From Fidelibacterota bacterium (GTDB taxonomy: Bacteria > Pseudomonadota > Alphaproteobacteria > Rhodospirillales > Rhodospirillaceae), in contig CANJMF010000010.1 in the NCBI GenBank assembly GCA_947475895.1, forward strand, positions 1-64,000: a stretch of DNA of 64,000 nt. The letters are read 5' to 3'. The translations under genes and the position numbers were made by a program. Every line of letters starts with the position of its first letter. Within the stretch, counting starts at the first letter, position 1. A model generated the notes under the pieces. It did not search any database. It had not been told where the DNA came from and saw only the letters and a list, made by a program, of their open reading frames with translations. Shown here in pieces: positions 1-64,000 of the stretch.

Positions 1-2996
1 CGGTCTCCGTCATCACCTTCAACGGCCAGCTGCTGAACGCGGGCACCGTCAGCCATGAAGTGATCAATCAAGCGACTTCGATTTTCAATATTGGCAGTTC
101 GGCCTCGACCAACACGTCCACTGGGCATCTCAATCTCGTGAACGGCACGTTGGACATCACCGGCTCGGGCACGTTCACCAACACCGGCGACATCAACCTG
201 GCGTCGGGAACGCAGCTGAAGATCGGCGGCACGAACACGCTGATCCAGGGCTCGGGCGGGACTTATACCGGGACGGGTACGCTATTCATTGGTGGCGGCG
301 CGACATTCCAGATGAACGCTGCTGCGTCAATCGCACCCAATGTGACGTTCGGCACCACGAGCACGGCAGCAACATGGACCGGGGCCTTTACGGCGACCTT
401 GGCTGGAACGACGACGCTGTACCGGGGAACGATCAGTTCCAATCTGACCAATACCGGCACGCTGCGGGTCGTCGAGAACCACAACACGGCTTTGACGATC
501 AGCGGTGACGTCATCAATAGCGGCGCGATTTTAATATCCGACGACGCCAACAACGGCTTGAACACGCAGCTGAATATCACGGGCAACCTGACCAATCAGT
601 CGGGCGGCACGATTACGTTGAGTACGCCGACCTCGAACAACACCGTCACGCTGGACATGACCGGCCATACCCTGACCAACGATGCCGGGGCGACCTTCAC
701 GTTCAACCACCCAAGCGACAGCGGAACGGTCTCCGTCATCACCTTCAATGGTCAGCTCTTGAACGCGGGCACCGTAAGCCACAATGTCGTCAATCAGGTC
801 ACGACGATCTTCAACATCGGCAGCTTGGCTTCGACGAATACCTCGACCGGTCAGTTCAACATTGTGGCCGGCGTCGTAAACTTGACCGGGTCGGGCACGT
901 TCACCAACACCGGTACTATCGACATCACGACTCAATTGACCGCCGGTGGCACACTAAACTTGATCAACGGCAATGCGGCGAGCAGCGCCGCCGGAACGAT
1001 TTCCGGAAGCGGAACCTTGACGAACCAAGCCACGATCACCGCCGGGGTGGGGACCATCGCCGCTAATGTGACGAATTCCTCGGGCGCGTTCTTTATCGCC
1101 GACGGCCTTGGCAATGCGCGCACGACGACGGTCAGCGGCGCTTTCACCGTCAATAGCGGCGCGACGGTTCGGGTCACGGACGGCGCGCAGTTGAATCTCT
1201 CGACGGGCTTCAACAATTCCGGCGCGGTCCAACTCACCAACACGATCTACGGCCAAAACGCCACGCTGCAGATTTCATCGGGCAGCATTGTCAATCAGTC
1301 GGGTGCGACAGTTTCGTTCCTGGGCGGTGCCGGCGCTGGTTCGCGTTCATTGAACTCCGATCTCGTCAACCTCAGCGGCGGCAACGTCGATGTGGATGGC
1401 GCTTACGCCTTTATTGGCGGAACGCTCTCCAACAGCGGCGCGATCACGGTTAAGAATGATTCAACGCTCAATACAAGTAGTTTCGTGAACTCAGGTACGA
1501 TCCACGTCACCAACACATCGAGTGGCACCAATGCGGTGTTATCGGTCTCAGGCACGCTGACGAACGCCTCTACCGGCACCATCAACTTCGCTATCGGCAG
1601 CGGCGGCGGTCTTCGTATTTTATCGGGCGCGCTGGCAAATGACACGGGCGGAACAGTCAATATTGGGATCGATACGACATTCGATAACGGCTCCAGCAAT
1701 ATTTCAAATAGCGGCACGTTTAACTGGAACGATGGCTCGCAAGGCAGCTTGCCTAATCCTGTTCTGACGGTCAGCGGCTCTGGCAATTTCATGAACAATG
1801 TTGGCGGTGTGCTGCAAGGCAACGGTACGCTGGTGTTCACCGGCGGCGGCGCGTTAGTTCAAAGCGGCACCAACAATTTGGGCTCCTCGCCCGGCTACTT
1901 GCGTGTCGAAGGCGACTATATCAACCGCGACAGCGCCATCACCAAGATCGACATCGGCGGCACGCGCGCAGCCAGTGCGGCGGACGGCCGCGGTGTCGGT
2001 ACGCATGACGCTTTGACAGTGACTGGACGCTTTGTCGCGGGTGGCACGCTGGCCGCGCTTTCATTCGCGTCCTTCGCGGCGGCGGCCGGCGACCACTTCG
2101 ACATTATTACCTGGGGCAGCCACAGCGGCATGTTCGCCGAAGTGCACGGCCTCGATTCCATGCAAGGTGTGGCGCTCGATCCCACGTTCACTGATCACGG
2201 CCTCACGCTCACGGCCCGTGCCATCACCAACGACGGCGGCGACGGCAACGACGTTCTCACCGCCAGCAACCAACCGTCCGTATTGGACGGTCGCGCGGGC
2301 GACGACGTTCTGACCGGCGGGAATGGCGACGATCTCATCTTAGGCGGCACCGGCAACGACACGTTGATCGGCGGTGCAGGCTCAAATCGCCTGATCGGCG
2401 GCGAGGGGACAGATACCGCCGACTACAGCGCCGTTACGGCCGGCGTCCACGTCGATCTCGGCAATGGCACCGCCGATAACGGCGCGGGCGGCGCCGACAC
2501 GCTTATCTCAATTGAAAAGATCATCGGCACGAACAGTGCCGACACGCTCATCGGCAACGATCTCGTCAACACTGTCTTCGGCGGCGCGGGCGACGACATC
2601 ATCATCGGTGGCGGCGGTCACGACATTCTCAGCGGCGGCGCGGGTCACGACACCTTCGTGCTGCTCAGCCCCACCGACGCCGGCGACGCCATCACCGACT
2701 TCGCCTCGGGCGAAGACACCATCACCTTCGACGCCGATGCATTCGGCCTCGCGAAAGGTACGCCGGTTTTGGGCGAAAACTTCTCTGTGATCGCAGGACC
2801 GTTCAATGGTCACAGCGCCGGCACCAACGCGGCTTTCGTGGCCGGCCAGGCATCACTCGTCTATAGCGCCGCCGATCACGCGCTCTATTTCGATGCGAAC
2901 GGCGGAGCCCAAGGCTACACGACGGTGGCCACCTTGCAGCCCGGTGCCATGCTCACCGCCGCCGACATTCGCGTTGAAGATCATTTGGGCGTTTAG
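1..2996 (+). CDS. RTX-type adhesin, 3' part (5' end outside window)
   Basis: The reading frame is open from base 3, the first full codon, with no real start inside the window, so this is the C-terminal ~997 residues of a longer protein. Residues up to about nt 2200 are Gly/Ser/Thr/Asn-rich short strands (patterns like LTNSGTI, GTFTNTG), as in haemagglutinin-type beta-helix adhesins. From about nt 2235 to 2680 come nonapeptides of the GGxGxDxLx class (GGNGDDLIL, GGTGNDTLI, GGAGDDIII), which bind calcium in RTX proteins. The last ~100 residues resemble the C-terminal region used as an uncleaved type I secretion signal. By family, it is exported and surface-associated. No ABC exporter or membrane-fusion gene lies in the window. 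TAG stop at 2994-2996. Confidence 0.85.
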   Translation, partial: VSVITFNGQLLNAGTVSHEVINQATSIFNIGSSASTNTSTGHLNLVNGTLDITGSGTFTNTGDINLASGTQLKIGGTNTLIQGSGGTYTGTGTLFIGGGATFQMNAAASIAPNVTFGTTSTAATWTGAFTATLAGTTTLYRGTISSNLTNTGTLRVVENHNTALTISGDVINSGAILISDDANNGLNTQLNITGNLTNQSGGTITLSTPTSNNTVTLDMTGHTLTNDAGATFTFNHPSDSGTVSVITFNGQLLNAGTVSHNVVNQVTTIFNIGSLASTNTSTGQFNIVAGVVNLTGSGTFTNTGTIDITTQLTAGGTLNLINGNAASSAAGTISGSGTLTNQATITAGVGTIAANVTNSSGAFFIADGLGNARTTTVSGAFTVNSGATVRVTDGAQLNLSTGFNNSGAVQLTNTIYGQNATLQISSGSIVNQSGATVSFLGGAGAGSRSLNSDLVNLSGGNVDVDGAYAFIGGTLSNSGAITVKNDSTLNTSSFVNSGTIHVTNTSSGTNAVLSVSGTLTNASTGTINFAIGSGGGLRILSGALANDTGGTVNIGIDTTFDNGSSNISNSGTFNWNDGSQGSLPNPVLTVSGSGNFMNNVGGVLQGNGTLVFTGGGALVQSGTNNLGSSPGYLRVEGDYINRDSAITKIDIGGTRAASAADGRGVGTHDALTVTGRFVAGGTLAALSFASFAAAAGDHFDIITWGSHSGMFAEVHGLDSMQGVALDPTFTDHGLTLTARAITNDGGDGNDVLTASNQPSVLDGRAGDDVLTGGNGDDLILGGTGNDTLIGGAGSNRLIGGEGTDTADYSAVTAGVHVDLGNGTADNGAGGADTLISIEKIIGTNSADTLIGNDLVNTVFGGAGDDIIIGGGGHDILSGGAGHDTFVLLSPTDAGDAITDFASGEDTITFDADAFGLAKGTPVLGENFSVIAGPFNGHSAGTNAAFVAGQASLVYSAADHALYFDANGGAQGYTTVATLQPGAMLTAADIRVEDHLGV
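3..926 (+). repeat. Internal duplication in the adhesin, 726-bp spacing
   Basis: The block at about 3-200 recurs at about 729-926, exactly 726 bp (242 codons) downstream. The protein versions begin VSVITFNGQLLNAGTVSH in both copies and stay aligned through SGTFTNTG. Third-position differences show the copies are not brand new. Because the left copy touches the window edge, more copies may lie upstream. Confidence 0.8.
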
Positions 2997-3117
2997 TCCG
3001 AAGCCGCCATAAGTTGGGGGTCGTAAGCCGTTGGACTCAAAAGCTTTTTCGGCGGGTTTCGTTTTCTTTTTGCTAACCCGCTGTTATGCCTAAAGAAACG
3101 GCGAATTTCTCATAAGT

Positions 3118-4386
3118 TCATGGGCTCGTTTTCCGCCGCCGTAAAAACAGCAGGGCCGTCAGGCTCACGAGTCCGATGGTGCTGAGGTAGTACCCGACCA
3201 GCGTAAGCCCGCCGCGATCGGCCAGCGCCTGCGCCAGAATCGGCGTCAGTCCGCCGCCGACGATTCCCCCCACATTGAACGCGACCGATGCGCCCGTATA
3301 GCGCACGCGCGCCGGAAACAATCCCGGCAGCCAAGCGCCCAACGGTCCGAAGGTCAGCCCCATGTGCACCAGTGCGGCGGCGAGGAAAAACCAAATCCAT
3401 CCCAGGGCGCCGCTCGCCATCAACGGCGCCAGCAAAAATCCAACGATGATCGTTCCCGCGCATCCGGCCATCAGCACCTGGTTGCCACTCGCGCGATCCG
3501 ACCACTTGCCGGCCCAAAGAATACCGACGACTAAAAACAAAACCGCGCCAAGCTGAACGGCCAGGAACGTCTCGCGCGAATATCCCAACGTCACCGTTCC
3601 ATATCCCAACGCAAAGGCCGTCGAGATGTAAAACAACGCGTAACCCACAATCGCTGTAAATGTGCCGCCGATCATCTCGCGCGGATAGTCGCGCAACACT
3701 TCACCCAACGGAACACGCGCGATGCGCTTCTCAGAACGTGCGGCAATAAAGTCCGGCGTCTCGGTGATTTTCAACCGGATCCACAAACCCAACACCACCA
3801 GAACAATGCTCACAAGAAACGGCAATCGCCATCCCCACGCAATGAATTGCGCTTGGTCGAGAAACAATCCGAGAATCAAAAACAGCCCATTGGCTAAAAT
3901 GAATCCAAGGGCCGCACCAAGCTGCGGCACCGATCCAAATCGTCCGCGGTATCCCGCCGGTGCGTTTTCGGTGGCGAGTAACGCAGCCCCACCCCACTCA
4001 CCACCAAGGCCGAAGCCCTGGCCAAAACGTAGCAAACACAAGATCACCGGCGCGATCCATCCGGCTTGCGCGAACGTGGGCAAAAGCGCGATGGCGAACG
4101 TCGAAACGCCCATGGTCAGTAACGAAGCAACCAGCGTCGATTTGCGTCCGATGCGATCACCGAAGTGCCCGAACGCAATCGCGCCCAGCGGTCTTGCGAG
4201 GAAGGCGAGGCTGAAGCTCGCGTATGCCGACAATAACTGCAGCGATGGCGACGATGCCGGAAAGAACAGCGGCCCGAACACCACCGACGCCGCCGTGCCG
4301 TAAATATAGAAATCGTAATACTCGATGGTGGTGCCGATCAGGCTCCCCATAAGCACGCGTCGATTAGCGAAATAAACGTTGGTCAT
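3118..4386 (-). CDS. MFS transporter, metabolite:H+ symporter (MHS) type
   Basis: A 422-residue polytopic membrane protein. The N-terminus reads GTTIEYYDFYIYG, typical of the ShiA/ProP/KgtP-like MHS branch. The MFS loop 2-3 motif GHFGDRIGRK and a second conserved stretch (LRFGQGFGLGGEWGG) follow. Twelve hydrophobic segments are expected. By family it would import an organic acid, osmolyte or similar solute with protons; the substrate cannot be read from sequence. I chose the ATG at 4386 (MTNVYFANRR), 5 nt after the stop of the upstream sulfatase-like gene. The frame is open to 4470, but that would overlap the neighbour. It is the last gene of a three-gene minus-strand operon. Confidence 0.88.
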   Translation of the reverse strand: MTNVYFANRRVLMGSLIGTTIEYYDFYIYGTAASVVFGPLFFPASSPSLQLLSAYASFSLAFLARPLGAIAFGHFGDRIGRKSTLVASLLTMGVSTFAIALLPTFAQAGWIAPVILCLLRFGQGFGLGGEWGGAALLATENAPAGYRGRFGSVPQLGAALGFILANGLFLILGLFLDQAQFIAWGWRLPFLVSIVLVVLGLWIRLKITETPDFIAARSEKRIARVPLGEVLRDYPREMIGGTFTAIVGYALFYISTAFALGYGTVTLGYSRETFLAVQLGAVLFLVVGILWAGKWSDRASGNQVLMAGCAGTIIVGFLLAPLMASGALGWIWFFLAAALVHMGLTFGPLGAWLPGLFPARVRYTGASVAFNVGGIVGGGLTPILAQALADRGGLTLVGYYLSTIGLVSLTALLFLRRRKTSP

Positions 4387-4391
4387 AACGC

Positions 4392-5936
4392 TCAGTCGAA
4401 GAAAGGCGCGAATGCGGTGTTGTATTTCATTTGCGTGGCAGGTTCGCACGCGTCCACATTCGCTTCGCACGTCGCGAAGATGTGCTGTTGCATCAGCGAC
4501 AAGCCATCCAATTCGAAGCCAAAACGTTGCAGCGCTGACGGGGCCAGCAAAGTGGCGTCGAGCGCTTTGATCTCGGGTGTTGTGCTGCCGGAGCAGCCAA
4601 AGTTAATGCAGCGGATTTCGTAAGCCGTGAAAAAGCGCGGCTGCACGCCATCAAGAAAGCGCGCCGTGAATTCAGGCTGATGATCGCCAAAGGCGATCAC
4701 GCCTGCGCGACGATCACGCCGCGCCAAAGATTCCAGAAAAGATTTGTAAGCCTTGTCGCTATCCGCAAAGCGCGCGACATAGTCCGCCATGGGGTCTTCG
4801 ATGTTGTGCGGGCCGTGCTGGTTGATCGTCACTAACAACGCAACGACGGGCTGCTTTGAGCCCTCGACTTTTTTTAGCATCGCGTCGTAAAGCTGCGAAT
4901 CTGGGAACTTCCAATCCCAACCGGTGCCAATTCCCAAAGTCCGCGGTTCATAAAATTCATCGATGCCGATGGTCGCGTAAAAAGCCGATGCGTTGATGAA
5001 GGACCCGGGAACCGGATAAAATATCATCGTGCGATAACCAAGCGCCTTCAGCTCCGTGAAAAGCGAACGCTTGATGCGCCCTTCCAGTTGATGAAAGACG
5101 TAAAGACCGTCGCTTCCGAATTCCTGTGGTTTCATCTGAATCGCCACGGAGAACTCTGTTCTCCACGTGCCCCCGGCGAATGTGTGCACGCGGAGCGGCC
5201 CGCTCTGCGGTGCACCCTTTGCGAAGAGCGCTTCGGACTTATAGTGGGACTGCAGCAGTGATGGCGGGAATGTGGATTCTTCAAGGACGAGGAAAATATC
5301 CGGCAACCCGCCGCTGGGCGCGAGGAGCTTTGCGTCCGTGAGTTCTTCTTCCGCAGTCTCGCCATTGGCCTCAAGCCGCAGTTGTGGTCTGGGCACTTGC
5401 GACGACTTCACGAATGTTTCGAGCGTCGGAATATTGGCGGCCGATTCCCAAACAGCAGCATAAGCTTGCCCATGAAGATTCATGAGGCTGGCGGCCGAAA
5501 TTAGGACAAGCGCGGTCAAACCCCCGCGTTCAAATCGCGAGAATGCCCCGCGGCCGAAAACGAGCGTTTTGACATAAAGAACGGTGATAACCGCTCCGAT
5601 GACGAGGCTCAGCGCCAATCGCCAATCGTTATAAGCGAGAATCACGATATTTTTTCGCAGGAAGTAATGATCGTAGGTAACGAGCGGCACGCCAACGAGC
5701 GAGAATTTAATGGCGCTTGCGATCACCAGCAGTGTCGCGGGCAACAGTGACAGCGCAATGAGCGCGATCGGGTTCGTTCCGCGGCGGCATCCCAACGCGA
5801 AGAATGGCGTCATGAATAAAAAGACGAAGGGATCGCGAAAGACAATCGCGTAAGTCGCGGCGGCGACTGTAAGGCAAAACGCGAGGACGCGGCCGGTGCT
5901 CAGCGGCAACACCCAGCCGAGCGCGCGCTTTAGCAC
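4392..5936 (-). CDS. Membrane sulfatase-fold phosphotransferase (LTA synthase-like)
   Basis: About 514 residues. Roughly four or five N-terminal membrane helices (to residue ~160) are followed by a periplasmic alkaline-phosphatase-superfamily domain. Visible metal/active-site signatures are PDIFLVLEEST, INQHGPH and FGDHQPEF, matching LtaS-like and phosphoethanolamine-transferase-like enzymes that move phospho-alcohol groups from lipids onto envelope acceptors. In a Gram-negative the acceptor is unknown. The longer frame starts with TTG at 5948, but a GTG at 5936 has GGAG 6 nt upstream and avoids most of the overlap with the preceding gene, so I prefer it. It overlaps the upstream methyltransferase by 7 nt, which implies translational coupling and perhaps a shared role in phospholipid headgroup chemistry. 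Confidence 0.78.
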   Translation of the reverse strand: MLKRALGWVLPLSTGRVLAFCLTVAAATYAIVFRDPFVFLFMTPFFALGCRRGTNPIALIALSLLPATLLVIASAIKFSLVGVPLVTYDHYFLRKNIVILAYNDWRLALSLVIGAVITVLYVKTLVFGRGAFSRFERGGLTALVLISAASLMNLHGQAYAAVWESAANIPTLETFVKSSQVPRPQLRLEANGETAEEELTDAKLLAPSGGLPDIFLVLEESTFPPSLLQSHYKSEALFAKGAPQSGPLRVHTFAGGTWRTEFSVAIQMKPQEFGSDGLYVFHQLEGRIKRSLFTELKALGYRTMIFYPVPGSFINASAFYATIGIDEFYEPRTLGIGTGWDWKFPDSQLYDAMLKKVEGSKQPVVALLVTINQHGPHNIEDPMADYVARFADSDKAYKSFLESLARRDRRAGVIAFGDHQPEFTARFLDGVQPRFFTAYEIRCINFGCSGSTTPEIKALDATLLAPSALQRFGFELDGLSLMQQHIFATCEANVDACEPATQMKYNTAFAPFFD

Positions 5937-6481
5937 GAATAGCTCCAAACAAATGCGGGCGGGATATTCAAGATTTCGTATCCGACCATTTTGCTGTTCG
6001 GGAAAAGGCCCGCGAACGGATCATGCGGAAAATAACTGTAGGTAATAAGTTGCGTCAGGACGCCGGCCTTTTGTGCGCGCACGATGGCGGCCCGCAAACG
6101 ATCAAACTCCGGATTGTTGACGCTCGGGATGCTGCTGATAACAACCGTCGGCTGCGTGAGCTGCGCAAGAACTTGAATGGCGCAGGTTCCAAGAATCGTT
6201 CTTTCCGGAAATGTCGACTTCAGATGCGCGTATCGCTTGACGTCTCGCTCGATGCTGATCGCTGTCTCAGGAAGAACGCTCGTGACCGAACCATAGCCAG
6301 CGCCCAGTTCGACAATCGGCAATGACGGATCGTTTATCGCATTGCGCATGCGTTGCGCCAACCAGCGCGACGACTCACAAATCGCGCCAATAGAGGACCA
6401 ATAGGTCAGAAGGTTACTGCGCTGCGCGACCACTCTTCCGAGTCCGTCGCGCAGTAAAGCGAAAGCGTTTGAGTCCGCCAT
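5930..6481 (-). CDS. PmtA-like SAM-dependent phospholipid methyltransferase
   Basis: 183 residues from the ATG at 6481. The SAM-binding motif I is VELGAGYGSVTSVL, followed by an acidic motif (SIERD) and a later VVISSIPSVNNP segment. The C-terminus ends in a VWSYSC-type tail. This layout resembles phospholipid N-methyltransferases (PmtA) and the related rRNA-dimethylase-like fold. By family it would methylate phosphatidylethanolamine at the membrane surface, but the short length leaves room for another substrate. The frame extends to 6535, but MADSNAF fits the family's N-terminus. First gene of the operon with the sulfatase-like gene and the MFS gene. The 218-nt region upstream, shared with the divergent osmC-like gene, shows no recognisable operator. 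Confidence 0.68.
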   Translation of the reverse strand: MADSNAFALLRDGLGRVVAQRSNLLTYWSSIGAICESSRWLAQRMRNAINDPSLPIVELGAGYGSVTSVLPETAISIERDVKRYAHLKSTFPERTILGTCAIQVLAQLTQPTVVISSIPSVNNPEFDRLRAAIVRAQKAGVLTQLITYSYFPHDPFAGLFPNSKMVGYEILNIPPAFVWSYSC

Positions 6482-6699
6482 GAAGCTCGCCGTCCCACGC
6501 CGCGTCCCGCTATTTTCAGCGGCACACAAGCGCACGTGTAAATTGAATACGGAAGTTCTATCAATAGTTTATAAGGCGCGAACGCACCGCCGTCCACGAA
6601 AAATGACGGTTTTGCTACAGGTCGATGACGCTTTCAGACGGAGGGGCGTCTCCTGCTAAGGTGGTGCGGGGCTAGCGAAATTTAAAGGAGGATTCTTCC

Positions 6700-7122
6700 A
6701 TGATTCGTAAGGCGAAAGCACTTTGGCGCGGCACCGGTCGCGACGGCGCGGGTCATTTAACAACCGACTCCGGCGTTCTCGCAGAGACGCCCTATTCGTT
6801 CAAAACCCGATTCGAGAGTGAAAAAGGAACGAACCCCGAAGAGCTTATTGCGGCCGCGCACGCTGGCTGCTTCACGATGGCGCTGGCGTTTCAGCTTCAA
6901 GCTGCCGGCTTCACGCCCACCGAACTGAGCACCGAAGCCGCGATCTCGCTCGAGCCGGAAGGGCAGGGCTTCAAGATCAGCCGTTCGGCGCTCACGCTGC
7001 GCGCGCAAATTCCGAATATCGATCAAGCCAAGTTCATGGAACTCGCGGGCGTTGCCGAGAAAAATTGCCCCGTATCCAAAGTTTTTAACGCCGAGATCAC
7101 ATTGGATGCGAAGCTCGGCTAA
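6700..7122 (+). CDS. OsmC/Ohr-family peroxiredoxin
   Basis: 140 residues, the usual length of OsmC proteins. The two family cysteines are present in AAHAGCFTMAL (about residue 57) and KNCPVSK (about residue 126). The family reduces organic hydroperoxides, typically using lipoyl or low-molecular-weight thiols, in the cytoplasm. The start is well fixed by a strong ribosome site AAAGGAGGA at 6684-6692. The gene ends at 7122 and the convergent metallopeptidase gene ends at 7123, so the two stop codons abut. A small hairpin (AGACG/CGTCT, 6636-6651) lies in the leader. Confidence 0.92.
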   Translation: MIRKAKALWRGTGRDGAGHLTTDSGVLAETPYSFKTRFESEKGTNPEELIAAAHAGCFTMALAFQLQAAGFTPTELSTEAAISLEPEGQGFKISRSALTLRAQIPNIDQAKFMELAGVAEKNCPVSKVFNAEITLDAKLG

Positions 7123-7965
7123 TTAGCGCTCGCTGAATGTATCGCACGCCGACGGGTTTTTTGATTCGAATCCACGCTTCAGCCATGAAACGCGCTGCGC
7201 CGAGCTGCCGTGCGTGAAGCGTTCCGGGCTGACGCGACCGGTGGCGCTACGTTGAAGCGTGTCGTCGCCAATGGCTTTTGCGGTCTTTAGACCTTCCTCG
7301 ACATCGCCGGGCTCCAACGCGACTTTTCCGCTGGACGCCGCGGCGGCATTTGCGGCCCAAACGCCGGCATAACAGTCGGCCTGAAGTTCAAGTGCCACTG
7401 AATATTGATTCGCTTCCCGTTGGCTGCCCGCGTTTTGTTCTGCCTGTTGAACCTTGCGGGATGTGCCGACCAAGTTCTGCACATGATGGCCGAATTCATG
7501 CGCAATTACGTACGCGCGCGCAAACTCCGCGCCCGATGCGCCGAGGCGCGTTTCCATTTCGCGCCAAAACCCGAGATCTAAATACACCGTCTTATCGTTT
7601 GGGCAATAAAATGGTCCCATGGCCGATTGACCAAATCCACAGCCCGTCGATGTGCCTTGCTCGTACAGAACTACACGCGGCGGCTGATAATTTTTGACTT
7701 TGGCCGCCCAAACGTCGTTCACATTCGCGCTAATAACATCGACAAATTTTCCCGCTCGGTCCTGCGGCGTTCCGGCACGGCCTGCTTGCTGAGGGGCTTC
7801 AAACTGACTGACGACTTGCTGTGTCACGTTCGGGTTTATGCCGAACACGAAGTAGCCGAGAAGGGAAAGGGCGAGCGTTCCCAGGCCACCGCCGGCCATG
7901 ACGCCGCCGCCCATCCCCCGCCGATCCTCAATTCCGCCGCCTTCGCGGCCGCCTTCCCATTGCAC
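7123..7965 (-). CDS. Neutral zinc metallopeptidase, YpfJ family
   Basis: 280 residues. The N-terminal WEGGREGGGIEDRRG stretch, a single glycine-rich transmembrane segment (about residues 25-45) and the zinc-binding HEFGHHVQ motif define the YpfJ/KPN_00698 group of membrane-anchored putative metallopeptidases. The physiological substrate is unknown. The frame is open to 8013 (TTG), but a GTG at 7965 has AGGA 8 nt upstream and gives the VQWEGG start typical of the family, so I chose it. It is the last gene of the HIT-pirin-AhpD-like-peptidase run. Confidence 0.85.
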   Translation of the reverse strand: MQWEGGREGGGIEDRRGMGGGVMAGGGLGTLALSLLGYFVFGINPNVTQQVVSQFEAPQQAGRAGTPQDRAGKFVDVISANVNDVWAAKVKNYQPPRVVLYEQGTSTGCGFGQSAMGPFYCPNDKTVYLDLGFWREMETRLGASGAEFARAYVIAHEFGHHVQNLVGTSRKVQQAEQNAGSQREANQYSVALELQADCYAGVWAANAAAASSGKVALEPGDVEEGLKTAKAIGDDTLQRSATGRVSPERFTHGSSAQRVSWLKRGFESKNPSACDTFSER

Positions 7966-8039
7966 AGTCGTATCCTCGCTTTTGAGATCAGCAAAACGGG
8001 CGGCCAAGCCCAAGGTTCCGTTGTCGTCGGCGAAAACCG

Positions 8040-8381
8040 CTATCCGGCTTTTGCGTGATAGGCGTCAATAGTGCGTGCCGAATAAACCAACGCCGCACCG
8101 GCGTTGACCATGGTGGCGACGCCGAGCGCATCGACGATATCGTCCTTGGTGGCCCCCGCCTTAATGGCCGCTTCTACGTGAGCGTTAATGCAACCGTCGC
8201 AGCGTAAGGTGACCGCAACGCCAAGTGCAATGAGCTCGCGCGTTCGCGCATCAAGATGCGTCGACTTGGCATTGGCGTGATGGAAAGCGCTGTAAGCCTT
8301 AACGATTTCAGGGTTCGTCGCCGACATCTCTTTAACCGAGGCGGCGATTTGATCGCGATAGGCGTTCCAATCGAGCATCAT
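8040..8381 (-). CDS. Carboxymuconolactone decarboxylase / AhpD-like protein
   Basis: 113 residues, all-helical CMD fold. The thiol motif is CDGC in TLRCDGCINAHVEAA, with the downstream His of the AhpD-type CxxC...H relay. By family these small proteins act as alkylhydroperoxidase-like thiol reductases or as gamma-carboxymuconolactone decarboxylases; the CxxC favours a redox role. Its ATG at 8381 overlaps the pirin stop in ATGA fashion (a second ATG at 8378 is also possible), so it is translationally coupled to the pirin gene. Confidence 0.88.
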   Translation of the reverse strand: MMLDWNAYRDQIAASVKEMSATNPEIVKAYSAFHHANAKSTHLDARTRELIALGVAVTLRCDGCINAHVEAAIKAGATKDDIVDALGVATMVNAGAALVYSARTIDAYHAKAG

Positions 8382-9268
8382 AGCGGTGTTCCTTGTGCGG
8401 GTTTGGGATCGTCAGGAAGCGGGATGAATTCGTTGTGATCGAGTTCGGGAAGTTTCATGCGCCCGGCGCGCCAGTCTGCCTTGGCCTGCGCAATGCGTTC
8501 GCGAGATGACGAAACAAAATTCCACTCGATGAAACGTTCTCCGATCGGCTCACCGCCCAGCAACATAACAGTCGCGGACGATGCTGCGGTGAACTCGGCC
8601 GGCGAACCTTCGGTGAAAATCACCATTTGTCCCTCCGTGAAGGTCTGACGATCCGCCTCAATGGATCCGCGTACAACATAGGCGGCGCGCGCCAGAGCAT
8701 GAGGGAGTTGGGTGCGCGCTCCCGCCGCCAATTCCTGATGAACATAAAATAGCGGCGACGACGTTCGCACATCGCTGCGAAGACCATACGAATCGCCGGC
8801 GATAATGCGCGACCATACGCCGTCTTCAACAAATTCGGGTAAAGATGCGAGACCAAAGTGCGTAAAGCTCGGTTCAATTTCTTCATCCGCATTCGGCAAG
8901 GCGACCCACGCTTGGATGCCCTGGATGTGCCCACCGACCTGATGGGCATGGTCAAAGCGCTCGGAATGCGTAATTCCGCGCCCAGCCGTCATCCAATTCA
9001 CTTCGCCCGGGCGAATGGCTTGCTCTGAACCCACGCTGTCGCGGTGCGTGATTTCGCCATCGAACAGATAAGTGACAGTGGATAGGCCGATATGCGGATG
9101 TGGGCGGACGTCAAAGCGGTGGGAATCATCCTTCGGTAATGTCATTGGCCCCATATGATCGAAAAATATGAAGGGCCCGATCATGCGGCGTTTCATATCC
9201 GGCAAGACACGGCCCACTTCAAAGCCCCCGAGGCTGCGCCGTTTTTGGTCGATAACGAGGTCGATCAT
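8378..9268 (-). CDS. Pirin family protein
   Basis: 296 residues, double cupin. The first cupin carries the metal ligands in RPHPHIGLSTVTYLFDG with the later ITHSERF histidine and glutamate, as in pirins that bind iron or other metals and in some members have quercetinase activity. The C-terminal pirin_C region is present (LGGEPIGERFIEWNFV). The protein is cytosolic, and its substrate is unknown. The gene overlaps the HIT gene upstream (stop 9265-9267 over ATG 9266-9268) and the AhpD-like gene downstream by four bases each, so the three form a tightly coupled operon. Confidence 0.93.
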   Translation of the reverse strand: MIDLVIDQKRRSLGGFEVGRVLPDMKRRMIGPFIFFDHMGPMTLPKDDSHRFDVRPHPHIGLSTVTYLFDGEITHRDSVGSEQAIRPGEVNWMTAGRGITHSERFDHAHQVGGHIQGIQAWVALPNADEEIEPSFTHFGLASLPEFVEDGVWSRIIAGDSYGLRSDVRTSSPLFYVHQELAAGARTQLPHALARAAYVVRGSIEADRQTFTEGQMVIFTEGSPAEFTAASSATVMLLGGEPIGERFIEWNFVSSSRERIAQAKADWRAGRMKLPELDHNEFIPLPDDPKPAQGTPL

Positions 9269-9792
9269 TTGGAACCTGATGGCGGTGCTTGTGAGAGCGC
9301 CGCGCGAATTTTTGCGGCCATTGCTTCAAGGTCTTTCGGGTTCGCGCGAATGTCAAAGCTTGGCATGAGAGGTGCGACCGTTTTGCGCGGAATGACGTGG
9401 AAATGCAAATGCGGCACCGTCTGCCCATTGCCATTGTTTTGAACGACGGTGAAACCTTGAACACAGAGGCCATCGATTTGCGCCTGACCGATGCGGCGCA
9501 CGACAGCCATAAGGCGTGCCAAATCTTCAGCATCTTCCTCAAGCAAATTGCGGGCGCGCGAAACCTTTGAAATGACCAGAACGTGTCCGGGGTGCACGGG
9601 CGCACGATCCATGAAAGCCAGGACTTGCTCGTCCTCGTACACTTTGACAGGGGAGAGCTCGCCCCGAATCATGCGGGCGAAGGGATTGTTGGGATCGTAA
9701 GCTTCGTGAAGCGGGACCGCCTGTCCGGGCGTTGATGACACCGCGAGCAGAGCGATGGCAGCGCATACGAATTTGAAAAAGGCGCTTCTCAT
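9265..9792 (-). CDS. HIT-family protein with an N-terminal signal peptide
   Basis: 175 residues from ATG 9792. Residues 1-24 form a convincing Sec signal: a basic start (MRSAFFK), a hydrophobic core (FVCAAIALLAVSS) and a small-residue cleavage end (PGQA). The mature part is a complete HIT domain with FMDRAPVHPGHVLVISK and the HLHFHVIP nucleotide-phosphate motif. HIT proteins hydrolyse or transfer nucleotidyl groups and are normally cytosolic, so an exported one is unusual. The open frame extends to 9897, but the ATG at 9792 matches the signal peptide. First gene of the pirin operon. Confidence 0.85.
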   Translation of the reverse strand: MRSAFFKFVCAAIALLAVSSTPGQAVPLHEAYDPNNPFARMIRGELSPVKVYEDEQVLAFMDRAPVHPGHVLVISKVSRARNLLEEDAEDLARLMAVVRRIGQAQIDGLCVQGFTVVQNNGNGQTVPHLHFHVIPRKTVAPLMPSFDIRANPKDLEAMAAKIRAALSQAPPSGSK

Positions 9793-9892
9793 GACAGCGT
9801 CCGTGTTCCGATGCCCATAAGGATCGCCTCGGCTAGGCAACCGCATACTTATTATATAGCGAGAATAAACACCTTGGGACGCCGCCCATTGG

Positions 9893-9985
9893 TACAATTA
9901 TGTGAACCAATTCCCATGCCGGACGTTGAGAAATAACGGGTCAACAGGTGCGGCTTTCCCAAAAGGGGCCTAACCCCCTTTTTTA
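9893..9985 (+). ncRNA. Possible small RNA ending in an intrinsic terminator
   Basis: Between the divergent HIT and peroxiredoxin genes is a terminator-like hairpin with no gene on either side that it could serve. Just before it is a second hairpin, GTTGA at about 9926-9930 pairing with TCAAC about 11 nt later. An AT-rich stretch near 9847-9865 (TATTATATAG) could supply a -10 box. This is the pattern of a short independent transcript of about 90 nt, but I do not recognise an RNA family and the boundaries are guesses. Confidence 0.25.
9961..9984. terminator. Intrinsic terminator-like hairpin, bidirectional
   Basis: AAAAGGGG (9961-9968), a 6-nt loop, then CCCCTTTT (9975-9982) and two more T. 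A-run and T-run flank the GC part, so it could stop transcription from either side. It lies between two divergent genes, which is unexpected for an ordinary gene end. Confidence 0.55.
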
Positions 9986-10083
9986 TTGGGCGCATTGTAA
10001 CCCGGGCTTGAGCAATTAGCCGCGCCGGAGCATATCATCATCCGCGTTATCGGATTGCGTAAGCTCAATTAGGAGAAGACGAG

Positions 10084-10614
10084 ATGATTGGACGGAAGTT
10101 ACCCCAGATCACTTTCAAGACCCGCGTACGCGACGAAAGCATCGAAGGACCGAATCCTTTCCGGTGGCAGGATATGACCACGGATGATTTTTTCGCCAAG
10201 AAGCGCGTTGCTGTATTTTCACTGCCGGGTGCGTTCACGCCGACGTGCTCCAGCAAACAATGCCCGTCTTATGATCTGGCTTATGAAGAGTTTAAAAAGC
10301 TAAAGGTCGATGAAGTGTATTGCATCACGGTCAACGATGCGTTCGTGACGTTTCAGTGGGGCAAAAACCTCAACCTCAAGAACGTCAAAATCATTCCGGA
10401 CGGCAATGGCGACTTCACGCGCCGCATGGGAATGCTCATCGACAAATCGCATGTCGGCTTTGGTTATCGCAGCTGGCGCTATTCGATGGTCGTCAATGAC
10501 GGTGTCGTCGAAAAGTGGTTCGAAGAAGCCGGCATCAACGACGAAGGTCAGAACGGTGATCCTTATGAAGTGACTGACCCCGAAACGATGCTGAAATATC
10601 TGCGTTCGGTCTAA
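10084..10614 (+). CDS. Peroxiredoxin, Prx5/AhpE-like (type II)
   Basis: 176 residues. The peroxidatic cysteine sits in LPGAFTPTCSSKQCPSY, the Prx5 signature, with conserved Arg and Trp further on (RSWRYSMVV). By family it reduces hydrogen peroxide and alkyl hydroperoxides using glutaredoxin or thioredoxin in the cytosol. AGGAG at 10071-10075 supports the ATG at 10084. It is divergent from the HIT-pirin operon, so both sides of this intergenic region carry oxidative-stress-type genes. Confidence 0.93.
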   Translation: MIGRKLPQITFKTRVRDESIEGPNPFRWQDMTTDDFFAKKRVAVFSLPGAFTPTCSSKQCPSYDLAYEEFKKLKVDEVYCITVNDAFVTFQWGKNLNLKNVKIIPDGNGDFTRRMGMLIDKSHVGFGYRSWRYSMVVNDGVVEKWFEEAGINDEGQNGDPYEVTDPETMLKYLRSV

Positions 10615-10649
10615 CCCGTAACGTCTAAGCCCGGAGTCTTGGAATAGGC

Positions 10650-12842
10650 ATGTCCCTTCGCCGCAATCTCCTTTCGCGTCCGCTCTTTACGTGGGCGCGA
10701 AAGGCATTACCGGCCATGTCCGATACCGAGCGCGAGGCCTTGGAAGCCGGTGATGTGTGGTGGGATGCCGCACTCTTCACAGGCAAGCCCGACTGGAACG
10801 CGCTGCTGGCAACGCCGCCGGCAGCGCTTTCTGCCGAGGAACGCGAATTCCTCGATGGGCCCGTCGAGCATCTGTGCGCCATGCTCGACGACTGGCGCAT
10901 CAATACCGAACTCCACGACTTACCACCCGAAGTTTGGGCTTATTTGCGAAGCGAGCGATTCTTCGGGATGATCATCCCGAAAGACTACGGCGGTCGCGGT
11001 TTCTCCGCTTATGCGCACTCGGAAGTCGTGCGCAAAATCTCTACCCGCTCTATCGCGGCGGCGGTCACCGTCATGGTGCCCAATTCGCTCGGCCCGGGTG
11101 AATTGCTGATTCGATTTGGCACGCCAGCGCAACGCGATCACTGGTTGCCGCGTCTCGCGGACGGGCGCGAGATTCCCTGTTTTGGATTGACCAGCCCCGA
11201 AGCTGGTTCGGATGCGGCCGCGATGGTCGATCGCGGTGTGATCGTACGCGGTGTCCATGAAGGCCAGGAGACACTGGGCATTCGTCTCAATTGGCATAAG
11301 CGCTACATTACCTTAGGGCCCGTAGCGACGGTGATGGGCCTAGCGTTCAAGCTTTTCGATCCCGACCGATTGATCGGAGAGACGGAGGAGCGCGGTATTA
11401 CGCTTGCGTTGATTCCCACAAACACCGCCGGCATCGAAATAGGTCGCCGCCATATTCCGGCGCTCCAGGCCTTTCAAAATGGGCCGAACCAAGGGCACAA
11501 CGTTTTCATCCCGTTGAGCTGGGTCATTGGCGGAACCGAACGCATGGGCCAAGGTTGGAAAATGCTCATGACCGCGCTCGCGGCCGGTCGCGGAATTTCG
11601 CTGCCTTCGCTTTCAGCTGCCGGCGCCGCGTTCGCCGCACGAACAACAGGCGCCTACGCGCGCGTGCGCGAGCAGTTTCATGTGCCGATCAGCATGTTCG
11701 AAGGGGTGCAGGAGCCCTTGGGTCGCATTGCCGCAACCGCTTATCTCTTGGATGCCGCGCGGCGTCTCACGTGCGCGGGACTCGATCAGGGTCATCATCC
11801 TGCAGTGATTTCCGCCATTATGAAACATCAGGCAACCGAGCGCATGCGTTTGGCAATCAATGATGCAATGGATATTCACGGCGGCAAGGCCGTTGTTGAT
11901 GGGCCGCGCAATTATCTTGGGAATATTTATCGCTCGATTCCGGTCGGCATCACAGTGGAAGGCGCCAACATCCTCACCCGTAACCTCATCGTGTTCGGGC
12001 AAGGGGCAATCCGCTGCCATCCTTACCTCTGGCAAGAAATGCAGGCGCTCGACGACCCGGACGCCGCAAAGGGTTTGGTAAGCTTCGACGCAATTGTCTG
12101 GAAACATATCGGACATAGTATTCGCACGGCGCTGCGCACATTCTTTCATAGTTGGACGGGCGCTATCTTCGCGGCAGCCCCGGCGGTGGGCGTTGCGACG
12201 CCGTTCTATCGGCGGATGTCCCGCTACGCAGCGACCTTTGCGTTTCTCGCCGATATGGCGCTACTCACGCTGGGCGGCGCGCTGAAACGCAAAGAGATGC
12301 TGTCGGCTCGCCTGGGTGACATCCTAGCGGAGCTTTATCTGTTGTCGTCGGTGCTCAAGCGTTGGCATGATGAAGGGCGGCACAAAGCCGATCTGCCACT
12401 AGTAACGGCGTGTATGGAGAATGGCTTCGCCGCAATCGAGACGCATATAAATCACGTGCTTGCGAACTTCCCCAACCGCCCCATTGCGTGGTTCGCACGG
12501 TTTATTACGTTGCCTTTTGGACGCCGCTGCCGCGGCGCTTCTGATCATATGATGCGCGCGTGTGCGCAACTGATTAGCGAGCCCAGCTCTACGCGCGACC
12601 GTGTAGCGGCAAATGTGTTCGTCGGTGGCGCGACGGCGCAACTCGAGGATGCGTTTGTGCGCGTTACATCCACTGCACCGATTTTAAAACGACTGCGAGA
12701 CGGTAAAATTCACGATTGGCACACGGTGGATGCGGCTTTATTGAGCGCGACGGAACGCGTTCAATTGGAAATGATGGAAAAAAGTGTGACCGAGGTGATT
12801 ACGGTCGACGATTTTGCGCCAGCCGAGTTAACGCATACCTGA
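10650..12842 (+). CDS. fadE: Acyl-CoA dehydrogenase, FadE type
   Basis: 730 residues, close to the length of FadE-class enzymes. The N-terminal acyl-CoA dehydrogenase fold carries FGMIIPKDYGGRGFS and the FAD-binding stretch CFGLTSPEAGSDAAAM. The helical C-terminal part has DIHGGKAVVDGPRNYLG, followed by the long extra DUF1974-like domain (about residues 480-730) that marks FadE. It catalyses the first oxidation of fatty-acid beta-oxidation and passes electrons to the ETF/quinone system. It follows the peroxiredoxin gene by 35 nt and may be cotranscribed. No other beta-oxidation gene is in the window. Confidence 0.93.
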   Translation: MSLRRNLLSRPLFTWARKALPAMSDTEREALEAGDVWWDAALFTGKPDWNALLATPPAALSAEEREFLDGPVEHLCAMLDDWRINTELHDLPPEVWAYLRSERFFGMIIPKDYGGRGFSAYAHSEVVRKISTRSIAAAVTVMVPNSLGPGELLIRFGTPAQRDHWLPRLADGREIPCFGLTSPEAGSDAAAMVDRGVIVRGVHEGQETLGIRLNWHKRYITLGPVATVMGLAFKLFDPDRLIGETEERGITLALIPTNTAGIEIGRRHIPALQAFQNGPNQGHNVFIPLSWVIGGTERMGQGWKMLMTALAAGRGISLPSLSAAGAAFAARTTGAYARVREQFHVPISMFEGVQEPLGRIAATAYLLDAARRLTCAGLDQGHHPAVISAIMKHQATERMRLAINDAMDIHGGKAVVDGPRNYLGNIYRSIPVGITVEGANILTRNLIVFGQGAIRCHPYLWQEMQALDDPDAAKGLVSFDAIVWKHIGHSIRTALRTFFHSWTGAIFAAAPAVGVATPFYRRMSRYAATFAFLADMALLTLGGALKRKEMLSARLGDILAELYLLSSVLKRWHDEGRHKADLPLVTACMENGFAAIETHINHVLANFPNRPIAWFARFITLPFGRRCRGASDHMMRACAQLISEPSSTRDRVAANVFVGGATAQLEDAFVRVTSTAPILKRLRDGKIHDWHTVDAALLSATERVQLEMMEKSVTEVITVDDFAPAELTHT

Positions 12843-12901
12843 AACGTTTTTTCGCGACCGCCGTTAAGGCTCGTATCCCTTTCTCATATACGGGTCGAAA
12901 A

Positions 12902-13405
12902 ATGACGCACGAAAAGTTGTCTCCCGAAGAAGCCGAGCACGAATTCTGGCAGCACCTGAAGCACGGACAAACGGTCATGCTCGGTGTTGACGTTGCTGGT
13001 CACCATACGCAACCGATGACGGCGTTCGCCGAGCCTGAGAGTAATCTCGTGTGGTTTTTTACGCGCGATGACCTCGATCTCGTGAAAGAGGTGGCAGCGA
13101 ATGGCGACGGTAAATTTGTACTCGTATCCAAGGACGAAAAGATTTACGCCGATATCCGTGGCACGCTGAGCATTTCTCGCGACAAACTGCGGATCGATAA
13201 ATATTGGAATCCCATGGTTGCTGCTTGGTACCCGGAAGGAAAAGACGATCCGCAGCTGACGCTTCTCAGGTTCGTACCCGATGAGGGACAACTCTGGGTT
13301 TCAAAGCAGGGCCTCATTCGGCTCGCATTCCAGATGGCAAAAGCCAAACTCTCTAAAACGATGCCAAACGTGGGCGGCGTAGCAGACGTCAACTTCAAGC
13401 ACTAA
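12902..13405 (+). CDS. Pyridoxamine 5'-phosphate oxidase-like (general stress protein 26 type)
   Basis: 167 residues with the split-barrel flavin-nucleotide-binding fold. Visible features are TQPMTAFAEPESNLVWFFTR near the N-terminus and DKYWNPMVAAWYPEGKDDP in the middle, typical of the GSP26/YdaG-like group. Such proteins bind FMN or FAD and their reactions are mostly unknown. The frame is open back to 12716 inside fadE, but the ATG at 12902 gives the family N-terminus (MTHEKLSPEEAEHEFW). It lies 59 nt after fadE and converges on the transglutaminase-like gene. Confidence 0.85.
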   Translation: MTHEKLSPEEAEHEFWQHLKHGQTVMLGVDVAGHHTQPMTAFAEPESNLVWFFTRDDLDLVKEVAANGDGKFVLVSKDEKIYADIRGTLSISRDKLRIDKYWNPMVAAWYPEGKDDPQLTLLRFVPDEGQLWVSKQGLIRLAFQMAKAKLSKTMPNVGGVADVNFKH

Positions 13406-13445
13406 AGTCAGTTCCCGTTTCCTATCGTTTTTCCGTAAATTATCG

Positions 13446-14345
13446 TTAAGCCGCAACGTCGTTGAGAAGCTCGACCCTCACGGCGACGTCTAATGTATGC
13501 TCGCCGCCGCCCATGATGACCCCACGAAGGGGCGTGACATCGGAAAAGTCCCGACCATATGCCACCGCGATGTGCTCGTTCGTGACGACGAGCGCATTGG
13601 TTGGATCGAACTCAAGCCAGCCGTGCTCAAGTCCGCACCAAACCGACACCCAAGCATGGCTTGCGTCGGCGCCGATTAAAGTTATCCCTTCGGCGTTCGC
13701 GGGTCCGTGCGTCTTCAGATATCCCGACACATAACGCGCCGGCAAACCAAGGCCGCGAAGACCCGCAATCATGGCATGGGCGAAATCCTGGCAGACGCCC
13801 TTTCGCCCCTCCATGATCTCCGGCACCGAGGTGCGAATCGTCGTCGCTCCAGGCACGTAAGCGAACTGAGCTTTGAAACTTTTCGCCAACGCATACGCGG
13901 CTTGCGCTAAAGGCGCGCCGGGCGTGAAGGACTCTTGCGCAAACACCGTCGCTGCGAGATCGAAACTCACAAGCGGGGAGGCATATATGAATTCGGAAAC
14001 ATCTGGAAACGCAGGGAAGGCGTCAGCACGCATTGCCTCGCGCACAGTTTCCCAGGCGGGCGCTGACGGTAATTCCGTCCAATCAGGTGAGGTTACTTCG
14101 ACAATCGCGCGCTGCACTACAATGAGTTCTTGGTGCGCGGTCTCGATCGCGATGTGATGCATGCTGTTGCCGAAGTGATCGTGGAAGGCCACAGACCAGG
14201 CCGGCTGCGGTGACACATCGATCTGATGTTCAAGCAACTTCTGGCGAGAATTTTCAATTGGCGAGAGGCGCGCTGTATGCAGCCCTAAGTCTACCGTAGT
14301 GCCGTATGTGTACTTCGTCTCGTGGGTGATGCCGTAACGCTTCAT
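13446..14345 (-). CDS. Transglutaminase-like protein (bacterial TG N-terminal domain)
   Basis: 299 residues. The N-terminus MKRYGITHETKYTY is the bacterial transglutaminase-like N-terminal domain. The papain-fold catalytic triad is visible as Cys in RKGVCQDFAH, His in GADASHAW and Asp in LEFDPTN. By family these act as cysteine peptidases or amide-transfer enzymes. It overlaps the ATP-grasp/alpha-E gene by four bases and is the last gene of the cluster. This gene set has been predicted from comparative genomics to make or trim peptide or amide modifications, but it has no firm biochemical role. Confidence 0.9.
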   Translation of the reverse strand: MKRYGITHETKYTYGTTVDLGLHTARLSPIENSRQKLLEHQIDVSPQPAWSVAFHDHFGNSMHHIAIETAHQELIVVQRAIVEVTSPDWTELPSAPAWETVREAMRADAFPAFPDVSEFIYASPLVSFDLAATVFAQESFTPGAPLAQAAYALAKSFKAQFAYVPGATTIRTSVPEIMEGRKGVCQDFAHAMIAGLRGLGLPARYVSGYLKTHGPANAEGITLIGADASHAWVSVWCGLEHGWLEFDPTNALVVTNEHIAVAYGRDFSDVTPLRGVIMGGGEHTLDVAVRVELLNDVAA

Positions 14346-16813
14346 GACACTGCCCTCGCGCCGCCCGTCACGCCAAACACGACCGATTGTGCCGCCTTGA
14401 TGTGGGAGAAGAAGCTGCGGCTGAGCATCTCGGAGAGTTCACCGAGATCGTTACGGCAATTTTGAACGCCCGCGCCGATGGATTTAAGCCGATCGCCTGG
14501 AATCTCGGCAAAGGGCACCGTGGCGCGCAGAGCGTCCAGTTGGCGCTGCACCAACAGCTTTTCCGCGGCAAGTGGATCGTGGCCAATCAATCCGTCCAAT
14601 TCCCCGCGTAGCAATTCGAGTTGATAGATCAACGCGCGCGGATTCAATCCATCCGTCAGCACGACATCCACGGCGGCCAGTGTGTAGGGGTCCATGGGGA
14701 AACGGCGACGATGAGTGATGAGCGAGTCACAGAGCTCAAGGATAATACGTACGCTCAATTCGACACGTTCCGGGCGTTCGCCCAGAAGGCTTTCGATGTA
14801 AGAGCAAATGGTTTGGCCGCGTTCAATGCGACGCCCGATTTCCAAGAAGCGCCATCCCATGCCGCGAGTCATGTTTTCGGCGATCAACCCGCTGAGCGTA
14901 GCAATCGTCAGGATGCCGGCATCGAGCCGCCCGAGCACCGTATCCAAATCGCCGGTGCCGGCAGGTTGGGTCGATTTACTAAGCGCGGCAATCAGGCGCC
15001 ACATGTCTTGCGAAAGGCGGTCGCGAAGCGCGATTCCAAGCTGACGTAAGCTGGTTTGGTAGCGATCAAGCGTGCTGTCTGCACCCAGGCATTCGGCAAA
15101 GCCCTCTGAGAAAACAGTACTGTCGACGCGCGCGCGCCCTTTGCTTTCACCAATCCATTCGGTCTTCAGAAGCAATGTGGCCAGCAATTCAAGTTCTGCC
15201 GCATCGCGAGGGCTGGGCGCCCCGCGAATGAGGCGTGAGACCACGGCGCGTAGTTGCCGCAAACCTGAATCGATACGTTCCATATAGCGGCCGAACCAGA
15301 ATAGGTCGTCAGCCGTTCGGCTGCCGACGGCATCGGCTACGCGATGAATTTTGCGCAGCTCCACCAGTCCTTCGGTCCCCATAGTGTCGGAGGACATTTC
15401 TTCTTTTAAGATCCATACGTCCTTCACCACGCCGCCGAGGCGAAGCGACGGACGTTGGTCGTTGCGGTCGGCGAGACGCGCGACGCCGCCAGGCAGCGGG
15501 ACCCATGAGTCGCCGGCGGAAATAGCGCTGCTGCGAAAAACAATTGGTCGAGGCTCTAGACCCTTTTCGGCAATTGTCGGCACACGGCTATGATGCACAC
15601 GCTGGACGGCGACGTACTGCCCCGGATCGGCTTTCAGCTTAGCGAGGAAAGCGGCCTTATCCTCCACAGCCATCAAAGCGGTGTCGATGGGAAATGGATT
15701 GGGATCGAATGCCGACTGAAGAATGAATTTGTCGGGTGCCGCCAATACTTCAGCTAAGGGCATATCCTGGCCGCACCACCACGTTGTGACGGCCGGCAGC
15801 AACAGCTCCTCATGCAAAAGGCGCCGTGCGATCGCGGGCATGAACGGCGCGAACGCGGGTGTTTCAACGACAGCCGAGCCAGGCAGATTGAGGAGCGCAA
15901 CGTTTCCGGCCCGCGCCGCGGCGATCAGGCCGGCAACGCCCAAGGCCGAATCGGGGCGCAATTCCAAGGGATCGCAGTATTCGCCATCGACGCGGCGGTA
16001 AACGACATGTACGCGCGCGAGACCGTCCAACGTTTTTAAATAGACCATGCCTTCGCGCACAGTCAGATCCGAGCCCTGGGCGAGCGTAATACCAAGCTCA
16101 TGCGCCAGCAAAACGTGCTCAGGATAGGCCGAGTTGTGAGGACCCGGCGTCAGAAGAACGATGCCGGGATTGTCATCGAAACTGCTTCCGATCGCCTGCA
16201 AGCTGGTTTGCCACAGATCGATGGTGGGCTGCAGGCGATGAAGCGATGTATTGCGGAAGGCTTCCGGAAAACTACGGGCCGCGACGCTGCGGTGACGCAA
16301 CGCGTAGCCAATGCCGCCCGGCGCTTGCGTACGATCGGCCAAAACCCGCCACGAGCCTTCCGGCATGCGTACCAAATCGGCAGCATAAAAATGCAGGGGC
16401 GGCGCGTGGTTCGAGGTGACGTAGCGCAAAGGGCGCAGGAACGCCGGATTATTGAAGACGAGATAAGGCGGAAGCAGCTTCTCGCGAATCAAAACCTGCA
16501 AACCATAAATGTCCGCCAGAATCAGATTCAGCAATTTCGCACGTTGCGCGATGCCCGCCGAGACGACGCGCCACTCGGCCTCCGGCAAAATAAGCGGTAG
16601 CAGATCCATGGCCCATTCGGGCTGGTTCGCGTCACCGCCCTCAGGCAGGAATTGATCGGCGGCCGCCAAATGGTTCGCTGCGCGATTTTGCTTCTCGCGC
16701 ATCATCTCGGGCGGCATGCCCCAAACAAGCGCCATGATCTCGCGCCAATGAGGGCGAATGGATTTCTTGCCCGAAACCATCTCGTCATAAGCGATAGGGA
16801 CGGGCAGGCTCAT
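14342..16813 (-). CDS. Circularly permuted ATP-grasp protein fused to alpha-E domain
   Basis: 823 residues. The first ~480 residues are the type-2 circularly permuted ATP-grasp region (former DUF404/DUF407), seen in DIYGLQVLIREKLLPPYLVF, LTPGPHNSAYPEH and EYCDPLELRPDSALGVAGL. The remainder is the helical alpha-E domain (former DUF403), starting near DLFWFGRYMERIDSGLRQ. In many genomes these are two genes; here they are fused. The predicted chemistry is ATP-dependent amide or peptide bond formation. The gene starts 3 nt after the TG-DUF2126 gene and overlaps the next transglutaminase gene, so all three are one operon. Confidence 0.9.
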   Translation of the reverse strand: MSLPVPIAYDEMVSGKKSIRPHWREIMALVWGMPPEMMREKQNRAANHLAAADQFLPEGGDANQPEWAMDLLPLILPEAEWRVVSAGIAQRAKLLNLILADIYGLQVLIREKLLPPYLVFNNPAFLRPLRYVTSNHAPPLHFYAADLVRMPEGSWRVLADRTQAPGGIGYALRHRSVAARSFPEAFRNTSLHRLQPTIDLWQTSLQAIGSSFDDNPGIVLLTPGPHNSAYPEHVLLAHELGITLAQGSDLTVREGMVYLKTLDGLARVHVVYRRVDGEYCDPLELRPDSALGVAGLIAAARAGNVALLNLPGSAVVETPAFAPFMPAIARRLLHEELLLPAVTTWWCGQDMPLAEVLAAPDKFILQSAFDPNPFPIDTALMAVEDKAAFLAKLKADPGQYVAVQRVHHSRVPTIAEKGLEPRPIVFRSSAISAGDSWVPLPGGVARLADRNDQRPSLRLGGVVKDVWILKEEMSSDTMGTEGLVELRKIHRVADAVGSRTADDLFWFGRYMERIDSGLRQLRAVVSRLIRGAPSPRDAAELELLATLLLKTEWIGESKGRARVDSTVFSEGFAECLGADSTLDRYQTSLRQLGIALRDRLSQDMWRLIAALSKSTQPAGTGDLDTVLGRLDAGILTIATLSGLIAENMTRGMGWRFLEIGRRIERGQTICSYIESLLGERPERVELSVRIILELCDSLITHRRRFPMDPYTLAAVDVVLTDGLNPRALIYQLELLRGELDGLIGHDPLAAEKLLVQRQLDALRATVPFAEIPGDRLKSIGAGVQNCRNDLGELSEMLSRSFFSHIKAAQSVVFGVTGGARAVS

Positions 16814-16816
16814 GAT

Positions 16817-17845
16817 CTAAATGGCGCGCAAATCGAGGCTTATAGGATGTTCGCCGGCGAGGCGGCCGGGAACGGCGGTAAACGCGCCGCTCGTGTGCCC
16901 AAAGGGGAAGAAGCGCGCGCGACGGCGCGTCTCGGCCTCGTTGGCATTGACCGGAACGCGATCGAAGCTGCGTCCACCCGGATGACTCACATGATACGAA
17001 CACCCGCCGATGGAGCGTCCACTCCAGTTATCGTAAATGTCGAAGGTCAAAGGCGTGTTCACCGGTAGTGTTGGGTGCAGCGCGCGCGAGGGCTGCCACG
17101 CGCGGAAGCGCACACCCGCCACGTACTCGCTCTTCATTCCTGTCGCCCGTAAGGGAACGCGCTGGCCGTTACACAAAACGTCATATCGTTCCTCGGTGAG
17201 GCCGTTGAGTTTGATCTGCACGCGCTCCAACGAGCTGTCGACGGCGCGCGAGGTGCCCGCCGGTGCGGAATCTTCGCCCAAAACATGCCACGGCTCAAGC
17301 GCGTGGCGCAGTTCAAGTTCGACGCCCCGATAGGCGACTTTGCCGATCATGGGAAAGCGGAACTCGTAGTGGGCGTAAAACCAATCGGGATTAAATGTAT
17401 AGCCGGCCTGTTTTACTTCATCGAGGACGTCGCTGAAGTCGTTCCAGCAGAAATACGGCAACAGGAATTCATCGTGTAACCGCGTTCCATAGCGCGCGAG
17501 TTTGCGATTGTAGGGTTTGTCCCAAAAGGCAGAGAGAAGTCCGCGTAAGAGAAGTTGTTGCGCCATGCTCATGCGCGCGTGCGGCGGCATTTCAAAAGCG
17601 CGCAGTTCCAGCAAGCCAAGGCGGCCCGACGAACTGTCGGGTGAATAAAGTTTATCGATACAAAATTCGGTCCTGTGTGTGTTGCCGGTCACGTCCACCA
17701 GAATGTCGCGGAAGATGCGATCAGCTAACCACGGCGGCGCACCAGGCGCGCGATCTAAGGCGCGAAATGCAAGTTCGAGCTCGTAAGTGGAATCATCGCG
17801 CGCCTCATCGACGCGGGGATGCTGGCTTGTGGGGCCGATAAACAA
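16817..17845 (-). pseudogene. DUF2126 C-terminal part, separated by a frameshift
   Basis: This frame encodes the C-terminal ~340 residues of a DUF2126 protein (DVTGNTHRTEFCIDKLYSPD, FEMPPHARMSMAQQLLLRGL, and the conserved Trp/Arg-rich end). It has no proper start: the first possible codon is a TTG at 17845 in the middle of conserved sequence. Read upstream in the same frame it continues as GFWHNHPSLSYLFSG, which is exactly what should follow the other half of the gene. It is therefore the 3' part of the gene whose 5' part is 17755-20133. The frameshift is either a real mutation or a sequence error. TAG stop at 16817-16819, 3 nt before the ATP-grasp gene. Confidence 0.85.
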
Positions 17846-20133
17846 ACCGGAGAAGAGGTAGGAGAGCGAGGGATGATTGTGCCAAAACCCGACGAGGCTT
17901 TTACGAGATCGGGACGGCGCAGCATGGGAGAGTCCGCGGGTGTTGCGCCACCCATGACGACGTGGTTACCGCCGCCGGTGCCGACGTGGCGCCCGTCCAA
18001 CATGAATTTCTCAGTTACGAGACGGCTCGCACGCGCCTCCTCATAGACAGCGTTCGTTGTGGAGACGAGTTCGTCCCATGAGCCGGACGGGTGAATGTTC
18101 ACTTCGATAACACCGGGATCGGGCGTGACCGAGAATTTCTGGATTCGTGGATCAGACGGCGGCAGATAGCCTTCCAGCATCACCTGCTGATCGTGATCGA
18201 GTGCCGTGTCTTCGATGGCCGCAACGAGGTCGAGATAGTCCTCGGTCGTTTCAGCCGGCGGCATGAAAATGTGCAAGATGCCGTCGCGCGGCTCGATGCA
18301 CAGCGCGGTGCGAATGACGCTTGGATCGGATTTTCCAATCGGCGGCACTTGCTTGGTCACCCGCTGGCCTTCGGGCAGTGACGCGGCGGTGCGGACAGCG
18401 CGTTGACTTTGCGCGGCCGGCAACACCTGAGATCGGCGCGCTAAGTCGGGTTGAGGCTCCATGGGATCGGCGACAAATGCGTGCGGATAGTCTGCAGCCG
18501 TGACCCACGGCAAGGAATCAAGCGGCAGGCGGTATCCCATGGGGGAATCGCCCGGCACTAAAAACATATGCTCGGCCCGCAAAAACCAAGGACCGCTGCG
18601 CCAAACACGTTGTGAGCCAGCTTCAACGCGCGTAATCGGCAGCACGTAACCGGTCACTTTATCCAAGCCCTGTTCGAACAGCTTGGAAAGGCGCGCGCGT
18701 TCCAAGGGATCGCTCACTTTGCTCTTCAAGGGATCGACGTTCACCGGCAAGCGACGCTCGCGCCACATGTAATACCAGACGTCTTCGTGCGCCGGGATGC
18801 TGAGGGCTGGGTCGATTTGCAAGCGAATGGCAAGATCGCGCGCGAAGCGCTCGGCATGTGTCGCGCCAACCGTCGTGTCTTTATCTTCATCCGACGCCAG
18901 GAGGCGCTTTTCCCGCCAAACCGGTTCGCCGTCTTTGCGCCATAAGCAGGTGAGCGCCCATCGCGGTAACTGTTCGCCGGGGTACCATTTGCCTTGCCCA
19001 TAGTGGAGCAGGTAGCCGGTGCCGAAACGGTCGGCGAGTTTACGGATCAACGTGCCGGCATAACGTCGTTTCGTGGGGCCTAAAGCGGCAGTATTCCACT
19101 CTTCGCCGTCGGGATCGTCCGCGGCGACGAACGTGGGTTCACCGCCCATGGTCAGGCGCACATCGCGCGCGCCAAGATCGCTGTCGATCCGTTTGCCCAG
19201 CGCGACCACATCTTTCCAGGCGTCGTCGCTGTAGGGCTGTGTCACGCGCGGCGCTTCGGGCAACCGCGTGACCGACATCTCGAAGCTGAATTTCGTTTCA
19301 ACCTTCTCGACCATGCCTGAAATCGGCGCGGCGCTTTGCGGTTCCGGCGAGCAAGCGAGGGGGATGTGGCCTTCGCCCGTCAAAAGACCCGACGTGGGAT
19401 CAAGACCGACCCATCCAGCGCCGGGAAGATAAACTTCACACCACGCATGCAAATCGGTGAAATCGGTCGTGACACCCTCAGGTCCATCCAGCGGCTTTTG
19501 ATCGGCGACCAATTGAATGAGATAGCCCGACACAAAGCGCGCGGCTAAGCCCAAATGCCGTAGAAGATGAACCAGCAGCCAGCTCGTATCGCGGCACGAG
19601 CCTTTGCGCAGACGCAGGGTGTCATCCGGCGTTTGCACGCCTGGCTCCATACGCACGACGTAGCTGATGTCTTCTTTAAGTTTTTGGTTGAGCGCCACCA
19701 GCGTATCGATGGTGCGGCCGGGCTCGGGGCGTAAAAGGTCGATGTATTTTCGCAAGAGCGGCCCCGGCGGCGTCAATTTGCGAAAGGGCGCCAGCTCTTC
19801 GTGCAGGGTGTCATCGTAGGAAAAAGGAAATGTTTCGGCTGCTGGTTCGAGAAAGAAATCGAAAGGATTGATCACCGCCATATCGGCGATCAGATCGACA
19901 GTCACGGAAAAGACATTGGTTTTCTCCGGGAATACGACGCGGGCGAGAAAGTTGCCCTGCGGATCTTGCTGCCAATTCAGGAAGTGGGCGGCGGGCTCGA
20001 TTTTGAGCGAGTAAGCCAAAATTGGTGTGCGGCAGTGGGGCGCAGGACGCAGCCGGATGGTTTGCGGATCGACCGATGCCGCCCGGACGTAGCGATATTT
20101 TGTGTGGTGCCGCAGAGCTACCTGAACGCTCAA
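17755..20133 (-). pseudogene. Transglutaminase-DUF2126 protein, 5' part (frameshifted)
   Basis: The N-terminal ~290 residues are a transglutaminase-like module (Cys in RKGSCRDTSW, His in FTDLHAWCEVY, Asp in VGLDPTSG). The DUF2126 region follows (TMGGEPTFVA, then YGQGKWYPGEQLPRW and GTGGGNHVVMGGATPADSP). The true homology stops near residue 744 (LRRPDLVK) and the last ~48 residues are out-of-frame readthrough. A full-length family member is about 1100 residues, equal to this part plus the 16817-17845 part. It starts with TTG at 20133, supported by AAGGA 7 nt upstream. That ribosome site sits inside a small hairpin. First gene of the amidoligase cluster, divergent from the giant repeat gene. 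Confidence 0.85.
17899..17902 (-). other. Frameshift site: A-run one base short
   Basis: On the coding strand the run is GTAAAAGCC. Adding one A (GTAAAAAGCC) restores a continuous reading frame through conserved DUF2126 sequence (PDLVKSLVGFWHNHPSLS). A single-base homopolymer deletion is therefore the simplest cause. Confidence 0.8.
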
Positions 20134-20141
20134 GGGAGAAT

Positions 20142-20158
20142 CCTTCCAAAAAGGAAGG
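20142..20158 (-). promoter_or_regulatory. Hairpin covering the ribosome site of the TG-DUF2126 gene
   Basis: On the minus strand CCTTCC, a 5-T loop and GGAAGG form a six-base-pair stem. The second arm contains the AAGGA that precedes the TTG start at 20133, so folding would hide the ribosome site. Together with the rare TTG start this suggests low or regulated translation. Confidence 0.4.
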
Positions 20159-20498
20159 CTAAGTGCGTCTCTTCCCCCGCCTTATCCTTCGCCATGGAAC
20201 TTTAGCCTCGGGCATTCCCGGAATGATTACAAGTGTGCAGCGCAAGATAGCTGGTATGCAGCGCGGTGAAACGCAAAATCAAGCCCAAGAAACTTTGTAG
20301 TATGCTGTAAAATAATCTCTTTTAGTCAGTATTGGCCGACGTGCCGTCATAGCCCATGAAATAGGATTATGTTGCGTCGCAGCATGATCGGGTCAGGACA
20401 AATTACGGGCATCACTCGAGGAGATCGCGACCCTCACCATGGAGCGAGGTGGGCGCGCCGTTAACTTTTTACCGGCGGCCCAGGGATGTCAAACGCCG

Positions 20499-20535
20499 AC
20501 GTATAATATCATTTATAATCAATATATTAGGATAC
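20499..20535 (+). promoter_or_regulatory. AT-rich island with two TATAAT boxes, candidate promoter
   Basis: Two perfect TATAAT hexamers (20502-20507 and 20514-20519) stand in an AT-rich stretch within GC-rich DNA, 160-180 nt upstream of the repeat-protein start. No good -35 hexamer is visible at the usual spacing, so the assignment rests on the -10 boxes and base composition only. Confidence 0.35.
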
Positions 20536-20591
20536 TTTTCGCATTTCCCGCTCCGGGGCGCAAAAAGCCATTTGTTAATGCTCGCTTAAGC

Positions 20592-20676
20592 CGGTCTTGC
20601 GACCATCACGCGCTTGAAGTCGGCCCCGGCAGTCGGGGCTGCTTCGCAATGCGTTTCGCAGCCCAAGGCAAGACCG
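20592..20676 (+). promoter_or_regulatory. Long-range hairpin in the leader of the repeat-protein gene
   Basis: CGGTCTTGC (20592-20600) and GCAAGACCG (20668-20676) are a perfect nine-base inverted repeat. Between them is a GC-rich inner hairpin around GCCCCGG/GGGGC (about 20622-20639) and an imperfect palindrome (GCTGC...GCAGC). The outer stem is followed directly by TTTT and the ATG at 20681. The layout could act as an attenuator-like or start-masking structure. Confidence 0.45.
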
Positions 20677-20684
20677 TTTTATGA
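20649..20684 (+). CDS. Possible 11-codon leader peptide overlapping the giant gene's start
   Basis: The ATG at 20649 opens MRFAAQGKTVL and stops with TGA at 20682-20684, forming an ATGA overlap with the ATG (20681) of the 2103-residue gene. The giant gene has no clear ribosome site of its own (TTTT precedes the ATG), so translational coupling through this mini-ORF is plausible. The same frame is open back to 20439, but that longer version would cross the candidate promoter. Not demonstrated; coding cannot be proven at this length. Confidence 0.25.
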   Translation: MRFAAQGKTVL

Positions 20685-23600
20685 GCCTCACGCAGACTCA
20701 GATCCAGGCGTTGACCACGACGCAGATGGCGTCGTTCACGTCGACTCAGATTGCGGGCTTCGGCGCCACTGAGATTGGCTACATGCTTGCGGCGCAACTC
20801 AATGCGCTGACCACGGCTAATTTCGGTGGTCTGACGGCGACCCAACTCAATGGCGTGTCATCGACTCAGTTGGGCGGCTTGGGTGCTGGCGTATTCGCCG
20901 GACTTTCGACCACGCAGATTAGCAGTCTGACCTCCACGCAAATCAAAGGATTTAACACCGTCAATCTCGGTGGCCTTACCACCACACAACTGACCGCAAT
21001 CAGCGGTGTAAATATCAAGGCGTTTTCGGGCACGCAACTGAGCTACCTCTCCACGACGGCTATCAAGTCCCTGTCGACGACGCAGTTGGACGGCGTCACG
21101 GTGACGCAGTTGGGCGGGCTGACGACAACCGCATTCGGTGCGTTGACGTCATCCCAGATCGGCACGCTAACAACGACCCAAATCCGCGCCTTCAGCACGA
21201 CCAGCTTTTCCGGTCTCACCACCACGCAGCTCGCCGGCTTCACTGCAGTACAAATTGCCGGCGTTACCCAAACCCAACTCAATGTGATGTCGGCCACGGC
21301 GCTGGGCGGATTCTCGACGGCCCAGGTTGCCGGCTTAACGGCTACACAGCTTGGCGGACTCACGACCACGGCGTTCGGTGGGCTAAAGCCTTCCGAGTTC
21401 GCACTGCTATCGGTCGCGCAGGTTCGGGGCTTAAGCACAACCGATCTACTGCTGCTTACAAGCGCACAGCTGGGTGGATTCAGCACCACTCAGGTTGGCG
21501 CGCTGACGGCTGCCCAACTCGGCGGGCTCAGTACAGCAACGGTCACGAGTTTCACAACAACGCAATTGGGGGGATTAACCTCAGGGCAAGTGGGCGCGCT
21601 CAACGGCACGCAACTGAATGCGCTTCCAAGTATCGGGCTACTTTCGACGACTCAGATCTCCGGTCTTAAGTCTGCGCAACTGGGCACACTCAGCACGCAA
21701 CAGTTGGGTGCCCTAAGCTCCACGCAGCTGGGGAAAATGACGGCGACGCAGCTGAAAGGCTTAACGACCGCGCAAGCATCAGAGCTCTCGACAACGCAAT
21801 TTTCTGGACTCACAGCCAATCAAGTCGACGATCTGGCTTCGACCCAAGTAAACGCGCTCTCCGCGAACGTTCTCAACTCCATGAGCACGGCGCAGATTCA
21901 AGGCCTGAGCACCGCGCAAATCCAAGGACTTACGACAACGGCTTTCGGCGCGTTGAATTCGACGCAACTTGCCAACCTGGACATCGCGATTCACTGGGTT
22001 AGCAGCACAAATATTGTTGCCCTAACGACTTTGCAGCTGACAGGCCTGAGTTCAACACAACTCCGTTCTCTAACCCGAACAGACGTAGCCGCGCTAACGA
22101 CGACAGTCATCAATTCGCTGAGTCCCACACAAGCCGTAGGCATCATTCAGCTCTCGTACTTTTCCACCACGCAGCTCAATGCATTCACGACTACCGATTT
22201 CAATGTGCTCACACCGGAGCAGTTGAATGGCGTGACGTCCACACAAGTCGGCGCCATCAGCGCGGTGAATTTTGCCGTCATGACGTCGACGCAGATCGCG
22301 AGCTTGTCGACCACGCAAATTAAAGGCATGAGCACCACCAACTTGGCGGCGCTGAGCACGGCTCAAGTGGCGGGGCTGACGTCGGCGGATCTGGCGGTTA
22401 TGAGTGCCGCGCAGCTCAATGCGCTTCCGGCGGCGGCGCTGTCGTCTTTCAGCACCACGTTCCTCGCGGGCCTCACGTCGGCGCAAATCGGCGCTTTGTC
22501 GACCACAGTTTTCGGCGCGCTCACATCAACACAACTCGGTACCCTGACCTCGACGCAAATCAAGGGCATCAACACCACAAATATTGCGTTTCTAAGCACC
22601 AATCAAATTGGGGGCTTTGCATCGACCCAAGTCGGCGCGCTTACCACGACGCAAATCAAAAGCCTGAGTTCGGACGATGCCGGCGCTTTGACGACCTTGC
22701 AGTTGATCGGCCTAACAACAAGCCAAGTGTCGGCGCTTACAACGACGACCGTTACCGGCCTGACGTCCACACAGCTTGAAAATCTGACGACGGCGCAACT
22801 CGCGGCGCTGAATACCACCAATATCGCGACGCTGGTGACAACGCAGGTCAACGGACTGACGTCGACGCAAGTCGGCACACTTACGTCGGCGCAAATCAAC
22901 GCTCTCAATGCGGTGGTCGTCGCTGGGCTGTCGACAACGCAAGCTCATGGCCTGACCACGACGCAACTGGGCGCGATTTCGAGCACGAATCTCAATGCGC
23001 TATCGCTCACCAATATCAGCGAGCTTTCGGCCGGCCAGCTGGCGGGACTCTTAGCTGGGCAGATGCTGGCACTCGACACAGCGTTCGCCGGATTGACGTC
23101 GACTCAGATGGGTCAACTCTCGTCAACTCAGTTCTCCTATTTAACAACCTCGGCGCTTGCGACACTGTCGACCCAGCAGCTGACCGGAGTTACCTCCACA
23201 GAGCTTGGGGCGTTAACCACAAATCAAATTAACGCACTCGCGACGGAAGCCGTCGCGAACCTGAGCACGCTTCAACTCAGCGGAATAACCGCGCCGCAGT
23301 TCGGTGGCCTGAACACCACCAATTTCTCCGCTCTCGGTTCCGGTGCGCTGGCGAACCTCGCTGCGACCCAGATAGCCGCCTTCAATACGGCTGACCTTGC
23401 CGTGCTGTCCGCGCCGCAGGTGAGCGGTATCAGCGCTGCGCAGCTCGGCAATCTACTGTCGACGCAGATTACGGCCATTAGCACAACGGCCTTAGGTGCA
23501 TTGTCGACAAATCAGATTGCGGGTTTTGCTTCCACCCAGATTGCGGCCCTTACGACCTCACAAATCAACGTGATGCCGACCGAGGTCATTGGCACGTTGA

Positions 23601-26600
23601 CAACGACGCAACTCGCTGGATTGACGACAACGCAGATCTCAGGGCTCACCACGGTTTCGTTTAGCGGGATCACGGCGAGTCAGTTGCGCGATCTTACGGC
23701 GACTCAGTTTGGTGCGCTCAACACCACGATTATTAGCTCGTTCACGACGACACAGTTCGCGGGACTGACGTCAACGCAAATCGGCAATCTCGTGCCCACG
23801 CAACTCAACGCGCTGAGCACCACGATTATCGCGGATTTGAATACGGCACAGATTGCAGGTCTGACGACCATGCAGTTGAGCGGACTCAATACCACCCAAT
23901 TTGGCGCCCTTACGTCATCCGAGTTGGCCAATCTTAGCACCGGGCAATTTGCCGTGCTGAATACGACAGACATCGCCGCGCTCGGTACAGATCAGTTGGC
24001 AGGTATCAGCGCCGCGCAAATCGGCGGGCTTACCAATGTGCAAATCAATGCTCTAAGTGCGTCGGTGGTTGCGTCTCTATCGACCATCCAGCTCGGTGGA
24101 TTCACCTCAACCCAGATTGGGCTGTTGTCGGCCGCTCAGGTAGGTGCGCTCACCACGGAAGAAATCGGACTGCTCACGACAAATCAGCTCAGTGGTTTAA
24201 CTACGACACAGATGAGCGGGTTGAGCACCGGCAGTATATCGGGCTTTACATCGGGGGAATTCAGTGTCCTCACCACGACCCAATTTGGTGCTTTAAGCAC
24301 AACGGCGCTCTCCGCAATTTCGACGTCACAGCTTCAGGGTGTTACGTCTACCCAGATCGGCAATCTCGCACCCGCGCAGATTAATGCCCTCAGCACAACG
24401 GTCGTTGCCGACTTGAACACGGCGCAAATTGCCGGCCTAACCACAGTTCAGCTGAGTGGCCTGAACACCACTCAGTTCAGCGCCCTGACGTCGTCCGAAT
24501 TCGCGAATTTAAGCGTGGCGCAGTTCACGGCTCTGAACACAACGGATATCGCTATACTCAGCACGCAGCAGATGGGCGGCGTTAGCGCGGCCCAAATCGG
24601 GGGGCTCAATAACGCGCAAGTTAATGCACTCAGCACATCCGTGGTTGCATCTTTGTCGACCATCCAGCTGAGCGGGTTTACATCGACTCAGATTGGAGTG
24701 CTGTCGCCTGCTCAGGTGGGTGCGCTCACAACGACAGAGGTCGGCTCGCTCACCACAAGCCAGCTCGGGGGTCTAACGACGACCCAGTTGGCTGGATTAA
24801 GCACCGGCAGCATGTCCGGCTTTACGTCGGGCGAACTAAACCTCCTGACCACTACACAATTCAGCGCCCTGAGTACGACGGCGCTCACCGCAATTTCGAC
24901 GCTCCAACTTCAGGGCGTTACATCGACCCAGATCGGCAGCCTTGCGCCCGGGCAGATGAATGCCTTTAGCACGTCGGTCATTGCGGATTTAAATACCGCG
25001 CAAATTTCCGGCCTAACCACAGTGCAAGTGAGCGGTCTAAGCACCACTCAGTTCAGCGCTCTGACGTCCTCCGAATTCGCGAATTTAAGCGTGGCGCAGT
25101 TTGGGGCTTTGAACGCAACAGACATCGCAATACTTACGACTCAGCAGTTGGGTGGTGTCAGCGCGGCTCAAATCGGCGAACTGAACAACGCGCAAGTCAA
25201 CGCGCTCAGCGCGTCTGTTGTGGCATCTTTGTCGACCGTCCAACTAAGTGGGTTCACGTCCATTCAGATTGGAGTGTTGTCGGCCGCCCAAGTGGGCGCA
25301 CTCACAACGACAGAAGTCGGATCGCTCACCACAAATCAGCTTGCTGGGCTAACGACAACGCAATTGTCAGGATTGAGCGCCGGGAGCGTGGCTGGCTTCA
25401 CATCAGGCGAGCTCAATCTTCTCACCACGACGCAGTTTAGCGCCCTCAGCACGACGGCGCTTGCGACCTTGTCGACCTTGCAACTCGGCGGGGTCACGTC
25501 CACGCAACTGGGCAACATCGACACAACGCACCTCAATGCTCTCAGCACGTCGGCTATCAATAGCCTTAATACTCTGCAGTTGAGCGGAATCACCACGACG
25601 CAGCTTACCGGCCTAAATACAACGCAGTTCGGATCGCTGTCGTCCGGCCAGCTCGCGACGCTCACCGCCGCCCAGGTCAACGCTTTTAATACGACCGACT
25701 TTGCAAATCTCACCACATTCCAGGTCGCGGGCTTAACGTCGGCCCAATTGGGCGCGTTGACGACGGCTCAGTTGGATATCCTCGCCACAACCGTGATTCA
25801 AACACTGTCGTCGTTGCAAGTCTCCGGACTGACATCGACGCAGCTTGGCAGCTTGCTGACAAGCCAGGTGAATGCGTTCAGCGCCGCCGTGATCGCGAGC
25901 CTTCTGACAACGCAAGTGACGGGATTAACGGCCACACAACTGACCGCCCTGACAACCACGACGTTCGGCGCATTCTCGTCAACAGCGCTCAATGCGCTGA
26001 CGACAACTCAAGTGACGAGCCTGAGTACGACAGATATTGCAGCCATGACGACGACGCAATTTTCGGGAATTACGACGCCGCAGCTCGATGCCTTTAGCAC
26101 CACTCAGATCAGCGGATTAAGCACCTCAATCGTCGTCGATCTTAGTACAACTCAAATCACGAGTTTGACGTCCAGTCAGATTGGCGCGTTCACGACGTCG
26201 CAAATCAACGCGCTGTCCTCGACGAACTTCGCCGCTCTTACGACCATGCAATTGAGCGGGCTCACGACCACCCAGCTTGGCGACCTGCCGGTGGCGGATT
26301 TCGCGGTTCTTACGCCGACGCAGATGGGCCTCTTTACAACAGCGCAGGTGGGCGGCTTTAGCACCACCGATATCGGTGCCATGACGACAACACAACTTAC
26401 GGGCCTCTCGTCGACGCAATTGTCGGGTCTGACGACGACGCAAATCCCCTTCCTCGGCGTTTCGCTGATTGCGGACTTCACCACCAGTCAGTTCAATGGC
26501 TTTACGACCAGCCAAGTGAATGCATTCAATACAACCCAGTTTGCAGTGTTATCGTCCACGCAGCTGACAAATTTAACGACCCGCCAGATATCGGGCTTCA

Positions 26601-26992
26601 CCGCTACGGCCATCGGCACGCTTACGACCACGCAATTGAGCGGACTGAGCACCAGTCAGATCTCGGCGCTGACGGCGCCTCAGGTCATGAGCCTCAGCAC
26701 CACCGTTATCGCCGATCTCGCCACCACGCAGTTCACGGCCTTCACACCGCAGCAAATCGGCTCCTTGACGGTGGCGCAGATCGTCACTCTTACGGATACT
26801 GCAGTGGCGGAGCTTCTCACCACGCAAATGCCCGGCCTGACATCGCTGGAAATCGCCGCGTTCACGAACGGACAAATCGCTGTGATTACGACCACGGCGC
26901 TCGGGGCGCTCAATCCCACGCAGGCCAGCGCCTTTACGTTCTCTCAGCTATCCGCGATGACGGTCGCGCAGAAGAACGCAATCGGAATGTAA
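20681..26992 (+). CDS. Giant octapeptide-repeat protein (2103 aa), function unknown
   Basis: Apart from the initiator Met and a few residues at the C-terminus, the whole protein is about 260 tandem octapeptides of consensus x-[LF]-[ST]-[TS]-[TAS]-Q-[ILVF]-x (for example GLTTTQLS, ALTSTQIG). Position 2 and position 7 are hydrophobic, and position 6 is mostly Gln, sometimes Glu or Asp. Position 4 accepts Pro (TPEQ, SPTQ, KPSE). Charged residues are scarce, I see no Cys, and there is one Trp. There is no signal peptide, membrane segment, RTX or anchor domain. Five octads are short by one or two residues. The ATG at 20681 lacks a good ribosome site. I do not recognise a named family; proteins of similar low-complexity style are usually annotated as hypothetical. 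A beta-solenoid or an alpha-solenoid of capped single turns are both possible. A role in surface architecture, adhesion or scaffolding is inference only. Confidence 0.85.
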   Translation: MSLTQTQIQALTTTQMASFTSTQIAGFGATEIGYMLAAQLNALTTANFGGLTATQLNGVSSTQLGGLGAGVFAGLSTTQISSLTSTQIKGFNTVNLGGLTTTQLTAISGVNIKAFSGTQLSYLSTTAIKSLSTTQLDGVTVTQLGGLTTTAFGALTSSQIGTLTTTQIRAFSTTSFSGLTTTQLAGFTAVQIAGVTQTQLNVMSATALGGFSTAQVAGLTATQLGGLTTTAFGGLKPSEFALLSVAQVRGLSTTDLLLLTSAQLGGFSTTQVGALTAAQLGGLSTATVTSFTTTQLGGLTSGQVGALNGTQLNALPSIGLLSTTQISGLKSAQLGTLSTQQLGALSSTQLGKMTATQLKGLTTAQASELSTTQFSGLTANQVDDLASTQVNALSANVLNSMSTAQIQGLSTAQIQGLTTTAFGALNSTQLANLDIAIHWVSSTNIVALTTLQLTGLSSTQLRSLTRTDVAALTTTVINSLSPTQAVGIIQLSYFSTTQLNAFTTTDFNVLTPEQLNGVTSTQVGAISAVNFAVMTSTQIASLSTTQIKGMSTTNLAALSTAQVAGLTSADLAVMSAAQLNALPAAALSSFSTTFLAGLTSAQIGALSTTVFGALTSTQLGTLTSTQIKGINTTNIAFLSTNQIGGFASTQVGALTTTQIKSLSSDDAGALTTLQLIGLTTSQVSALTTTTVTGLTSTQLENLTTAQLAALNTTNIATLVTTQVNGLTSTQVGTLTSAQINALNAVVVAGLSTTQAHGLTTTQLGAISSTNLNALSLTNISELSAGQLAGLLAGQMLALDTAFAGLTSTQMGQLSSTQFSYLTTSALATLSTQQLTGVTSTELGALTTNQINALATEAVANLSTLQLSGITAPQFGGLNTTNFSALGSGALANLAATQIAAFNTADLAVLSAPQVSGISAAQLGNLLSTQITAISTTALGALSTNQIAGFASTQIAALTTSQINVMPTEVIGTLTTTQLAGLTTTQISGLTTVSFSGITASQLRDLTATQFGALNTTIISSFTTTQFAGLTSTQIGNLVPTQLNALSTTIIADLNTAQIAGLTTMQLSGLNTTQFGALTSSELANLSTGQFAVLNTTDIAALGTDQLAGISAAQIGGLTNVQINALSASVVASLSTIQLGGFTSTQIGLLSAAQVGALTTEEIGLLTTNQLSGLTTTQMSGLSTGSISGFTSGEFSVLTTTQFGALSTTALSAISTSQLQGVTSTQIGNLAPAQINALSTTVVADLNTAQIAGLTTVQLSGLNTTQFSALTSSEFANLSVAQFTALNTTDIAILSTQQMGGVSAAQIGGLNNAQVNALSTSVVASLSTIQLSGFTSTQIGVLSPAQVGALTTTEVGSLTTSQLGGLTTTQLAGLSTGSMSGFTSGELNLLTTTQFSALSTTALTAISTLQLQGVTSTQIGSLAPGQMNAFSTSVIADLNTAQISGLTTVQVSGLSTTQFSALTSSEFANLSVAQFGALNATDIAILTTQQLGGVSAAQIGELNNAQVNALSASVVASLSTVQLSGFTSIQIGVLSAAQVGALTTTEVGSLTTNQLAGLTTTQLSGLSAGSVAGFTSGELNLLTTTQFSALSTTALATLSTLQLGGVTSTQLGNIDTTHLNALSTSAINSLNTLQLSGITTTQLTGLNTTQFGSLSSGQLATLTAAQVNAFNTTDFANLTTFQVAGLTSAQLGALTTAQLDILATTVIQTLSSLQVSGLTSTQLGSLLTSQVNAFSAAVIASLLTTQVTGLTATQLTALTTTTFGAFSSTALNALTTTQVTSLSTTDIAAMTTTQFSGITTPQLDAFSTTQISGLSTSIVVDLSTTQITSLTSSQIGAFTTSQINALSSTNFAALTTMQLSGLTTTQLGDLPVADFAVLTPTQMGLFTTAQVGGFSTTDIGAMTTTQLTGLSSTQLSGLTTTQIPFLGVSLIADFTTSQFNGFTTSQVNAFNTTQFAVLSSTQLTNLTTRQISGFTATAIGTLTTTQLSGLSTSQISALTAPQVMSLSTTVIADLATTQFTAFTPQQIGSLTVAQIVTLTDTAVAELLTTQMPGLTSLEIAAFTNGQIAVITTTALGALNPTQASAFTFSQLSAMTVAQKNAIGM
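20972..26992 (+). repeat. Higher-order 576-bp (24-octad, 192-residue) tandem super-repeat
   Basis: The octads are themselves arranged in a 24-octad superunit. Unit starts fall at 20972, 21548, 22115, 22685, 23258, 23834, 24410, 24986, 25562, 26138 and 26714. Spacing is exactly 576 bp wherever no octad is shortened, and 567-573 bp where short octads account for the missing residues. The octad just before each unit start lacks Gln at position 6 (for example ALSTTIIA, ALSTTVVA, AFSTSVIA, SLSTTVIA). Units from 23834 to 25561 are the most alike. Those before 22685 are more diverged. Confidence 0.85.
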
Positions 26993-27009
26993 AGTTCGCT
27001 ACGATCGGA

Positions 27010-27036
27010 CCTCGGACGACCGTCAGGTCGCCGAGG
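27010..27036. terminator. Hairpin between convergent genes, possible terminator
   Basis: CCTCG...CGACC, a GTCA loop, then GGTCG...CGAGG (5+5 paired bases with a small internal bulge), in the 61-nt gap between the repeat gene and the convergent autotransporter. There is no T-run, so it may be a weak or factor-assisted terminator. Confidence 0.4.
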
Positions 27037-27053
27037 CCCAATCATGGCGGCTG

Positions 27054-29561
27054 CTAGAACGCGACGCCGACGCCAACACGTACAATATGGTTGGTTCGAT
27101 CGCCGGACGCGATTTGCGCAGAGTATCCAACGCTCCACAGGGCGGGACCGGCGTAGCCTTGAAGACCGGCGCCGACATCAACAAAGTTGTGGTTAGTGGT
27201 CGGAACCGAGACGGTTGCGGCGCCCATCGCACTTTGCGCCGTGGCTAACGCCAAGGAGACCGTGCGCGCGTCTTTCTCAAGCTGCCAGTTGTAGGTGAGG
27301 TGGCCGAAAGGCATCACAGCACCCCAGGGGGTGTAAGCTTCGCCGCCAACTTTCACGATCTGAGAATCGATCGTGTGGTTGGGCACGGCGATATTGCCTC
27401 CGGCGGCGCCCATTTCCGTATAGCCCTGAATGTTCACGTGATCGGACGCGTAGCCAACGACTGGTCCCGCCTTAACCGTGCCAACATCGAACGTGTAGCC
27501 GCCTTCAACGAAGGCGCTGACGAAGCTGCCGTACGCGTTGGCCGTTGCCGTCAAACCATACGCCGCGGGACGGGTGATCTTGTCGAGATCCACATGCCCG
27601 ACGGACAGGCCGACCGCGACGTGCGGACCGTCCCCGGTGTAGTGCAAATATCCGCCGATGCTGTACGCGCTGCCGTCGAGCGAGAAGCCGGTTTTGGTGC
27701 TCGCATCCTGCGAACCATAACCGACGGCAAGACCGGCGACGAAATTCGGGCTCAGGGCGTAGTCCAATCCCACTGTGCCTTGGAAGCCGTCGTGACTGCC
27801 TTTCGTTCCGATGGCACCGAAGTTATCGATATTGTCGCGACGATAGGTACCCGAAACCCAGGCGTTAAGGTGCTTGCTGTTGGCGCCCGATCTGCGTTGG
27901 GCATCCAGTTGCGACAAGATGTTGCCCGTGTTCATGCCAGCGAGCGACAAGGCGTCCTGACCCATCATCTCCAAGGCGACGGGGCTGGTTTGCAGCATCG
28001 ACGCCAGATATTCGGCATCGACGTAGGTCGGTAGCGTTAGGCGATAAACCAAGATATGCGCGTCGCTGTCGGTCGTTGTTGCGCAAGCCGTTGATCCACC
28101 GACATTGCAACTCGCCGTTAGAAAATCGTTGTCGTTGCCGACAAATAAGAAGAAGTCCTGTGGTTTAGCAGGGTCTAATACCGGAACCAGCGCCATACCT
28201 TCCCACTTTTCACCCAAAGTCAGACGGGTGGGGGTGATGTTGTTTAGGTTTTCGCCGAATTTTCCGAGCTGTGTGGAGTTCAGGATGTTCACGAGTTCGA
28301 CTTGCTGAACCGGCGTAATGCTTGTGGTCAGGGTGCCATTAGGCGAGATCGGCGTCGTGCTTTGCTCATACGGTGTGCCGACGATATTTGTCGCACCGGC
28401 CGTGTCGATCAGCAGGATGGACTTAAAAACCGGATTAAGGTTGGCAACACCGAGGCCGTTGCCGTCGCGCGAAAGAACGAGGAACTGGGTTCCGTTAAGC
28501 GCCAGAATTTCCGATTGCGCAGCAGAGGCATTCGGCGCCGTGCCGTTGCCTGTCGTTGTGTAAATGGGAAGCTGAAACACGTAGTCGGCAATGGGATTTG
28601 TCGGGGTCTTGGACTGCGTGATGTCATAGACCATGAGGCGCGTATTGGTACGCGTCTGCGCCGCACTTGTACTGTCTTGGATCGTCGCGCTTTGTAAGAG
28701 CGTGACCAATCTTTTACCGTCGGGCGTAATGGTAACGCCCTCGAGGCCCTGGTTTGGGCGACGGCCCGTGATCGGGTTGACCAACGAACTATAGCTGACA
28801 CCCGTGGCATCTAACGGGATTAAGGCCGGCGGCGGCTTCACAACGCCCTGCATTTTTCCGGTGGCGTCGAAATAGTAGACGTTCGCGCCGTATTCATCCG
28901 AAACGTAAAAGGAGCCGTCGCGCAGGAAACGCAGTCCTTCCGAGTCCATCGTTATTTTTCCGGCGGCGGGGCCGCTGGTCATACCAGGCAAAACAATTCC
29001 ATTCTGCGTGACGAGGCTGCCGGCGCCCGTGCCCGGGTCAAAGCCGGTCGTGACCGCGCCATTGAAGTCCTTGAACAAAAGCCCACCCGTTTGGGTGAAC
29101 TGCACTTGATTTTGCGATGACGTGGTGACCGGTAGGGCAGCCGCATCCGTGTAAGGCGTGAACGTGATGCTGAATGAACTGTATCGCGCCGGGTAATTAC
29201 TTCCCGAGGTGGACACGCCGCCGACGCCGTTAGGGCCGCGGTCAGGCAAGGCAAAGAGCGAACCGCTATAGGACCCGTTCGCGTTTCGCGTCCATGTGGA
29301 CAGCTTGATGTCCATGCCGGAGAAGGCGCCAAATGTATCGCCGTTGAAATCCTTAGTGCCGGCGGTGATGCGGCCCATGCCTTGCAAACCTTGGTTCACA
29401 AAGGTTTGTCCCCCAAAGGTGACCGACGTCGCGCCCGCGGTTGTGTCGATATGCGGCGTAGTGATGGAGACCGGCGCGGCGATCGCTGGTGCGGCGCTAA
29501 GGGCGCAGAGCGCAACGCTTGTTGCGAGGATGGTGCGATAACTGAATTTCGACGGATGCAT
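27054..29561 (-). CDS. Autotransporter with phytase-like esterase passenger
   Basis: 835 residues. There is a clear signal peptide (ILATSVALCALSAAPAIAA, cleaved near residue 29). A large passenger of about 480 residues matches the esterase-like domain of phytase (MDIKLSTWTRN, FALPDRGPNGVGGV, KITMDSEGLRFLRDGSFYVSDEYG, NQGLEGVTITPDGKRLV). A C-terminal ~260-residue autotransporter beta-barrel ends in Phe (VRVGVGVAF). By family the passenger would hydrolyse phosphate or other esters at the cell surface; true phytase activity is not assured. It converges on the octad-repeat gene. A Pho-box-like direct repeat lies about 70-96 bp upstream. Confidence 0.9.
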   Translation of the reverse strand: MHPSKFSYRTILATSVALCALSAAPAIAAPVSITTPHIDTTAGATSVTFGGQTFVNQGLQGMGRITAGTKDFNGDTFGAFSGMDIKLSTWTRNANGSYSGSLFALPDRGPNGVGGVSTSGSNYPARYSSFSITFTPYTDAAALPVTTSSQNQVQFTQTGGLLFKDFNGAVTTGFDPGTGAGSLVTQNGIVLPGMTSGPAAGKITMDSEGLRFLRDGSFYVSDEYGANVYYFDATGKMQGVVKPPPALIPLDATGVSYSSLVNPITGRRPNQGLEGVTITPDGKRLVTLLQSATIQDSTSAAQTRTNTRLMVYDITQSKTPTNPIADYVFQLPIYTTTGNGTAPNASAAQSEILALNGTQFLVLSRDGNGLGVANLNPVFKSILLIDTAGATNIVGTPYEQSTTPISPNGTLTTSITPVQQVELVNILNSTQLGKFGENLNNITPTRLTLGEKWEGMALVPVLDPAKPQDFFLFVGNDNDFLTASCNVGGSTACATTTDSDAHILVYRLTLPTYVDAEYLASMLQTSPVALEMMGQDALSLAGMNTGNILSQLDAQRRSGANSKHLNAWVSGTYRRDNIDNFGAIGTKGSHDGFQGTVGLDYALSPNFVAGLAVGYGSQDASTKTGFSLDGSAYSIGGYLHYTGDGPHVAVGLSVGHVDLDKITRPAAYGLTATANAYGSFVSAFVEGGYTFDVGTVKAGPVVGYASDHVNIQGYTEMGAAGGNIAVPNHTIDSQIVKVGGEAYTPWGAVMPFGHLTYNWQLEKDARTVSLALATAQSAMGAATVSVPTTNHNFVDVGAGLQGYAGPALWSVGYSAQIASGDRTNHIVRVGVGVAF

Positions 29562-29631
29562 ACTTTAAAATTCCCCTGAATGTTGGTCTCCCGGGGAGGT
29601 TTTAAAGAGCGCGCGTGAACCTATTGTGTGA

Positions 29632-29657
29632 GCGCTGTGACGCTGGTGTGACAGCGC
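29632..29657 (-). promoter_or_regulatory. Candidate Pho box / inverted repeat upstream of the phytase-like gene
   Basis: On the minus strand CTGTCAC-N4-GCGTCAC reproduces the 7+4+7 layout and 11-bp period of PhoB boxes. The first half-site matches CTGTCAT at 6 of 7 positions; the second is weaker. The same bases also form a perfect inverted repeat GCGCTGT-N12-ACAGCGC. The position, 70-96 bp before the ATG, fits a promoter element. Confidence 0.35.
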
Positions 29658-29673
29658 CTGCGTGAACGGGCCT

Positions 29674-30213
29674 TTACTTTCGCAAGCGCCAACAACGCGC
29701 AAACTCCTCAAGGTAACAGGTCACGTTAAGGACTGAGCCGACGAAGAAAGCGCCGAAATACCATAACGGCAGCGTTTCTTCTTTAAAGCGCACGCTAAAA
29801 TCACCTTCGGCGGAACCCAAGCCGAGCAACGCCAAGCTTTGTTCCCAATACGCAACGAGCGTCAAGAACAGCAGCGCGAACGGAATCGCCGTGAGGTAGT
29901 CGTGGAAACGCTGCTCTGTGATGGAGATCACGCGATATTTCGAAGCGTAGGTAAAATCCCACGTTGCGACGATTTCGTGAGCAACATAGAGACCTAACGC
30001 TGCAGCGAGAAATAACGCATTGATCTGAAAAACGAGGCCGGCCAGGAGCAGGCTTCCGGCGCTGAAAATCATAAAAAGATGAAAAGCGGACTCTTTCCAC
30101 CCCGCCGTATGCTCGATATCCGCGCGGCGGTGCTGCCACCAGTCGCCGATGCCCGCGACGATCCAGGCAGGAACCAGAAAACCCAGAACGATGGCGGCAT
30201 AGACGGCGTGCAT
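29674..30213 (-). CDS. Conserved hypothetical membrane protein, stress-regulated
   Basis: 179 residues with about four or five hydrophobic segments. Between them are conserved-looking polar/His patches: DWWQHRRADIEHTAG near residue 25, AHE near residue 79 and RFHDY near residue 102. These could be metal ligands or lipid-interface residues, but I cannot assign a reaction. The N-terminus starts within the first membrane segment and there is no cleaved signal. The gene stands alone and is preceded by a perfect EcfG-type promoter, so it is probably induced in the general stress response. Confidence 0.8.
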   Translation of the reverse strand: MHAVYAAIVLGFLVPAWIVAGIGDWWQHRRADIEHTAGWKESAFHLFMIFSAGSLLLAGLVFQINALFLAAALGLYVAHEIVATWDFTYASKYRVISITEQRFHDYLTAIPFALLFLTLVAYWEQSLALLGLGSAEGDFSVRFKEETLPLWYFGAFFVGSVLNVTCYLEEFARCWRLRK

Positions 30214-30246
30214 GATTTTCGGGGGTAAAGGTGTAGGGCGTGAGTC

Positions 30247-30272
30247 AACGGCGCTCCAAAGTCAAAAGTTCC
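30247..30272 (-). promoter_or_regulatory. EcfG-type general-stress promoter (GGAAC-N17-CGTT)
   Basis: On the minus strand GGAAC (30268-30272) and CGTT (30247-30250) are 17 nt apart, matching the alphaproteobacterial EcfG consensus. The ATG of the membrane protein is 33 nt downstream of the -10, giving a short leader. Confidence 0.7.
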
Positions 30273-30434
30273 GTCCTAAGCAGGCCCCGCTGACCCCAAA
30301 GATACGGGGCAGGGCGGGTTACCCTATAGGCCGGATAGGCCGGCCGCCGCGCAAGCATTGGCCCACGGCAATTAGTGGGCTATTTTCCGGGTTCCCGCGC
30401 TGTCCGGCGCCCAAAATAAAGCGAGCGCGCCCTG

Positions 30435-31583
30435 ATGCGACGCAAGCGGCTGCTGATTCTCATTACGGAATACTATTATTTCGAATCTCATAAGCAGGAC
30501 CTCACCGTGGCGGCGGCAGAGGAGGGCTACGACGTGTTTGTCGCTGCGCGCCGTGGAACATCCGCTGTTCCTGCCAACGCTCCATTCATGTTCGTCGACC
30601 TCGCGTGGAAGCGCTCACCGTCCTTATTTGGGTCTTTGGTGAGATTTTTCCCCGAATTGCTCCGCGTGCGCCGGGTCATCGAAGATATAAAGCCTGATGT
30701 TTTGCATAATATCGCATTGAAGCCGACGATTATGGGCGCGCTTGTTGCCGCTAGTCGCGATATGTCGGTCATTCATTCGATCAACGGGCTTGGGTTTGTT
30801 TTCTATGCCAGGTCGGTGTTTGCACGCTGTGTGCAAATGTTCTGCGGATGGGTACTCCGCTTGTCGGCGCGCCGGAATAAAGCGCAGGTCGTTTTGCAGA
30901 ACCGCGACGACGCGGCGTACGTTCGCGACCGGCTCGGGCTTCCTGCCACGCACATTCAACTCATCCGCGGCTCCGGGATCGACCTTGAGCGGTTCAAGAT
31001 GCTGCCCGAGCCGGAAAATACGCCCGTTCGATTTTTGGTCATCGGAAGATTGCTGTTCATGAAGGGCGTCGACGTAGCGGTTGCGGCGCACCAGATTCTG
31101 CGCACACGCGGCGTGATGTCCGAAATCGCCTTCGCGGGCGGCCGAGATGATGGAAACCCTTCGTCCATTCCCGAGGCCACCATTTCAGCCTGGGCCAAAT
31201 TGCCGGGGGTTTTGTTCCTCGGTCATGTAGCGAATATCGAGCCCATTATAGCGAATGCGCACGTTGTTTTGCAGCCGGCCGTCGCCGGCGAGGGGTTGCC
31301 AAGATCGTTGCTTGAAGCGGCTGCTTGCGGCCGCGCACTAATTGCGACCGATGTCTCGGGCAATCGCGAAATCGTCGATAGCGATACGGGGCTGCTCGTG
31401 CCGCCGAGCAATCCGCTAGCGCTGGCCGATGCTATGATGCGCATGGCAGAGGATTCCGCGTTGCGTGCGCGTCTGGCGCAGGCCGCGCGCTCGAAGGCCG
31501 AACGAGAATTCAGTGCCGCGTTGATTCATCAGCAGCATCGCCAACTGTATGGCACCATCCAAGAAAGCGAGAGCGGTGCGTGA
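30435..31583 (+). CDS. Glycosyltransferase family 4
   Basis: 382 residues, GT-B fold. The C-terminal nucleotide-sugar domain shows FLVIGRLLFMKGVDVAVAA, then VVLQPAVAGEGLPRSLLEAAACGRALIATDVSG, the GT4 motif with the EX7E-like pair. The N-terminal part has IKPDVLHNIALKPTIMGALVA, as in enzymes that add the first sugars to undecaprenyl-linked glycans. Donor and acceptor cannot be read off. It is the first gene of a four-gene plus-strand run. The 221-nt upstream region holds the EcfG promoter of the opposite gene and a doubled ATAGGCCGG motif near 30330-30345. Confidence 0.9.
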   Translation: MRRKRLLILITEYYYFESHKQDLTVAAAEEGYDVFVAARRGTSAVPANAPFMFVDLAWKRSPSLFGSLVRFFPELLRVRRVIEDIKPDVLHNIALKPTIMGALVAASRDMSVIHSINGLGFVFYARSVFARCVQMFCGWVLRLSARRNKAQVVLQNRDDAAYVRDRLGLPATHIQLIRGSGIDLERFKMLPEPENTPVRFLVIGRLLFMKGVDVAVAAHQILRTRGVMSEIAFAGGRDDGNPSSIPEATISAWAKLPGVLFLGHVANIEPIIANAHVVLQPAVAGEGLPRSLLEAAACGRALIATDVSGNREIVDSDTGLLVPPSNPLALADAMMRMAEDSALRARLAQAARSKAEREFSAALIHQQHRQLYGTIQESESGA

Positions 31584-32467
31584 ACGATTTTGACGTCGTC
31601 ATCGTAAATTATAGATCCGCCACGCACACGTTTGCGTGCGTGGAATCCGTGCATCGCGTTGCCATGCGTGATGGAATCTCCGCGCGCGTAATCGTCGTAA
31701 ATAACGCCGACGATGCGGGTCTGATTGAAGCAGGCGTAGAAAAAGCTGGCGGCGCGACGATTATTCACAGTTCAACGAACGTGGGTTTCGGGGTGGCGTC
31801 GAATTTGGGAGCACAGCGCGGCGATGCGCCGCTCGTCTTTTTTCTGAATCCTGATGCCCGCCTTGAAGCCGGTTCGCTGCGTGCCATAAAGGATTTTTTG
31901 ACCAACACGGCACACGCGCATGTTGGTATCGTTGGTCCCGCGATCCATGATGATCGGGGTCAATTGACGCGCTCCAGTTCGCGCATCCCTTCGGCATTTG
32001 ATCTCATGCTGCGTTCCATGGGTGCCCATGTGCTCTTTCCGCGCCGGGGCTATCCATACCTGCCGCTCGCCGATCACAAAAAAAGCGTGGCGGTAGGCCA
32101 GGTTATGGGTGCCGCTCTGGTCATTCGCCGTTCGCTTTTCACAGCCTTGGGCGGCTTTGATCCCGCGTTCTTTCTCTACTATGAAGACGTCGATTTGTGC
32201 GCGCGGGCGGCCACGGCGGGGTTTTCTTGCTATTATTTGGCGGAGGCTCACGCAATTCATATTGGGCGCGCTTCAAGCGCACAGGATCCAGGCGCCACCT
32301 TGGCGTTACATCTGCGTAGCCGCATACTCTATGCCCGCAAACACTTTGGCGGTGGCGGTGCGATAATCCTTTCGGCCGTGTGCCGATTCATCGAACTTCC
32401 TTTGCGGTTTTTGCGCGGAAACCTCCGCAGCGTTATCGCCGCCTATCGGCAACTGCCATGGGCCTGA
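31580..32467 (+). CDS. Glycosyltransferase family 2 (rhamnosyltransferase-like)
   Basis: 295 residues, GT-A fold. FDVVIVNYRSA at the N-terminus, the metal-binding FLNPDARLEAGSL (DxD-like) and GGFDPAFFLYYEDVDLCARA (the ED motif) are the signature of WbbL-like transferases, many of which use dTDP-rhamnose. That fits the rfb genes nearby. It starts with GTG at 31580, overlapping the end of the preceding gene by four bases. Confidence 0.9.
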   Translation: MNDFDVVIVNYRSATHTFACVESVHRVAMRDGISARVIVVNNADDAGLIEAGVEKAGGATIIHSSTNVGFGVASNLGAQRGDAPLVFFLNPDARLEAGSLRAIKDFLTNTAHAHVGIVGPAIHDDRGQLTRSSSRIPSAFDLMLRSMGAHVLFPRRGYPYLPLADHKKSVAVGQVMGAALVIRRSLFTALGGFDPAFFLYYEDVDLCARAATAGFSCYYLAEAHAIHIGRASSAQDPGATLALHLRSRILYARKHFGGGGAIILSAVCRFIELPLRFLRGNLRSVIAAYRQLPWA

Positions 32468-33519
32468 ACATTCTGGCCTTCACGCGCTACGAACGCATGG
32501 GCGCCAGCAGCCGTGTGCGCTTTCTCCAATACATTCCGCATTTGGAAAGCAAAGGCGCGCGTATCACCGTGCATTCGCTGTTTTCGGAGGACTATCTCGT
32601 ACGTCTGTATGAGTCCGGCACGCGCTCTGTTTCCGGGGTTATGAGCGCTATGACGCGCCGCCTCGGTCAGGCGCTCACGGCGAATAATGCCGACGTTATC
32701 TGGCTGCAGCGCGAAGTCTTGCCGTTCTTGCCGTTCGTAGCCGAAAACCTGCTGCTTGCGGGTAAGCCGCTTGTCATCGACTTCGACGACGCGCATCACC
32801 TCTATTATCGAAACTCCGGTTCCCACGTTGTCCGTCGCATGTTCGGCGACAAGATCGATCGCCTCATGCGCCGTGCATCGGTTGTAACCGTTGGGAACCA
32901 AACATTGTTCGATTATGCGCAGGCCGCAGGCGCACGAGACGTGCGATTGATTCCGAGTGCTGTCGATGTGCAGCGCTTTCTCGATCGTCCCCTGCCGAAG
33001 GTTTTTACTGTTGGATGGATCGGAACACCCGTGACGGCGGAAGAGGCGTTTCCTCCCGTCCTTGCGTCCCTCACACGCTTTCTCGCCGAAACCGGAGCGA
33101 AATGTATTCTCGTCGGCGCGCGCCCCAATCAATTTCCAGGCTTGAATGCGGAGTATGTTCCGTGGAGCGAAGCGGTCGAGGCCGACGCGCTTGGAAGGAT
33201 GTCCGCTGGACTATGCCCACTTGCGGATACGTCCTGGAACCGCGGCAAAAGCGGTTACAAAATCATTCAATACATGGCGGCGGGCCGTGCCACGCTCACA
33301 TCGCCGGTTGGAATCGCCGCGAGTATTGTCACGCCAGGCGCAACAGGGTTTCCCTGCGTTTCGCCGGAAGACTGGTACGGCAATTTGATGCAGCTTTACC
33401 GTAACCCTACGTTATGCGCATCGCTCGGAGCGCGCGCGCAAGAGACGGCACTGCGTGAATATGATACCGCTGTTGCGGCCGCTAAGCTTTACGATCTCCT
33501 CTCAGCAGCAGCACGATAG
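32458..33519 (+). CDS. Glycosyltransferase family 4 / group 1
   Basis: 353 residues from ATG 32458 (MGLNILAFTRYERMGASSR). The frame is open upstream to 32380, but this ATG gives the standard Rossmann start and overlaps the previous gene by only 10 nt. The donor domain is seen as VGWIGTPVTAEEAFP, LCPLADTSWNRGKSGYKIIQYMAAGRATLTSPVG and ends in a typical C-terminal helix. The layout matches GT-B family 4 enzymes that build cell-surface glycans. Substrate unknown. Confidence 0.88.
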   Translation: MGLNILAFTRYERMGASSRVRFLQYIPHLESKGARITVHSLFSEDYLVRLYESGTRSVSGVMSAMTRRLGQALTANNADVIWLQREVLPFLPFVAENLLLAGKPLVIDFDDAHHLYYRNSGSHVVRRMFGDKIDRLMRRASVVTVGNQTLFDYAQAAGARDVRLIPSAVDVQRFLDRPLPKVFTVGWIGTPVTAEEAFPPVLASLTRFLAETGAKCILVGARPNQFPGLNAEYVPWSEAVEADALGRMSAGLCPLADTSWNRGKSGYKIIQYMAAGRATLTSPVGIAASIVTPGATGFPCVSPEDWYGNLMQLYRNPTLCASLGARAQETALREYDTAVAAAKLYDLLSAAAR

Positions 33520-33523
33520 CGCA

Positions 33524-34699
33524 GTGACTTTACAAGATCGCTCTCATCGCATTCTCGCCGTCGCCGCGCTGGTGTTCTTGCCGTTTACGGCATGGAGCCG
33601 CGATATTTCCGTCGCCGTCCTCACGCTGGCGGCGTTGGCGGTTCTCTGCGATGCGCACGTTCGCCGAACACTCCAGCACCATGATTTCGTTCGCGTGCGA
33701 GGAGCACAGATCGGGTTGGCGCTTGTGGTCTGGGCGACCGCCGCGACGCTTTGGGCTCCGCATCATCCCTGGAGCGCTTGGCTAAAAGCTTTCCTGCTTG
33801 TCGTATTCACCGGTGTTGTTGTCCTGGGTCTTGGCATAATCCCAACTGAACGCTTGCGGCGATTTGCGCCGCTCGTCACGTCAGCTTGCGGTGGGTTGTT
33901 TTTACTTTTGTTGATTGAGCGCGCGACCGGCGGATTTTTCATTCACCTTGAACGCGCCACGAGCGAATCCCCCACGCTCTATAATGTTCTGTCGGGTGGA
34001 CTTGCTTTGCTGTGCAGTCTGGCATTTTGCGCGGCGTATTTTTTGTGGCGCAAAACTAAACGGCGCGCGCTTGCAGTCGGATTTGTCGCGGCGTGCTTCG
34101 TGCTTTCGCTCGCCTACCGTATGGATGCAGCGCCGTTCGCGCTTGCGATCGGCGCGATCTGTTTCCTGCTCGTGCGGCAATTTGGCCGCAGGATGTTTGC
34201 CTTATTGGGTCTTGCGCTGGTGCTGGTCACGCTTGGCTGGGGCGCGGCGGCATCGCTGGCTTGGAGCATGGATGCTCAGGCGTGGCTTCTCGAACACGGC
34301 CTGAACAACTGGGCTGCGCGCATTGTGATTTGGCACGGCGTCGCGGAACTCATCGTCGATAATCCGATCGTTGGATATGGATTTGATTCCGCCCGTATCG
34401 TCGGCCAGGGCGCAGTCGAATTTCTACATCCCCACAACGGCCTGCTTCAGGTGTGGCTCGAGCTTGGCCTCGTGGGTGTTGCGCTGCTGTATTCAGCCGG
34501 AGGGGCGGCGGCGAAGGCCGCGATGCGCGCCCCGCCGAACCCCACCGTGCTCGCAACCGTCGCGGCGACCGTTGTGACCTATTCGGTCTTCTGGTCCATC
34601 AGCTTCGGGATTTGGCAAGGTTGGTATGTGGCGGTGGCCGGCCTCACGATTTGCGCGATGGTGCTTGTCTACCGGATTGAAGATCAGTCGGTGGCGTAA
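33524..34699 (+). CDS. O-antigen ligase / Wzy-like polymerase
   Basis: About 391 residues with ten or more hydrophobic segments. The Wzy_C-type periplasmic loop contains [19 protein letters not shown], then [14 protein letters not shown] and [14 protein letters not shown], where the conserved His in the HNGxL motif is typical of WaaL/Wzy enzymes. It would polymerise or ligate lipid-linked glycan on the periplasmic face. The frame starts at 33455, inside the previous gene; I chose the GTG at 33524, 4 nt after the preceding stop, but no strong ribosome site supports it. Its 3' end overlaps the convergent rfbA gene by 16 nt. Confidence 0.85.
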
Positions 34700-35565
34700 A
34701 CGCCGTCGGCGAGCTTTTGCAGATATTCGCCATAACCGCTTTTCTTCAGCTTCGCCGCGCGCGCGGCCAAATGTTCGCGATCAATCCAGCCGTTGATGTA
34801 GGCGATTTCTTCCGGGATGCAGATGCGCTGGCTCTGGCGTTTCTCGATGGTTTGAACAAACGCGCTGGCTTCTAGAAGACTGTCATAGGTGCCCGTATCG
34901 AACCAAGCAAAACCGCGGCCTAAACGCTCCACAAAGAGTTGATTGCGCGTGAGGTAAACGGCGTTCACGTCGGTGATCTCAAGCTCACCGCGCGGGCTCG
35001 GCTTTAAGTTCTTCGCAATATCGATGACATCGTTGTCGTAGAAATATAATCCCGTCACGGCCCAGGTGGATTTTGGTTGTGCCGGCTTCTCCTCGATCGC
35101 GATGGGGCGTTTATCGGCGTCCAGCGTCACAATTCCATAGCGCTCGGGATCACGGACTTGATAGCCAAAGATCGATGCGCCTTTTGTGCGCGCGGTGGCG
35201 CTGCGCAGCTTCTCGGTCAGGCCATGACCGAAGAACATGTTGTCGCCCAGAACGAGCGCACATGGATCTTTGCCGACAAAATCTTTTCCGATGACGAACG
35301 CCTGCGCAAGTCCGTCGGGGCTGGGTTGCTGGGCGTATTGGATGTTGATGGCCCACTGGCTGCCGTCGCCGAGTAGGTGTTGAAAGGCGGCGGCGTCTTG
35401 CGGCGTCGTGATGATAAGGATATCGCGCACGCCCGCGAGCATCAGGGTGCTCAGCGGATAATAGATCATCGGTTTGTCGTAAACCGGCAGGAGCTGTTTC
35501 GAGACGGCGTGGGTGATGGGATAGAGTCTCGTCCCCGAACCACCCGCCAGAATAATACCCTTCAT
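34684..35565 (-). CDS. rfbA: Glucose-1-phosphate thymidylyltransferase
   Basis: 293 residues, the normal RfbA length. The N-terminus [17 protein letters not shown] is the nucleotide-binding signature, followed by [18 protein letters not shown] and the metal-site [13 protein letters not shown]. It makes dTDP-glucose from glucose-1-phosphate and dTTP, the first step to dTDP-L-rhamnose, in the cytosol. Last gene of the minus-strand rhamnose operon, 13 nt after rfbD. Its stop lies inside the end of the convergent ligase gene. Confidence 0.97.
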
Positions 35566-35578
35566 CTAATCCCTCGTT

Positions 35579-36466
35579 TCAGCATTTTAGAATGGCGCCT
35601 AAGGCGTCTTCGAGCGCGGACGGCCAAGGCCGCAGCGTAATGCCATGAATGCGTTTTATCTTGCTGCAATCAAGCACCGAATTGGCTGGTCGGCGTGCGG
35701 GCGTCGGATAATCGGCTGTGGTGATGGCGTCAACGTGCGGTGTTTTGCCGCGTTTGGGCGCCGCAATCTCGAAAATCCGACGGGCGAAGGTGTGCCATGT
35801 GGTGGGCTCGCCATTCACGCAATGAAAGGTACCCCAAGCCTCTGCCGTCGGCTGCGTGGTGACGTGACGCGCCAGGGTCAAGATTGCGTCGGCTAGGTCG
35901 CCAGCAAATGTGGGACAGCCGTGTTGATCGGCAACAACGCGTAAAGTGTCGCGTTCGCGCCCCAGCCGCAGCATGGTTTTGACGAAGTTGTTGCCCTCGA
36001 TACCGTAGACCCACGCCGTACGCAGAATGATGTGTCGCGCACCGGAGGCGCGCACGGCTTCTTCGCCGGCCAGTTTGCTCGCCCCATACACACCAAGTGG
36101 GGCCACGGAATCGTCCTCCATGTAAGCGCCAGCTTTGGAGCCATCAAATACATAGTCAGTTGAAATATGAATGAGCGGAATATCGGCGTTCGCACAGGCG
36201 CGCGCTAGGTAAGCAGGGCCATCCCGGTTCACCGCAAAAGCCGCGTCTCGATCGGACTCCGCTTTGTCGACAGCTGTGTACGCCGCAGCGTTCACGACGA
36301 CTTTGGGCGTGGCCGCATCCACCGCGCGCTGCACACTCTCGCGATCCGTAATATCAAGGTCGGCATGCGCATAGGATTGAACAGAAAGTGCTGCGGCCTT
36401 CGCGCGGCGCGCGACCTCCCAACCCACCTGACCACGGGCGCCGGTCAGAAGAATGTCGACGGTCAC
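35579..36466 (-). CDS. rfbD: dTDP-4-dehydrorhamnose reductase
   Basis: 295 residues. It has the NAD(P)-binding TGARGQVG, then [23 protein letters not shown] and the catalytic YGASK. It reduces dTDP-4-keto-rhamnose to dTDP-L-rhamnose, the final step. The frame is open to 36535, but a GTG at 36466 overlaps the rfbB stop (GTGA) and gives the normal family start ([12 protein letters not shown]). Confidence 0.96.
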
Positions 36467-37524
36467 GCCGTTTTTCTCGGCGTCAGGCCCAACCGCTCTC
36501 CAGCATAGTGGCCTTCGCGAATCTTCGTCCACCAAGGGCGGTTATCGAGATACCACTTCACCGTCTTTCGCAAACCCGACTCAAAGGTTTCGTTCGGTTC
36601 CCATCCCAGCTCTCGGGCAACCTTGGTGGCGTCGATGGCATAACGGGCGTCGTGTCCGGGGCGGTCGGTGACGAAGGTGATCAACTCGCGACGCGGTTTT
36701 GCGGCCGGCGAGAACTCATCGAGTAAATCGCAAATGCCACGAACCACATCAATATTCGTGCGCTCGGCATTTCCGCCGATGTTATAGACCTCACCAACGC
36801 GGCCTTTCGTGACAACGGCCCATAACGCGCGCGCGTGATCTTCAACATAAAGCCAATCGCGGATGTTCTCGCCCGTACCGTATACCGGCAAAGGCTTGCC
36901 TTCCAATCCGTTCAAGATCACGAGGGGAATCAATTTCTCGGGAAAGTGAAATGGTCCGTAATTGTTCGAGCAATTGGTGACGACCGTCGGCAGGCCATAA
37001 GTGTGATGCCACGCGCGCACCAGATGATCCGACGAGGCTTTAGACGCTGAGTAAGGCGAATTGGGCGCGTACGGCGTGGTCTCCGTGAATTTGCCCTCAG
37101 GACCGAGCGAACCGAAGACCTCGTCTGTGGAAATATGGTGAAACCGGAACGCTTCTTTGCGCGCGCCGGGCAACGACAACCAGTAAGCCCGCGCCGCTTC
37201 CAGCAAGGTGTAAGTGCCGACGACATTGGTGGTGATGAAAGCCGCCGGTCCATCGATGGACCGGTCAACATGGCTTTCAGCCGCCAAATGCATAACGGCA
37301 TCGGGCTGCTCTGCCGCGAACAACTCCGTCATCAGCTTTGCGTCGCAAATGTTGCCGTGAACGAAACGATATCCCGGCTTGTCGGAAATGGATGCGATGG
37401 AGTCTAAATTTCCGGCATATGTAAGCGCGTCGACATTCACGACGCTGTGCCCCAGTTCACCGGCCAACAACCGCACGACCGCAGAGCCGATAAATCCGGC
37501 GCCGCCTGTGACAAGAATTTTCAT
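36463..37524 (-). CDS. rfbB: dTDP-glucose 4,6-dehydratase
   Basis: 353 residues, short-chain dehydrogenase fold. It has [14 protein letters not shown] at the start, [15 protein letters not shown], the catalytic [10 protein letters not shown] and [15 protein letters not shown]. It converts dTDP-glucose to dTDP-4-keto-6-deoxyglucose. ATG 37522-37524 overlaps the rfbC stop, and the GTGA overlap with rfbD follows, so the genes are translationally coupled. Confidence 0.97.
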
Positions 37525-38102
37525 CGGGCCGGTACCTTCTCGGAAACAAAATATGCGGGAAGGTCAGCCAAGCGCGGCTGCACCTTATCCTTGGCGGATA
37601 ATATCGGGTCCATGCCGTTCAACGGCCACGAAATACCCAGCGCCGGATCATTCCACAACACACCGAGATCATGCTGCGGCGCGTAAAAATTCGACACCTT
37701 GTAAATAACTTCGGTATCGGGCTCCAGCGTCAGCAAGCCATGAGCGAAGCCAACGGGGACAAGGATTTGATTCCAGTCCTTCGCCGATATGATCGCCGAG
37801 ACGCATTTGCCAAAAGTGGGTGAGCCCTTTCGCAAATCCACGGCCACATCGAAGATCGACCCACGAATAACGCGCACGAGCTTGTCTTGCGCGAATGGCG
37901 GCGATTGAAAATGCAGTCCACGCAACGTTCCGGCCGCAGCCGAGAACGCGTGGTTGTCCTGGACGAACGGAATATGAATTCCGATTTCGGCAAAAGCGTT
38001 CTGACTATAGGTTTCGGAAAAAAAACCGCGATCATCCCCGTGTTTTTTCGGGCGGATGACTTTGACGTCGGGGATCGCAAGGGTTTCGCAGGTAAGGGGC
38101 AT
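37521..38102 (-). CDS. rfbC: dTDP-4-dehydrorhamnose 3,5-epimerase
   Basis: 193 residues, cupin-like epimerase. Family markers are [14 protein letters not shown], the active-site [18 protein letters not shown] and [18 protein letters not shown]. It epimerises dTDP-4-keto-6-deoxyglucose at C3 and C5. It is followed by rfbB with an ATGA overlap and lies 11 nt downstream of the membrane glycosyltransferase-like gene. Confidence 0.97.
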
Positions 38103-38113
38103 GGACCGCCGTT

Positions 38114-39712
38114 TTACAGGAAGTAGACCGTAACGCCAGGCATAACCATTTGGTCGCGGGCCATTTCCTTAATGGCGGCCACGTAATCGGCGGCCCAAAC
38201 GTCGAAACGCGACCGATCCGTACCGTTGATAGCCCAGTCCATAATAATAATGACGGGAGGCCGGGCCTCACGGGTCCGAGTAATGGCGTTTTCGATCCAA
38301 CCGGGCTCGCGCAAGGGTGTGCCATCGTCGGCAAAAAAATTATGCAGCAGGAGTCGCCGGCCGGCCATGAAAGCCACACCCGGGCAATAGGGGTAGCAAA
38401 TGATACTGTCGCCAGGCTGTGAGTGGCTGGCAATGGCGTCTTGCAACGCGGCGAGATGATTTTTCTCGTTCAGGGTAACGCGGGCGTCGACGCTCGCTGA
38501 TACAAATTGCTCTGTGCGGTCCCCGGCTACTCCAATCGCGCCTGTGCTGTCTGAATTCAACCCAACGCCGAGATAGATCCCAAGGTGTCCCATCAAAGCG
38601 CCGGCGACGACAACGCCGGCCGTTCGCACGAGCCGGTTTTGGTTGGCGCCGAGGCGGTTCATTTGCACCATAATAACGGCAGCGAGAACGACGTAGCCCG
38701 GCATGAAGTTGGCGATATGCGCTAAATCGGGGCGAAAGAAAAAATAGTGCGGCAGAGTCGCGGCCGCCGCAAAAGTCGCCACCAGGAAAATCGGAAACAA
38801 TTCGCGCCGACCTTTGAACCAAGTCGCTGCCGCCGCGAGCGCAAAGGCAAGCACGACGAGGGCCGGGAAATAAATCAAAAGCGCGAGTGCTGCGGTGTCG
38901 CTGTGTAAAAGCGCGTGGCGGCCAGGACGTCCCAATACGGTCGCAGCTACGGAGACCGATTCATGCCCGGTGAGTCGTTCGATACCGCCAATGAGATAAC
39001 CCATAATTAGGGCCGGATATTCCAAGTATTGGCTCACGAGCACATCAGCGTACCCGCCCGCCAACGCGACCAAAAGCGCCAAAGCCTGCACGCCGAGAAA
39101 ACCGGAAAGCGCATTGAGGAATAACATTCGCCAGTTTGCACGCGGCGCGAGCAAGATCAGTCCAAAGAGTGAGGCCGTGAAAGCGTAACCAAAATCCGGA
39201 CGCAGTAAGAAGGACGCCGACAGCGCAGCGCCCGCGAGCGCCGCGTCGAGCCGCGAGGCAAGCCGCAATCGCGTCGCGAGGCGCATCTGAGCCGCCACGT
39301 TCATCATCACGCCAAGCCCATAAAACGCCGTGGCCGGGAAGGGCGGCACCAACAAAATAATAGCCGTCATGAGAAGCGATAACCCGCGGCTTCCGGTGGC
39401 GGTCGATACGGCGGCGTACACCAGAAGGCTGGTAATCGTGATGCACGTAAAAAACAAAATGCGCACGATCAGAAAGTGAACGCCAAAGAGATGAAAGAGG
39501 CCTTCACCGATCTTGAACCATGTCACGCCATAGCTCAGGACGATGTCGTGAATATCCCGCCCGAGCAGCAGCTCATAGCAAACCTGCGCATAGTTGCCAT
39601 CGTCGGCATAATTGAACCCGCTCCCGACATAGGCGGAATAATAGATGGCCGACAGCACCACCATTGCTGCAACATAAAGCGCGTTAGCGCGCGAGGATTG
39701 GTGATTTAGCAT
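38114..39712 (-). CDS. Polytopic membrane protein, probable GT-C-type glycosyltransferase
   Basis: 532 residues with about ten hydrophobic segments in the first ~390. After the first membrane helix comes FNYADDGNYAQVCYELLLG, whose acidic pair (near residue 37) resembles the catalytic loop of GT-C enzymes such as PMT/ArnT/GtrII-type proteins. A C-terminal periplasmic domain of about 140 residues has four Cys in the SIICYPYCPG region and elsewhere. I would guess it modifies or assembles the rhamnose glycan, but it is not a clear member of a named family. It sits between ppnN (4-nt gap) and rfbC (11-nt gap), inside one operon. Confidence 0.6.
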   Translation of the reverse strand: MLNHQSSRANALYVAAMVVLSAIYYSAYVGSGFNYADDGNYAQVCYELLLGRDIHDIVLSYGVTWFKIGEGLFHLFGVHFLIVRILFFTCITITSLLVYAAVSTATGSRGLSLLMTAIILLVPPFPATAFYGLGVMMNVAAQMRLATRLRLASRLDAALAGAALSASFLLRPDFGYAFTASLFGLILLAPRANWRMLFLNALSGFLGVQALALLVALAGGYADVLVSQYLEYPALIMGYLIGGIERLTGHESVSVAATVLGRPGRHALLHSDTAALALLIYFPALVVLAFALAAAATWFKGRRELFPIFLVATFAAAATLPHYFFFRPDLAHIANFMPGYVVLAAVIMVQMNRLGANQNRLVRTAGVVVAGALMGHLGIYLGVGLNSDSTGAIGVAGDRTEQFVSASVDARVTLNEKNHLAALQDAIASHSQPGDSIICYPYCPGVAFMAGRRLLLHNFFADDGTPLREPGWIENAITRTREARPPVIIIMDWAINGTDRSRFDVWAADYVAAIKEMARDQMVMPGVTVYFL

Positions 39713-39716
39713 ACGT

Positions 39717-41141
39717 CTAGGTGAGTGTTGTCGGCGAAGCGATGCGATAAACCGGTTTGTATTCGCCCGACAATTTCATGCGCTTTTCCGCGATAAATTG
39801 TGTAATCAGCGCATCCATCGGATTCATCAACTGCGGATCGCCGTGAATTTCAAACGGACCGCGCTCCTGAATTTGGCGGACACCCGACTCTTTGACGTTG
39901 GCCGTCACAAGCGCAGAAAAAATCCGCCGCAAATTGATAACGCGGTCATAGACCGGCTGATCCATATGAACGCGCAACGCCGCGACACTCTCATGGCTCA
40001 CGGCAAAGGGTCGCTGGAATGCATCTGGAATATGCAGCGTCCAATTGAAATTATAGGCGTCGCCGGTGTCTTTGCGGTGCAAACGCACCTGCTCCAACCC
40101 GGCGTTCATGGCGCGTGCAACCTCGGCAGGGTTGTCAATAATGGTGCGGTAGCGGGCGCGCGCTTGCTTGCCCAGCGTCAGTTCAACGAAGGCGTCAATG
40201 TTCTTGAAGTAATCGACGGCAGTTGCCGGTCCCGTCAAAATTAACGGCACGGGCTGATTGGCATTTTCCGGCGCCAATAGCACACCAAGCACGTAGAGGA
40301 TTTCCTCCATCGTGCCGACCCCGCCGGGGAAAATGATGATGCCGTGGCCGAGGCGAACGAAAGCCTCCAGGCGCTTTTCGATATCCGGCAAGATCACAAG
40401 CTGATTGACGATCGGATTTGGCGGCTCCGCGGCCACGATGCCGGGTTCCGTCAGTCCGACATATCGTCCCGTTGTGATGCGTTGCTTCGCGTGCGCGATG
40501 GTGGCGCCTTTCATAGGCCCTTTCATGGCACCAGGACCGCAGCCGGTGCAGACGTTCAATCCGCGCAAGCCCAGCTCATATCCCACGCGCTTGGAGTAGT
40601 CGTACTCTTCGCGTGAAATGGCGTGTCCGCCCCAACAAACCACCAGATCCGGTCGGCCCTTGCTGTCGAGCACGCGCGCGTTTCGCAGAATGCAAAAGAC
40701 GGCGTTGGTGATGTCGTCGGGCTTCGCCAGGTCGAAGCGTCCACTGTCGATCACTTCGTTGGCGATATAAACGATGTCGCGCAGCACCGCGAAAAGATGT
40801 TCTTTCACGCCTTGAATCATCTGGCCGTCGACGAAGGCGATGGCTGGCGCGTGGCTCAGCTCGAGTTTGATTCCATAGGCCTCGCGCACAATGCGAAGAT
40901 CGAAGTCGGCATATTTTTCGAACAGCAGTGCCGCATCGTCGCTATAGCTTCCGGAATTCAGCACCGCCAACGCACACCGCTTCAGGAGCGGATAGAGACC
41001 GCCTTGGCCGCGATCCAAAAGTTTGGCGACCTCTTCGTGCGATAAATTCTCCAGGCTGCCGCGTGGCGCGACTTGTGCATCGACAAATTCCCGCGCATCG
41101 ATGACCGCAGCGACGCCGGCTTTTTCAGATTGTGTTTGCAT
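39717..41141 (-). CDS. ppnN: Nucleotide 5'-monophosphate nucleosidase, PpnN-type LOG protein
   Basis: 474 residues from ATG 41141. The central LOG (Rossmann) domain has VVCWGGHAIS, CTGCGPGAMKGPMKGA and the PGGVGTMEE motif that binds and cleaves nucleoside monophosphates. N- and C-terminal extensions match PpnN (YgdH) rather than short LOG proteins. In E. coli, PpnN breaks purine and pyrimidine monophosphates and is activated by (p)ppGpp. The frame is open to 41333, but the extra N-terminal part has no family similarity that I can see. It heads the minus-strand operon that continues into the rhamnose genes. Confidence 0.92.
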   Translation of the reverse strand: MQTQSEKAGVAAVIDAREFVDAQVAPRGSLENLSHEEVAKLLDRGQGGLYPLLKRCALAVLNSGSYSDDAALLFEKYADFDLRIVREAYGIKLELSHAPAIAFVDGQMIQGVKEHLFAVLRDIVYIANEVIDSGRFDLAKPDDITNAVFCILRNARVLDSKGRPDLVVCWGGHAISREEYDYSKRVGYELGLRGLNVCTGCGPGAMKGPMKGATIAHAKQRITTGRYVGLTEPGIVAAEPPNPIVNQLVILPDIEKRLEAFVRLGHGIIIFPGGVGTMEEILYVLGVLLAPENANQPVPLILTGPATAVDYFKNIDAFVELTLGKQARARYRTIIDNPAEVARAMNAGLEQVRLHRKDTGDAYNFNWTLHIPDAFQRPFAVSHESVAALRVHMDQPVYDRVINLRRIFSALVTANVKESGVRQIQERGPFEIHGDPQLMNPMDALITQFIAEKRMKLSGEYKPVYRIASPTTLT

Positions 41142-41529
41142 CGTATCCGCCAAGTATCCGTCAAATTTGATTAACCTGCGGGCGCTGCCCCGTCCCGACA
41201 CCATAACTATGAAAATCACCGCGGCTGTCACCAATATTTTGTAGAGCCGGCAGTGCGCTACCCCCAAGAATGGCAAAAGCGGGGTGCATGGGAGTGTGGA
41301 CGGTCGCGCGTTAAAACCGGTGCGCCGCAGCATCGTTTAGCTGCGCACGCGACGGTCGCCAGATTGCAAATCGGGCAAAAACGGCTATATTAAGGGATAT
41401 CGAGTTCTGCGCCTGCCTTGCTGCAGCCCGTTCGCGGGCCCTCCCCAAGACAACGCTGGAATCGAGGAAAGGCAGCGCGATGGTCGCGCGGCTGAGCAAT
41501 ACGCGAGATGCGTTTCTAAGGAGGTCCAT
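41142..41529. other. 388-bp divergent intergenic region (ppnN / cold-shock gene)
   Basis: This region contains the cold-shock promoter, its roughly 130-nt leader and the upstream region of ppnN. The part at 41142-41360 shows no protein or RNA that I can recognise. The ppnN ribosome site is weak (GGCGGA about 5 nt before the ATG). Confidence 0.6.
41364..41391 (+). promoter_or_regulatory. Promoter of the cold-shock gene (TTGCAA-N16-TATATT)
   Basis: TTGCAA at 41364-41369 and TATATT at 41386-41391, 16 nt apart, form a good housekeeping-sigma promoter. It predicts a leader of about 130 nt, a length typical of cold-shock mRNAs that use leader structure for temperature control. Confidence 0.55.
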
Positions 41530-41733
41530 ATGGCCAGTGGTACAGTGAAGTGGTTCAATTCTCAAAAAGGCTTCGGCTTTATTCAGCCCAGCGACGGCGG
41601 CAAAGACGTGTTCGTGCACATCAGCGCTGTTGAACGCGCCGGCCTGAGCGGTCTGAACGAAGGACAAAAAGTGAGCTACGACGTGGTGACTGAGCGCGGC
41701 AAGAGCGCCGCCGGTAACCTCAAAGCGACCTAA
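41530..41733 (+). CDS. Cold-shock protein (CspA family)
   Basis: 67 residues, a single cold-shock domain. The RNA-binding motifs are KGFGFI (RNP1) and VFVHI (RNP2), with the leading GTVKWFN. It binds single-stranded RNA as a chaperone. The start is fixed by a near-perfect ribosome site AAGGAGGT at 41519-41526. It is a single-gene unit: its own promoter lies upstream and a strong terminator follows the stop by 23 nt. Confidence 0.97.
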   Translation: MASGTVKWFNSQKGFGFIQPSDGGKDVFVHISAVERAGLSGLNEGQKVSYDVVTERGKSAAGNLKAT

Positions 41734-41756
41734 TTCACAAAGCTTTTGAAACAAAA

Positions 41757-41784
41757 AACCCGGCGCAAGACGCCGGGTTTTTTT
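41757..41784. terminator. Intrinsic terminator, bidirectional
   Basis: AACCCGGCG (41757-41765), loop CAAGA, CGCCGGGTT (41771-41779) and a T-run. An A-run precedes the stem, so it can also serve the convergent phaZ gene on the minus strand. Confidence 0.92.
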
Positions 41785-41814
41785 ATGGCCGATTTTTAAG
41801 CACGATCGGTACGG

Positions 41815-43044
41815 CTACATCGTTGAAAGCATAAGATTGCGAACGTTGGGATAAATTTGGTTTTCCCATTTCTGTCCGCTGAAAACGCCGTAATGACCGA
41901 CGCCCGCCTGAAGATGGTGGCGCTTCATATACGGTTTCAAGTTCGAACAGAGATCATGGGCGGCCACCGTTTGCCCAGGCGCGCAGATATCGTCACGTTC
42001 ACCTTCAACGGTGAGAAGGGCTGTCTTGCGAATCGCCTTCGGATCAACAGGTTTACCACGATAGGTGAGTTTGCCTTGCGGCAGCAAAGCGTCTTGGAAA
42101 ACTTTTTGCACTGTCTCGAGATAAAACTCAGCCGGCAAATCGAGCACCGAGAAATACTCATCGTAAAAATTTTTGATGACGTCGGCTTTTTCATTCTCGC
42201 CCGATGCGAGATAATGAAATAAATCGCGATGAGCGCGCTGATGTCGCGCGCTGTTCATCGCCATGAACGATGTTGTCTGCAAGAAACCAGGATAAACGCG
42301 CCGTCCTGCGCCCTCGATGCCGCAGGGAACGGTGGAAATCAGGTTTTCTTCAAACCAAGCGATCGGATGACTCTCGGCGAGCTTGTTTACATTCGTCGGA
42401 TTGATGCGCGTGTCCACGGGGCCCGCCATCAGAGTCATACTCGCGGGTGTTGCCGGGTTGCCGGCCTCGGCCATCACGGCCGTGGCGGCTAACGCCTGAA
42501 CGCATGGCTGACAAACCGCGATGATGTGGCTGTTGGGCCCCATGGTTTCCAGGAAGCGGATGAGGTGCTCGGTATAATCATCAAAGCCGAATGTGCCGGC
42601 GCCGGGTGGGATATAGCGCGCGTTATGCCAATCGGTGATGTAGACGTCGTGTTCGCGCAAAAGGGTTTTTACCGTGCCCCGCAAAAGGGTCGCGAAGTGG
42701 CCCGAGAGAGGCGCCACCACGAGAACCTTGGGCAAAGGCGCATCGCTCTCTTTGCGAAAATGGAGGAGGGTGGCGAACGGCGTGGCGAGCGCGGCTTCCT
42801 CTCGCACTGCAACCTGCTTGTCACCGATGTCTATTGTGTCGATGCCATACCCTGGCCGGCGGTGATGAAAGCGGGACCGGACGACCATTTCCAGGCCTGC
42901 CGACACGCGCCGCGCCCAGTCCCCACCCGGGAGTCCTGCAAGCGGATCAATGAATTGCTTGGCGGCGCGAGCAACCATGCGCACAGGCCGCATCATATCG
43001 GCGTGCTTTTGGTACCAGAAATATAGCATTCGGCCGCGTTTCAC
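41815..43044 (-). CDS. phaZ: Intracellular polyhydroxyalkanoate depolymerase
   Basis: 409 residues. The N-terminus (MLYFWYQKHADMMRP) and the VVAPLSGHFATLLRGTVK and ITDWHNARYIPP blocks are those of the intracellular PhaZ family (PHB de-polymerase C-terminal domain). The likely catalytic Cys is C178 in IIAVCQPC, with a late His in HHLQAGVGHYGVF. It mobilises stored PHB granules in the cytosol. A GTG start at 43044 is supported by AGGAG 9 nt upstream; an ATG at 43029 is the alternative. No PHA synthase or phasin gene is in the window. Confidence 0.93.
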   Translation of the reverse strand: MKRGRMLYFWYQKHADMMRPVRMVARAAKQFIDPLAGLPGGDWARRVSAGLEMVVRSRFHHRRPGYGIDTIDIGDKQVAVREEAALATPFATLLHFRKESDAPLPKVLVVAPLSGHFATLLRGTVKTLLREHDVYITDWHNARYIPPGAGTFGFDDYTEHLIRFLETMGPNSHIIAVCQPCVQALAATAVMAEAGNPATPASMTLMAGPVDTRINPTNVNKLAESHPIAWFEENLISTVPCGIEGAGRRVYPGFLQTTSFMAMNSARHQRAHRDLFHYLASGENEKADVIKNFYDEYFSVLDLPAEFYLETVQKVFQDALLPQGKLTYRGKPVDPKAIRKTALLTVEGERDDICAPGQTVAAHDLCSNLKPYMKRHHLQAGVGHYGVFSGQKWENQIYPNVRNLMLSTM

Positions 43045-43135
43045 CTTGTTTGGCTCCTAGGCTTAAAAGGCTAGTGCAATTTATGCTGCGTTGCGAGATG
43101 ATCTTTCGAATACACACTTCTGGGTCCGGGCCATT

Positions 43136-43822
43136 ATGGCCAGGGCTGGAAGGCGTAATTGGGGAGGTACGGCCCTGACAACGTTAACGATTTCGAGCCG
43201 CAATTACTCGTCCTGGTCGCTACGCGGCTGGTTGCTATGCAAGATTGCGGGGATCGAGTTCACGGTTAAGACCGTTTCCCTGGATGATCCATCGGCACGG
43301 GCGGAACTCCTGTTACTCTCGCCGTCATGCCTCGTCCCGTGTTTGGATCACAAGGGGGCCAAAATCTGGGACACCCTAGCGATCGCAGAATACTTAGATG
43401 AAGAGTTTCCAAAAGCCGGCATGTTACCCAGTGACCGCGTAAAACGGGCGCGTTGCCGCTCGGTGTCCGGTGAGATGCACTCCGGATTTTACAATCTCCG
43501 CTCTGCACTGCCGATGAACCTCAAGGCACGCTTTCCCAACTTCAAAACCTGGGCCGGCGCAAAGCCCGATATCGCGCGGGTTAAGGCCATCTGGCAGGAA
43601 TGCTTGGATGAAAGCGGGGGTCCCTATCTCTTTGGCAAATTATCTATGGCAGATGCCATGTATGCTCCCGTCTGCACGCGCTTTAATACCTATGACGTCG
43701 AAATGGACGACGTTTCGGCGGCGTATTGCAAAACGATTCTGAAATGGCCGGCGCTCAATGAATGGATTGAAGCGGCAAAATCCGAGCCCGACGAAATGGC
43801 AGAATTAGATGCCGAGTTTTAG
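43136..43822 (+). CDS. Glutathione S-transferase family protein
   Basis: 228 residues from the ATG at 43136. The thioredoxin-fold N-terminal domain begins LTISSRNYSSWSLRGWLLCK, where the Ser after SSRNYS is the likely glutathione-activating residue. Then come SPSCLVPCLDHKG and the IWDTLAIAEYLDEEFP motif, and an all-helical C-terminal domain. It is of the YfcF/maleylacetoacetate-isomerase-like branch; substrate unknown. The start is uncertain: the family N-terminus corresponds to a CTG at 43175, which has GGAGG 7 nt upstream, whereas the ATG has no ribosome site. The gene stands alone, divergent from phaZ. Confidence 0.85.
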   Translation: MARAGRRNWGGTALTTLTISSRNYSSWSLRGWLLCKIAGIEFTVKTVSLDDPSARAELLLLSPSCLVPCLDHKGAKIWDTLAIAEYLDEEFPKAGMLPSDRVKRARCRSVSGEMHSGFYNLRSALPMNLKARFPNFKTWAGAKPDIARVKAIWQECLDESGGPYLFGKLSMADAMYAPVCTRFNTYDVEMDDVSAAYCKTILKWPALNEWIEAAKSEPDEMAELDAEF

Positions 43823-44135
43823 GCCCAACTCCTAAGGGCGCCTGCCTGCCCAGCCCACTACTAATTGTGGTGTTTCGGCTCCAATTGAAAAATTGTGCGC
43901 GCGAACAACCGCTACGGAACATTTCGCATCACAGGGCGTTGGTAACCCTCAGGAGGGTTGCGGCTAGAGGCAAGCTGCGGGCGCGGTGGTAACCACTCAT
44001 GACGAAGAACGCACCGATGATGGCGGTGCATCGTTTCTTCTGTGGCCATTTCGTGACGCATCAGCACCTACCGTGACCGGCGCGAAGCGACTCGTAAGAG
44101 CGTCCGCGTAGTTCGCACAGACAAGGGGCGCAGCC
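43823..44135. other. 313-bp intergenic region upstream of the signalling cluster
   Basis: This region contains the EcfG-type promoter at 43916-43940. The roughly 195 nt between the promoter and the kinase start hold no ORF that I can support. The long leader is GC-rich and may be structured. Confidence 0.6.
43916..43940 (+). promoter_or_regulatory. EcfG-type general-stress promoter (GGAAC-N16-CGTT)
   Basis: GGAAC at 43916-43920 and CGTT at 43937-43940 with 16 nt between match the consensus for the alphaproteobacterial general stress sigma factor. It points at the hybrid-kinase gene, whose ATG is at 44136. Confidence 0.7.
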
Positions 44136-47100
44136 ATGAACAAAGTCGCAATGGTTTCCACGCAGCTGGACAACAATCATCTCCTGTCCGCTTTGCGCGC
44201 ATTCCGAAAGGGCGACTTCTCGGTTCGCTTGCCCACAGGCCTCAGTGGCGTTGACGGCGATATCGCCGACGCCTTCAACGAAGCCGTGGAAATGAGCGAG
44301 CGCATGACGCGCGAGTTCGAGCGCCTCGGCGATTTCGTCGGCAAAGACGGCAAGATCGGACACCGCGCCAAGCTCCCCACGGCACAAGGCTCCTGGGCTG
44401 AGAACATCGACACCATCAACACCCTGATCGCGGACATGGTGCAGCCCACCGCCGAAATGGCCCGCGTGATCGGCGCCGTCGCGCGCGGTGACTTGTCGCA
44501 AACCATGAATCTCGAAATCGATGGCCGTCCTCTGCGTGGTGAATTTCTGCGCATTGGTAAGGTCGTGAATACGATGGTGGGGCAGTTGTCGTCCTTCGCC
44601 TCGGAAGTGACGCGCGTCGCGCGCGAAGTGGGTACCGAAGGACGACTGGGCGGTCAGGCGCAGGTGCGCGGCGTCGCCGGTACGTGGAAAGACTTGACCG
44701 ATAACGTGAACCTCATGGCCGCGAACTTGACTGGCCAGGTGCGTAACATCGCCGAAGTGACGACCGCGGTGGCCAAAGGCGACTTGTCCAAGAAAATCGC
44801 CGTCGACGTCAAAGGCGAAATCTTGGAGCTGAAGAACACCATTAACACCATGGTGGATCAGCTAAACGGCTTCGCCTCGGAAGTGACGCGCGTCGCGCGC
44901 GAAGTGGGTACCGAAGGAAAGCTCGGCGGTCAGGCGCAGGTGCCCGGCGTCGCGGGGCTCTGGCGCGATCTAACCGATAACGTGAACGCCATGGCCGCCA
45001 ACTTGACGGGCCAAGTGCGTAACATCGCCGAAGTGACGGCCGCCGTGGCCACGGGGGACTTGTCCAAGAAAATCACCGTCGACGTGCGCGGCGAAATTCT
45101 CGAACTGAAATCCACCATCAACACCATGGTGGACCAGCTGAACTCCTTCGCCTCGGAAGTGACGCGTGTCGCGCGCGAAGTCGGTACCGAAGGAAAGCTG
45201 GGTGGTCAGGCCAACGTGCGCGGCGTCGCCGGTACGTGGAAAGATTTGACCGATAACGTGAACATGATGGCCGCCAATTTGACCGGCCAGGTGCGTAACA
45301 TCGCCGAAGTGACGACCGCCATCGCGCGCGGCGACTTGTCCAGAAAGATCACCGTCGACGTGAAGGGCGAAATTCTCGAACTGAAGTCCACGATTAATAC
45401 GCTCGTCGATCAGCTGAACTCGTTCGCTTCCGAAGTGACGCGCGTCGCGCGCGAAGTCGGCACCGAAGGAAAGCTGGGTGGTCAGGCCCAAGTGCCAGGC
45501 GTCGCCGGTACGTGGAAAGATTTGACCGATAACGTGAACATGATGGCCGCCAACCTGACGTCTCAGGTGCGTGGTATCGCCGACGTCGTGACCGCGGTGG
45601 CGCAAGGTAACCTGCGCCGCAAACTGACCGTCGACGCGAAGGGCGAAATCGCCTCGCTGGCCGACACCATCAACGGGATGATCGAGACGCTGGCGACCTT
45701 CGCCGATCAGGTAACCAACGTGGCCCGCGAAGTGGGTATCGAAGGAAAACTGGGCGGTCAGGCCCGCGTGCCTGGCGCCGCCGGTCTGTGGCGCGACTTG
45801 ACCGACAACGTGAATCAGCTGGCCGCAAATCTGACCACACAGGTCCGCGCCATCGCCGAAGTGTCCACGGCCGTGACGAAGGGTGACTTGACCCGGTCCA
45901 TCGCCGTCGAAGCGTCAGGCGAAGTGGCCGCACTGAAAGATAACATCAACGAGATGATCCGAAATCTGAAGGATCAGACGTTGAAAAACACCGAGCAGGA
46001 CTGGCTGAAAACCAACCTCGCGCGCTTCACGCGCATGTTGCAGGGCGAACGCGATCTGGCCACCGTGTCGAACATGGTGTTGTCGGAACTGGCACCGCTG
46101 GTCAACGCGCAGCACGGCTTATTCTACGTCACCGACAAAGACGAGGAAGGCAGTGTCACACTCAATCTCGCCGCCTCATACGCATTCACACATCGCAAGC
46201 ACCTCTCGAACAAGTTCGCGCTGCGCGAAGGATTGGTCGGACAGTGCGCCTACGAAAAATCGCGCATTCTGTTGACCAACGTTCCGATGGACTACGTCAA
46301 GGTCGCCTCGGGTCTTGGTGAAGCCGCACCCTTGAACGTGATCGTGCTGCCGGCCGTGTTCGAAGGCGAAGTGAACGCGGTCATCGAACTCGCGTCCTTC
46401 AGCGAGTTCTCCGAAACCCACCAATCGTTCCTCGATCAGTTGATGGAATCGATCGGGATCGTGTTGAATACAATCGCTGCCAACATGCGTACCGAAGGCC
46501 TGTTGAAGCAGTCGCAGCTCCTGACGTCGGAACTGCAAGCCCAGCAGGAGGAGTTGAAAAAGACCAACGACCGTCTTGAGCAACAAGCCAACTCGCTGCG
46601 TCAATCGGAAGAACTTCTGCGCACGAAGCAGGACGAATTGCAGCGCACCAACGTCGAACTGGAAGACAAAGCGCAACTGCTGTCCACGCAGAATGCGCAG
46701 GTGGAAGCCAAGAACCGCGAAGTGGAACAAGCCAAGCACGACCTGGAAGAAAAAGCCGAACAGCTGGCGCTCACGTCCAAGTACAAATCGGAATTCTTGG
46801 CCAACATGAGCCACGAGTTGCGCACGCCGCTGAACAGCTTGCTCATTCTCTCGAAGTTGCTGTCTGCGAACACACAAGGCAACCTGACCGAAAAGCAGGT
46901 GGAATTCTCGCACTCCATCCACCACGCAGGTTCCGATCTGCTGGCACTCATCAACGACATTCTCGATCTGTCCAAGATCGAGTCCGGTACGGTCTCGCTC
47001 GATGTCGGCGAAACCTTCTTCGCCAGCCTGCGCGACCACATGGATCGCACCTTCGCCCAGATGGCGCAGGACAAGAAACTGGCCTTCAATATCGAATTCG

Positions 47101-48368
47101 ACCCCGAATTGCCGCGTTCGATCTTCACCGACGACAAGCGCCTGCAACAGGTCATCAAAAATCTGCTGTCCAACGCGTTCAAGTTCACCGAGAACGGGCA
47201 CGTCAAACTCAAGATCGCACGTGCCGTCGGCGGTTGGTCGCCCTTGAGCGAGCATCTCAACAACAGCAATCAGGTCCTGGCGTTCACCGTCGAGGATACC
47301 GGCATCGGCATCCCCGAAGAAAAGCAGCGCATCATCTTTGAAGCCTTCCAGCAGGCTGACGGAACCACCAGCCGCAAGTATGGCGGAACGGGTCTCGGCC
47401 TCTCCATCAGCCGCGAAATCACGCGTCTGTTGGGCGGCGAGCTTAACGTCGTCAGTTCCGTGGGCCGCGGCAGCACGTTCACTCTGTATCTGCCGCTCAA
47501 TTTCACGCCGCCGGCCAAGCAGCCCGGCCGTATCGTCAACACCAGCATGCGAGCTGTCGCTGCGATGGATGCTGAAGTAGCAGCACAGGAATCCGCCGTT
47601 CAAGATGATCGCGATTCCATCAACCGCGGAGATCCGACCGTGCTCATCGTCGAAGACGACCCGCGCTTTGCCGGCATTATGTTGAATATGGCCCGTGAGG
47701 CCGGGTTCAAAGGCGTCGTTACGGGTGAGGGAATGGCCGTCATTCCGCTCGCAAAACGCTTCCGCCCCGATGCCATCACGCTCGACATCGGGCTGCCCGA
47801 TATCGATGGCTTCGCGCTTCTCGATCTCCTGAAACGCAACCCGGAAACGCGCCACATCCCCGTGCACATTATTTCGGGCGATGAGGAAAACCGTATCGGT
47901 CTCGGCATTGGCGCTTATGGGTTTAGCGGCAAGCCCGTCGAGCCCGACACGATCCTCGCCACCTTCAAAGGTGTGAAGGACTTCAACGCGCGCACCAAAC
48001 GTGTGCTTGCCATCGAATCCGAATCCAGCAGCGGCGGCCTGCAAGCGCTGATGGGCAGCGCTGATCTTGATGTTGAAAGCGTCGGCGCCTTACCTGAAGC
48101 TTTCGGTGACGAAACCTATGACTGCGTGGTCATTGACTGCCGCGAGGAATGGGATCGGCCCTTGGCGGAAATCATCGAAGCTCTACGAGGCGCCGAGGTT
48201 TCATTCGTCGCCTTTGTGCCGCGCGAATTGACCGAGCAAGAGCAGAATTATCTCACCGACCTGTCCCTGACGGAGCGCCAGCGTGTCGCGAAATCGGAAG
48301 CGCAGCTCCAAGATGACGTTGCATTCATTCTGCACCGGTCGGTCGATACGCTGCCGGCGAATGCGTAG
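44136..48368 (+). CDS. Soluble poly-HAMP hybrid histidine kinase (Nik1/group III-like)
   Basis: 1410 residues with no membrane segment. Residues 1 to ~615 are a chain of HAMP units, mostly as 92-residue repeats ([20 protein letters not shown], [22 protein letters not shown]). A GAF domain (~625-785), a long coiled coil (~790-880), HisKA with the phospho-acceptor His893 in [12 protein letters not shown], and an ATPase domain ([20 protein letters not shown]) follow. Next is a receiver with Asp1217 in [10 protein letters not shown], then a second, degenerate receiver-like domain. The layout resembles fungal osmosensor Nik1 kinases and their bacterial relatives. It probably senses an internal cue and feeds the receivers encoded next. 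It is likely controlled by the EcfG promoter 196 nt upstream. Confidence 0.93.
44601..45980 (+). repeat. Five 276-bp tandem HAMP repeats
   Basis: Units begin at 44601, 44877, 45153, 45429 and 45705, each exactly 276 bp (92 codons). The first four are nearly identical at the nucleotide level over long stretches. The fifth is more diverged. Such repeats can expand or contract by recombination, and they could collapse in an assembly. Confidence 0.88.
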
Positions 48369-48374
48369 GACCTC

Positions 48375-48842
48375 GTGAAGCAAATTCGCCAGTGCGATCC
48401 CATGCTCGCGGGGCGCAAGGTGGCGGTCATAGACGACGACATCCGCAACATCTTCTCGCTCACCAGCGCGCTCGAAGAACACGGTGTCGAACTGCACTAT
48501 GCGGAAAGCGGTCGCGCCGGGATCGAGTTGCTGCAACGCATCCCCGATGTAGACGCGGCCCTAATCGACATCATGATGCCCGGCATGGACGGCTACCAAA
48601 CCATGCAGGAAATTCGCACCATGCCGCAGTTCTCGTCACTTCCCATCATCGCCGTCACGGCGAAAGCCATGAAGGGCGACCGCCAGAAATGTATCGAAGC
48701 CGGTGCCTCGGACTATGTGGCCAAGCCGGTGGACATCGAGCAGTTGGTATCGGTGCTGCGTGTATGGTTCCACCGCACGGAGCGTCCTCGACTTTTGAAG
48801 CGCACCGGCACGGACAACGTCGTCAACTTCCCGGCGCAGTAA
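48375..48842 (+). CDS. Single-domain response regulator
   Basis: 155 residues: a receiver (VAVIDDDIRN, phospho-acceptor Asp in ALIDIMMPGMDG, the switch Thr in AVTAKAM and the Lys in VAKPVD) with a short C-terminal tail and no DNA-binding domain. It starts with GTG at 48375, 6 nt after the kinase stop; ATG 48402 (MLAGRKV) is an alternative. By position it is a likely phosphotransfer partner of the hybrid kinase and of the HWE kinase that follows. Confidence 0.9.
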   Translation: MKQIRQCDPMLAGRKVAVIDDDIRNIFSLTSALEEHGVELHYAESGRAGIELLQRIPDVDAALIDIMMPGMDGYQTMQEIRTMPQFSSLPIIAVTAKAMKGDRQKCIEAGASDYVAKPVDIEQLVSVLRVWFHRTERPRLLKRTGTDNVVNFPAQ

Positions 48843-48861
48843 TGACATTTAAGCGCAATTT

Positions 48862-50064
48862 ATGCCGGGTACGGGACATCTAATGGACGCGGAACAGTTG
48901 GCTCTCGATGTGGGCGCGATAAAAGCCCGGATCCTGATCGTCGATGACGATCGGGTTACGGCGCTTGCGTTGCGGGCCGCATTGGAGCGACTTGAGCAGA
49001 CGGTCGTGGTCGTTCACTCCGGCGAGGAGGCGCTCTACCAACTGCTGCATGAAGATTTCGCCGTCATCCTGCTCGATTTGCAGATGCCCGGCATGGACGG
49101 GTATGAAACGGCAGCCCTCATTCGTGCGCGCAAGCGCACACGCCATATTCCAATCCTGTTCCTCACAGCTGTCTTCCGCGACGATTCGCACTTGCTGCAA
49201 GCTTATTCAGCCGGCGCTGTGGATATGGTCTTTAAACCCGTCGATCCCTTCGTTTTGGCATCGAAGGTTCAGATCTTCGTCGACCTCTACATGAAGCAGA
49301 TGGAGATTCAGCGCGAAGCTGAAATGCGCCATCGCCTGCAGGAAGAAAACTTCCGCGTCCGCGCCGAGAAGTTATCGGCCGAGCAAGCGCTTCTGCGCAG
49401 CCAGCAACATCAAGAAGAGATGCGCCGTGCGGAAGCCCATCAGCGCATCTTGATCGAGGAGCTAAGCCACCGCGTCAAAAACATGCTGGCCGTGGTCAAT
49501 GCGATGGCGCGCCAAACGCTCGCGAGCACGACTGATCCTAAACTGTTCGTCGATAAATTCCTGCGCCGCATCGAGGCGCTCGGACGCACCCACGGACTTC
49601 TCTCGCGGGAAAATTGGGGCGATATCCAGCTGCGTGAAATCGCGCGCGAAAGCCTAGAGCCTTACATGATGGAAGACCGCAATCGCGTTGTGTTCAGCGG
49701 CCCCGCCGTGCCGTTAAAACCCAAAGCAGCGCTCGGCTTAGGCATGGTGTTCCATGAGCTTGCGACCAACGCCATCAAGCACGGCGCGTTGTCGAATAAT
49801 GATGGTCGCGTAAAAGTTGATTGGGATTTTGACGCCGACGACGCCACGCGCATTAAGCTCAATTGGGGCGAGGAACACGGTCCCGAGGTCACGCCGCCGT
49901 CGCGCAATGGTTTCGGCAGCCGCCTTATTAAACTTGAACTTACGCATGAATTAAACGGAGCCGTCGATTTGGCCTGTGAGAAAGAAGGATTCCGTGCGGT
50001 GATGTCGTTCCCCACGGAACGCGAGTCATCCGCCATCGCCAATCAGGTCAGGAACGCATCATGA
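48862..50064 (+). CDS. Receiver-HWE/HisKA_2 histidine kinase fusion
   Basis: 400 residues. An N-terminal receiver (ILIVDDDRVT, Asp in LLDLQMPGMDGYET, Lys in VFKPVDP) is followed by a coiled-coil linker (~135-190). The kinase core belongs to the HWE family: the phospho-His block ELSHRVKNMLAVVNAMARQT, the N-box HELATNAIKHGAL and the WGE of KLNWGEEHG. HWE kinases are common in alphaproteobacteria and often feed the PhyR-EcfG stress pathway, which fits the upstream promoter. It starts at ATG 48862; ATG 48883 is an alternative. Its stop overlaps the next receiver gene by four bases. Confidence 0.93.
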   Translation: MPGTGHLMDAEQLALDVGAIKARILIVDDDRVTALALRAALERLEQTVVVVHSGEEALYQLLHEDFAVILLDLQMPGMDGYETAALIRARKRTRHIPILFLTAVFRDDSHLLQAYSAGAVDMVFKPVDPFVLASKVQIFVDLYMKQMEIQREAEMRHRLQEENFRVRAEKLSAEQALLRSQQHQEEMRRAEAHQRILIEELSHRVKNMLAVVNAMARQTLASTTDPKLFVDKFLRRIEALGRTHGLLSRENWGDIQLREIARESLEPYMMEDRNRVVFSGPAVPLKPKAALGLGMVFHELATNAIKHGALSNNDGRVKVDWDFDADDATRIKLNWGEEHGPEVTPPSRNGFGSRLIKLELTHELNGAVDLACEKEGFRAVMSFPTERESSAIANQVRNAS

Positions 50065-50420
50065 GCACAGACAAATGCAATAGCGTGCTGATCGTCGAGG
50101 ACGAGACTCTGATTGCCATGGATCTGCAGGACATGCTGCAGGATGCGGGTTACCGCGTCCTTGGGCCGGTCGGTTCCGTCGCGGCGGCCATGCGTCTGCT
50201 GGATGGTGAAAAGCCTGATCTCGCCTTGCTCGATGTCAATCTCGGCGGCGAGAACGTTTTTAAGGTTGCGACTGAACTTGCGTCCGGCCAATCGCGCATT
50301 GTGTTCCTCACAGGCCATAGCGAGCAGCATTTGCCGGAAGAGCACCGCCATCGTCCGCTGGTCACCAAGCCCTACCTGCCGCACACGGTGTTGGCAGCCA
50401 TTGAACGCACATTGATGTAA
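50061..50420 (+). CDS. Single-domain response regulator
   Basis: 119 residues, receiver only (VLIVEDETLIAMD, phospho-Asp in ALLDVNLGG, Lys in VTKPYLP). It belongs to the group of small receivers commonly placed next to HWE kinases. ATG 50061 overlaps the kinase stop (ATGA), so the two are made together and probably act as a pair. It converges on hemH with 20 nt between. Confidence 0.92.
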   Translation: MSTDKCNSVLIVEDETLIAMDLQDMLQDAGYRVLGPVGSVAAAMRLLDGEKPDLALLDVNLGGENVFKVATELASGQSRIVFLTGHSEQHLPEEHRHRPLVTKPYLPHTVLAAIERTLM

Positions 50421-50440
50421 TTGTCGCGATGTAATCGCCG

Positions 50441-51478
50441 TCAGCGCGTCTGATGCGGGCACTTCATGAAGTGAGGCGGGCAGATGCGCGCGCCCACGGC
50501 CGAGCAAGGTGACGTACAGCTCTTAAGCACGCGATCCAAGCTTGCAAGCAGCGCGACAAAGCGCGGCTCCGTACGGACGGCCGGCGTGCGTACATAAAAC
50601 GGTACACCGGCTCCCTCCGCATACTCACGCATGGTGTCGTCAAGTTCGACGAGCGTTTCAACGTGCTCCGAAACGAATGCAATCGGCGCCACCACTAACG
50701 GCACGCCGTCTTTTCCCGCGCGGTCGATTTCGCTTTCGATCGAAGGGCCGATCCACGCCACGGGACCCACGCGGCTTTGGTAGCAGATGCTCCAATCCAG
50801 ATCGGGAATACCCAGGCGCGTGACAACGGCTGCTGCCGTTTGTTCGACCTGCCACTGATAAGGATCGCCGGCGTCGATGATCTTTTGCGGCAACCCATGG
50901 GCCGATAACAGCACGCGCGGTTTTCCGTGCTCGGCGGCCGCGGCGTAATCGCGCGCGATCATTTCCGTCACGGGCTCGATGAAGCCGTTCTCGGTGGGAT
51001 AGCAGCACACGCTTTCCAACGGCACAGTAAAACCCTGGCTCGCGGCGGCACGCTTCAACGCTACCAACGACGTCTCCGTCGTGGTCGTCGAAAACTGCGG
51101 ATAGAGCGGCAGCACAACAACACGCGTCGGGGCGTAGGCTTTTAATTGCGCGATGACCTCGGGCGCCATGGGATGCCAATAGCGCATGAACACGAAGACC
51201 TTGGCGTCATCGCCGCGCGCGCGGACGACGGCTTCAAGCGCTGCGGCTTGCGCGCGGGTTTCGGCCGGCAAAACCGACTTGCCGCCCAGCTTGGCGTAAT
51301 AGCCTTGCGACTTCTTGGCGCGCGTTGTCGAAATCAGCGTTGCGATCAGCCAGCGCAACGGCGTCGGCAGATCGATGATGTAGGGGTCGAAAAACAAATT
51401 GAACAGGAAGGGCCGCACCGCCGCAGGGCTGTCGGGGCCACCCAGACTGAACACAACAATGGCGAGTTTTTCGGCCAT
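50441..51478 (-). CDS. hemH: Ferrochelatase
   Basis: 345 residues. Family markers are VVFSLGGPDSPAAVRPFL at the start, the RYWHPMAPEV block, LPLYPQFSTTTTETS, the metal-site SAHGLPQKIIDAGDPY and the SICYQSRVGPVAWIGPS block with FVSEHVETLVELD. It inserts ferrous iron into protoporphyrin IX. The last 26 residues hold four Cys (C..PC..IC..KC), consistent with the [2Fe-2S] cluster known in some ferrochelatases. It is divergent from the hemA operon across a 105-bp region with a tandem GTGACAT repeat. Confidence 0.96.
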   Translation of the reverse strand: MAEKLAIVVFSLGGPDSPAAVRPFLFNLFFDPYIIDLPTPLRWLIATLISTTRAKKSQGYYAKLGGKSVLPAETRAQAAALEAVVRARGDDAKVFVFMRYWHPMAPEVIAQLKAYAPTRVVVLPLYPQFSTTTTETSLVALKRAAASQGFTVPLESVCCYPTENGFIEPVTEMIARDYAAAAEHGKPRVLLSAHGLPQKIIDAGDPYQWQVEQTAAAVVTRLGIPDLDWSICYQSRVGPVAWIGPSIESEIDRAGKDGVPLVVAPIAFVSEHVETLVELDDTMREYAEGAGVPFYVRTPAVRTEPRFVALLASLDRVLKSCTSPCSAVGARICPPHFMKCPHQTR

Positions 51479-51533
51479 GGACAGGCCTTACCGCAGCACG
51501 TATCTCATTGCCAGTGCTCAATTCTCCACAGCC

Positions 51534-51551
51534 GTGACATGGCTGTGACAT
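51534..51551 (+). promoter_or_regulatory. Tandem GTGACAT repeat between hemH and hemA
   Basis: Two identical heptamers GTGACAT (51534-51540 and 51545-51551), separated by four bases, put the half-sites one helical turn (11 bp) apart. This is the layout bound by OmpR/PhoB-type regulators. It lies 32 bp before the hemA start, in the shared hemH/hemA promoter region. An OmpR-type regulator is encoded in the operon (55214-55942). Confidence 0.4.
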
Positions 51552-51583
51552 AACCCTAGGGCCGCTATGGTAACTCACCGGCC

Positions 51584-52858
51584 ATGAACCGATTCGCCCT
51601 CATTGGCGCTTCTTATAAGACCGCCGGCGTCGACCGCCTGGGGCGTCTTGCCGTACCTAAGGCCGAGGTTGAGCAGCGCTTGCCCGCATTGGCTAAAGCG
51701 CTCGGTGTGGCCGAGCTGGCTTATGTAGGCACCTGCAACCGGATCGAGTTCATCGTCGCCCATAGCGACGATCTGGAACCCCAGGCCTGCCGCGACAAAA
51801 TTGGTAAGCTCCTGGGTCCTCCGGGCGACGAGGACGAAACCCGCAAAGTTTTTAGGGCTTGGTCGGGCGAGGGCGCCATCGAACATCTGTTCCTGGTGGC
51901 CGCCGGATTGGACTCCGCCCAAGCCGGTGAGCGCGAGATTTACGCCCAGGTGCGTCTTGCCTGGCAAACGGCGCGCGCGGCCGGCACCTGTGGCCCGCAA
52001 CTCGACTACCTTTTCGCCGAAGCCTTGCGCGCGGCCCAGGACGTGCACGCCCAGGCGGCCCGTCCCGCGAACGCGGATTCGCTGGCCATGTTCGCCGTGC
52101 GTCACGCGCTCGCGCATTTGGACGGCAAGCGCGGACGGATCGCGCTGGTAGGCATCTCGCCCATGACGCGCTTTTGCGCGCGGACTTTGGCCACGCACGA
52201 TGTCGCGCTGCACCTCGTCAACCGCACGCTGGAGACGGCAGCGGAGTTGGCAGCGGAAGTCGGTGCGCAAACGCAGAGCCTCGAAGACTTCAAACGCGAT
52301 CCGGGATTGGTGGACGTTGTTATCACGGCAGTCGGCGGCACTGAGCCCGTGCTCGACCGCGCCGCCGTATCGAAAATGGCGGCACACGCGCCCCTCATGA
52401 TTATCGATTTGGGCGTGCCGCCGAACGTTGATCCCAGCGTCACCGCGATTGATGGCGTTACACGCGTCGGTATGGACCAGGTGATCGCCGAGGCCTCCGA
52501 AGGCCGCAACGCAAAGCTTGGCGAGCTCGCATCCGCGCGCATTATTATCGACGATCATCTCGATCGCATCCGGCGCGATTATGCCATCCGTGAGGCCGCG
52601 CCTCTGATTCAGCATATGGGCAAGCACTACCAACACTTGGCGGCGGAAAGTCTTAAGCGTCTGTCGAAGATCAACGGCGACGATAAAGACGGCCTCAAGA
52701 ATTGGGCCGAGGCATTCGCGCGGAAACTCGCGCATGCCCCGATCAAAGGCTTGCGCACATTGGCCGCCGAATCCGGCCCCGCTGCCGTGCAGGCTTATTT
52801 GCGCGGCGTCGAGGAAGCCCTCGGCGACGACGATCAACCCCAGGAGAAGCGTTCGTGA
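51584..52858 (+). CDS. hemA: Glutamyl-tRNA reductase
   Basis: 424 residues. The N-terminal catalytic domain contains the active-site Cys51 in YVGTCNRIEF and the LDSAQAGEREIYAQVR helix. An NADPH-binding domain (RIALVGISPMTRF) and a C-terminal dimerisation helix region follow. It reduces glutamyl-tRNA to glutamate-1-semialdehyde, the first committed step of the C5 heme route. It overlaps hemL (GTG of hemL over its TGA). Most alphaproteobacteria use ALA synthase instead. Confidence 0.95.
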   Translation: MNRFALIGASYKTAGVDRLGRLAVPKAEVEQRLPALAKALGVAELAYVGTCNRIEFIVAHSDDLEPQACRDKIGKLLGPPGDEDETRKVFRAWSGEGAIEHLFLVAAGLDSAQAGEREIYAQVRLAWQTARAAGTCGPQLDYLFAEALRAAQDVHAQAARPANADSLAMFAVRHALAHLDGKRGRIALVGISPMTRFCARTLATHDVALHLVNRTLETAAELAAEVGAQTQSLEDFKRDPGLVDVVITAVGGTEPVLDRAAVSKMAAHAPLMIIDLGVPPNVDPSVTAIDGVTRVGMDQVIAEASEGRNAKLGELASARIIIDDHLDRIRRDYAIREAAPLIQHMGKHYQHLAAESLKRLSKINGDDKDGLKNWAEAFARKLAHAPIKGLRTLAAESGPAAVQAYLRGVEEALGDDDQPQEKRS

Positions 52859-54120
52859 CGTCCAATACGAATTTGTTTGAACGGGCCCAAAAGGTTATTC
52901 CCGGCGGTGTCAATTCGCCTGTGCGCGCCTTTCGCGCCGTTGGCGGTACACCAAAATTCATCGCGAAAGGCGAAGGCGCCTATGTCGTCGATGAAGAGGG
53001 CAAACGGTATCTCGATTTCGTGGGTTCGTGGGGTCCGCTCATTCTGGGCCACGCACACGCCGAAATCGTCGCAGCTATTGGCCAGGCGGCAGCACTGGGC
53101 ACGACCTACGGCGCACCGTGTCATGCGGAAGTGGAGTTGGCTGAAGAAGTCGTCGGCGCATACCCTGGTCTTGAACAAGTGCGCTTCGTGTCCTCCGGCA
53201 CGGAAGCCACCATGAGCGCAATCCGTTTGGCGCGCGGCGCAACGGGCCGCGATCTCATTGTGAAATTCTCCGGCTGCTATCACGGCCATGCCGATCATCT
53301 TTTGGTGGCGGCAGGCTCGGGCCTTGTGACATTTGGCCAGCCATCGTCGGCCGGCGTACCGAAAGAGTTCGCGGCGCTCACGCGCGTGCTTCCTCTCGAC
53401 GATGACGCCAAATTGAAAGCGCTGTTTGACGCGGAAGGCGACAAGATTGCTTGCGTCATTATCGAGCCGATTCCGGCCAACAACGGGCTTCTTCTTCAGC
53501 GCAAAGAATTCCTGCAGCTCCTGCGCGACCTCACAAAGAAGCACGGCGCTTTGTTGATTTTCGATGAAGTCATTTCGGGCTTCCGCATCGGTTTCGGCGG
53601 TGCCGCGGCGCATTACGGCATTACGCCCGATCTCGCCACCTTCGGCAAAGTCATCGGCGGCGGCCTGCCCGTCGGCGCTTACGGCGGATCGCGCGCGCTC
53701 ATGTCGAATGTCGCGCCCTTGGGTCCGGTCTATCAGGCCGGCACCTTGTCCGGAAATCCGGTCGCCATGGCAGCGGGCCTTGCTATGCTGAAGGTCATCA
53801 AGCGCGATAACGTTTACGCTAGGCTTGAAGCCCTTGGCGCGCAGCTTGAAAAAGAACTGACACCGGCCCTGGAAGGCACCGCCTGGTCTTTCGTGCGCGT
53901 GGGTTCCATTGGCTGGCTCTCGTATGGCCCGGCCGCGCGGTCGGCCGAAGCCCTCGATTCCAAATCGGGCGATCAGTATCGCCCCATTTTCCAGGCGCTC
54001 ATGGACCGCGGCATTTATCTCGCCCCGTCGGCCTACGAAGTGTTGTTCCTATCGGCGGTGCATACGCCAGAAGATGTCACACGCCTGGCGACCGCGCTGC
54101 GCGAGGTCATTGGGAGGTAG
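52855..54120 (+). CDS. hemL: Glutamate-1-semialdehyde 2,1-aminomutase
   Basis: 421 residues from GTG 52855, which overlaps the hemA stop. The frame is open to 52702, but the start at VTSNTNLFERAQKVIPGGVN matches the family. The PLP lysine is about K265 in TFGKVIGGGLPVGAYGG, and GTEATMSAIRLARG and YHGHADHLLV are family blocks. It converts glutamate-1-semialdehyde to 5-aminolevulinate. It is followed 2 nt later by a sensor kinase. Confidence 0.97.
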   Translation: MTSNTNLFERAQKVIPGGVNSPVRAFRAVGGTPKFIAKGEGAYVVDEEGKRYLDFVGSWGPLILGHAHAEIVAAIGQAAALGTTYGAPCHAEVELAEEVVGAYPGLEQVRFVSSGTEATMSAIRLARGATGRDLIVKFSGCYHGHADHLLVAAGSGLVTFGQPSSAGVPKEFAALTRVLPLDDDAKLKALFDAEGDKIACVIIEPIPANNGLLLQRKEFLQLLRDLTKKHGALLIFDEVISGFRIGFGGAAAHYGITPDLATFGKVIGGGLPVGAYGGSRALMSNVAPLGPVYQAGTLSGNPVAMAAGLAMLKVIKRDNVYARLEALGAQLEKELTPALEGTAWSFVRVGSIGWLSYGPAARSAEALDSKSGDQYRPIFQALMDRGIYLAPSAYEVLFLSAVHTPEDVTRLATALREVIGR

Positions 54121-54122
54121 CC

Positions 54123-55214
54123 ATGCACGCTCTTCGCATCGACACCAACCGCGTCTTGCACCTCACCATCATTTTCTTGTTGGTGTTCTCGGTTGTGCAG
54201 GTGGTGTGGTGGCTGATCGATCACCGCGCCTATACCAATTCCGTCACCCAGGAAATCAAAACGCTTTACGGCTACGAGATGCTGGCCGCGCAAAAGATGG
54301 CCGCGGCGGGAATCCCAGCTGCTGAAATCGTGAAAGTGTTTCCTCACGCTGAAGTCGGCGAAGCGGGCGTCGCGTTATCGCCGGGCGCTTTGATGGAGCT
54401 TGAGGACATACAAGAACGCAAAGACAACCAATACACCTGGGAAAGCGGATTCTTTCTCCTGGTCCAAGCGCTGGCCATTGCGGTGCTTTGGCGCGGGCTT
54501 CGCGGCGAGGCTGAAATCCGCCGCAAGCAAGATAGCTTTCTCGCGATGGTGTCCCACCAGTTCAAGACGCCCATCGCCAGTCTACAGCTGTCTTTGGAGA
54601 CCATGGTGATGCGCCAGCTTTCGCCGGAACGTTTCCAACAGTTGTCGCGCCGGATGCTCGATGATTTGCAGCGCATGCAAAGCATGGTGTCAAAGATTCT
54701 CGACAGCGCGCGCCTGGATCGCGGCCGCATGACTCTCAACCGTGAGCGCTTATTTTTGGCTGAAGCGGTGCGCCATGTGACCAGCAGCCTCGAAGAAACC
54801 GCCAAGCGCGACAATATTCATTTTGAAGTGGCGGTGCCGGCCGACCTCGAAATCATGGCCGATCCCATGGCCGTGGATGGTGTGCTTCGGAATTTGATCG
54901 AGAACGCCCTGGCGGCCATGGTACCCACGAAGGGCGGTACGCTGTCGATTGACGCCGCGCGCAAGGGCGGCGAAATGACGCTTCATGTACGGGACACGGG
55001 CGTTGGCTTCGCGCCAAATGCCGGACCAAAGCTTTTTGAACGTTTCTATCGCCTTGATGCCGGTGGGGGGAATGCGGCCGGCACGGGTCTTGGTCTTTAT
55101 ATCGTCCAGCGATTCATGCATTTTGAGAACGGTGACGTCACGGCCCATAGCGATGGCCCGGGGAAGGGCGCCACGTTCACCGTCACTTGGCCTGCCACGG
55201 AGTCCGCTGCTTAA
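54123..55214 (+). CDS. Sensor histidine kinase embedded in the heme operon
   Basis: 363 residues. Membrane segment 1 (~12-34), a periplasmic sensor of about 70 residues and membrane segment 2 (~105-122) are followed directly by HisKA with His145 in MVSHQFKTPIASL and an ATPase domain (LRNLIENALAAM, DTGVGFAP, GTGLGLYIV). There is no HAMP domain. The sensor region shows no recognised fold, and I see no heme-binding CP motif. It starts 2 nt after hemL and its stop overlaps the regulator start (TAATG), so the pair is coupled to heme synthesis. Confidence 0.92.
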   Translation: MHALRIDTNRVLHLTIIFLLVFSVVQVVWWLIDHRAYTNSVTQEIKTLYGYEMLAAQKMAAAGIPAAEIVKVFPHAEVGEAGVALSPGALMELEDIQERKDNQYTWESGFFLLVQALAIAVLWRGLRGEAEIRRKQDSFLAMVSHQFKTPIASLQLSLETMVMRQLSPERFQQLSRRMLDDLQRMQSMVSKILDSARLDRGRMTLNRERLFLAEAVRHVTSSLEETAKRDNIHFEVAVPADLEIMADPMAVDGVLRNLIENALAAMVPTKGGTLSIDAARKGGEMTLHVRDTGVGFAPNAGPKLFERFYRLDAGGGNAAGTGLGLYIVQRFMHFENGDVTAHSDGPGKGATFTVTWPATESAA

Positions 55215-55942
55215 TGGATACAGCTGCTAACAAGATTCTGGTGGTGGAAGACGACCTGCACTTGGCGGAAGGCATGGCCGAGAACATGCGCGCCGAGGGC
55301 TACGTCACCGACACTGCTTACGACGGTAAGCAAGGTTTCGAGCGCGCGGTCGAGAACGATTACGACCTCGTCGTTCTCGACGTGATGTTGCCGCATATGG
55401 ACGGCTTTGCCGTCTGCCGCGCTTTGCGCGAAAAGGGCAAGAATACGCCGGTCCTGTTTCTGACGGCGCGCGGCGATCCGCAGGACCGAGTGCGGGGGCT
55501 CGAAGCGGGCGGCGACGACTACCTCACCAAACCGTTTCACTTGGACGAATTCCTTTTGCGCGTGCGCGCGATTTTGCGGCGGTGGGAATGGTATAAGCGC
55601 TCGGTTGCGCAGCCCGCGTCCGGCGACGCTTTACGTTTTGCGGGCAATGAAGTGAACTTCCGGACCTTCCAAGCGCAGTCCTGGGATGGTTCAGTCCATA
55701 CGCTGACAGAGAAAGAAGCGATGATTTTGAAAGTGCTGTCCGAACACGCCGACGCGGTCGTGACGCGGGACGATCTGCTCGAAAAAGCTTGGGGCTACGA
55801 AGTGTACCCGTCGACCCGCACGGTCGACAATTTCATTCTACGCCTGCGCAAGATTTTCGAACGCGATCCGCATAATCCCGTGCATTTTCTCACGGTGCGC
55901 GGTGTCGGCTATCGGTTTATTCCAGAAGGCGGCGCGGCATGA
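55214..55942 (+). CDS. OmpR-family response regulator in the heme operon
   Basis: 242 residues from ATG 55214. The receiver has Asp56 in VVLDVMLPHMDG and the Lys in YLTKPFH. The C-terminal winged helix has LTEKEAMILKVLSEHADAVV and YPSTRTVDNFILRLRKIFE. It would bind DNA as a dimer on tandem repeats when phosphorylated by the kinase upstream. Its stop overlaps hemC (ATGA). The tandem GTGACAT element before hemA is a natural candidate target. Confidence 0.94.
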   Translation: MDTAANKILVVEDDLHLAEGMAENMRAEGYVTDTAYDGKQGFERAVENDYDLVVLDVMLPHMDGFAVCRALREKGKNTPVLFLTARGDPQDRVRGLEAGGDDYLTKPFHLDEFLLRVRAILRRWEWYKRSVAQPASGDALRFAGNEVNFRTFQAQSWDGSVHTLTEKEAMILKVLSEHADAVVTRDDLLEKAWGYEVYPSTRTVDNFILRLRKIFERDPHNPVHFLTVRGVGYRFIPEGGAA

Positions 55943-56889
55943 GCACGCTTCGCATCGGTACGCGCGGTTCCGCGCTCGCACTTTGGCAGGCGGAAGAAGT
56001 GAAGAAGCGCATTCGCGCCCTTCCCGCTGCCCCCGATGTCGAGCTCGTCATCATCAAAACGCGCGGCGACCTTGATACGCAAAGCCCGCTTTGGGCATCC
56101 GAGGGCAAAGGTTTCTTCACCGCCGAACTCGACAAGGCCTTGCTCGAAAACGACGTGGATCTCGTTGTGCACAGTCTCAAAGACCTCACGACGATTCTGT
56201 CGTCGGGCTTGGCGCTCACGGCGGTGCTCGAACGCGAAGACCCCCGCGATGCTCTACTGACGCGTGACGGCGGCGATCTCCTGTCGCTGCCCCGTGGCGC
56301 GCGTGTCGGAACCAGCAGTTTGCGCCGCCGTGCGTTCATTGCCCGACTGCGGCCCGATTTGCAGCACGAAGAGCTGCGCGGTAACGTTCCCACGCGCGTG
56401 CGTAAGCTGGACGAGGGCGCTTACGAAGCCATTGTCCTCGCATCGGCGGGCTTAAAGCGCCTCGGCATGGGTGCGCGTATTTCTGCTGCGCTATCGACGG
56501 AAGATTTTCCGCCGGCCATTGCGCAAGGCGCGATCGGCGTCTGCACGCGCGAAGACGATACCGGCACGGCGCGCTGGGTCGCCGCGCTCGAACACACACC
56601 AACCCGCGTGGCCGTTACGGCCGAACGCGCATTGTTGCGCGAACTCGAGGGCGGTTGCCAAGTTCCCGCCGGTGGCCTTGCCGTCTCGGACAACAATACC
56701 GTGTCGCTCGCCGCCGCCGTCTGCAGTCTCGACGGTAAAGATTTTATTCGCGCTCAGGCAACAGCCTCATCGTCCGCTGCCGCCGAACTCGGCCAAAAGG
56801 TCGCGGCCGAGCTATTGGAGAAGGGCGCTTGGCGCATTCTCGAAGCCGTGCGCGAGCGCCGCCGCGCCGCCGCCGGCAACAATTCATAA
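55939..56889 (+). CDS. hemC: Hydroxymethylbilane synthase (porphobilinogen deaminase)
   Basis: 316 residues. IGTRGSALALWQAEEV at the start, the active-site KDLTTILSSGLALTAVLERE and the dipyrromethane-cofactor Cys240 in ELEGGCQVPAGG identify HemC. It polymerises four porphobilinogens into hydroxymethylbilane. The next gene is hemE, 10 nt downstream; hemD is missing from the usual place, and hemB is also absent from the window. Confidence 0.97.
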   Translation: MSTLRIGTRGSALALWQAEEVKKRIRALPAAPDVELVIIKTRGDLDTQSPLWASEGKGFFTAELDKALLENDVDLVVHSLKDLTTILSSGLALTAVLEREDPRDALLTRDGGDLLSLPRGARVGTSSLRRRAFIARLRPDLQHEELRGNVPTRVRKLDEGAYEAIVLASAGLKRLGMGARISAALSTEDFPPAIAQGAIGVCTREDDTGTARWVAALEHTPTRVAVTAERALLRELEGGCQVPAGGLAVSDNNTVSLAAAVCSLDGKDFIRAQATASSSAAAELGQKVAAELLEKGAWRILEAVRERRRAAAGNNS

Positions 56890-56899
56890 GGAAATTCAT

Positions 56900-57955
56900 A
56901 TGGCGACAGCTGCCGCTGCTAAAGCTCCCGCATCCTTGCCGCCGTTTCTGGCCGCCTGTGCGCGCCAACCCGTGCCGCACACGCCCATCTGGATCATGCG
57001 TCAAGCTGGGCGTTATCTGCCTGAGTACCGCAAGGTACGCGCGGCGACCACTTTTGCTGGCCTTACGCGCGACCCCGCGCTGGCCTGCGAAGTGACGCTG
57101 CAGCCCATCCGCCGCTTTGCCCTCGATGCCTCGATCATTTTCAGCGACATCATGGTGCCGCTCGAAGGCATGGGCGTGAAACTCGATTACGCACCGGGCC
57201 CTGTGATCGAAACACCCATCCAAACACGCGCGCAAATCGAAGCCTTGCGGCCGCTGGTGCCCGAGCAAGACGTTCCGTTTGTTATGGAATCCATTCGCCT
57301 GACGCGCGCTGGACTACCCGCCCATGTACCGTTGATCGGATTCTGCGGCTCGCCTTTCACGTTATTTTGCTATCTCGTGGCCGGGAAGCCGTCCAAGGAA
57401 TTCGCGTTGCCGCGTCAGTTCCTGCATGCGGAGCCGGTGCTTGCGACCATGCTGTTGGAGCGTTTGGCTGACGCCATGATCGTTTATCTGCGCGCGCAAG
57501 CGGGCGCGGGCGCACAAGCGTTGATGATGTTTGAATCCTGGGGCGGACTTCTTGGCCCGGCGGATTACGCTGCTTTTGCACTGCCGGCTGTGAAGCGCAT
57601 CATCGCCGGTTTGAAAGACGTTGGCGTGCCGGTGATCTATTTCGCCAATAACTGCATGGGCAATCTACCGTCCATCGCTCAGCTCGACGTGGACGTCGTC
57701 GGCGTCGACTGGCGCACGCCACTCAGCTACGCGCGCGGCGTGCTCAAAGGCAAAGCGATTCAAGGCAACCTCGACCCGGCGACTTTGTTCGCGCCGAAAG
57801 AAACGCTGCTTTCGCGCATCGATGGCGTACTCGCCGATGCAGGCCCAGCGCCCGGGCATATCTTTAATCTCGGCCACGGCATCTGGCCGGAAACAGACCC
57901 CGACGCTGTCGCGCGTCTGGTCGACTATGTGCACGAGAAAACATCCCATGGGTGA
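56900..57955 (+). CDS. hemE: Uroporphyrinogen decarboxylase
   Basis: 351 residues from ATG 56900, with AAGGAAA 8-14 nt upstream. The longer open frame back to 56471 is inside hemC. PIWIMRQAGRYLPEYR is the substrate-binding loop, with IIFSDIMVPLEGMG and GFCGSPFTLFCYLV. It decarboxylates uroporphyrinogen III to coproporphyrinogen III. hemF begins inside its last codons (ATG 57948, 8-nt overlap). Confidence 0.97.
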   Translation: MATAAAAKAPASLPPFLAACARQPVPHTPIWIMRQAGRYLPEYRKVRAATTFAGLTRDPALACEVTLQPIRRFALDASIIFSDIMVPLEGMGVKLDYAPGPVIETPIQTRAQIEALRPLVPEQDVPFVMESIRLTRAGLPAHVPLIGFCGSPFTLFCYLVAGKPSKEFALPRQFLHAEPVLATMLLERLADAMIVYLRAQAGAGAQALMMFESWGGLLGPADYAAFALPAVKRIIAGLKDVGVPVIYFANNCMGNLPSIAQLDVDVVGVDWRTPLSYARGVLKGKAIQGNLDPATLFAPKETLLSRIDGVLADAGPAPGHIFNLGHGIWPETDPDAVARLVDYVHEKTSHG

Positions 57956-58805
57956 TGCGCTCCGCAAGCCCGAGGATCTGCACGACGGTATGACGTCGCA
58001 GGCCATCCGGGCCTTCCACGATATTCAAGATCGTATCTGCGCGGCATTCGAAGCGCTCGATCCCGGCTGCGCGTTCGAGCGCAACGATTGGCAGCGCCCG
58101 CCGGAGCATCGCCTCAAAGGCGGCGGCCGCATGCGCATTATGCGCGGCAAGGTCTTCGAGAAGGTCGGCGTCAACTTCAGCCACGTTTGGGGTACGCTCA
58201 CCGATCAGGGCAAGGCGCAAATGCCCGGCGCTAAAGAGTCAGAAGGGCAGTTCTCGGCGACCGGCGTCTCGCTGGTCACGCATATGTCGAACCCTTTCGT
58301 GCCCACCGTGCATATGAATGTGCGCTGCATGGCCACAAGCAAGCTGTGGTTCGGCGGCGGCGCGGATTTGACGCCGACATTTCCCTTCCCGGAAGACACC
58401 GAACAATTCCACGCGGCCCTTAAAGGTGCTTGCGATCAGTACCGACCCGACGCTTACAAAGAATATAGCGAGTGGTGCGATCAGTATTTCTACCTGCCGC
58501 ACCGTCAGGAGCCGCGCGGCGTCGGCGGCATTTTCCTCGACGATCTCAACAGCGGCGATGTGCACAAAGATTTCGCGTTCATCCGCAGCATCGCCGAGGC
58601 GTTCTTGAACATCTACCCGCAGATTGTCGCGCGCCGGAAAGAGATGCCGTTCACCGAAGCCGATCGCGACAAGCAGCTCATCAAGCGCGGTCGATACGTC
58701 GAGTTTAATTTAGTCTATGACCGCGGTACGAAATTCGGCTTTACCACCGACGCCAATCCCGATGCTTACCTCATGAGCATGCCGCCCGTGGTAAAATGGC
58801 CCTAG
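57948..58805 (+). CDS. hemF: Oxygen-dependent coproporphyrinogen III oxidase
   Basis: 285 residues from ATG 57948. Family blocks are GRMRIMRGKVFEKVGVNFS, the VHMNVRCMATSKLWFGGGAD substrate region, LPHRQEPRGVGGIFLDDL and GRYVEFNLVYDRGTKFG. It uses O2, so the organism makes heme aerobically. The start overlaps hemE by 8 nt. It ends 20 nt before hemJ. Confidence 0.97.
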   Translation: MGDALRKPEDLHDGMTSQAIRAFHDIQDRICAAFEALDPGCAFERNDWQRPPEHRLKGGGRMRIMRGKVFEKVGVNFSHVWGTLTDQGKAQMPGAKESEGQFSATGVSLVTHMSNPFVPTVHMNVRCMATSKLWFGGGADLTPTFPFPEDTEQFHAALKGACDQYRPDAYKEYSEWCDQYFYLPHRQEPRGVGGIFLDDLNSGDVHKDFAFIRSIAEAFLNIYPQIVARRKEMPFTEADRDKQLIKRGRYVEFNLVYDRGTKFGFTTDANPDAYLMSMPPVVKWP

Positions 58806-58825
58806 TATTGGCGAGGATCTGAACC

Positions 58826-59275
58826 ATGCATGAATTCATGTCGACCGCTTATCCGTGGATCAAATCGCTGCACATCATCGCGGTCATCGCGTGGATGGCG
58901 GGCCTTTTGTATCTGCCGCGCCTGTTTGTGAATCACGCCGGGGTTGATCGGGGCACGCAGGCTTCGGAAATGTTGAAGGGCATGGAAGGGCGGTTGATGC
59001 GCATCATCATGCGGCCCGCTGCAGTCGCCACGTTGTTGTTCGGCGGCATGCTATTGTCGACGCCGGGCATCGTCGATTGGTCCATGGGGTGGATCTATCT
59101 TAAGCTCGCCTTTGTGCTCGGCCTTTTCATGATACACGGCATGATGGAGGGTTGGCGCAGCCGCTTTGCGCGCGATGCCAACACGAAATCAGCGTCGTTC
59201 TTCCGCAAAATCAACGAAGTTCCGACTTTGTTGATGATCCTCATTGTGTTGCTGGTGGTTGCAAAGCCTTTCTAA
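58826..59275 (+). CDS. hemJ: Protoporphyrinogen oxidase HemJ
   Basis: 149 residues with four membrane helices. The His in SLHIIAVIAWMAGLLYLPR, the Arg in the RLMRIIMRPAA helix and the Lys in WIYLKLAFVLGL are family-conserved in HemJ (UPF0093). It oxidises protoporphyrinogen IX to protoporphyrin IX in the inner membrane, the step before HemH. Last heme gene on the plus strand, 24 nt before the RlmI-like gene. Confidence 0.96.
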   Translation: MHEFMSTAYPWIKSLHIIAVIAWMAGLLYLPRLFVNHAGVDRGTQASEMLKGMEGRLMRIIMRPAAVATLLFGGMLLSTPGIVDWSMGWIYLKLAFVLGLFMIHGMMEGWRSRFARDANTKSASFFRKINEVPTLLMILIVLLVVAKPF

Positions 59276-59299
59276 CGACCGCCGGCTGAAAGTCTCATT

Positions 59300-60487
59300 T
59301 TGTCCCTACCCATTCGCCATCCTCGTCTGATGATGAAGCGCGGCATGCATCGCCGTCTTCAAGCCGGCCACCCGTGGGTTTTTTCTAACGAAGTGGAAAT
59401 GGATCCGGCGACGAAGTCACTGGCGCCGGGTTCTGTCGTGACCGTGACCGACGCGGGCGGCGCTGGGTTGGCTACGGCTTATTTCAATCCGCGGACGCTG
59501 ATTGCCGCGCGCGTTCTCTCGACCACACCCGATATGGCCATCGATGCCGATTTCATCGCCACCCGTTTGCGCACGGCGCTGACATTGCGCGAACGCCTGT
59601 ATTCCAAACCATTTTATCGCCTCGTTCATGCCGAGGCTGACGGGTTGCCGGGGTTGATCGTCGATCGGTTCGGGGACGTGTGCGTCATGCAGCCGAATAC
59701 GGCGGGCATGGAAGCGCTGATGGAATTGATCGCGGCCGGCTTGCGCGACGTTGTCGGCGCGAAGGCCGTCATCTTGCGCGGCGATAGCGGTTCCCGAACA
59801 CTTGAAGGACTCTCCAACGACGTGCGATTGCTGTCCGGCTCCACGGAAAACGAGATTGCGCTAGAAGAAAGTGGCGCAACGTTTTTTGCCGACGTGCTTT
59901 CGGGCCAGAAGACCGGCTGGTACTTCGATCAACGCGACAATCATGCTTTCTTGGCGTCATTAAGCAAGGATCGCAGCGTTCTCGATCTCTATACCCACAC
60001 AGGCGGTTTTGGCATTGCGGCAGCACGCGCCGGGGCGTCGCATGTGACGTTGGTGGATAGCTCGGCGTCCTCTCTAGAACTGGCTGCAAAAGCGGCGAAA
60101 GCCAACGCCGTCGCCGATCGCTGCATGCTCACGCGCGCCGACGTCTTTGAATTTCTGGAAGCAAACAAAGCGCAGTGGGACGTGGTCATCGCCGATCCGC
60201 CGGCGTTCGTGAAATCGCGCAAGGATTTGAAAGCCGGCCTTCAAGGCTATCGCAAACTTGCACGCTTGTGCGCCCGTGCGATCAACCCCGGTGGATTCCT
60301 GTTCATCGCGTCTTGCAGTCACAATGCGCCGCTGGATGAATTCACCGCTGCCGTCGCGCGCGGTATCGACGACGCAAACCGTAACGCCAAGATCATTCGC
60401 ACGTCTGGTGCCGGGTCCGATCACCCCGTGCATCCGTTGCTGCCGGAAAGCAGCTATCTCAAAGCGTTGACTTTGGCTTTGGACTAA
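59300..60487 (+). CDS. Class I rRNA methyltransferase, RlmI-like
   Basis: 395 residues: an N-terminal PUA-like RNA-binding domain (RRLQAGHPWVFSNEVEMDP), a middle domain (RLVHAEADGLPGLIVDRFGD) and a SAM domain (VLDLYTHTGGFGIAAARAGA, VIADPPAFVKSRKDLKAG). RlmI makes 5-methylcytosine in 23S rRNA; relatives with the same layout modify other sites. The start codon is TTG at 59300 with only a weak ribosome site; ATG 59330 is the alternative. Its end overlaps the convergent methyltransferase gene by 29 nt. Confidence 0.9.
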   Translation: MSLPIRHPRLMMKRGMHRRLQAGHPWVFSNEVEMDPATKSLAPGSVVTVTDAGGAGLATAYFNPRTLIAARVLSTTPDMAIDADFIATRLRTALTLRERLYSKPFYRLVHAEADGLPGLIVDRFGDVCVMQPNTAGMEALMELIAAGLRDVVGAKAVILRGDSGSRTLEGLSNDVRLLSGSTENEIALEESGATFFADVLSGQKTGWYFDQRDNHAFLASLSKDRSVLDLYTHTGGFGIAAARAGASHVTLVDSSASSLELAAKAAKANAVADRCMLTRADVFEFLEANKAQWDVVIADPPAFVKSRKDLKAGLQGYRKLARLCARAINPGGFLFIASCSHNAPLDEFTAAVARGIDDANRNAKIIRTSGAGSDHPVHPLLPESSYLKALTLALD

Positions 60488-61355
60488 GCACGGCCAGGAG
60501 GCCAGGCACATCGACGCCTTTTTCTTGGCGGCAGACGGCATTCTGGATTTTCTGAACGATGAATCCGCAGTCCGCCGCCACGCGAACCACGTAGGCGAGG
60601 CTGTGGCTGAATCGGTGTTCCGGTCCCAGTACGAAGTCCTCGGTATCGTTCCGTTGCAGCGTGAAAGCAAATAAGCCGGTCGCCAAAACCTTCTCGCGCA
60701 CGGCCGTAAAAATGGGCGCCAAGTCACCGCAATAAACCAGCACGTCTCCCGCAACCATCAGGTCGCACGCGTCGATGGTCTTTAGCGCCGCCAACATGTC
60801 GGCGGTCTCCAGGTGGTCATAGATTGCCTTGCGCGCTGCGGCCTGCGTCATGGCTGGCGACAAATCTACGCCGCCCAGCCATGTGCAAATGTCGCGAATG
60901 GCCTCTCCCACCAGCCCCGTACCGCATCCCAAATCAAGCGCGCGATTGAACGTCCGCTCCCCCAAAGCCGCGCGCAGGATCTGCGGCGCGCGGTATTGAA
61001 GGCGTCCCACCAAAGCCTGATCGAAGCGATCTGCGTATTCGTCAAACAACCGGCGCACATAGGCGCCCGATAATGTTCGGGGCCGTTCGGCGGCGCCCAA
61101 AAGATGCAGCCGCGCACCCGCACCCATGGAGTCGGCGGCGTCCAGCGCCAGGTATGTCCGGTAGGCGTCGATGGCGTCGTCGCGCCGGCCCGCGTCGGCC
61201 AGCGCTTCCCCAAGGGCGAAGTGGCCCTCGGGCCAGCCGGGCGTTAATTCCAGGGCTTGGGCGATCACTTCGGCGGCGGCGGCGGGGTCGCCTTCCTGGC
61301 GCAGACCTTGGGCGTAGGTAAAGCGGCGGTCGGCCGCGAGGTTCCCCGAACTCAT
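60459..61355 (-). CDS. TPR-containing SAM-dependent methyltransferase
   Basis: 298 residues. Two tetratricopeptide-like repeats fill the N-terminal ~75 residues (AQALELTPGWPEGHFALGEA). A methyltransferase fold follows with motif I ALDLGCGTGLVGEAI and the acidic GVDLSPAM. These TPR-fused methyltransferases are common in alphaproteobacteria, and their substrates are mostly unknown. The gene is single, divergent from aguA and convergent with the RlmI-like gene, sharing 29 nt at their 3' ends. Confidence 0.88.
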   Translation of the reverse strand: MSSGNLAADRRFTYAQGLRQEGDPAAAAEVIAQALELTPGWPEGHFALGEALADAGRRDDAIDAYRTYLALDAADSMGAGARLHLLGAAERPRTLSGAYVRRLFDEYADRFDQALVGRLQYRAPQILRAALGERTFNRALDLGCGTGLVGEAIRDICTWLGGVDLSPAMTQAAARKAIYDHLETADMLAALKTIDACDLMVAGDVLVYCGDLAPIFTAVREKVLATGLFAFTLQRNDTEDFVLGPEHRFSHSLAYVVRVAADCGFIVQKIQNAVCRQEKGVDVPGLLAVLSPKPKSTL

Positions 61356-61461
61356 GCTCCCTTATACACGCCATCATTGCGTGATGCCCGATCTTCATGA
61401 TTCCGCCGTTGCGCAAGCGGTGGCCAGCCATTAAGTGAACCCGCCGTACTTGGAATTCGAC

Positions 61462-62478
61462 ATGACAAACGCTCTCGCCCTTCAGCCCGCCGAGTGGGCC
61501 GCTCATTCCGCCGTCTGGTCCGCGTGGCCCAGCGCTGCCGATCTGTGGCTTGAAGATTTGGAACCGGCGCGCGCCGAAGTCGCCGCGTTGTTCAAAGCCA
61601 TCGCGGACGGCGGCAAGGGCGAGCAGCTGCGCATTCTGGCCTGTGGCCCGGAGGCCGTAGCCTCAGCAAAAGCGGCACTCGGAAGTTTTGGCGCGGAGAT
61701 CATCCCCGCCGAATTTGGCGACATCTGGCTACGCGACACCGCACCCATTTTCGTCGCCCGCGACGGCGCGCTCCAGGCCGCGTGCTTCCAGTTCAACGGC
61801 TGGGGCGGAAAGTACGTCCTTGAAGGCGACGACAAAGTCGCGCCGTTCGTGGCCGACAAAGCCGGCATCGCCGCCGCGCCTTATCACTGGGTTCTGGAGG
61901 GCGGCTCTATCGACGTGGACGGCCAGGGCACGGCCCTGACCACACGCCAGTGCCTGCTGAACGCCAACCGCAATCCGACGCTGTCGCAGCAAGACATCGA
62001 GAAAAACTTGCGCGAATCCCTCGGCATTCAGAAACTCATCTGGCTCGGCGACGGTCTCGCCAACGACCATACCGACGGCCATATCGACAACATCGCGCGC
62101 TTCGTGGCGCCGGGCGTGGTGGTGTGCATGGAGCCGAGCGGCTCCGACGACCCGAACCGCGACGCCTTGAAGGCCATTATCGCCGACCTGAAAGCCGCGA
62201 CCGACGTCAACGGCCGCAAGCTCGAAGTCATGACCGTGCCGTCGCCAGGGCGCATCGAAGACGAAGAGGGCGAGATCATCCCCGCCAGTTCCATGAACTT
62301 CTATATCGGCAATTCCGCCGTGGTGGTGCCGCTCTACAGCGCGGCCACCGACGACAAGGCCGTCGAAGCCATCGCCAAGCTGTTTCCCACACGCCGTACC
62401 GTGGGCTTGCCCGCGAACCATGTTATAACCGGCGGCGGTTCGTTCCACTGCATCACGCAGCAAGTTCCGAAGGTCTGA
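61462..62478 (+). CDS. aguA: Agmatine deiminase
   Basis: 338 residues from ATG 61462 (MTNALALQPAEWAAHSAVW); the frame is open to 61435. The guanidino-modifying core is seen as FGDIWLRDTAPIF, the EGGSIDVDGQGT and DHTDGHIDNIARF metal/substrate sites, and the catalytic Cys330 in GGGSFHCITQQ. It converts agmatine to N-carbamoylputrescine. aguB starts one base after its stop, so the two are an operon for making putrescine. Confidence 0.95.
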   Translation: MTNALALQPAEWAAHSAVWSAWPSAADLWLEDLEPARAEVAALFKAIADGGKGEQLRILACGPEAVASAKAALGSFGAEIIPAEFGDIWLRDTAPIFVARDGALQAACFQFNGWGGKYVLEGDDKVAPFVADKAGIAAAPYHWVLEGGSIDVDGQGTALTTRQCLLNANRNPTLSQQDIEKNLRESLGIQKLIWLGDGLANDHTDGHIDNIARFVAPGVVVCMEPSGSDDPNRDALKAIIADLKAATDVNGRKLEVMTVPSPGRIEDEEGEIIPASSMNFYIGNSAVVVPLYSAATDDKAVEAIAKLFPTRRTVGLPANHVITGGGSFHCITQQVPKV

Positions 62479-62479
62479 C

Positions 62480-63325
62480 ATGAGCAAGATCACGGTTGCC
62501 GCCATCCAATGCGCGTTCTCGGAAGACATGAACGAGAACATCACGCGCACCGAAGGATTCATTGAGCAGGCCGCCAAGCAAGGCGCGCAAGTCGTGCTGC
62601 CGCCCGAATTGCTGCAAGGCCCGTACTTCTGCCGCGAAGAAAAAGATCATCACTTCGACACAGCCTTTCCCGCCGCCACGCATCCCGTGGTGACGCGGCT
62701 TTCGGCTCTGGCGAAAAAACTTGGCGTTGCGATTCCTGCGTCGATTTTTGAGCGCGACGGCCAGCATTTCTATAACAGCCTCGCCATGATCGATGCCGAC
62801 GGCGAAGTCATGGGCGTCTATCGCAAAAGCCACATCCCCGACGGCCCTGGCTACGAAGAGAAGTTCTACTTCCGCCCCGGCAACACCGGTTTCAAGGTGT
62901 GGGACACGAAGTTCGGCAAGCTCGGCGTCGGCATTTGTTGGGACCAATGGTTCCCGGAAACCGCGCGCGCCATGATGCTTATGGGTGCGGACATTTTGTT
63001 CTACCCCACCGCCATCGGCACCGAACCCGACAATCCGGGTTTGGACACCAAAGACTTGTGGCAGCGCGCCATGATCGGCCACGCGGTGTCGAACGTCGTG
63101 CCAATCGTTGCGGCCAACCGCATCGGCACGGAACACAATCAAACGTTCTATGGGGCGTCGTTCATCTCGGATCAACGCGGCGAGAAGGTGGCCGAATTCG
63201 GCCGTACCGATACGGGCGTGCTGACAGCTTCATTCGATCTGGCTGAAGTGCGTCGTAACCGCGCCTCGTTTGGATTTTTTCGCGATCGCCGTCCCGAGCT
63301 TTACGGCATCATCTCGCAGCACTAG
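62480..63325 (+). CDS. aguB: N-carbamoylputrescine amidohydrolase
   Basis: 281 residues, nitrilase superfamily with the Glu43-Lys116-Cys153 triad visible in LPPELLQG, YRKSHIPDGPGY and GICWDQWFPE. It hydrolyses N-carbamoylputrescine to putrescine, CO2 and ammonia, completing the agmatine route with the aguA product. It converges on the secreted-protein gene with 20 nt between. Confidence 0.96.
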   Translation: MSKITVAAIQCAFSEDMNENITRTEGFIEQAAKQGAQVVLPPELLQGPYFCREEKDHHFDTAFPAATHPVVTRLSALAKKLGVAIPASIFERDGQHFYNSLAMIDADGEVMGVYRKSHIPDGPGYEEKFYFRPGNTGFKVWDTKFGKLGVGICWDQWFPETARAMMLMGADILFYPTAIGTEPDNPGLDTKDLWQRAMIGHAVSNVVPIVAANRIGTEHNQTFYGASFISDQRGEKVAEFGRTDTGVLTASFDLAEVRRNRASFGFFRDRRPELYGIISQH

Positions 63326-63345
63326 GGCCGTAAGCGACCGAAATA

Positions 63346-64000
63346 CTAATGGCAAGCTTCAAAAGTTTGCGTTTTCTCGTTCCAACAATGCAGTTCTGAT
63401 TGCAGTGCGTGAATGGTCATGGGGGCCCAGTGATGTTCTTCGTCTGGAATTGAACCGACCTTTCGTTGGCCTGTTACAGAGATCGTTTTTTTATCCGCAG
63501 ACATAGTCCAGCGATATTGATCTTCGTACTCACTGCCGGGTGCGCCCGCCATCTCATAGATAACGTGATCCCAAAGAACCTTGATCGCTCCTTCTTTATA
63601 CGTCGCGAGAGCAACCGCATGTACGCGAACGCCGGTCCCGGTACCCGCGACGTATTCTATTTCGGTTGTCTCTCCGATAGGGAGGCGCGGCCCCGGATGA
63701 AGGTCCATCACGCCGCCGAACTGCCGCAAGGCGAGCTTGTTGCCGTTGCAATCGAGGACAAAAGCAGCGCCTCCAATTGGCCCCTCCCAATACGTTCCCA
63801 ACCACTGAACAAACTGCGGACCACTCGGGGCAACCAAGTACATGCCGTCAAGTGTCGGATAGTAACCGGGCGGGTCCGGCAGCGACGCCATTTCGCGTTC
63901 CATAAATTCTTTAAGATCAGGCTGCGTGCAAGCCGGTAAGTCGGCTGCGAGAGAGGAAGCGCTCGCGAAAAATCCAGCGAAGCAAAAAGACAGGAAAAAA
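63346..64000 (-). CDS. Secreted protein of unknown function (5' end outside window)
   Basis: The first in-frame ATG inside the window is at 63903, but the frame stays open to the right edge. There it reads FFLSFCFAGFFASASSLAAD, the hydrophobic core and cleavage end of a signal peptide, followed by LPACTQPDL. The true start is therefore beyond 64000 and the protein is exported. The mature part, of about 200 residues, is rich in Gly, Pro and aromatic residues (PPGYYPTLDGMYLV, EEHHWAPMTIHALQ) with three Cys, two near the C-terminus. I recognise no family. Confidence 0.7.
   Translation of the reverse strand, partial: FFLSFCFAGFFASASSLAADLPACTQPDLKEFMEREMASLPDPPGYYPTLDGMYLVAPSGPQFVQWLGTYWEGPIGGAAFVLDCNGNKLALRQFGGVMDLHPGPRLPIGETTEIEYVAGTGTGVRVHAVALATYKEGAIKVLWDHVIYEMAGAPGSEYEDQYRWTMSADKKTISVTGQRKVGSIPDEEHHWAPMTIHALQSELHCWNEKTQTFEACH

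Follow-up and report, generated by a model that had tools for sequence, protein, structure and literature searches.

A probable EcfG-type promoter upstream of a poly-HAMP kinase operon, a candidate feedback arm of the alphaproteobacterial general stress response

The site at 43916-43940 of the window (the whole 64,000-nucleotide stretch of DNA analysed here) is probably a working EcfG promoter of a kinase operon that acts as a feedback arm within the general stress response; we place this reading at a probability of about 0.72. The DNA itself shows the promoter motif and its repeated occurrence among relatives, the genes of the PhyR-NepR-EcfG cascade and intact kinase motifs. Since the EcfG-type promoter and the cascade genes are joined by an HWE kinase and a last receiver that are closest to proteins of the general-stress type, a feedback loop is the best reading of the operon. 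The features are as follows.

43916..43940, + strand: predicted EcfG-type promoter, with -35 GGAAC at 43916-43920, a 16-nt spacer and -10 CGTT at 43937-43940
43941..44135, + strand: leader to the ATG, 195 nt, little conserved among orthologues
44136..48368, + strand: poly-HAMP hybrid histidine kinase, 1410 aa, with HAMP repeats, GAF, HisKA, HATPase_c and one Pfam receiver
48375..48842, + strand: receiver, with two possible starts, GTG 48375 (155 aa) and ATG 48402 (146 aa)
48862..50064, + strand: REC-HWE histidine kinase, with two possible starts, ATG 48862 (400 aa) and 48883 (393 aa), and with an HRVKN H-box and an HELATNA N-box
50061..50420, + strand: single-domain receiver resembling SdrG and the receiver of PhyR, overlapping the kinase gene by 4 nt

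Results and Discussion

The promoter site and its leader

The sequence GGAACATTTCGCATCACAGGGCGTT at 43916-43940 on the forward strand matches GGAAC-N16-CGTT, and is thus an exact instance of GGAAC-N16-17-CGTT, which we take to be the EcfG (sigma T) promoter consensus. The site is intergenic, lying 93 bases 3' of the stop of an upstream ORF with glutathione-S-transferase domains (43091-43822) and 195 bases 5' of the ATG at 44136. The initial annotation, which had placed this motif ahead of the kinase cluster and read it as a general-stress promoter, is borne out on both counts: given the position of the site, the recurrence of the motif before orthologues and the cascade genes in the genome, we are highly confident that this is a real EcfG-type promoter. 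Transcription of the operon would then presumably be by EcfG. Sequences like the consensus also appear in a table of a Sphingomonas melonis study, within the accessible part of that paper (PMC6599016).

The leader contains a terminator-like hairpin at 44011-44029, which we considered as an attenuator but do not favor, as terminator-like matches in the region number 6 against a shuffle mean of 8.6, that is, below it, and the stretch is little conserved. A 25-codon ORF from ATG 43999 (43999-44076) overlaps the hairpin, and the DNA there is poorly conserved. No Rfam family reaches its gathering score in 43500-44400.

Position of the motif across the genome

The motif count alone lends the site no significance, in the window or in the genome: the window holds three matches versus 2.99 expected (spacers 15-18), and the whole genome 73 (N16-17) versus 100 for the reversed pattern. 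The site is significant because of an intergenic position bias and because the motif recurs upstream of orthologues. For the position test, genes were called by a home-made simple codon model, the first 30 of the 100 reversed-pattern sites served as the control set, and 72 motif sites were classified together, with the 73rd (C5:84825) read separately. Intergenic positions were occupied by 51 of the 73 motif sites versus 3 of the 30 controls (Fisher p 1.6e-8); 36 versus 2 were both intergenic and at most 250 nt before the next start on the same strand (Fisher p 3.0e-5), the window site being one of these 36. When the first 30 sites are set against the first 30 controls, 23 versus 3 are intergenic and 17 versus 2 near a start. 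The contrast is weaker for the next 30 sites (16 intergenic, 8 near a start), and among the 12 sites of the window and contig C22, 11 are intergenic and 10 near a start; the site on C5 makes up the remainder of the 73.

Genes downstream of the sites include those for a catalase (63 nt), a BON-domain protein (50 nt) and a hemerythrin (199 nt), as well as a CsbD-like gene that lies 411 nt behind its site and hence falls outside the 36; all four are as expected of a stress regulon. Within the window, a further GGAAC-N17-CGTT at 30247-30272 on the reverse strand is followed after 34 nt by an ORF of 179 aa (29674-30213) that contains extended hydrophobic segments.

Recurrence upstream of poly-HAMP loci

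A search of 61 genomes, the source genome included, with the poly-HAMP N-terminus returned eight matches at E <= 1e-20. The four closest orthologues all belong to the source genus (G013, G003, 88% identity; G012, G004, 77%), and each carries the strict motif on the sense strand 156-228 bases before its ATG, compared with 195 in the window. The leaders have diverged to 51% mean column identity in a DNA alignment, in which the window motif occupies other columns than the motif of the four orthologues; the case therefore rests on motif and distance. Two more distant loci of the same genus (54-55% identity) divide, G014 having the motif and G001 lacking it. The poly-HAMP genes of G003 and G013 have a divergent neighbour with a motif of its own (L081 4941-4965, reverse strand; L083 1074-1098, forward strand), such that two divergent stress-type sites lie within one intergenic region.

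The wider comparison covered 17 poly-HAMP loci, namely the eight from the 61 genomes, seven alphaproteobacterial loci and two new ones, of which 16 were readable. Fifteen of 80 alphaproteobacterial loci (L147-L161) were examined, and seven of the 15 contained the poly-HAMP start; as these loci had been fetched by their receiver-kinase, the presence of a receiver-kinase behind their poly-HAMP gene is a selection effect. The motif lies at most 700 nt from the conserved N-terminal segment in 10 of the 16 readable loci, Caulobacter among them, and the site is seen also in Phenylobacterium. The strict motif is missing from the remaining six (L153, L156, L160, G001, G244 and G124), with L156 reading GGAAC-N16-GGTT instead; the seventeenth locus, L150, was left out of the count and has a site before its gene. 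Among the ten motif-bearing loci the spacer is 16 in seven and 17 in three; one locus each matches also with spacers of 12 and 19, and the motif occurs antisense in two loci. When the two boxes were permuted in 360 ways, the real pair was found in 10 loci, a one-base shift of the same site in 6, one pair in 2 and the rest in 0-1. The sequences surrounding the ten sites are 56-64% identical in pairwise comparison, with the exception of two pairs at 70%.

Kinases and receivers of the operon

The close spacing of the four reading frames suggests one operon, and the genes would presumably be co-transcribed. The gene order of the initial annotation holds for the poly-HAMP kinase, the REC-HWE kinase and the final receiver, but its second gene is, from the reading frame, the last receiver of the poly-HAMP kinase, split off by an in-frame stop. 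This receiver (48375/48402-48842) is in frame with the poly-HAMP gene and separated from it only by the TAG at 48366-48368, and the poly-HAMP protein runs unbroken across that junction in G013, G003, G012 and G004. Given the unbroken protein in these four relatives, either the receiver has been split off here or the assembly is wrong at 48366-48368.

The REC-HWE kinase scores 91.3 bits against PF07536 (HWE_HK) and has the HRxxN phosphoacceptor motif; both the H-box (ELSHRVKN) and the N-box (HELATNA) are unchanged across five aligned orthologues, so it may be an active kinase. It is found at E < 1e-50 in the same 5 of 61 genomes as the close poly-HAMP gene, with at most 30 candidates from a first look scored per genome. 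For its kinase part, the nearest PDB matches are 6ph4 and 5epv, 'Blue-light-activated histidine kinase'. Pfam at E <= 0.001 finds no LOV domain in it and gives a receiver, HWE_HK and HisKA_2 only.

The last receiver of the operon (50061-50420) has SdrG (5ieb) and 2lpm as its nearest PDB matches, with PhyR-type receivers among the next. When the 40 genome matches to the PhyR profile are ranked, it comes second (77.1 bits, in the receiver part only). SdrG and MrrA bear the FATGUY motif, PFxFATG(G/Y), as given in the accessible text of PMC5964349. The window protein reads RIVFLTGHS and lacks this motif; we therefore class it only as SdrG/PhyR-receiver-like. This receiver is found in G003 and G013, whereas in G012 the kinase gene is not followed by it; the G004 contig stops shortly after the HWE gene, and there the receiver could be lost from the assembly only.

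The PhyR-NepR-EcfG genes

The genome search proposed in the initial annotation found all three types of gene, together on contig C22; the absence of EcfG and PhyR homologues, on which that proposal would have foundered, is thus not what the genome presents. The nepR gene matches PF18557 at 26.7 bits (cut-off 25.7) and adjoins an ECF sigma gene whose best PDB match is 5uxx. We regard this sigma gene as ecfG-like by its position beside nepR and by its own motif, 158 nt upstream, an assignment made without an EcfG-specific profile. A phyR gene with PhyR_sigma2, PhyR_sigma-like and receiver domains lies 1.2 kb beyond the sigma gene and, at 340.6 bits, is the only one of the 40 genome matches to PhyR profile NF006623 above the cut-off. 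Nine of the 73 genomic motif sites fall within the 9.2 kb around phyR, nepR and ecfG. In this stress island (L032, C22:28000-46000) with its nine GGAAC-N16/17-CGTT sites, two overlap and are divergent, one before ecfG and the other before a 95-aa gene.

Kinase type across lineages

The next gene downstream of the poly-HAMP kinase varies from lineage to lineage. In G020, where the promoter motif is present, and in G001, of the source genus, where it is absent, this gene encodes REC-PAS-HWE and a second receiver stretch. In L147, with the motif, it encodes REC-PAS-HisKA, with a C-terminal end outside the sequence read, and in Caulobacter sp. Root1455 (L148), also with the motif, REC-PAS-HisKA-HATPase and a second receiver stretch. 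The receiver part of the L147 protein is 70% identical to that of the window over residues 21-192. Compared with the window gene at 48862-50064, the kinase half thus differs in L147 (11218-12498), L148 (10417-12453) and L085 (8334-10199), being HisKA or HWE and accompanied by PAS, and L147 and L148 keep a well-conserved receiver despite the differing kinase half.

We offer tentatively, at somewhat below even odds, the proposal that a poly-HAMP kinase and a receiver-kinase with a lineage-variable kinase half make up a previously undescribed sensory branch, under EcfG control, of the stress response in Alphaproteobacteria. If so, what stays constant would be the promoter together with the poly-HAMP sensor, whereas the type of kinase would vary, and any kinase present would be wired into the stress loop.

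A probable feedback arm and its alternatives

We envision that, under stress, phosphorylated PhyR would bind NepR and thereby free EcfG, and that free EcfG would transcribe the operon from 43916-43940. The operon would supply the poly-HAMP hybrid kinase (in two reading frames here), the REC-HWE kinase and the PhyR-receiver-like single-domain regulator, and phosphate exchange with the PhyR branch would run by way of the REC-HWE kinase and the single-domain receiver. Phosphotransfer of the window kinases to or from PhyR is put forward from family resemblance. The initial annotation had proposed a loop in which the stress sigma factor boosts its own sensing machinery; the loop remains likely from the promoter, the cascade genes and the similarities of kinase and receiver, whereas a boost is only possible, the LovK-LovR analogue being one that dampens the response in the accessible text of PMC5964349. 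For a resetting or damping sign we see even odds, and the precedents of LovK-LovR and NepR2 make damping somewhat likelier than boosting.

A positive loop, in which EcfG raises a PhyR-activating kinase and so sensitizes the cell, is a sub-case of the feedback-arm reading, with which its odds overlap, and we consider it possible at roughly one chance in three. The retained H-box and N-box of the window kinase are in its favor, as are the Paks of S. melonis, HWE/HisKA_2 kinases that, in the portion of the study available, phosphorylate PhyR and SdrG in vitro (PMC5898713); yet LovKR (PMC5964349) and NepR2 (PMC6599016), described as being under stress-sigma control in the passages available, are negative.

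Less probable, and in our judgment unlikely, is that the promoter is real and the operon only an output, its kinases running another process, e.g. motility or surface attachment, with no feedback on PhyR. The first kinase is indeed HisKA, not HWE, and a HisKA half follows the poly-HAMP kinase in L147 and Caulobacter L148 although the motif is present, so that an HWE link to PhyR is no constant feature; moreover, SdrG and the kinases activating the general stress response are tied also to motility and biofilm genes in S. melonis, according to the available part of PMC6599016. Against this, the closest proteins to the single-domain receiver are SdrG and the receiver of PhyR, and those to the HWE kinase are blue-light-activated histidine kinases.

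A chance intergenic match, with another promoter driving the operon, is very improbable: the window has as many matches as chance predicts and six of the 16 poly-HAMP loci lack the motif, but the motif stands in diverged leaders before the four closest orthologues and before other alphaproteobacterial poly-HAMP genes, only the real box pair and its one-base shift recur in more than two loci, and a scan of 43600-50700 for E. coli-type sigma-70 sites, the one promoter type it covers, found none.

Comparison with known systems

The nearest parallel to the feedback-arm reading is LovK-LovR of Caulobacter crescentus, of which the accessible text reports that LovK (HisKA_2 group) and the single-domain receiver LovR are SigT-controlled, draw phosphate from MrrA and dampen the response (PMC5964349). 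Both systems encode together a kinase of the HWE/HisKA_2 group and a single-domain receiver, and both place such an operon under a stress-sigma promoter, for the window as judged by motif and gene order only. LovK-LovR acts on the PhyR branch, in the same passages of that paper (PMC5964349), and the window operon putatively does so. In contrast to LovK, the window kinase has no LOV domain and bears an N-terminal receiver, and the first gene of its operon is a poly-HAMP hybrid kinase. The same source describes Caulobacter CC2874 as a HisKA kinase feeding MrrA (PMC5964349), a possible parallel. Caulobacter HmrA was rejected as a poly-HAMP counterpart, being, in the available description, a transmembrane kinase with one HAMP domain (PMC11481889).

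In S. melonis Fr1, the Paks are HWE/HisKA_2 kinases with the HRxxN motif, as is the window kinase (PMC5898713, in part). The last receiver finds its best PDB match in SdrG, a likeness of sequence alone; SdrG differs in having the FATGUY signature. In the accessible part of PMC6599016, the negative regulator NepR2 is among those that EcfG controls in S. melonis, and the receiver PkrB, which is tied to PakB, belongs to the genes whose regulation responds to a stress mix. That stress sigma factors control regulators of their own response is thus already known from LovK-LovR (PMC5964349), NepR2 and, as we understand the source, PkrB (both PMC6599016), insofar as the accessible texts describe them, and for this reason the principle is not new. 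In searches of the open-licence PMC literature, as far as its texts were accessible, a poly-HAMP hybrid kinase operon linked to EcfG was not found. What is added here is such an operon with a stress promoter, extending from the source genus to Caulobacter and Phenylobacterium. The operon is a concrete, testable candidate for an additional arm, for input or for reset, of the general stress response, which probably acts back on some of its own signalling components.

In fungal group III kinases, a HisKA kinase and a receiver come after an array of HAMP domains. The window protein shares this order with such poly-HAMP hybrid kinases; it differs from the fungal proteins in being bacterial, in carrying a GAF domain as well as one more receiver, and in sharing an operon with a REC-HWE kinase.

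Further signalling genes preceded by the motif

On contig C5, the motif lies 34 nt upstream of a CheB-CheR-PAS-HWE gene followed by a receiver gene (L069 4326-4350, reverse strand), which makes this pair a second candidate feedback unit. In the stretches read, a strict site stands ahead of two of the eight HWE/HisKA_2 kinase genes of the genome, namely the window operon and the C5 gene. The motif also occurs 122 nt before a PAS-HisKA kinase gene on C15, 155 nt before a receiver protein gene on C2, 28 nt before a PAS protein gene on C9 and 9 nt before a weakly matching receiver gene on C22.
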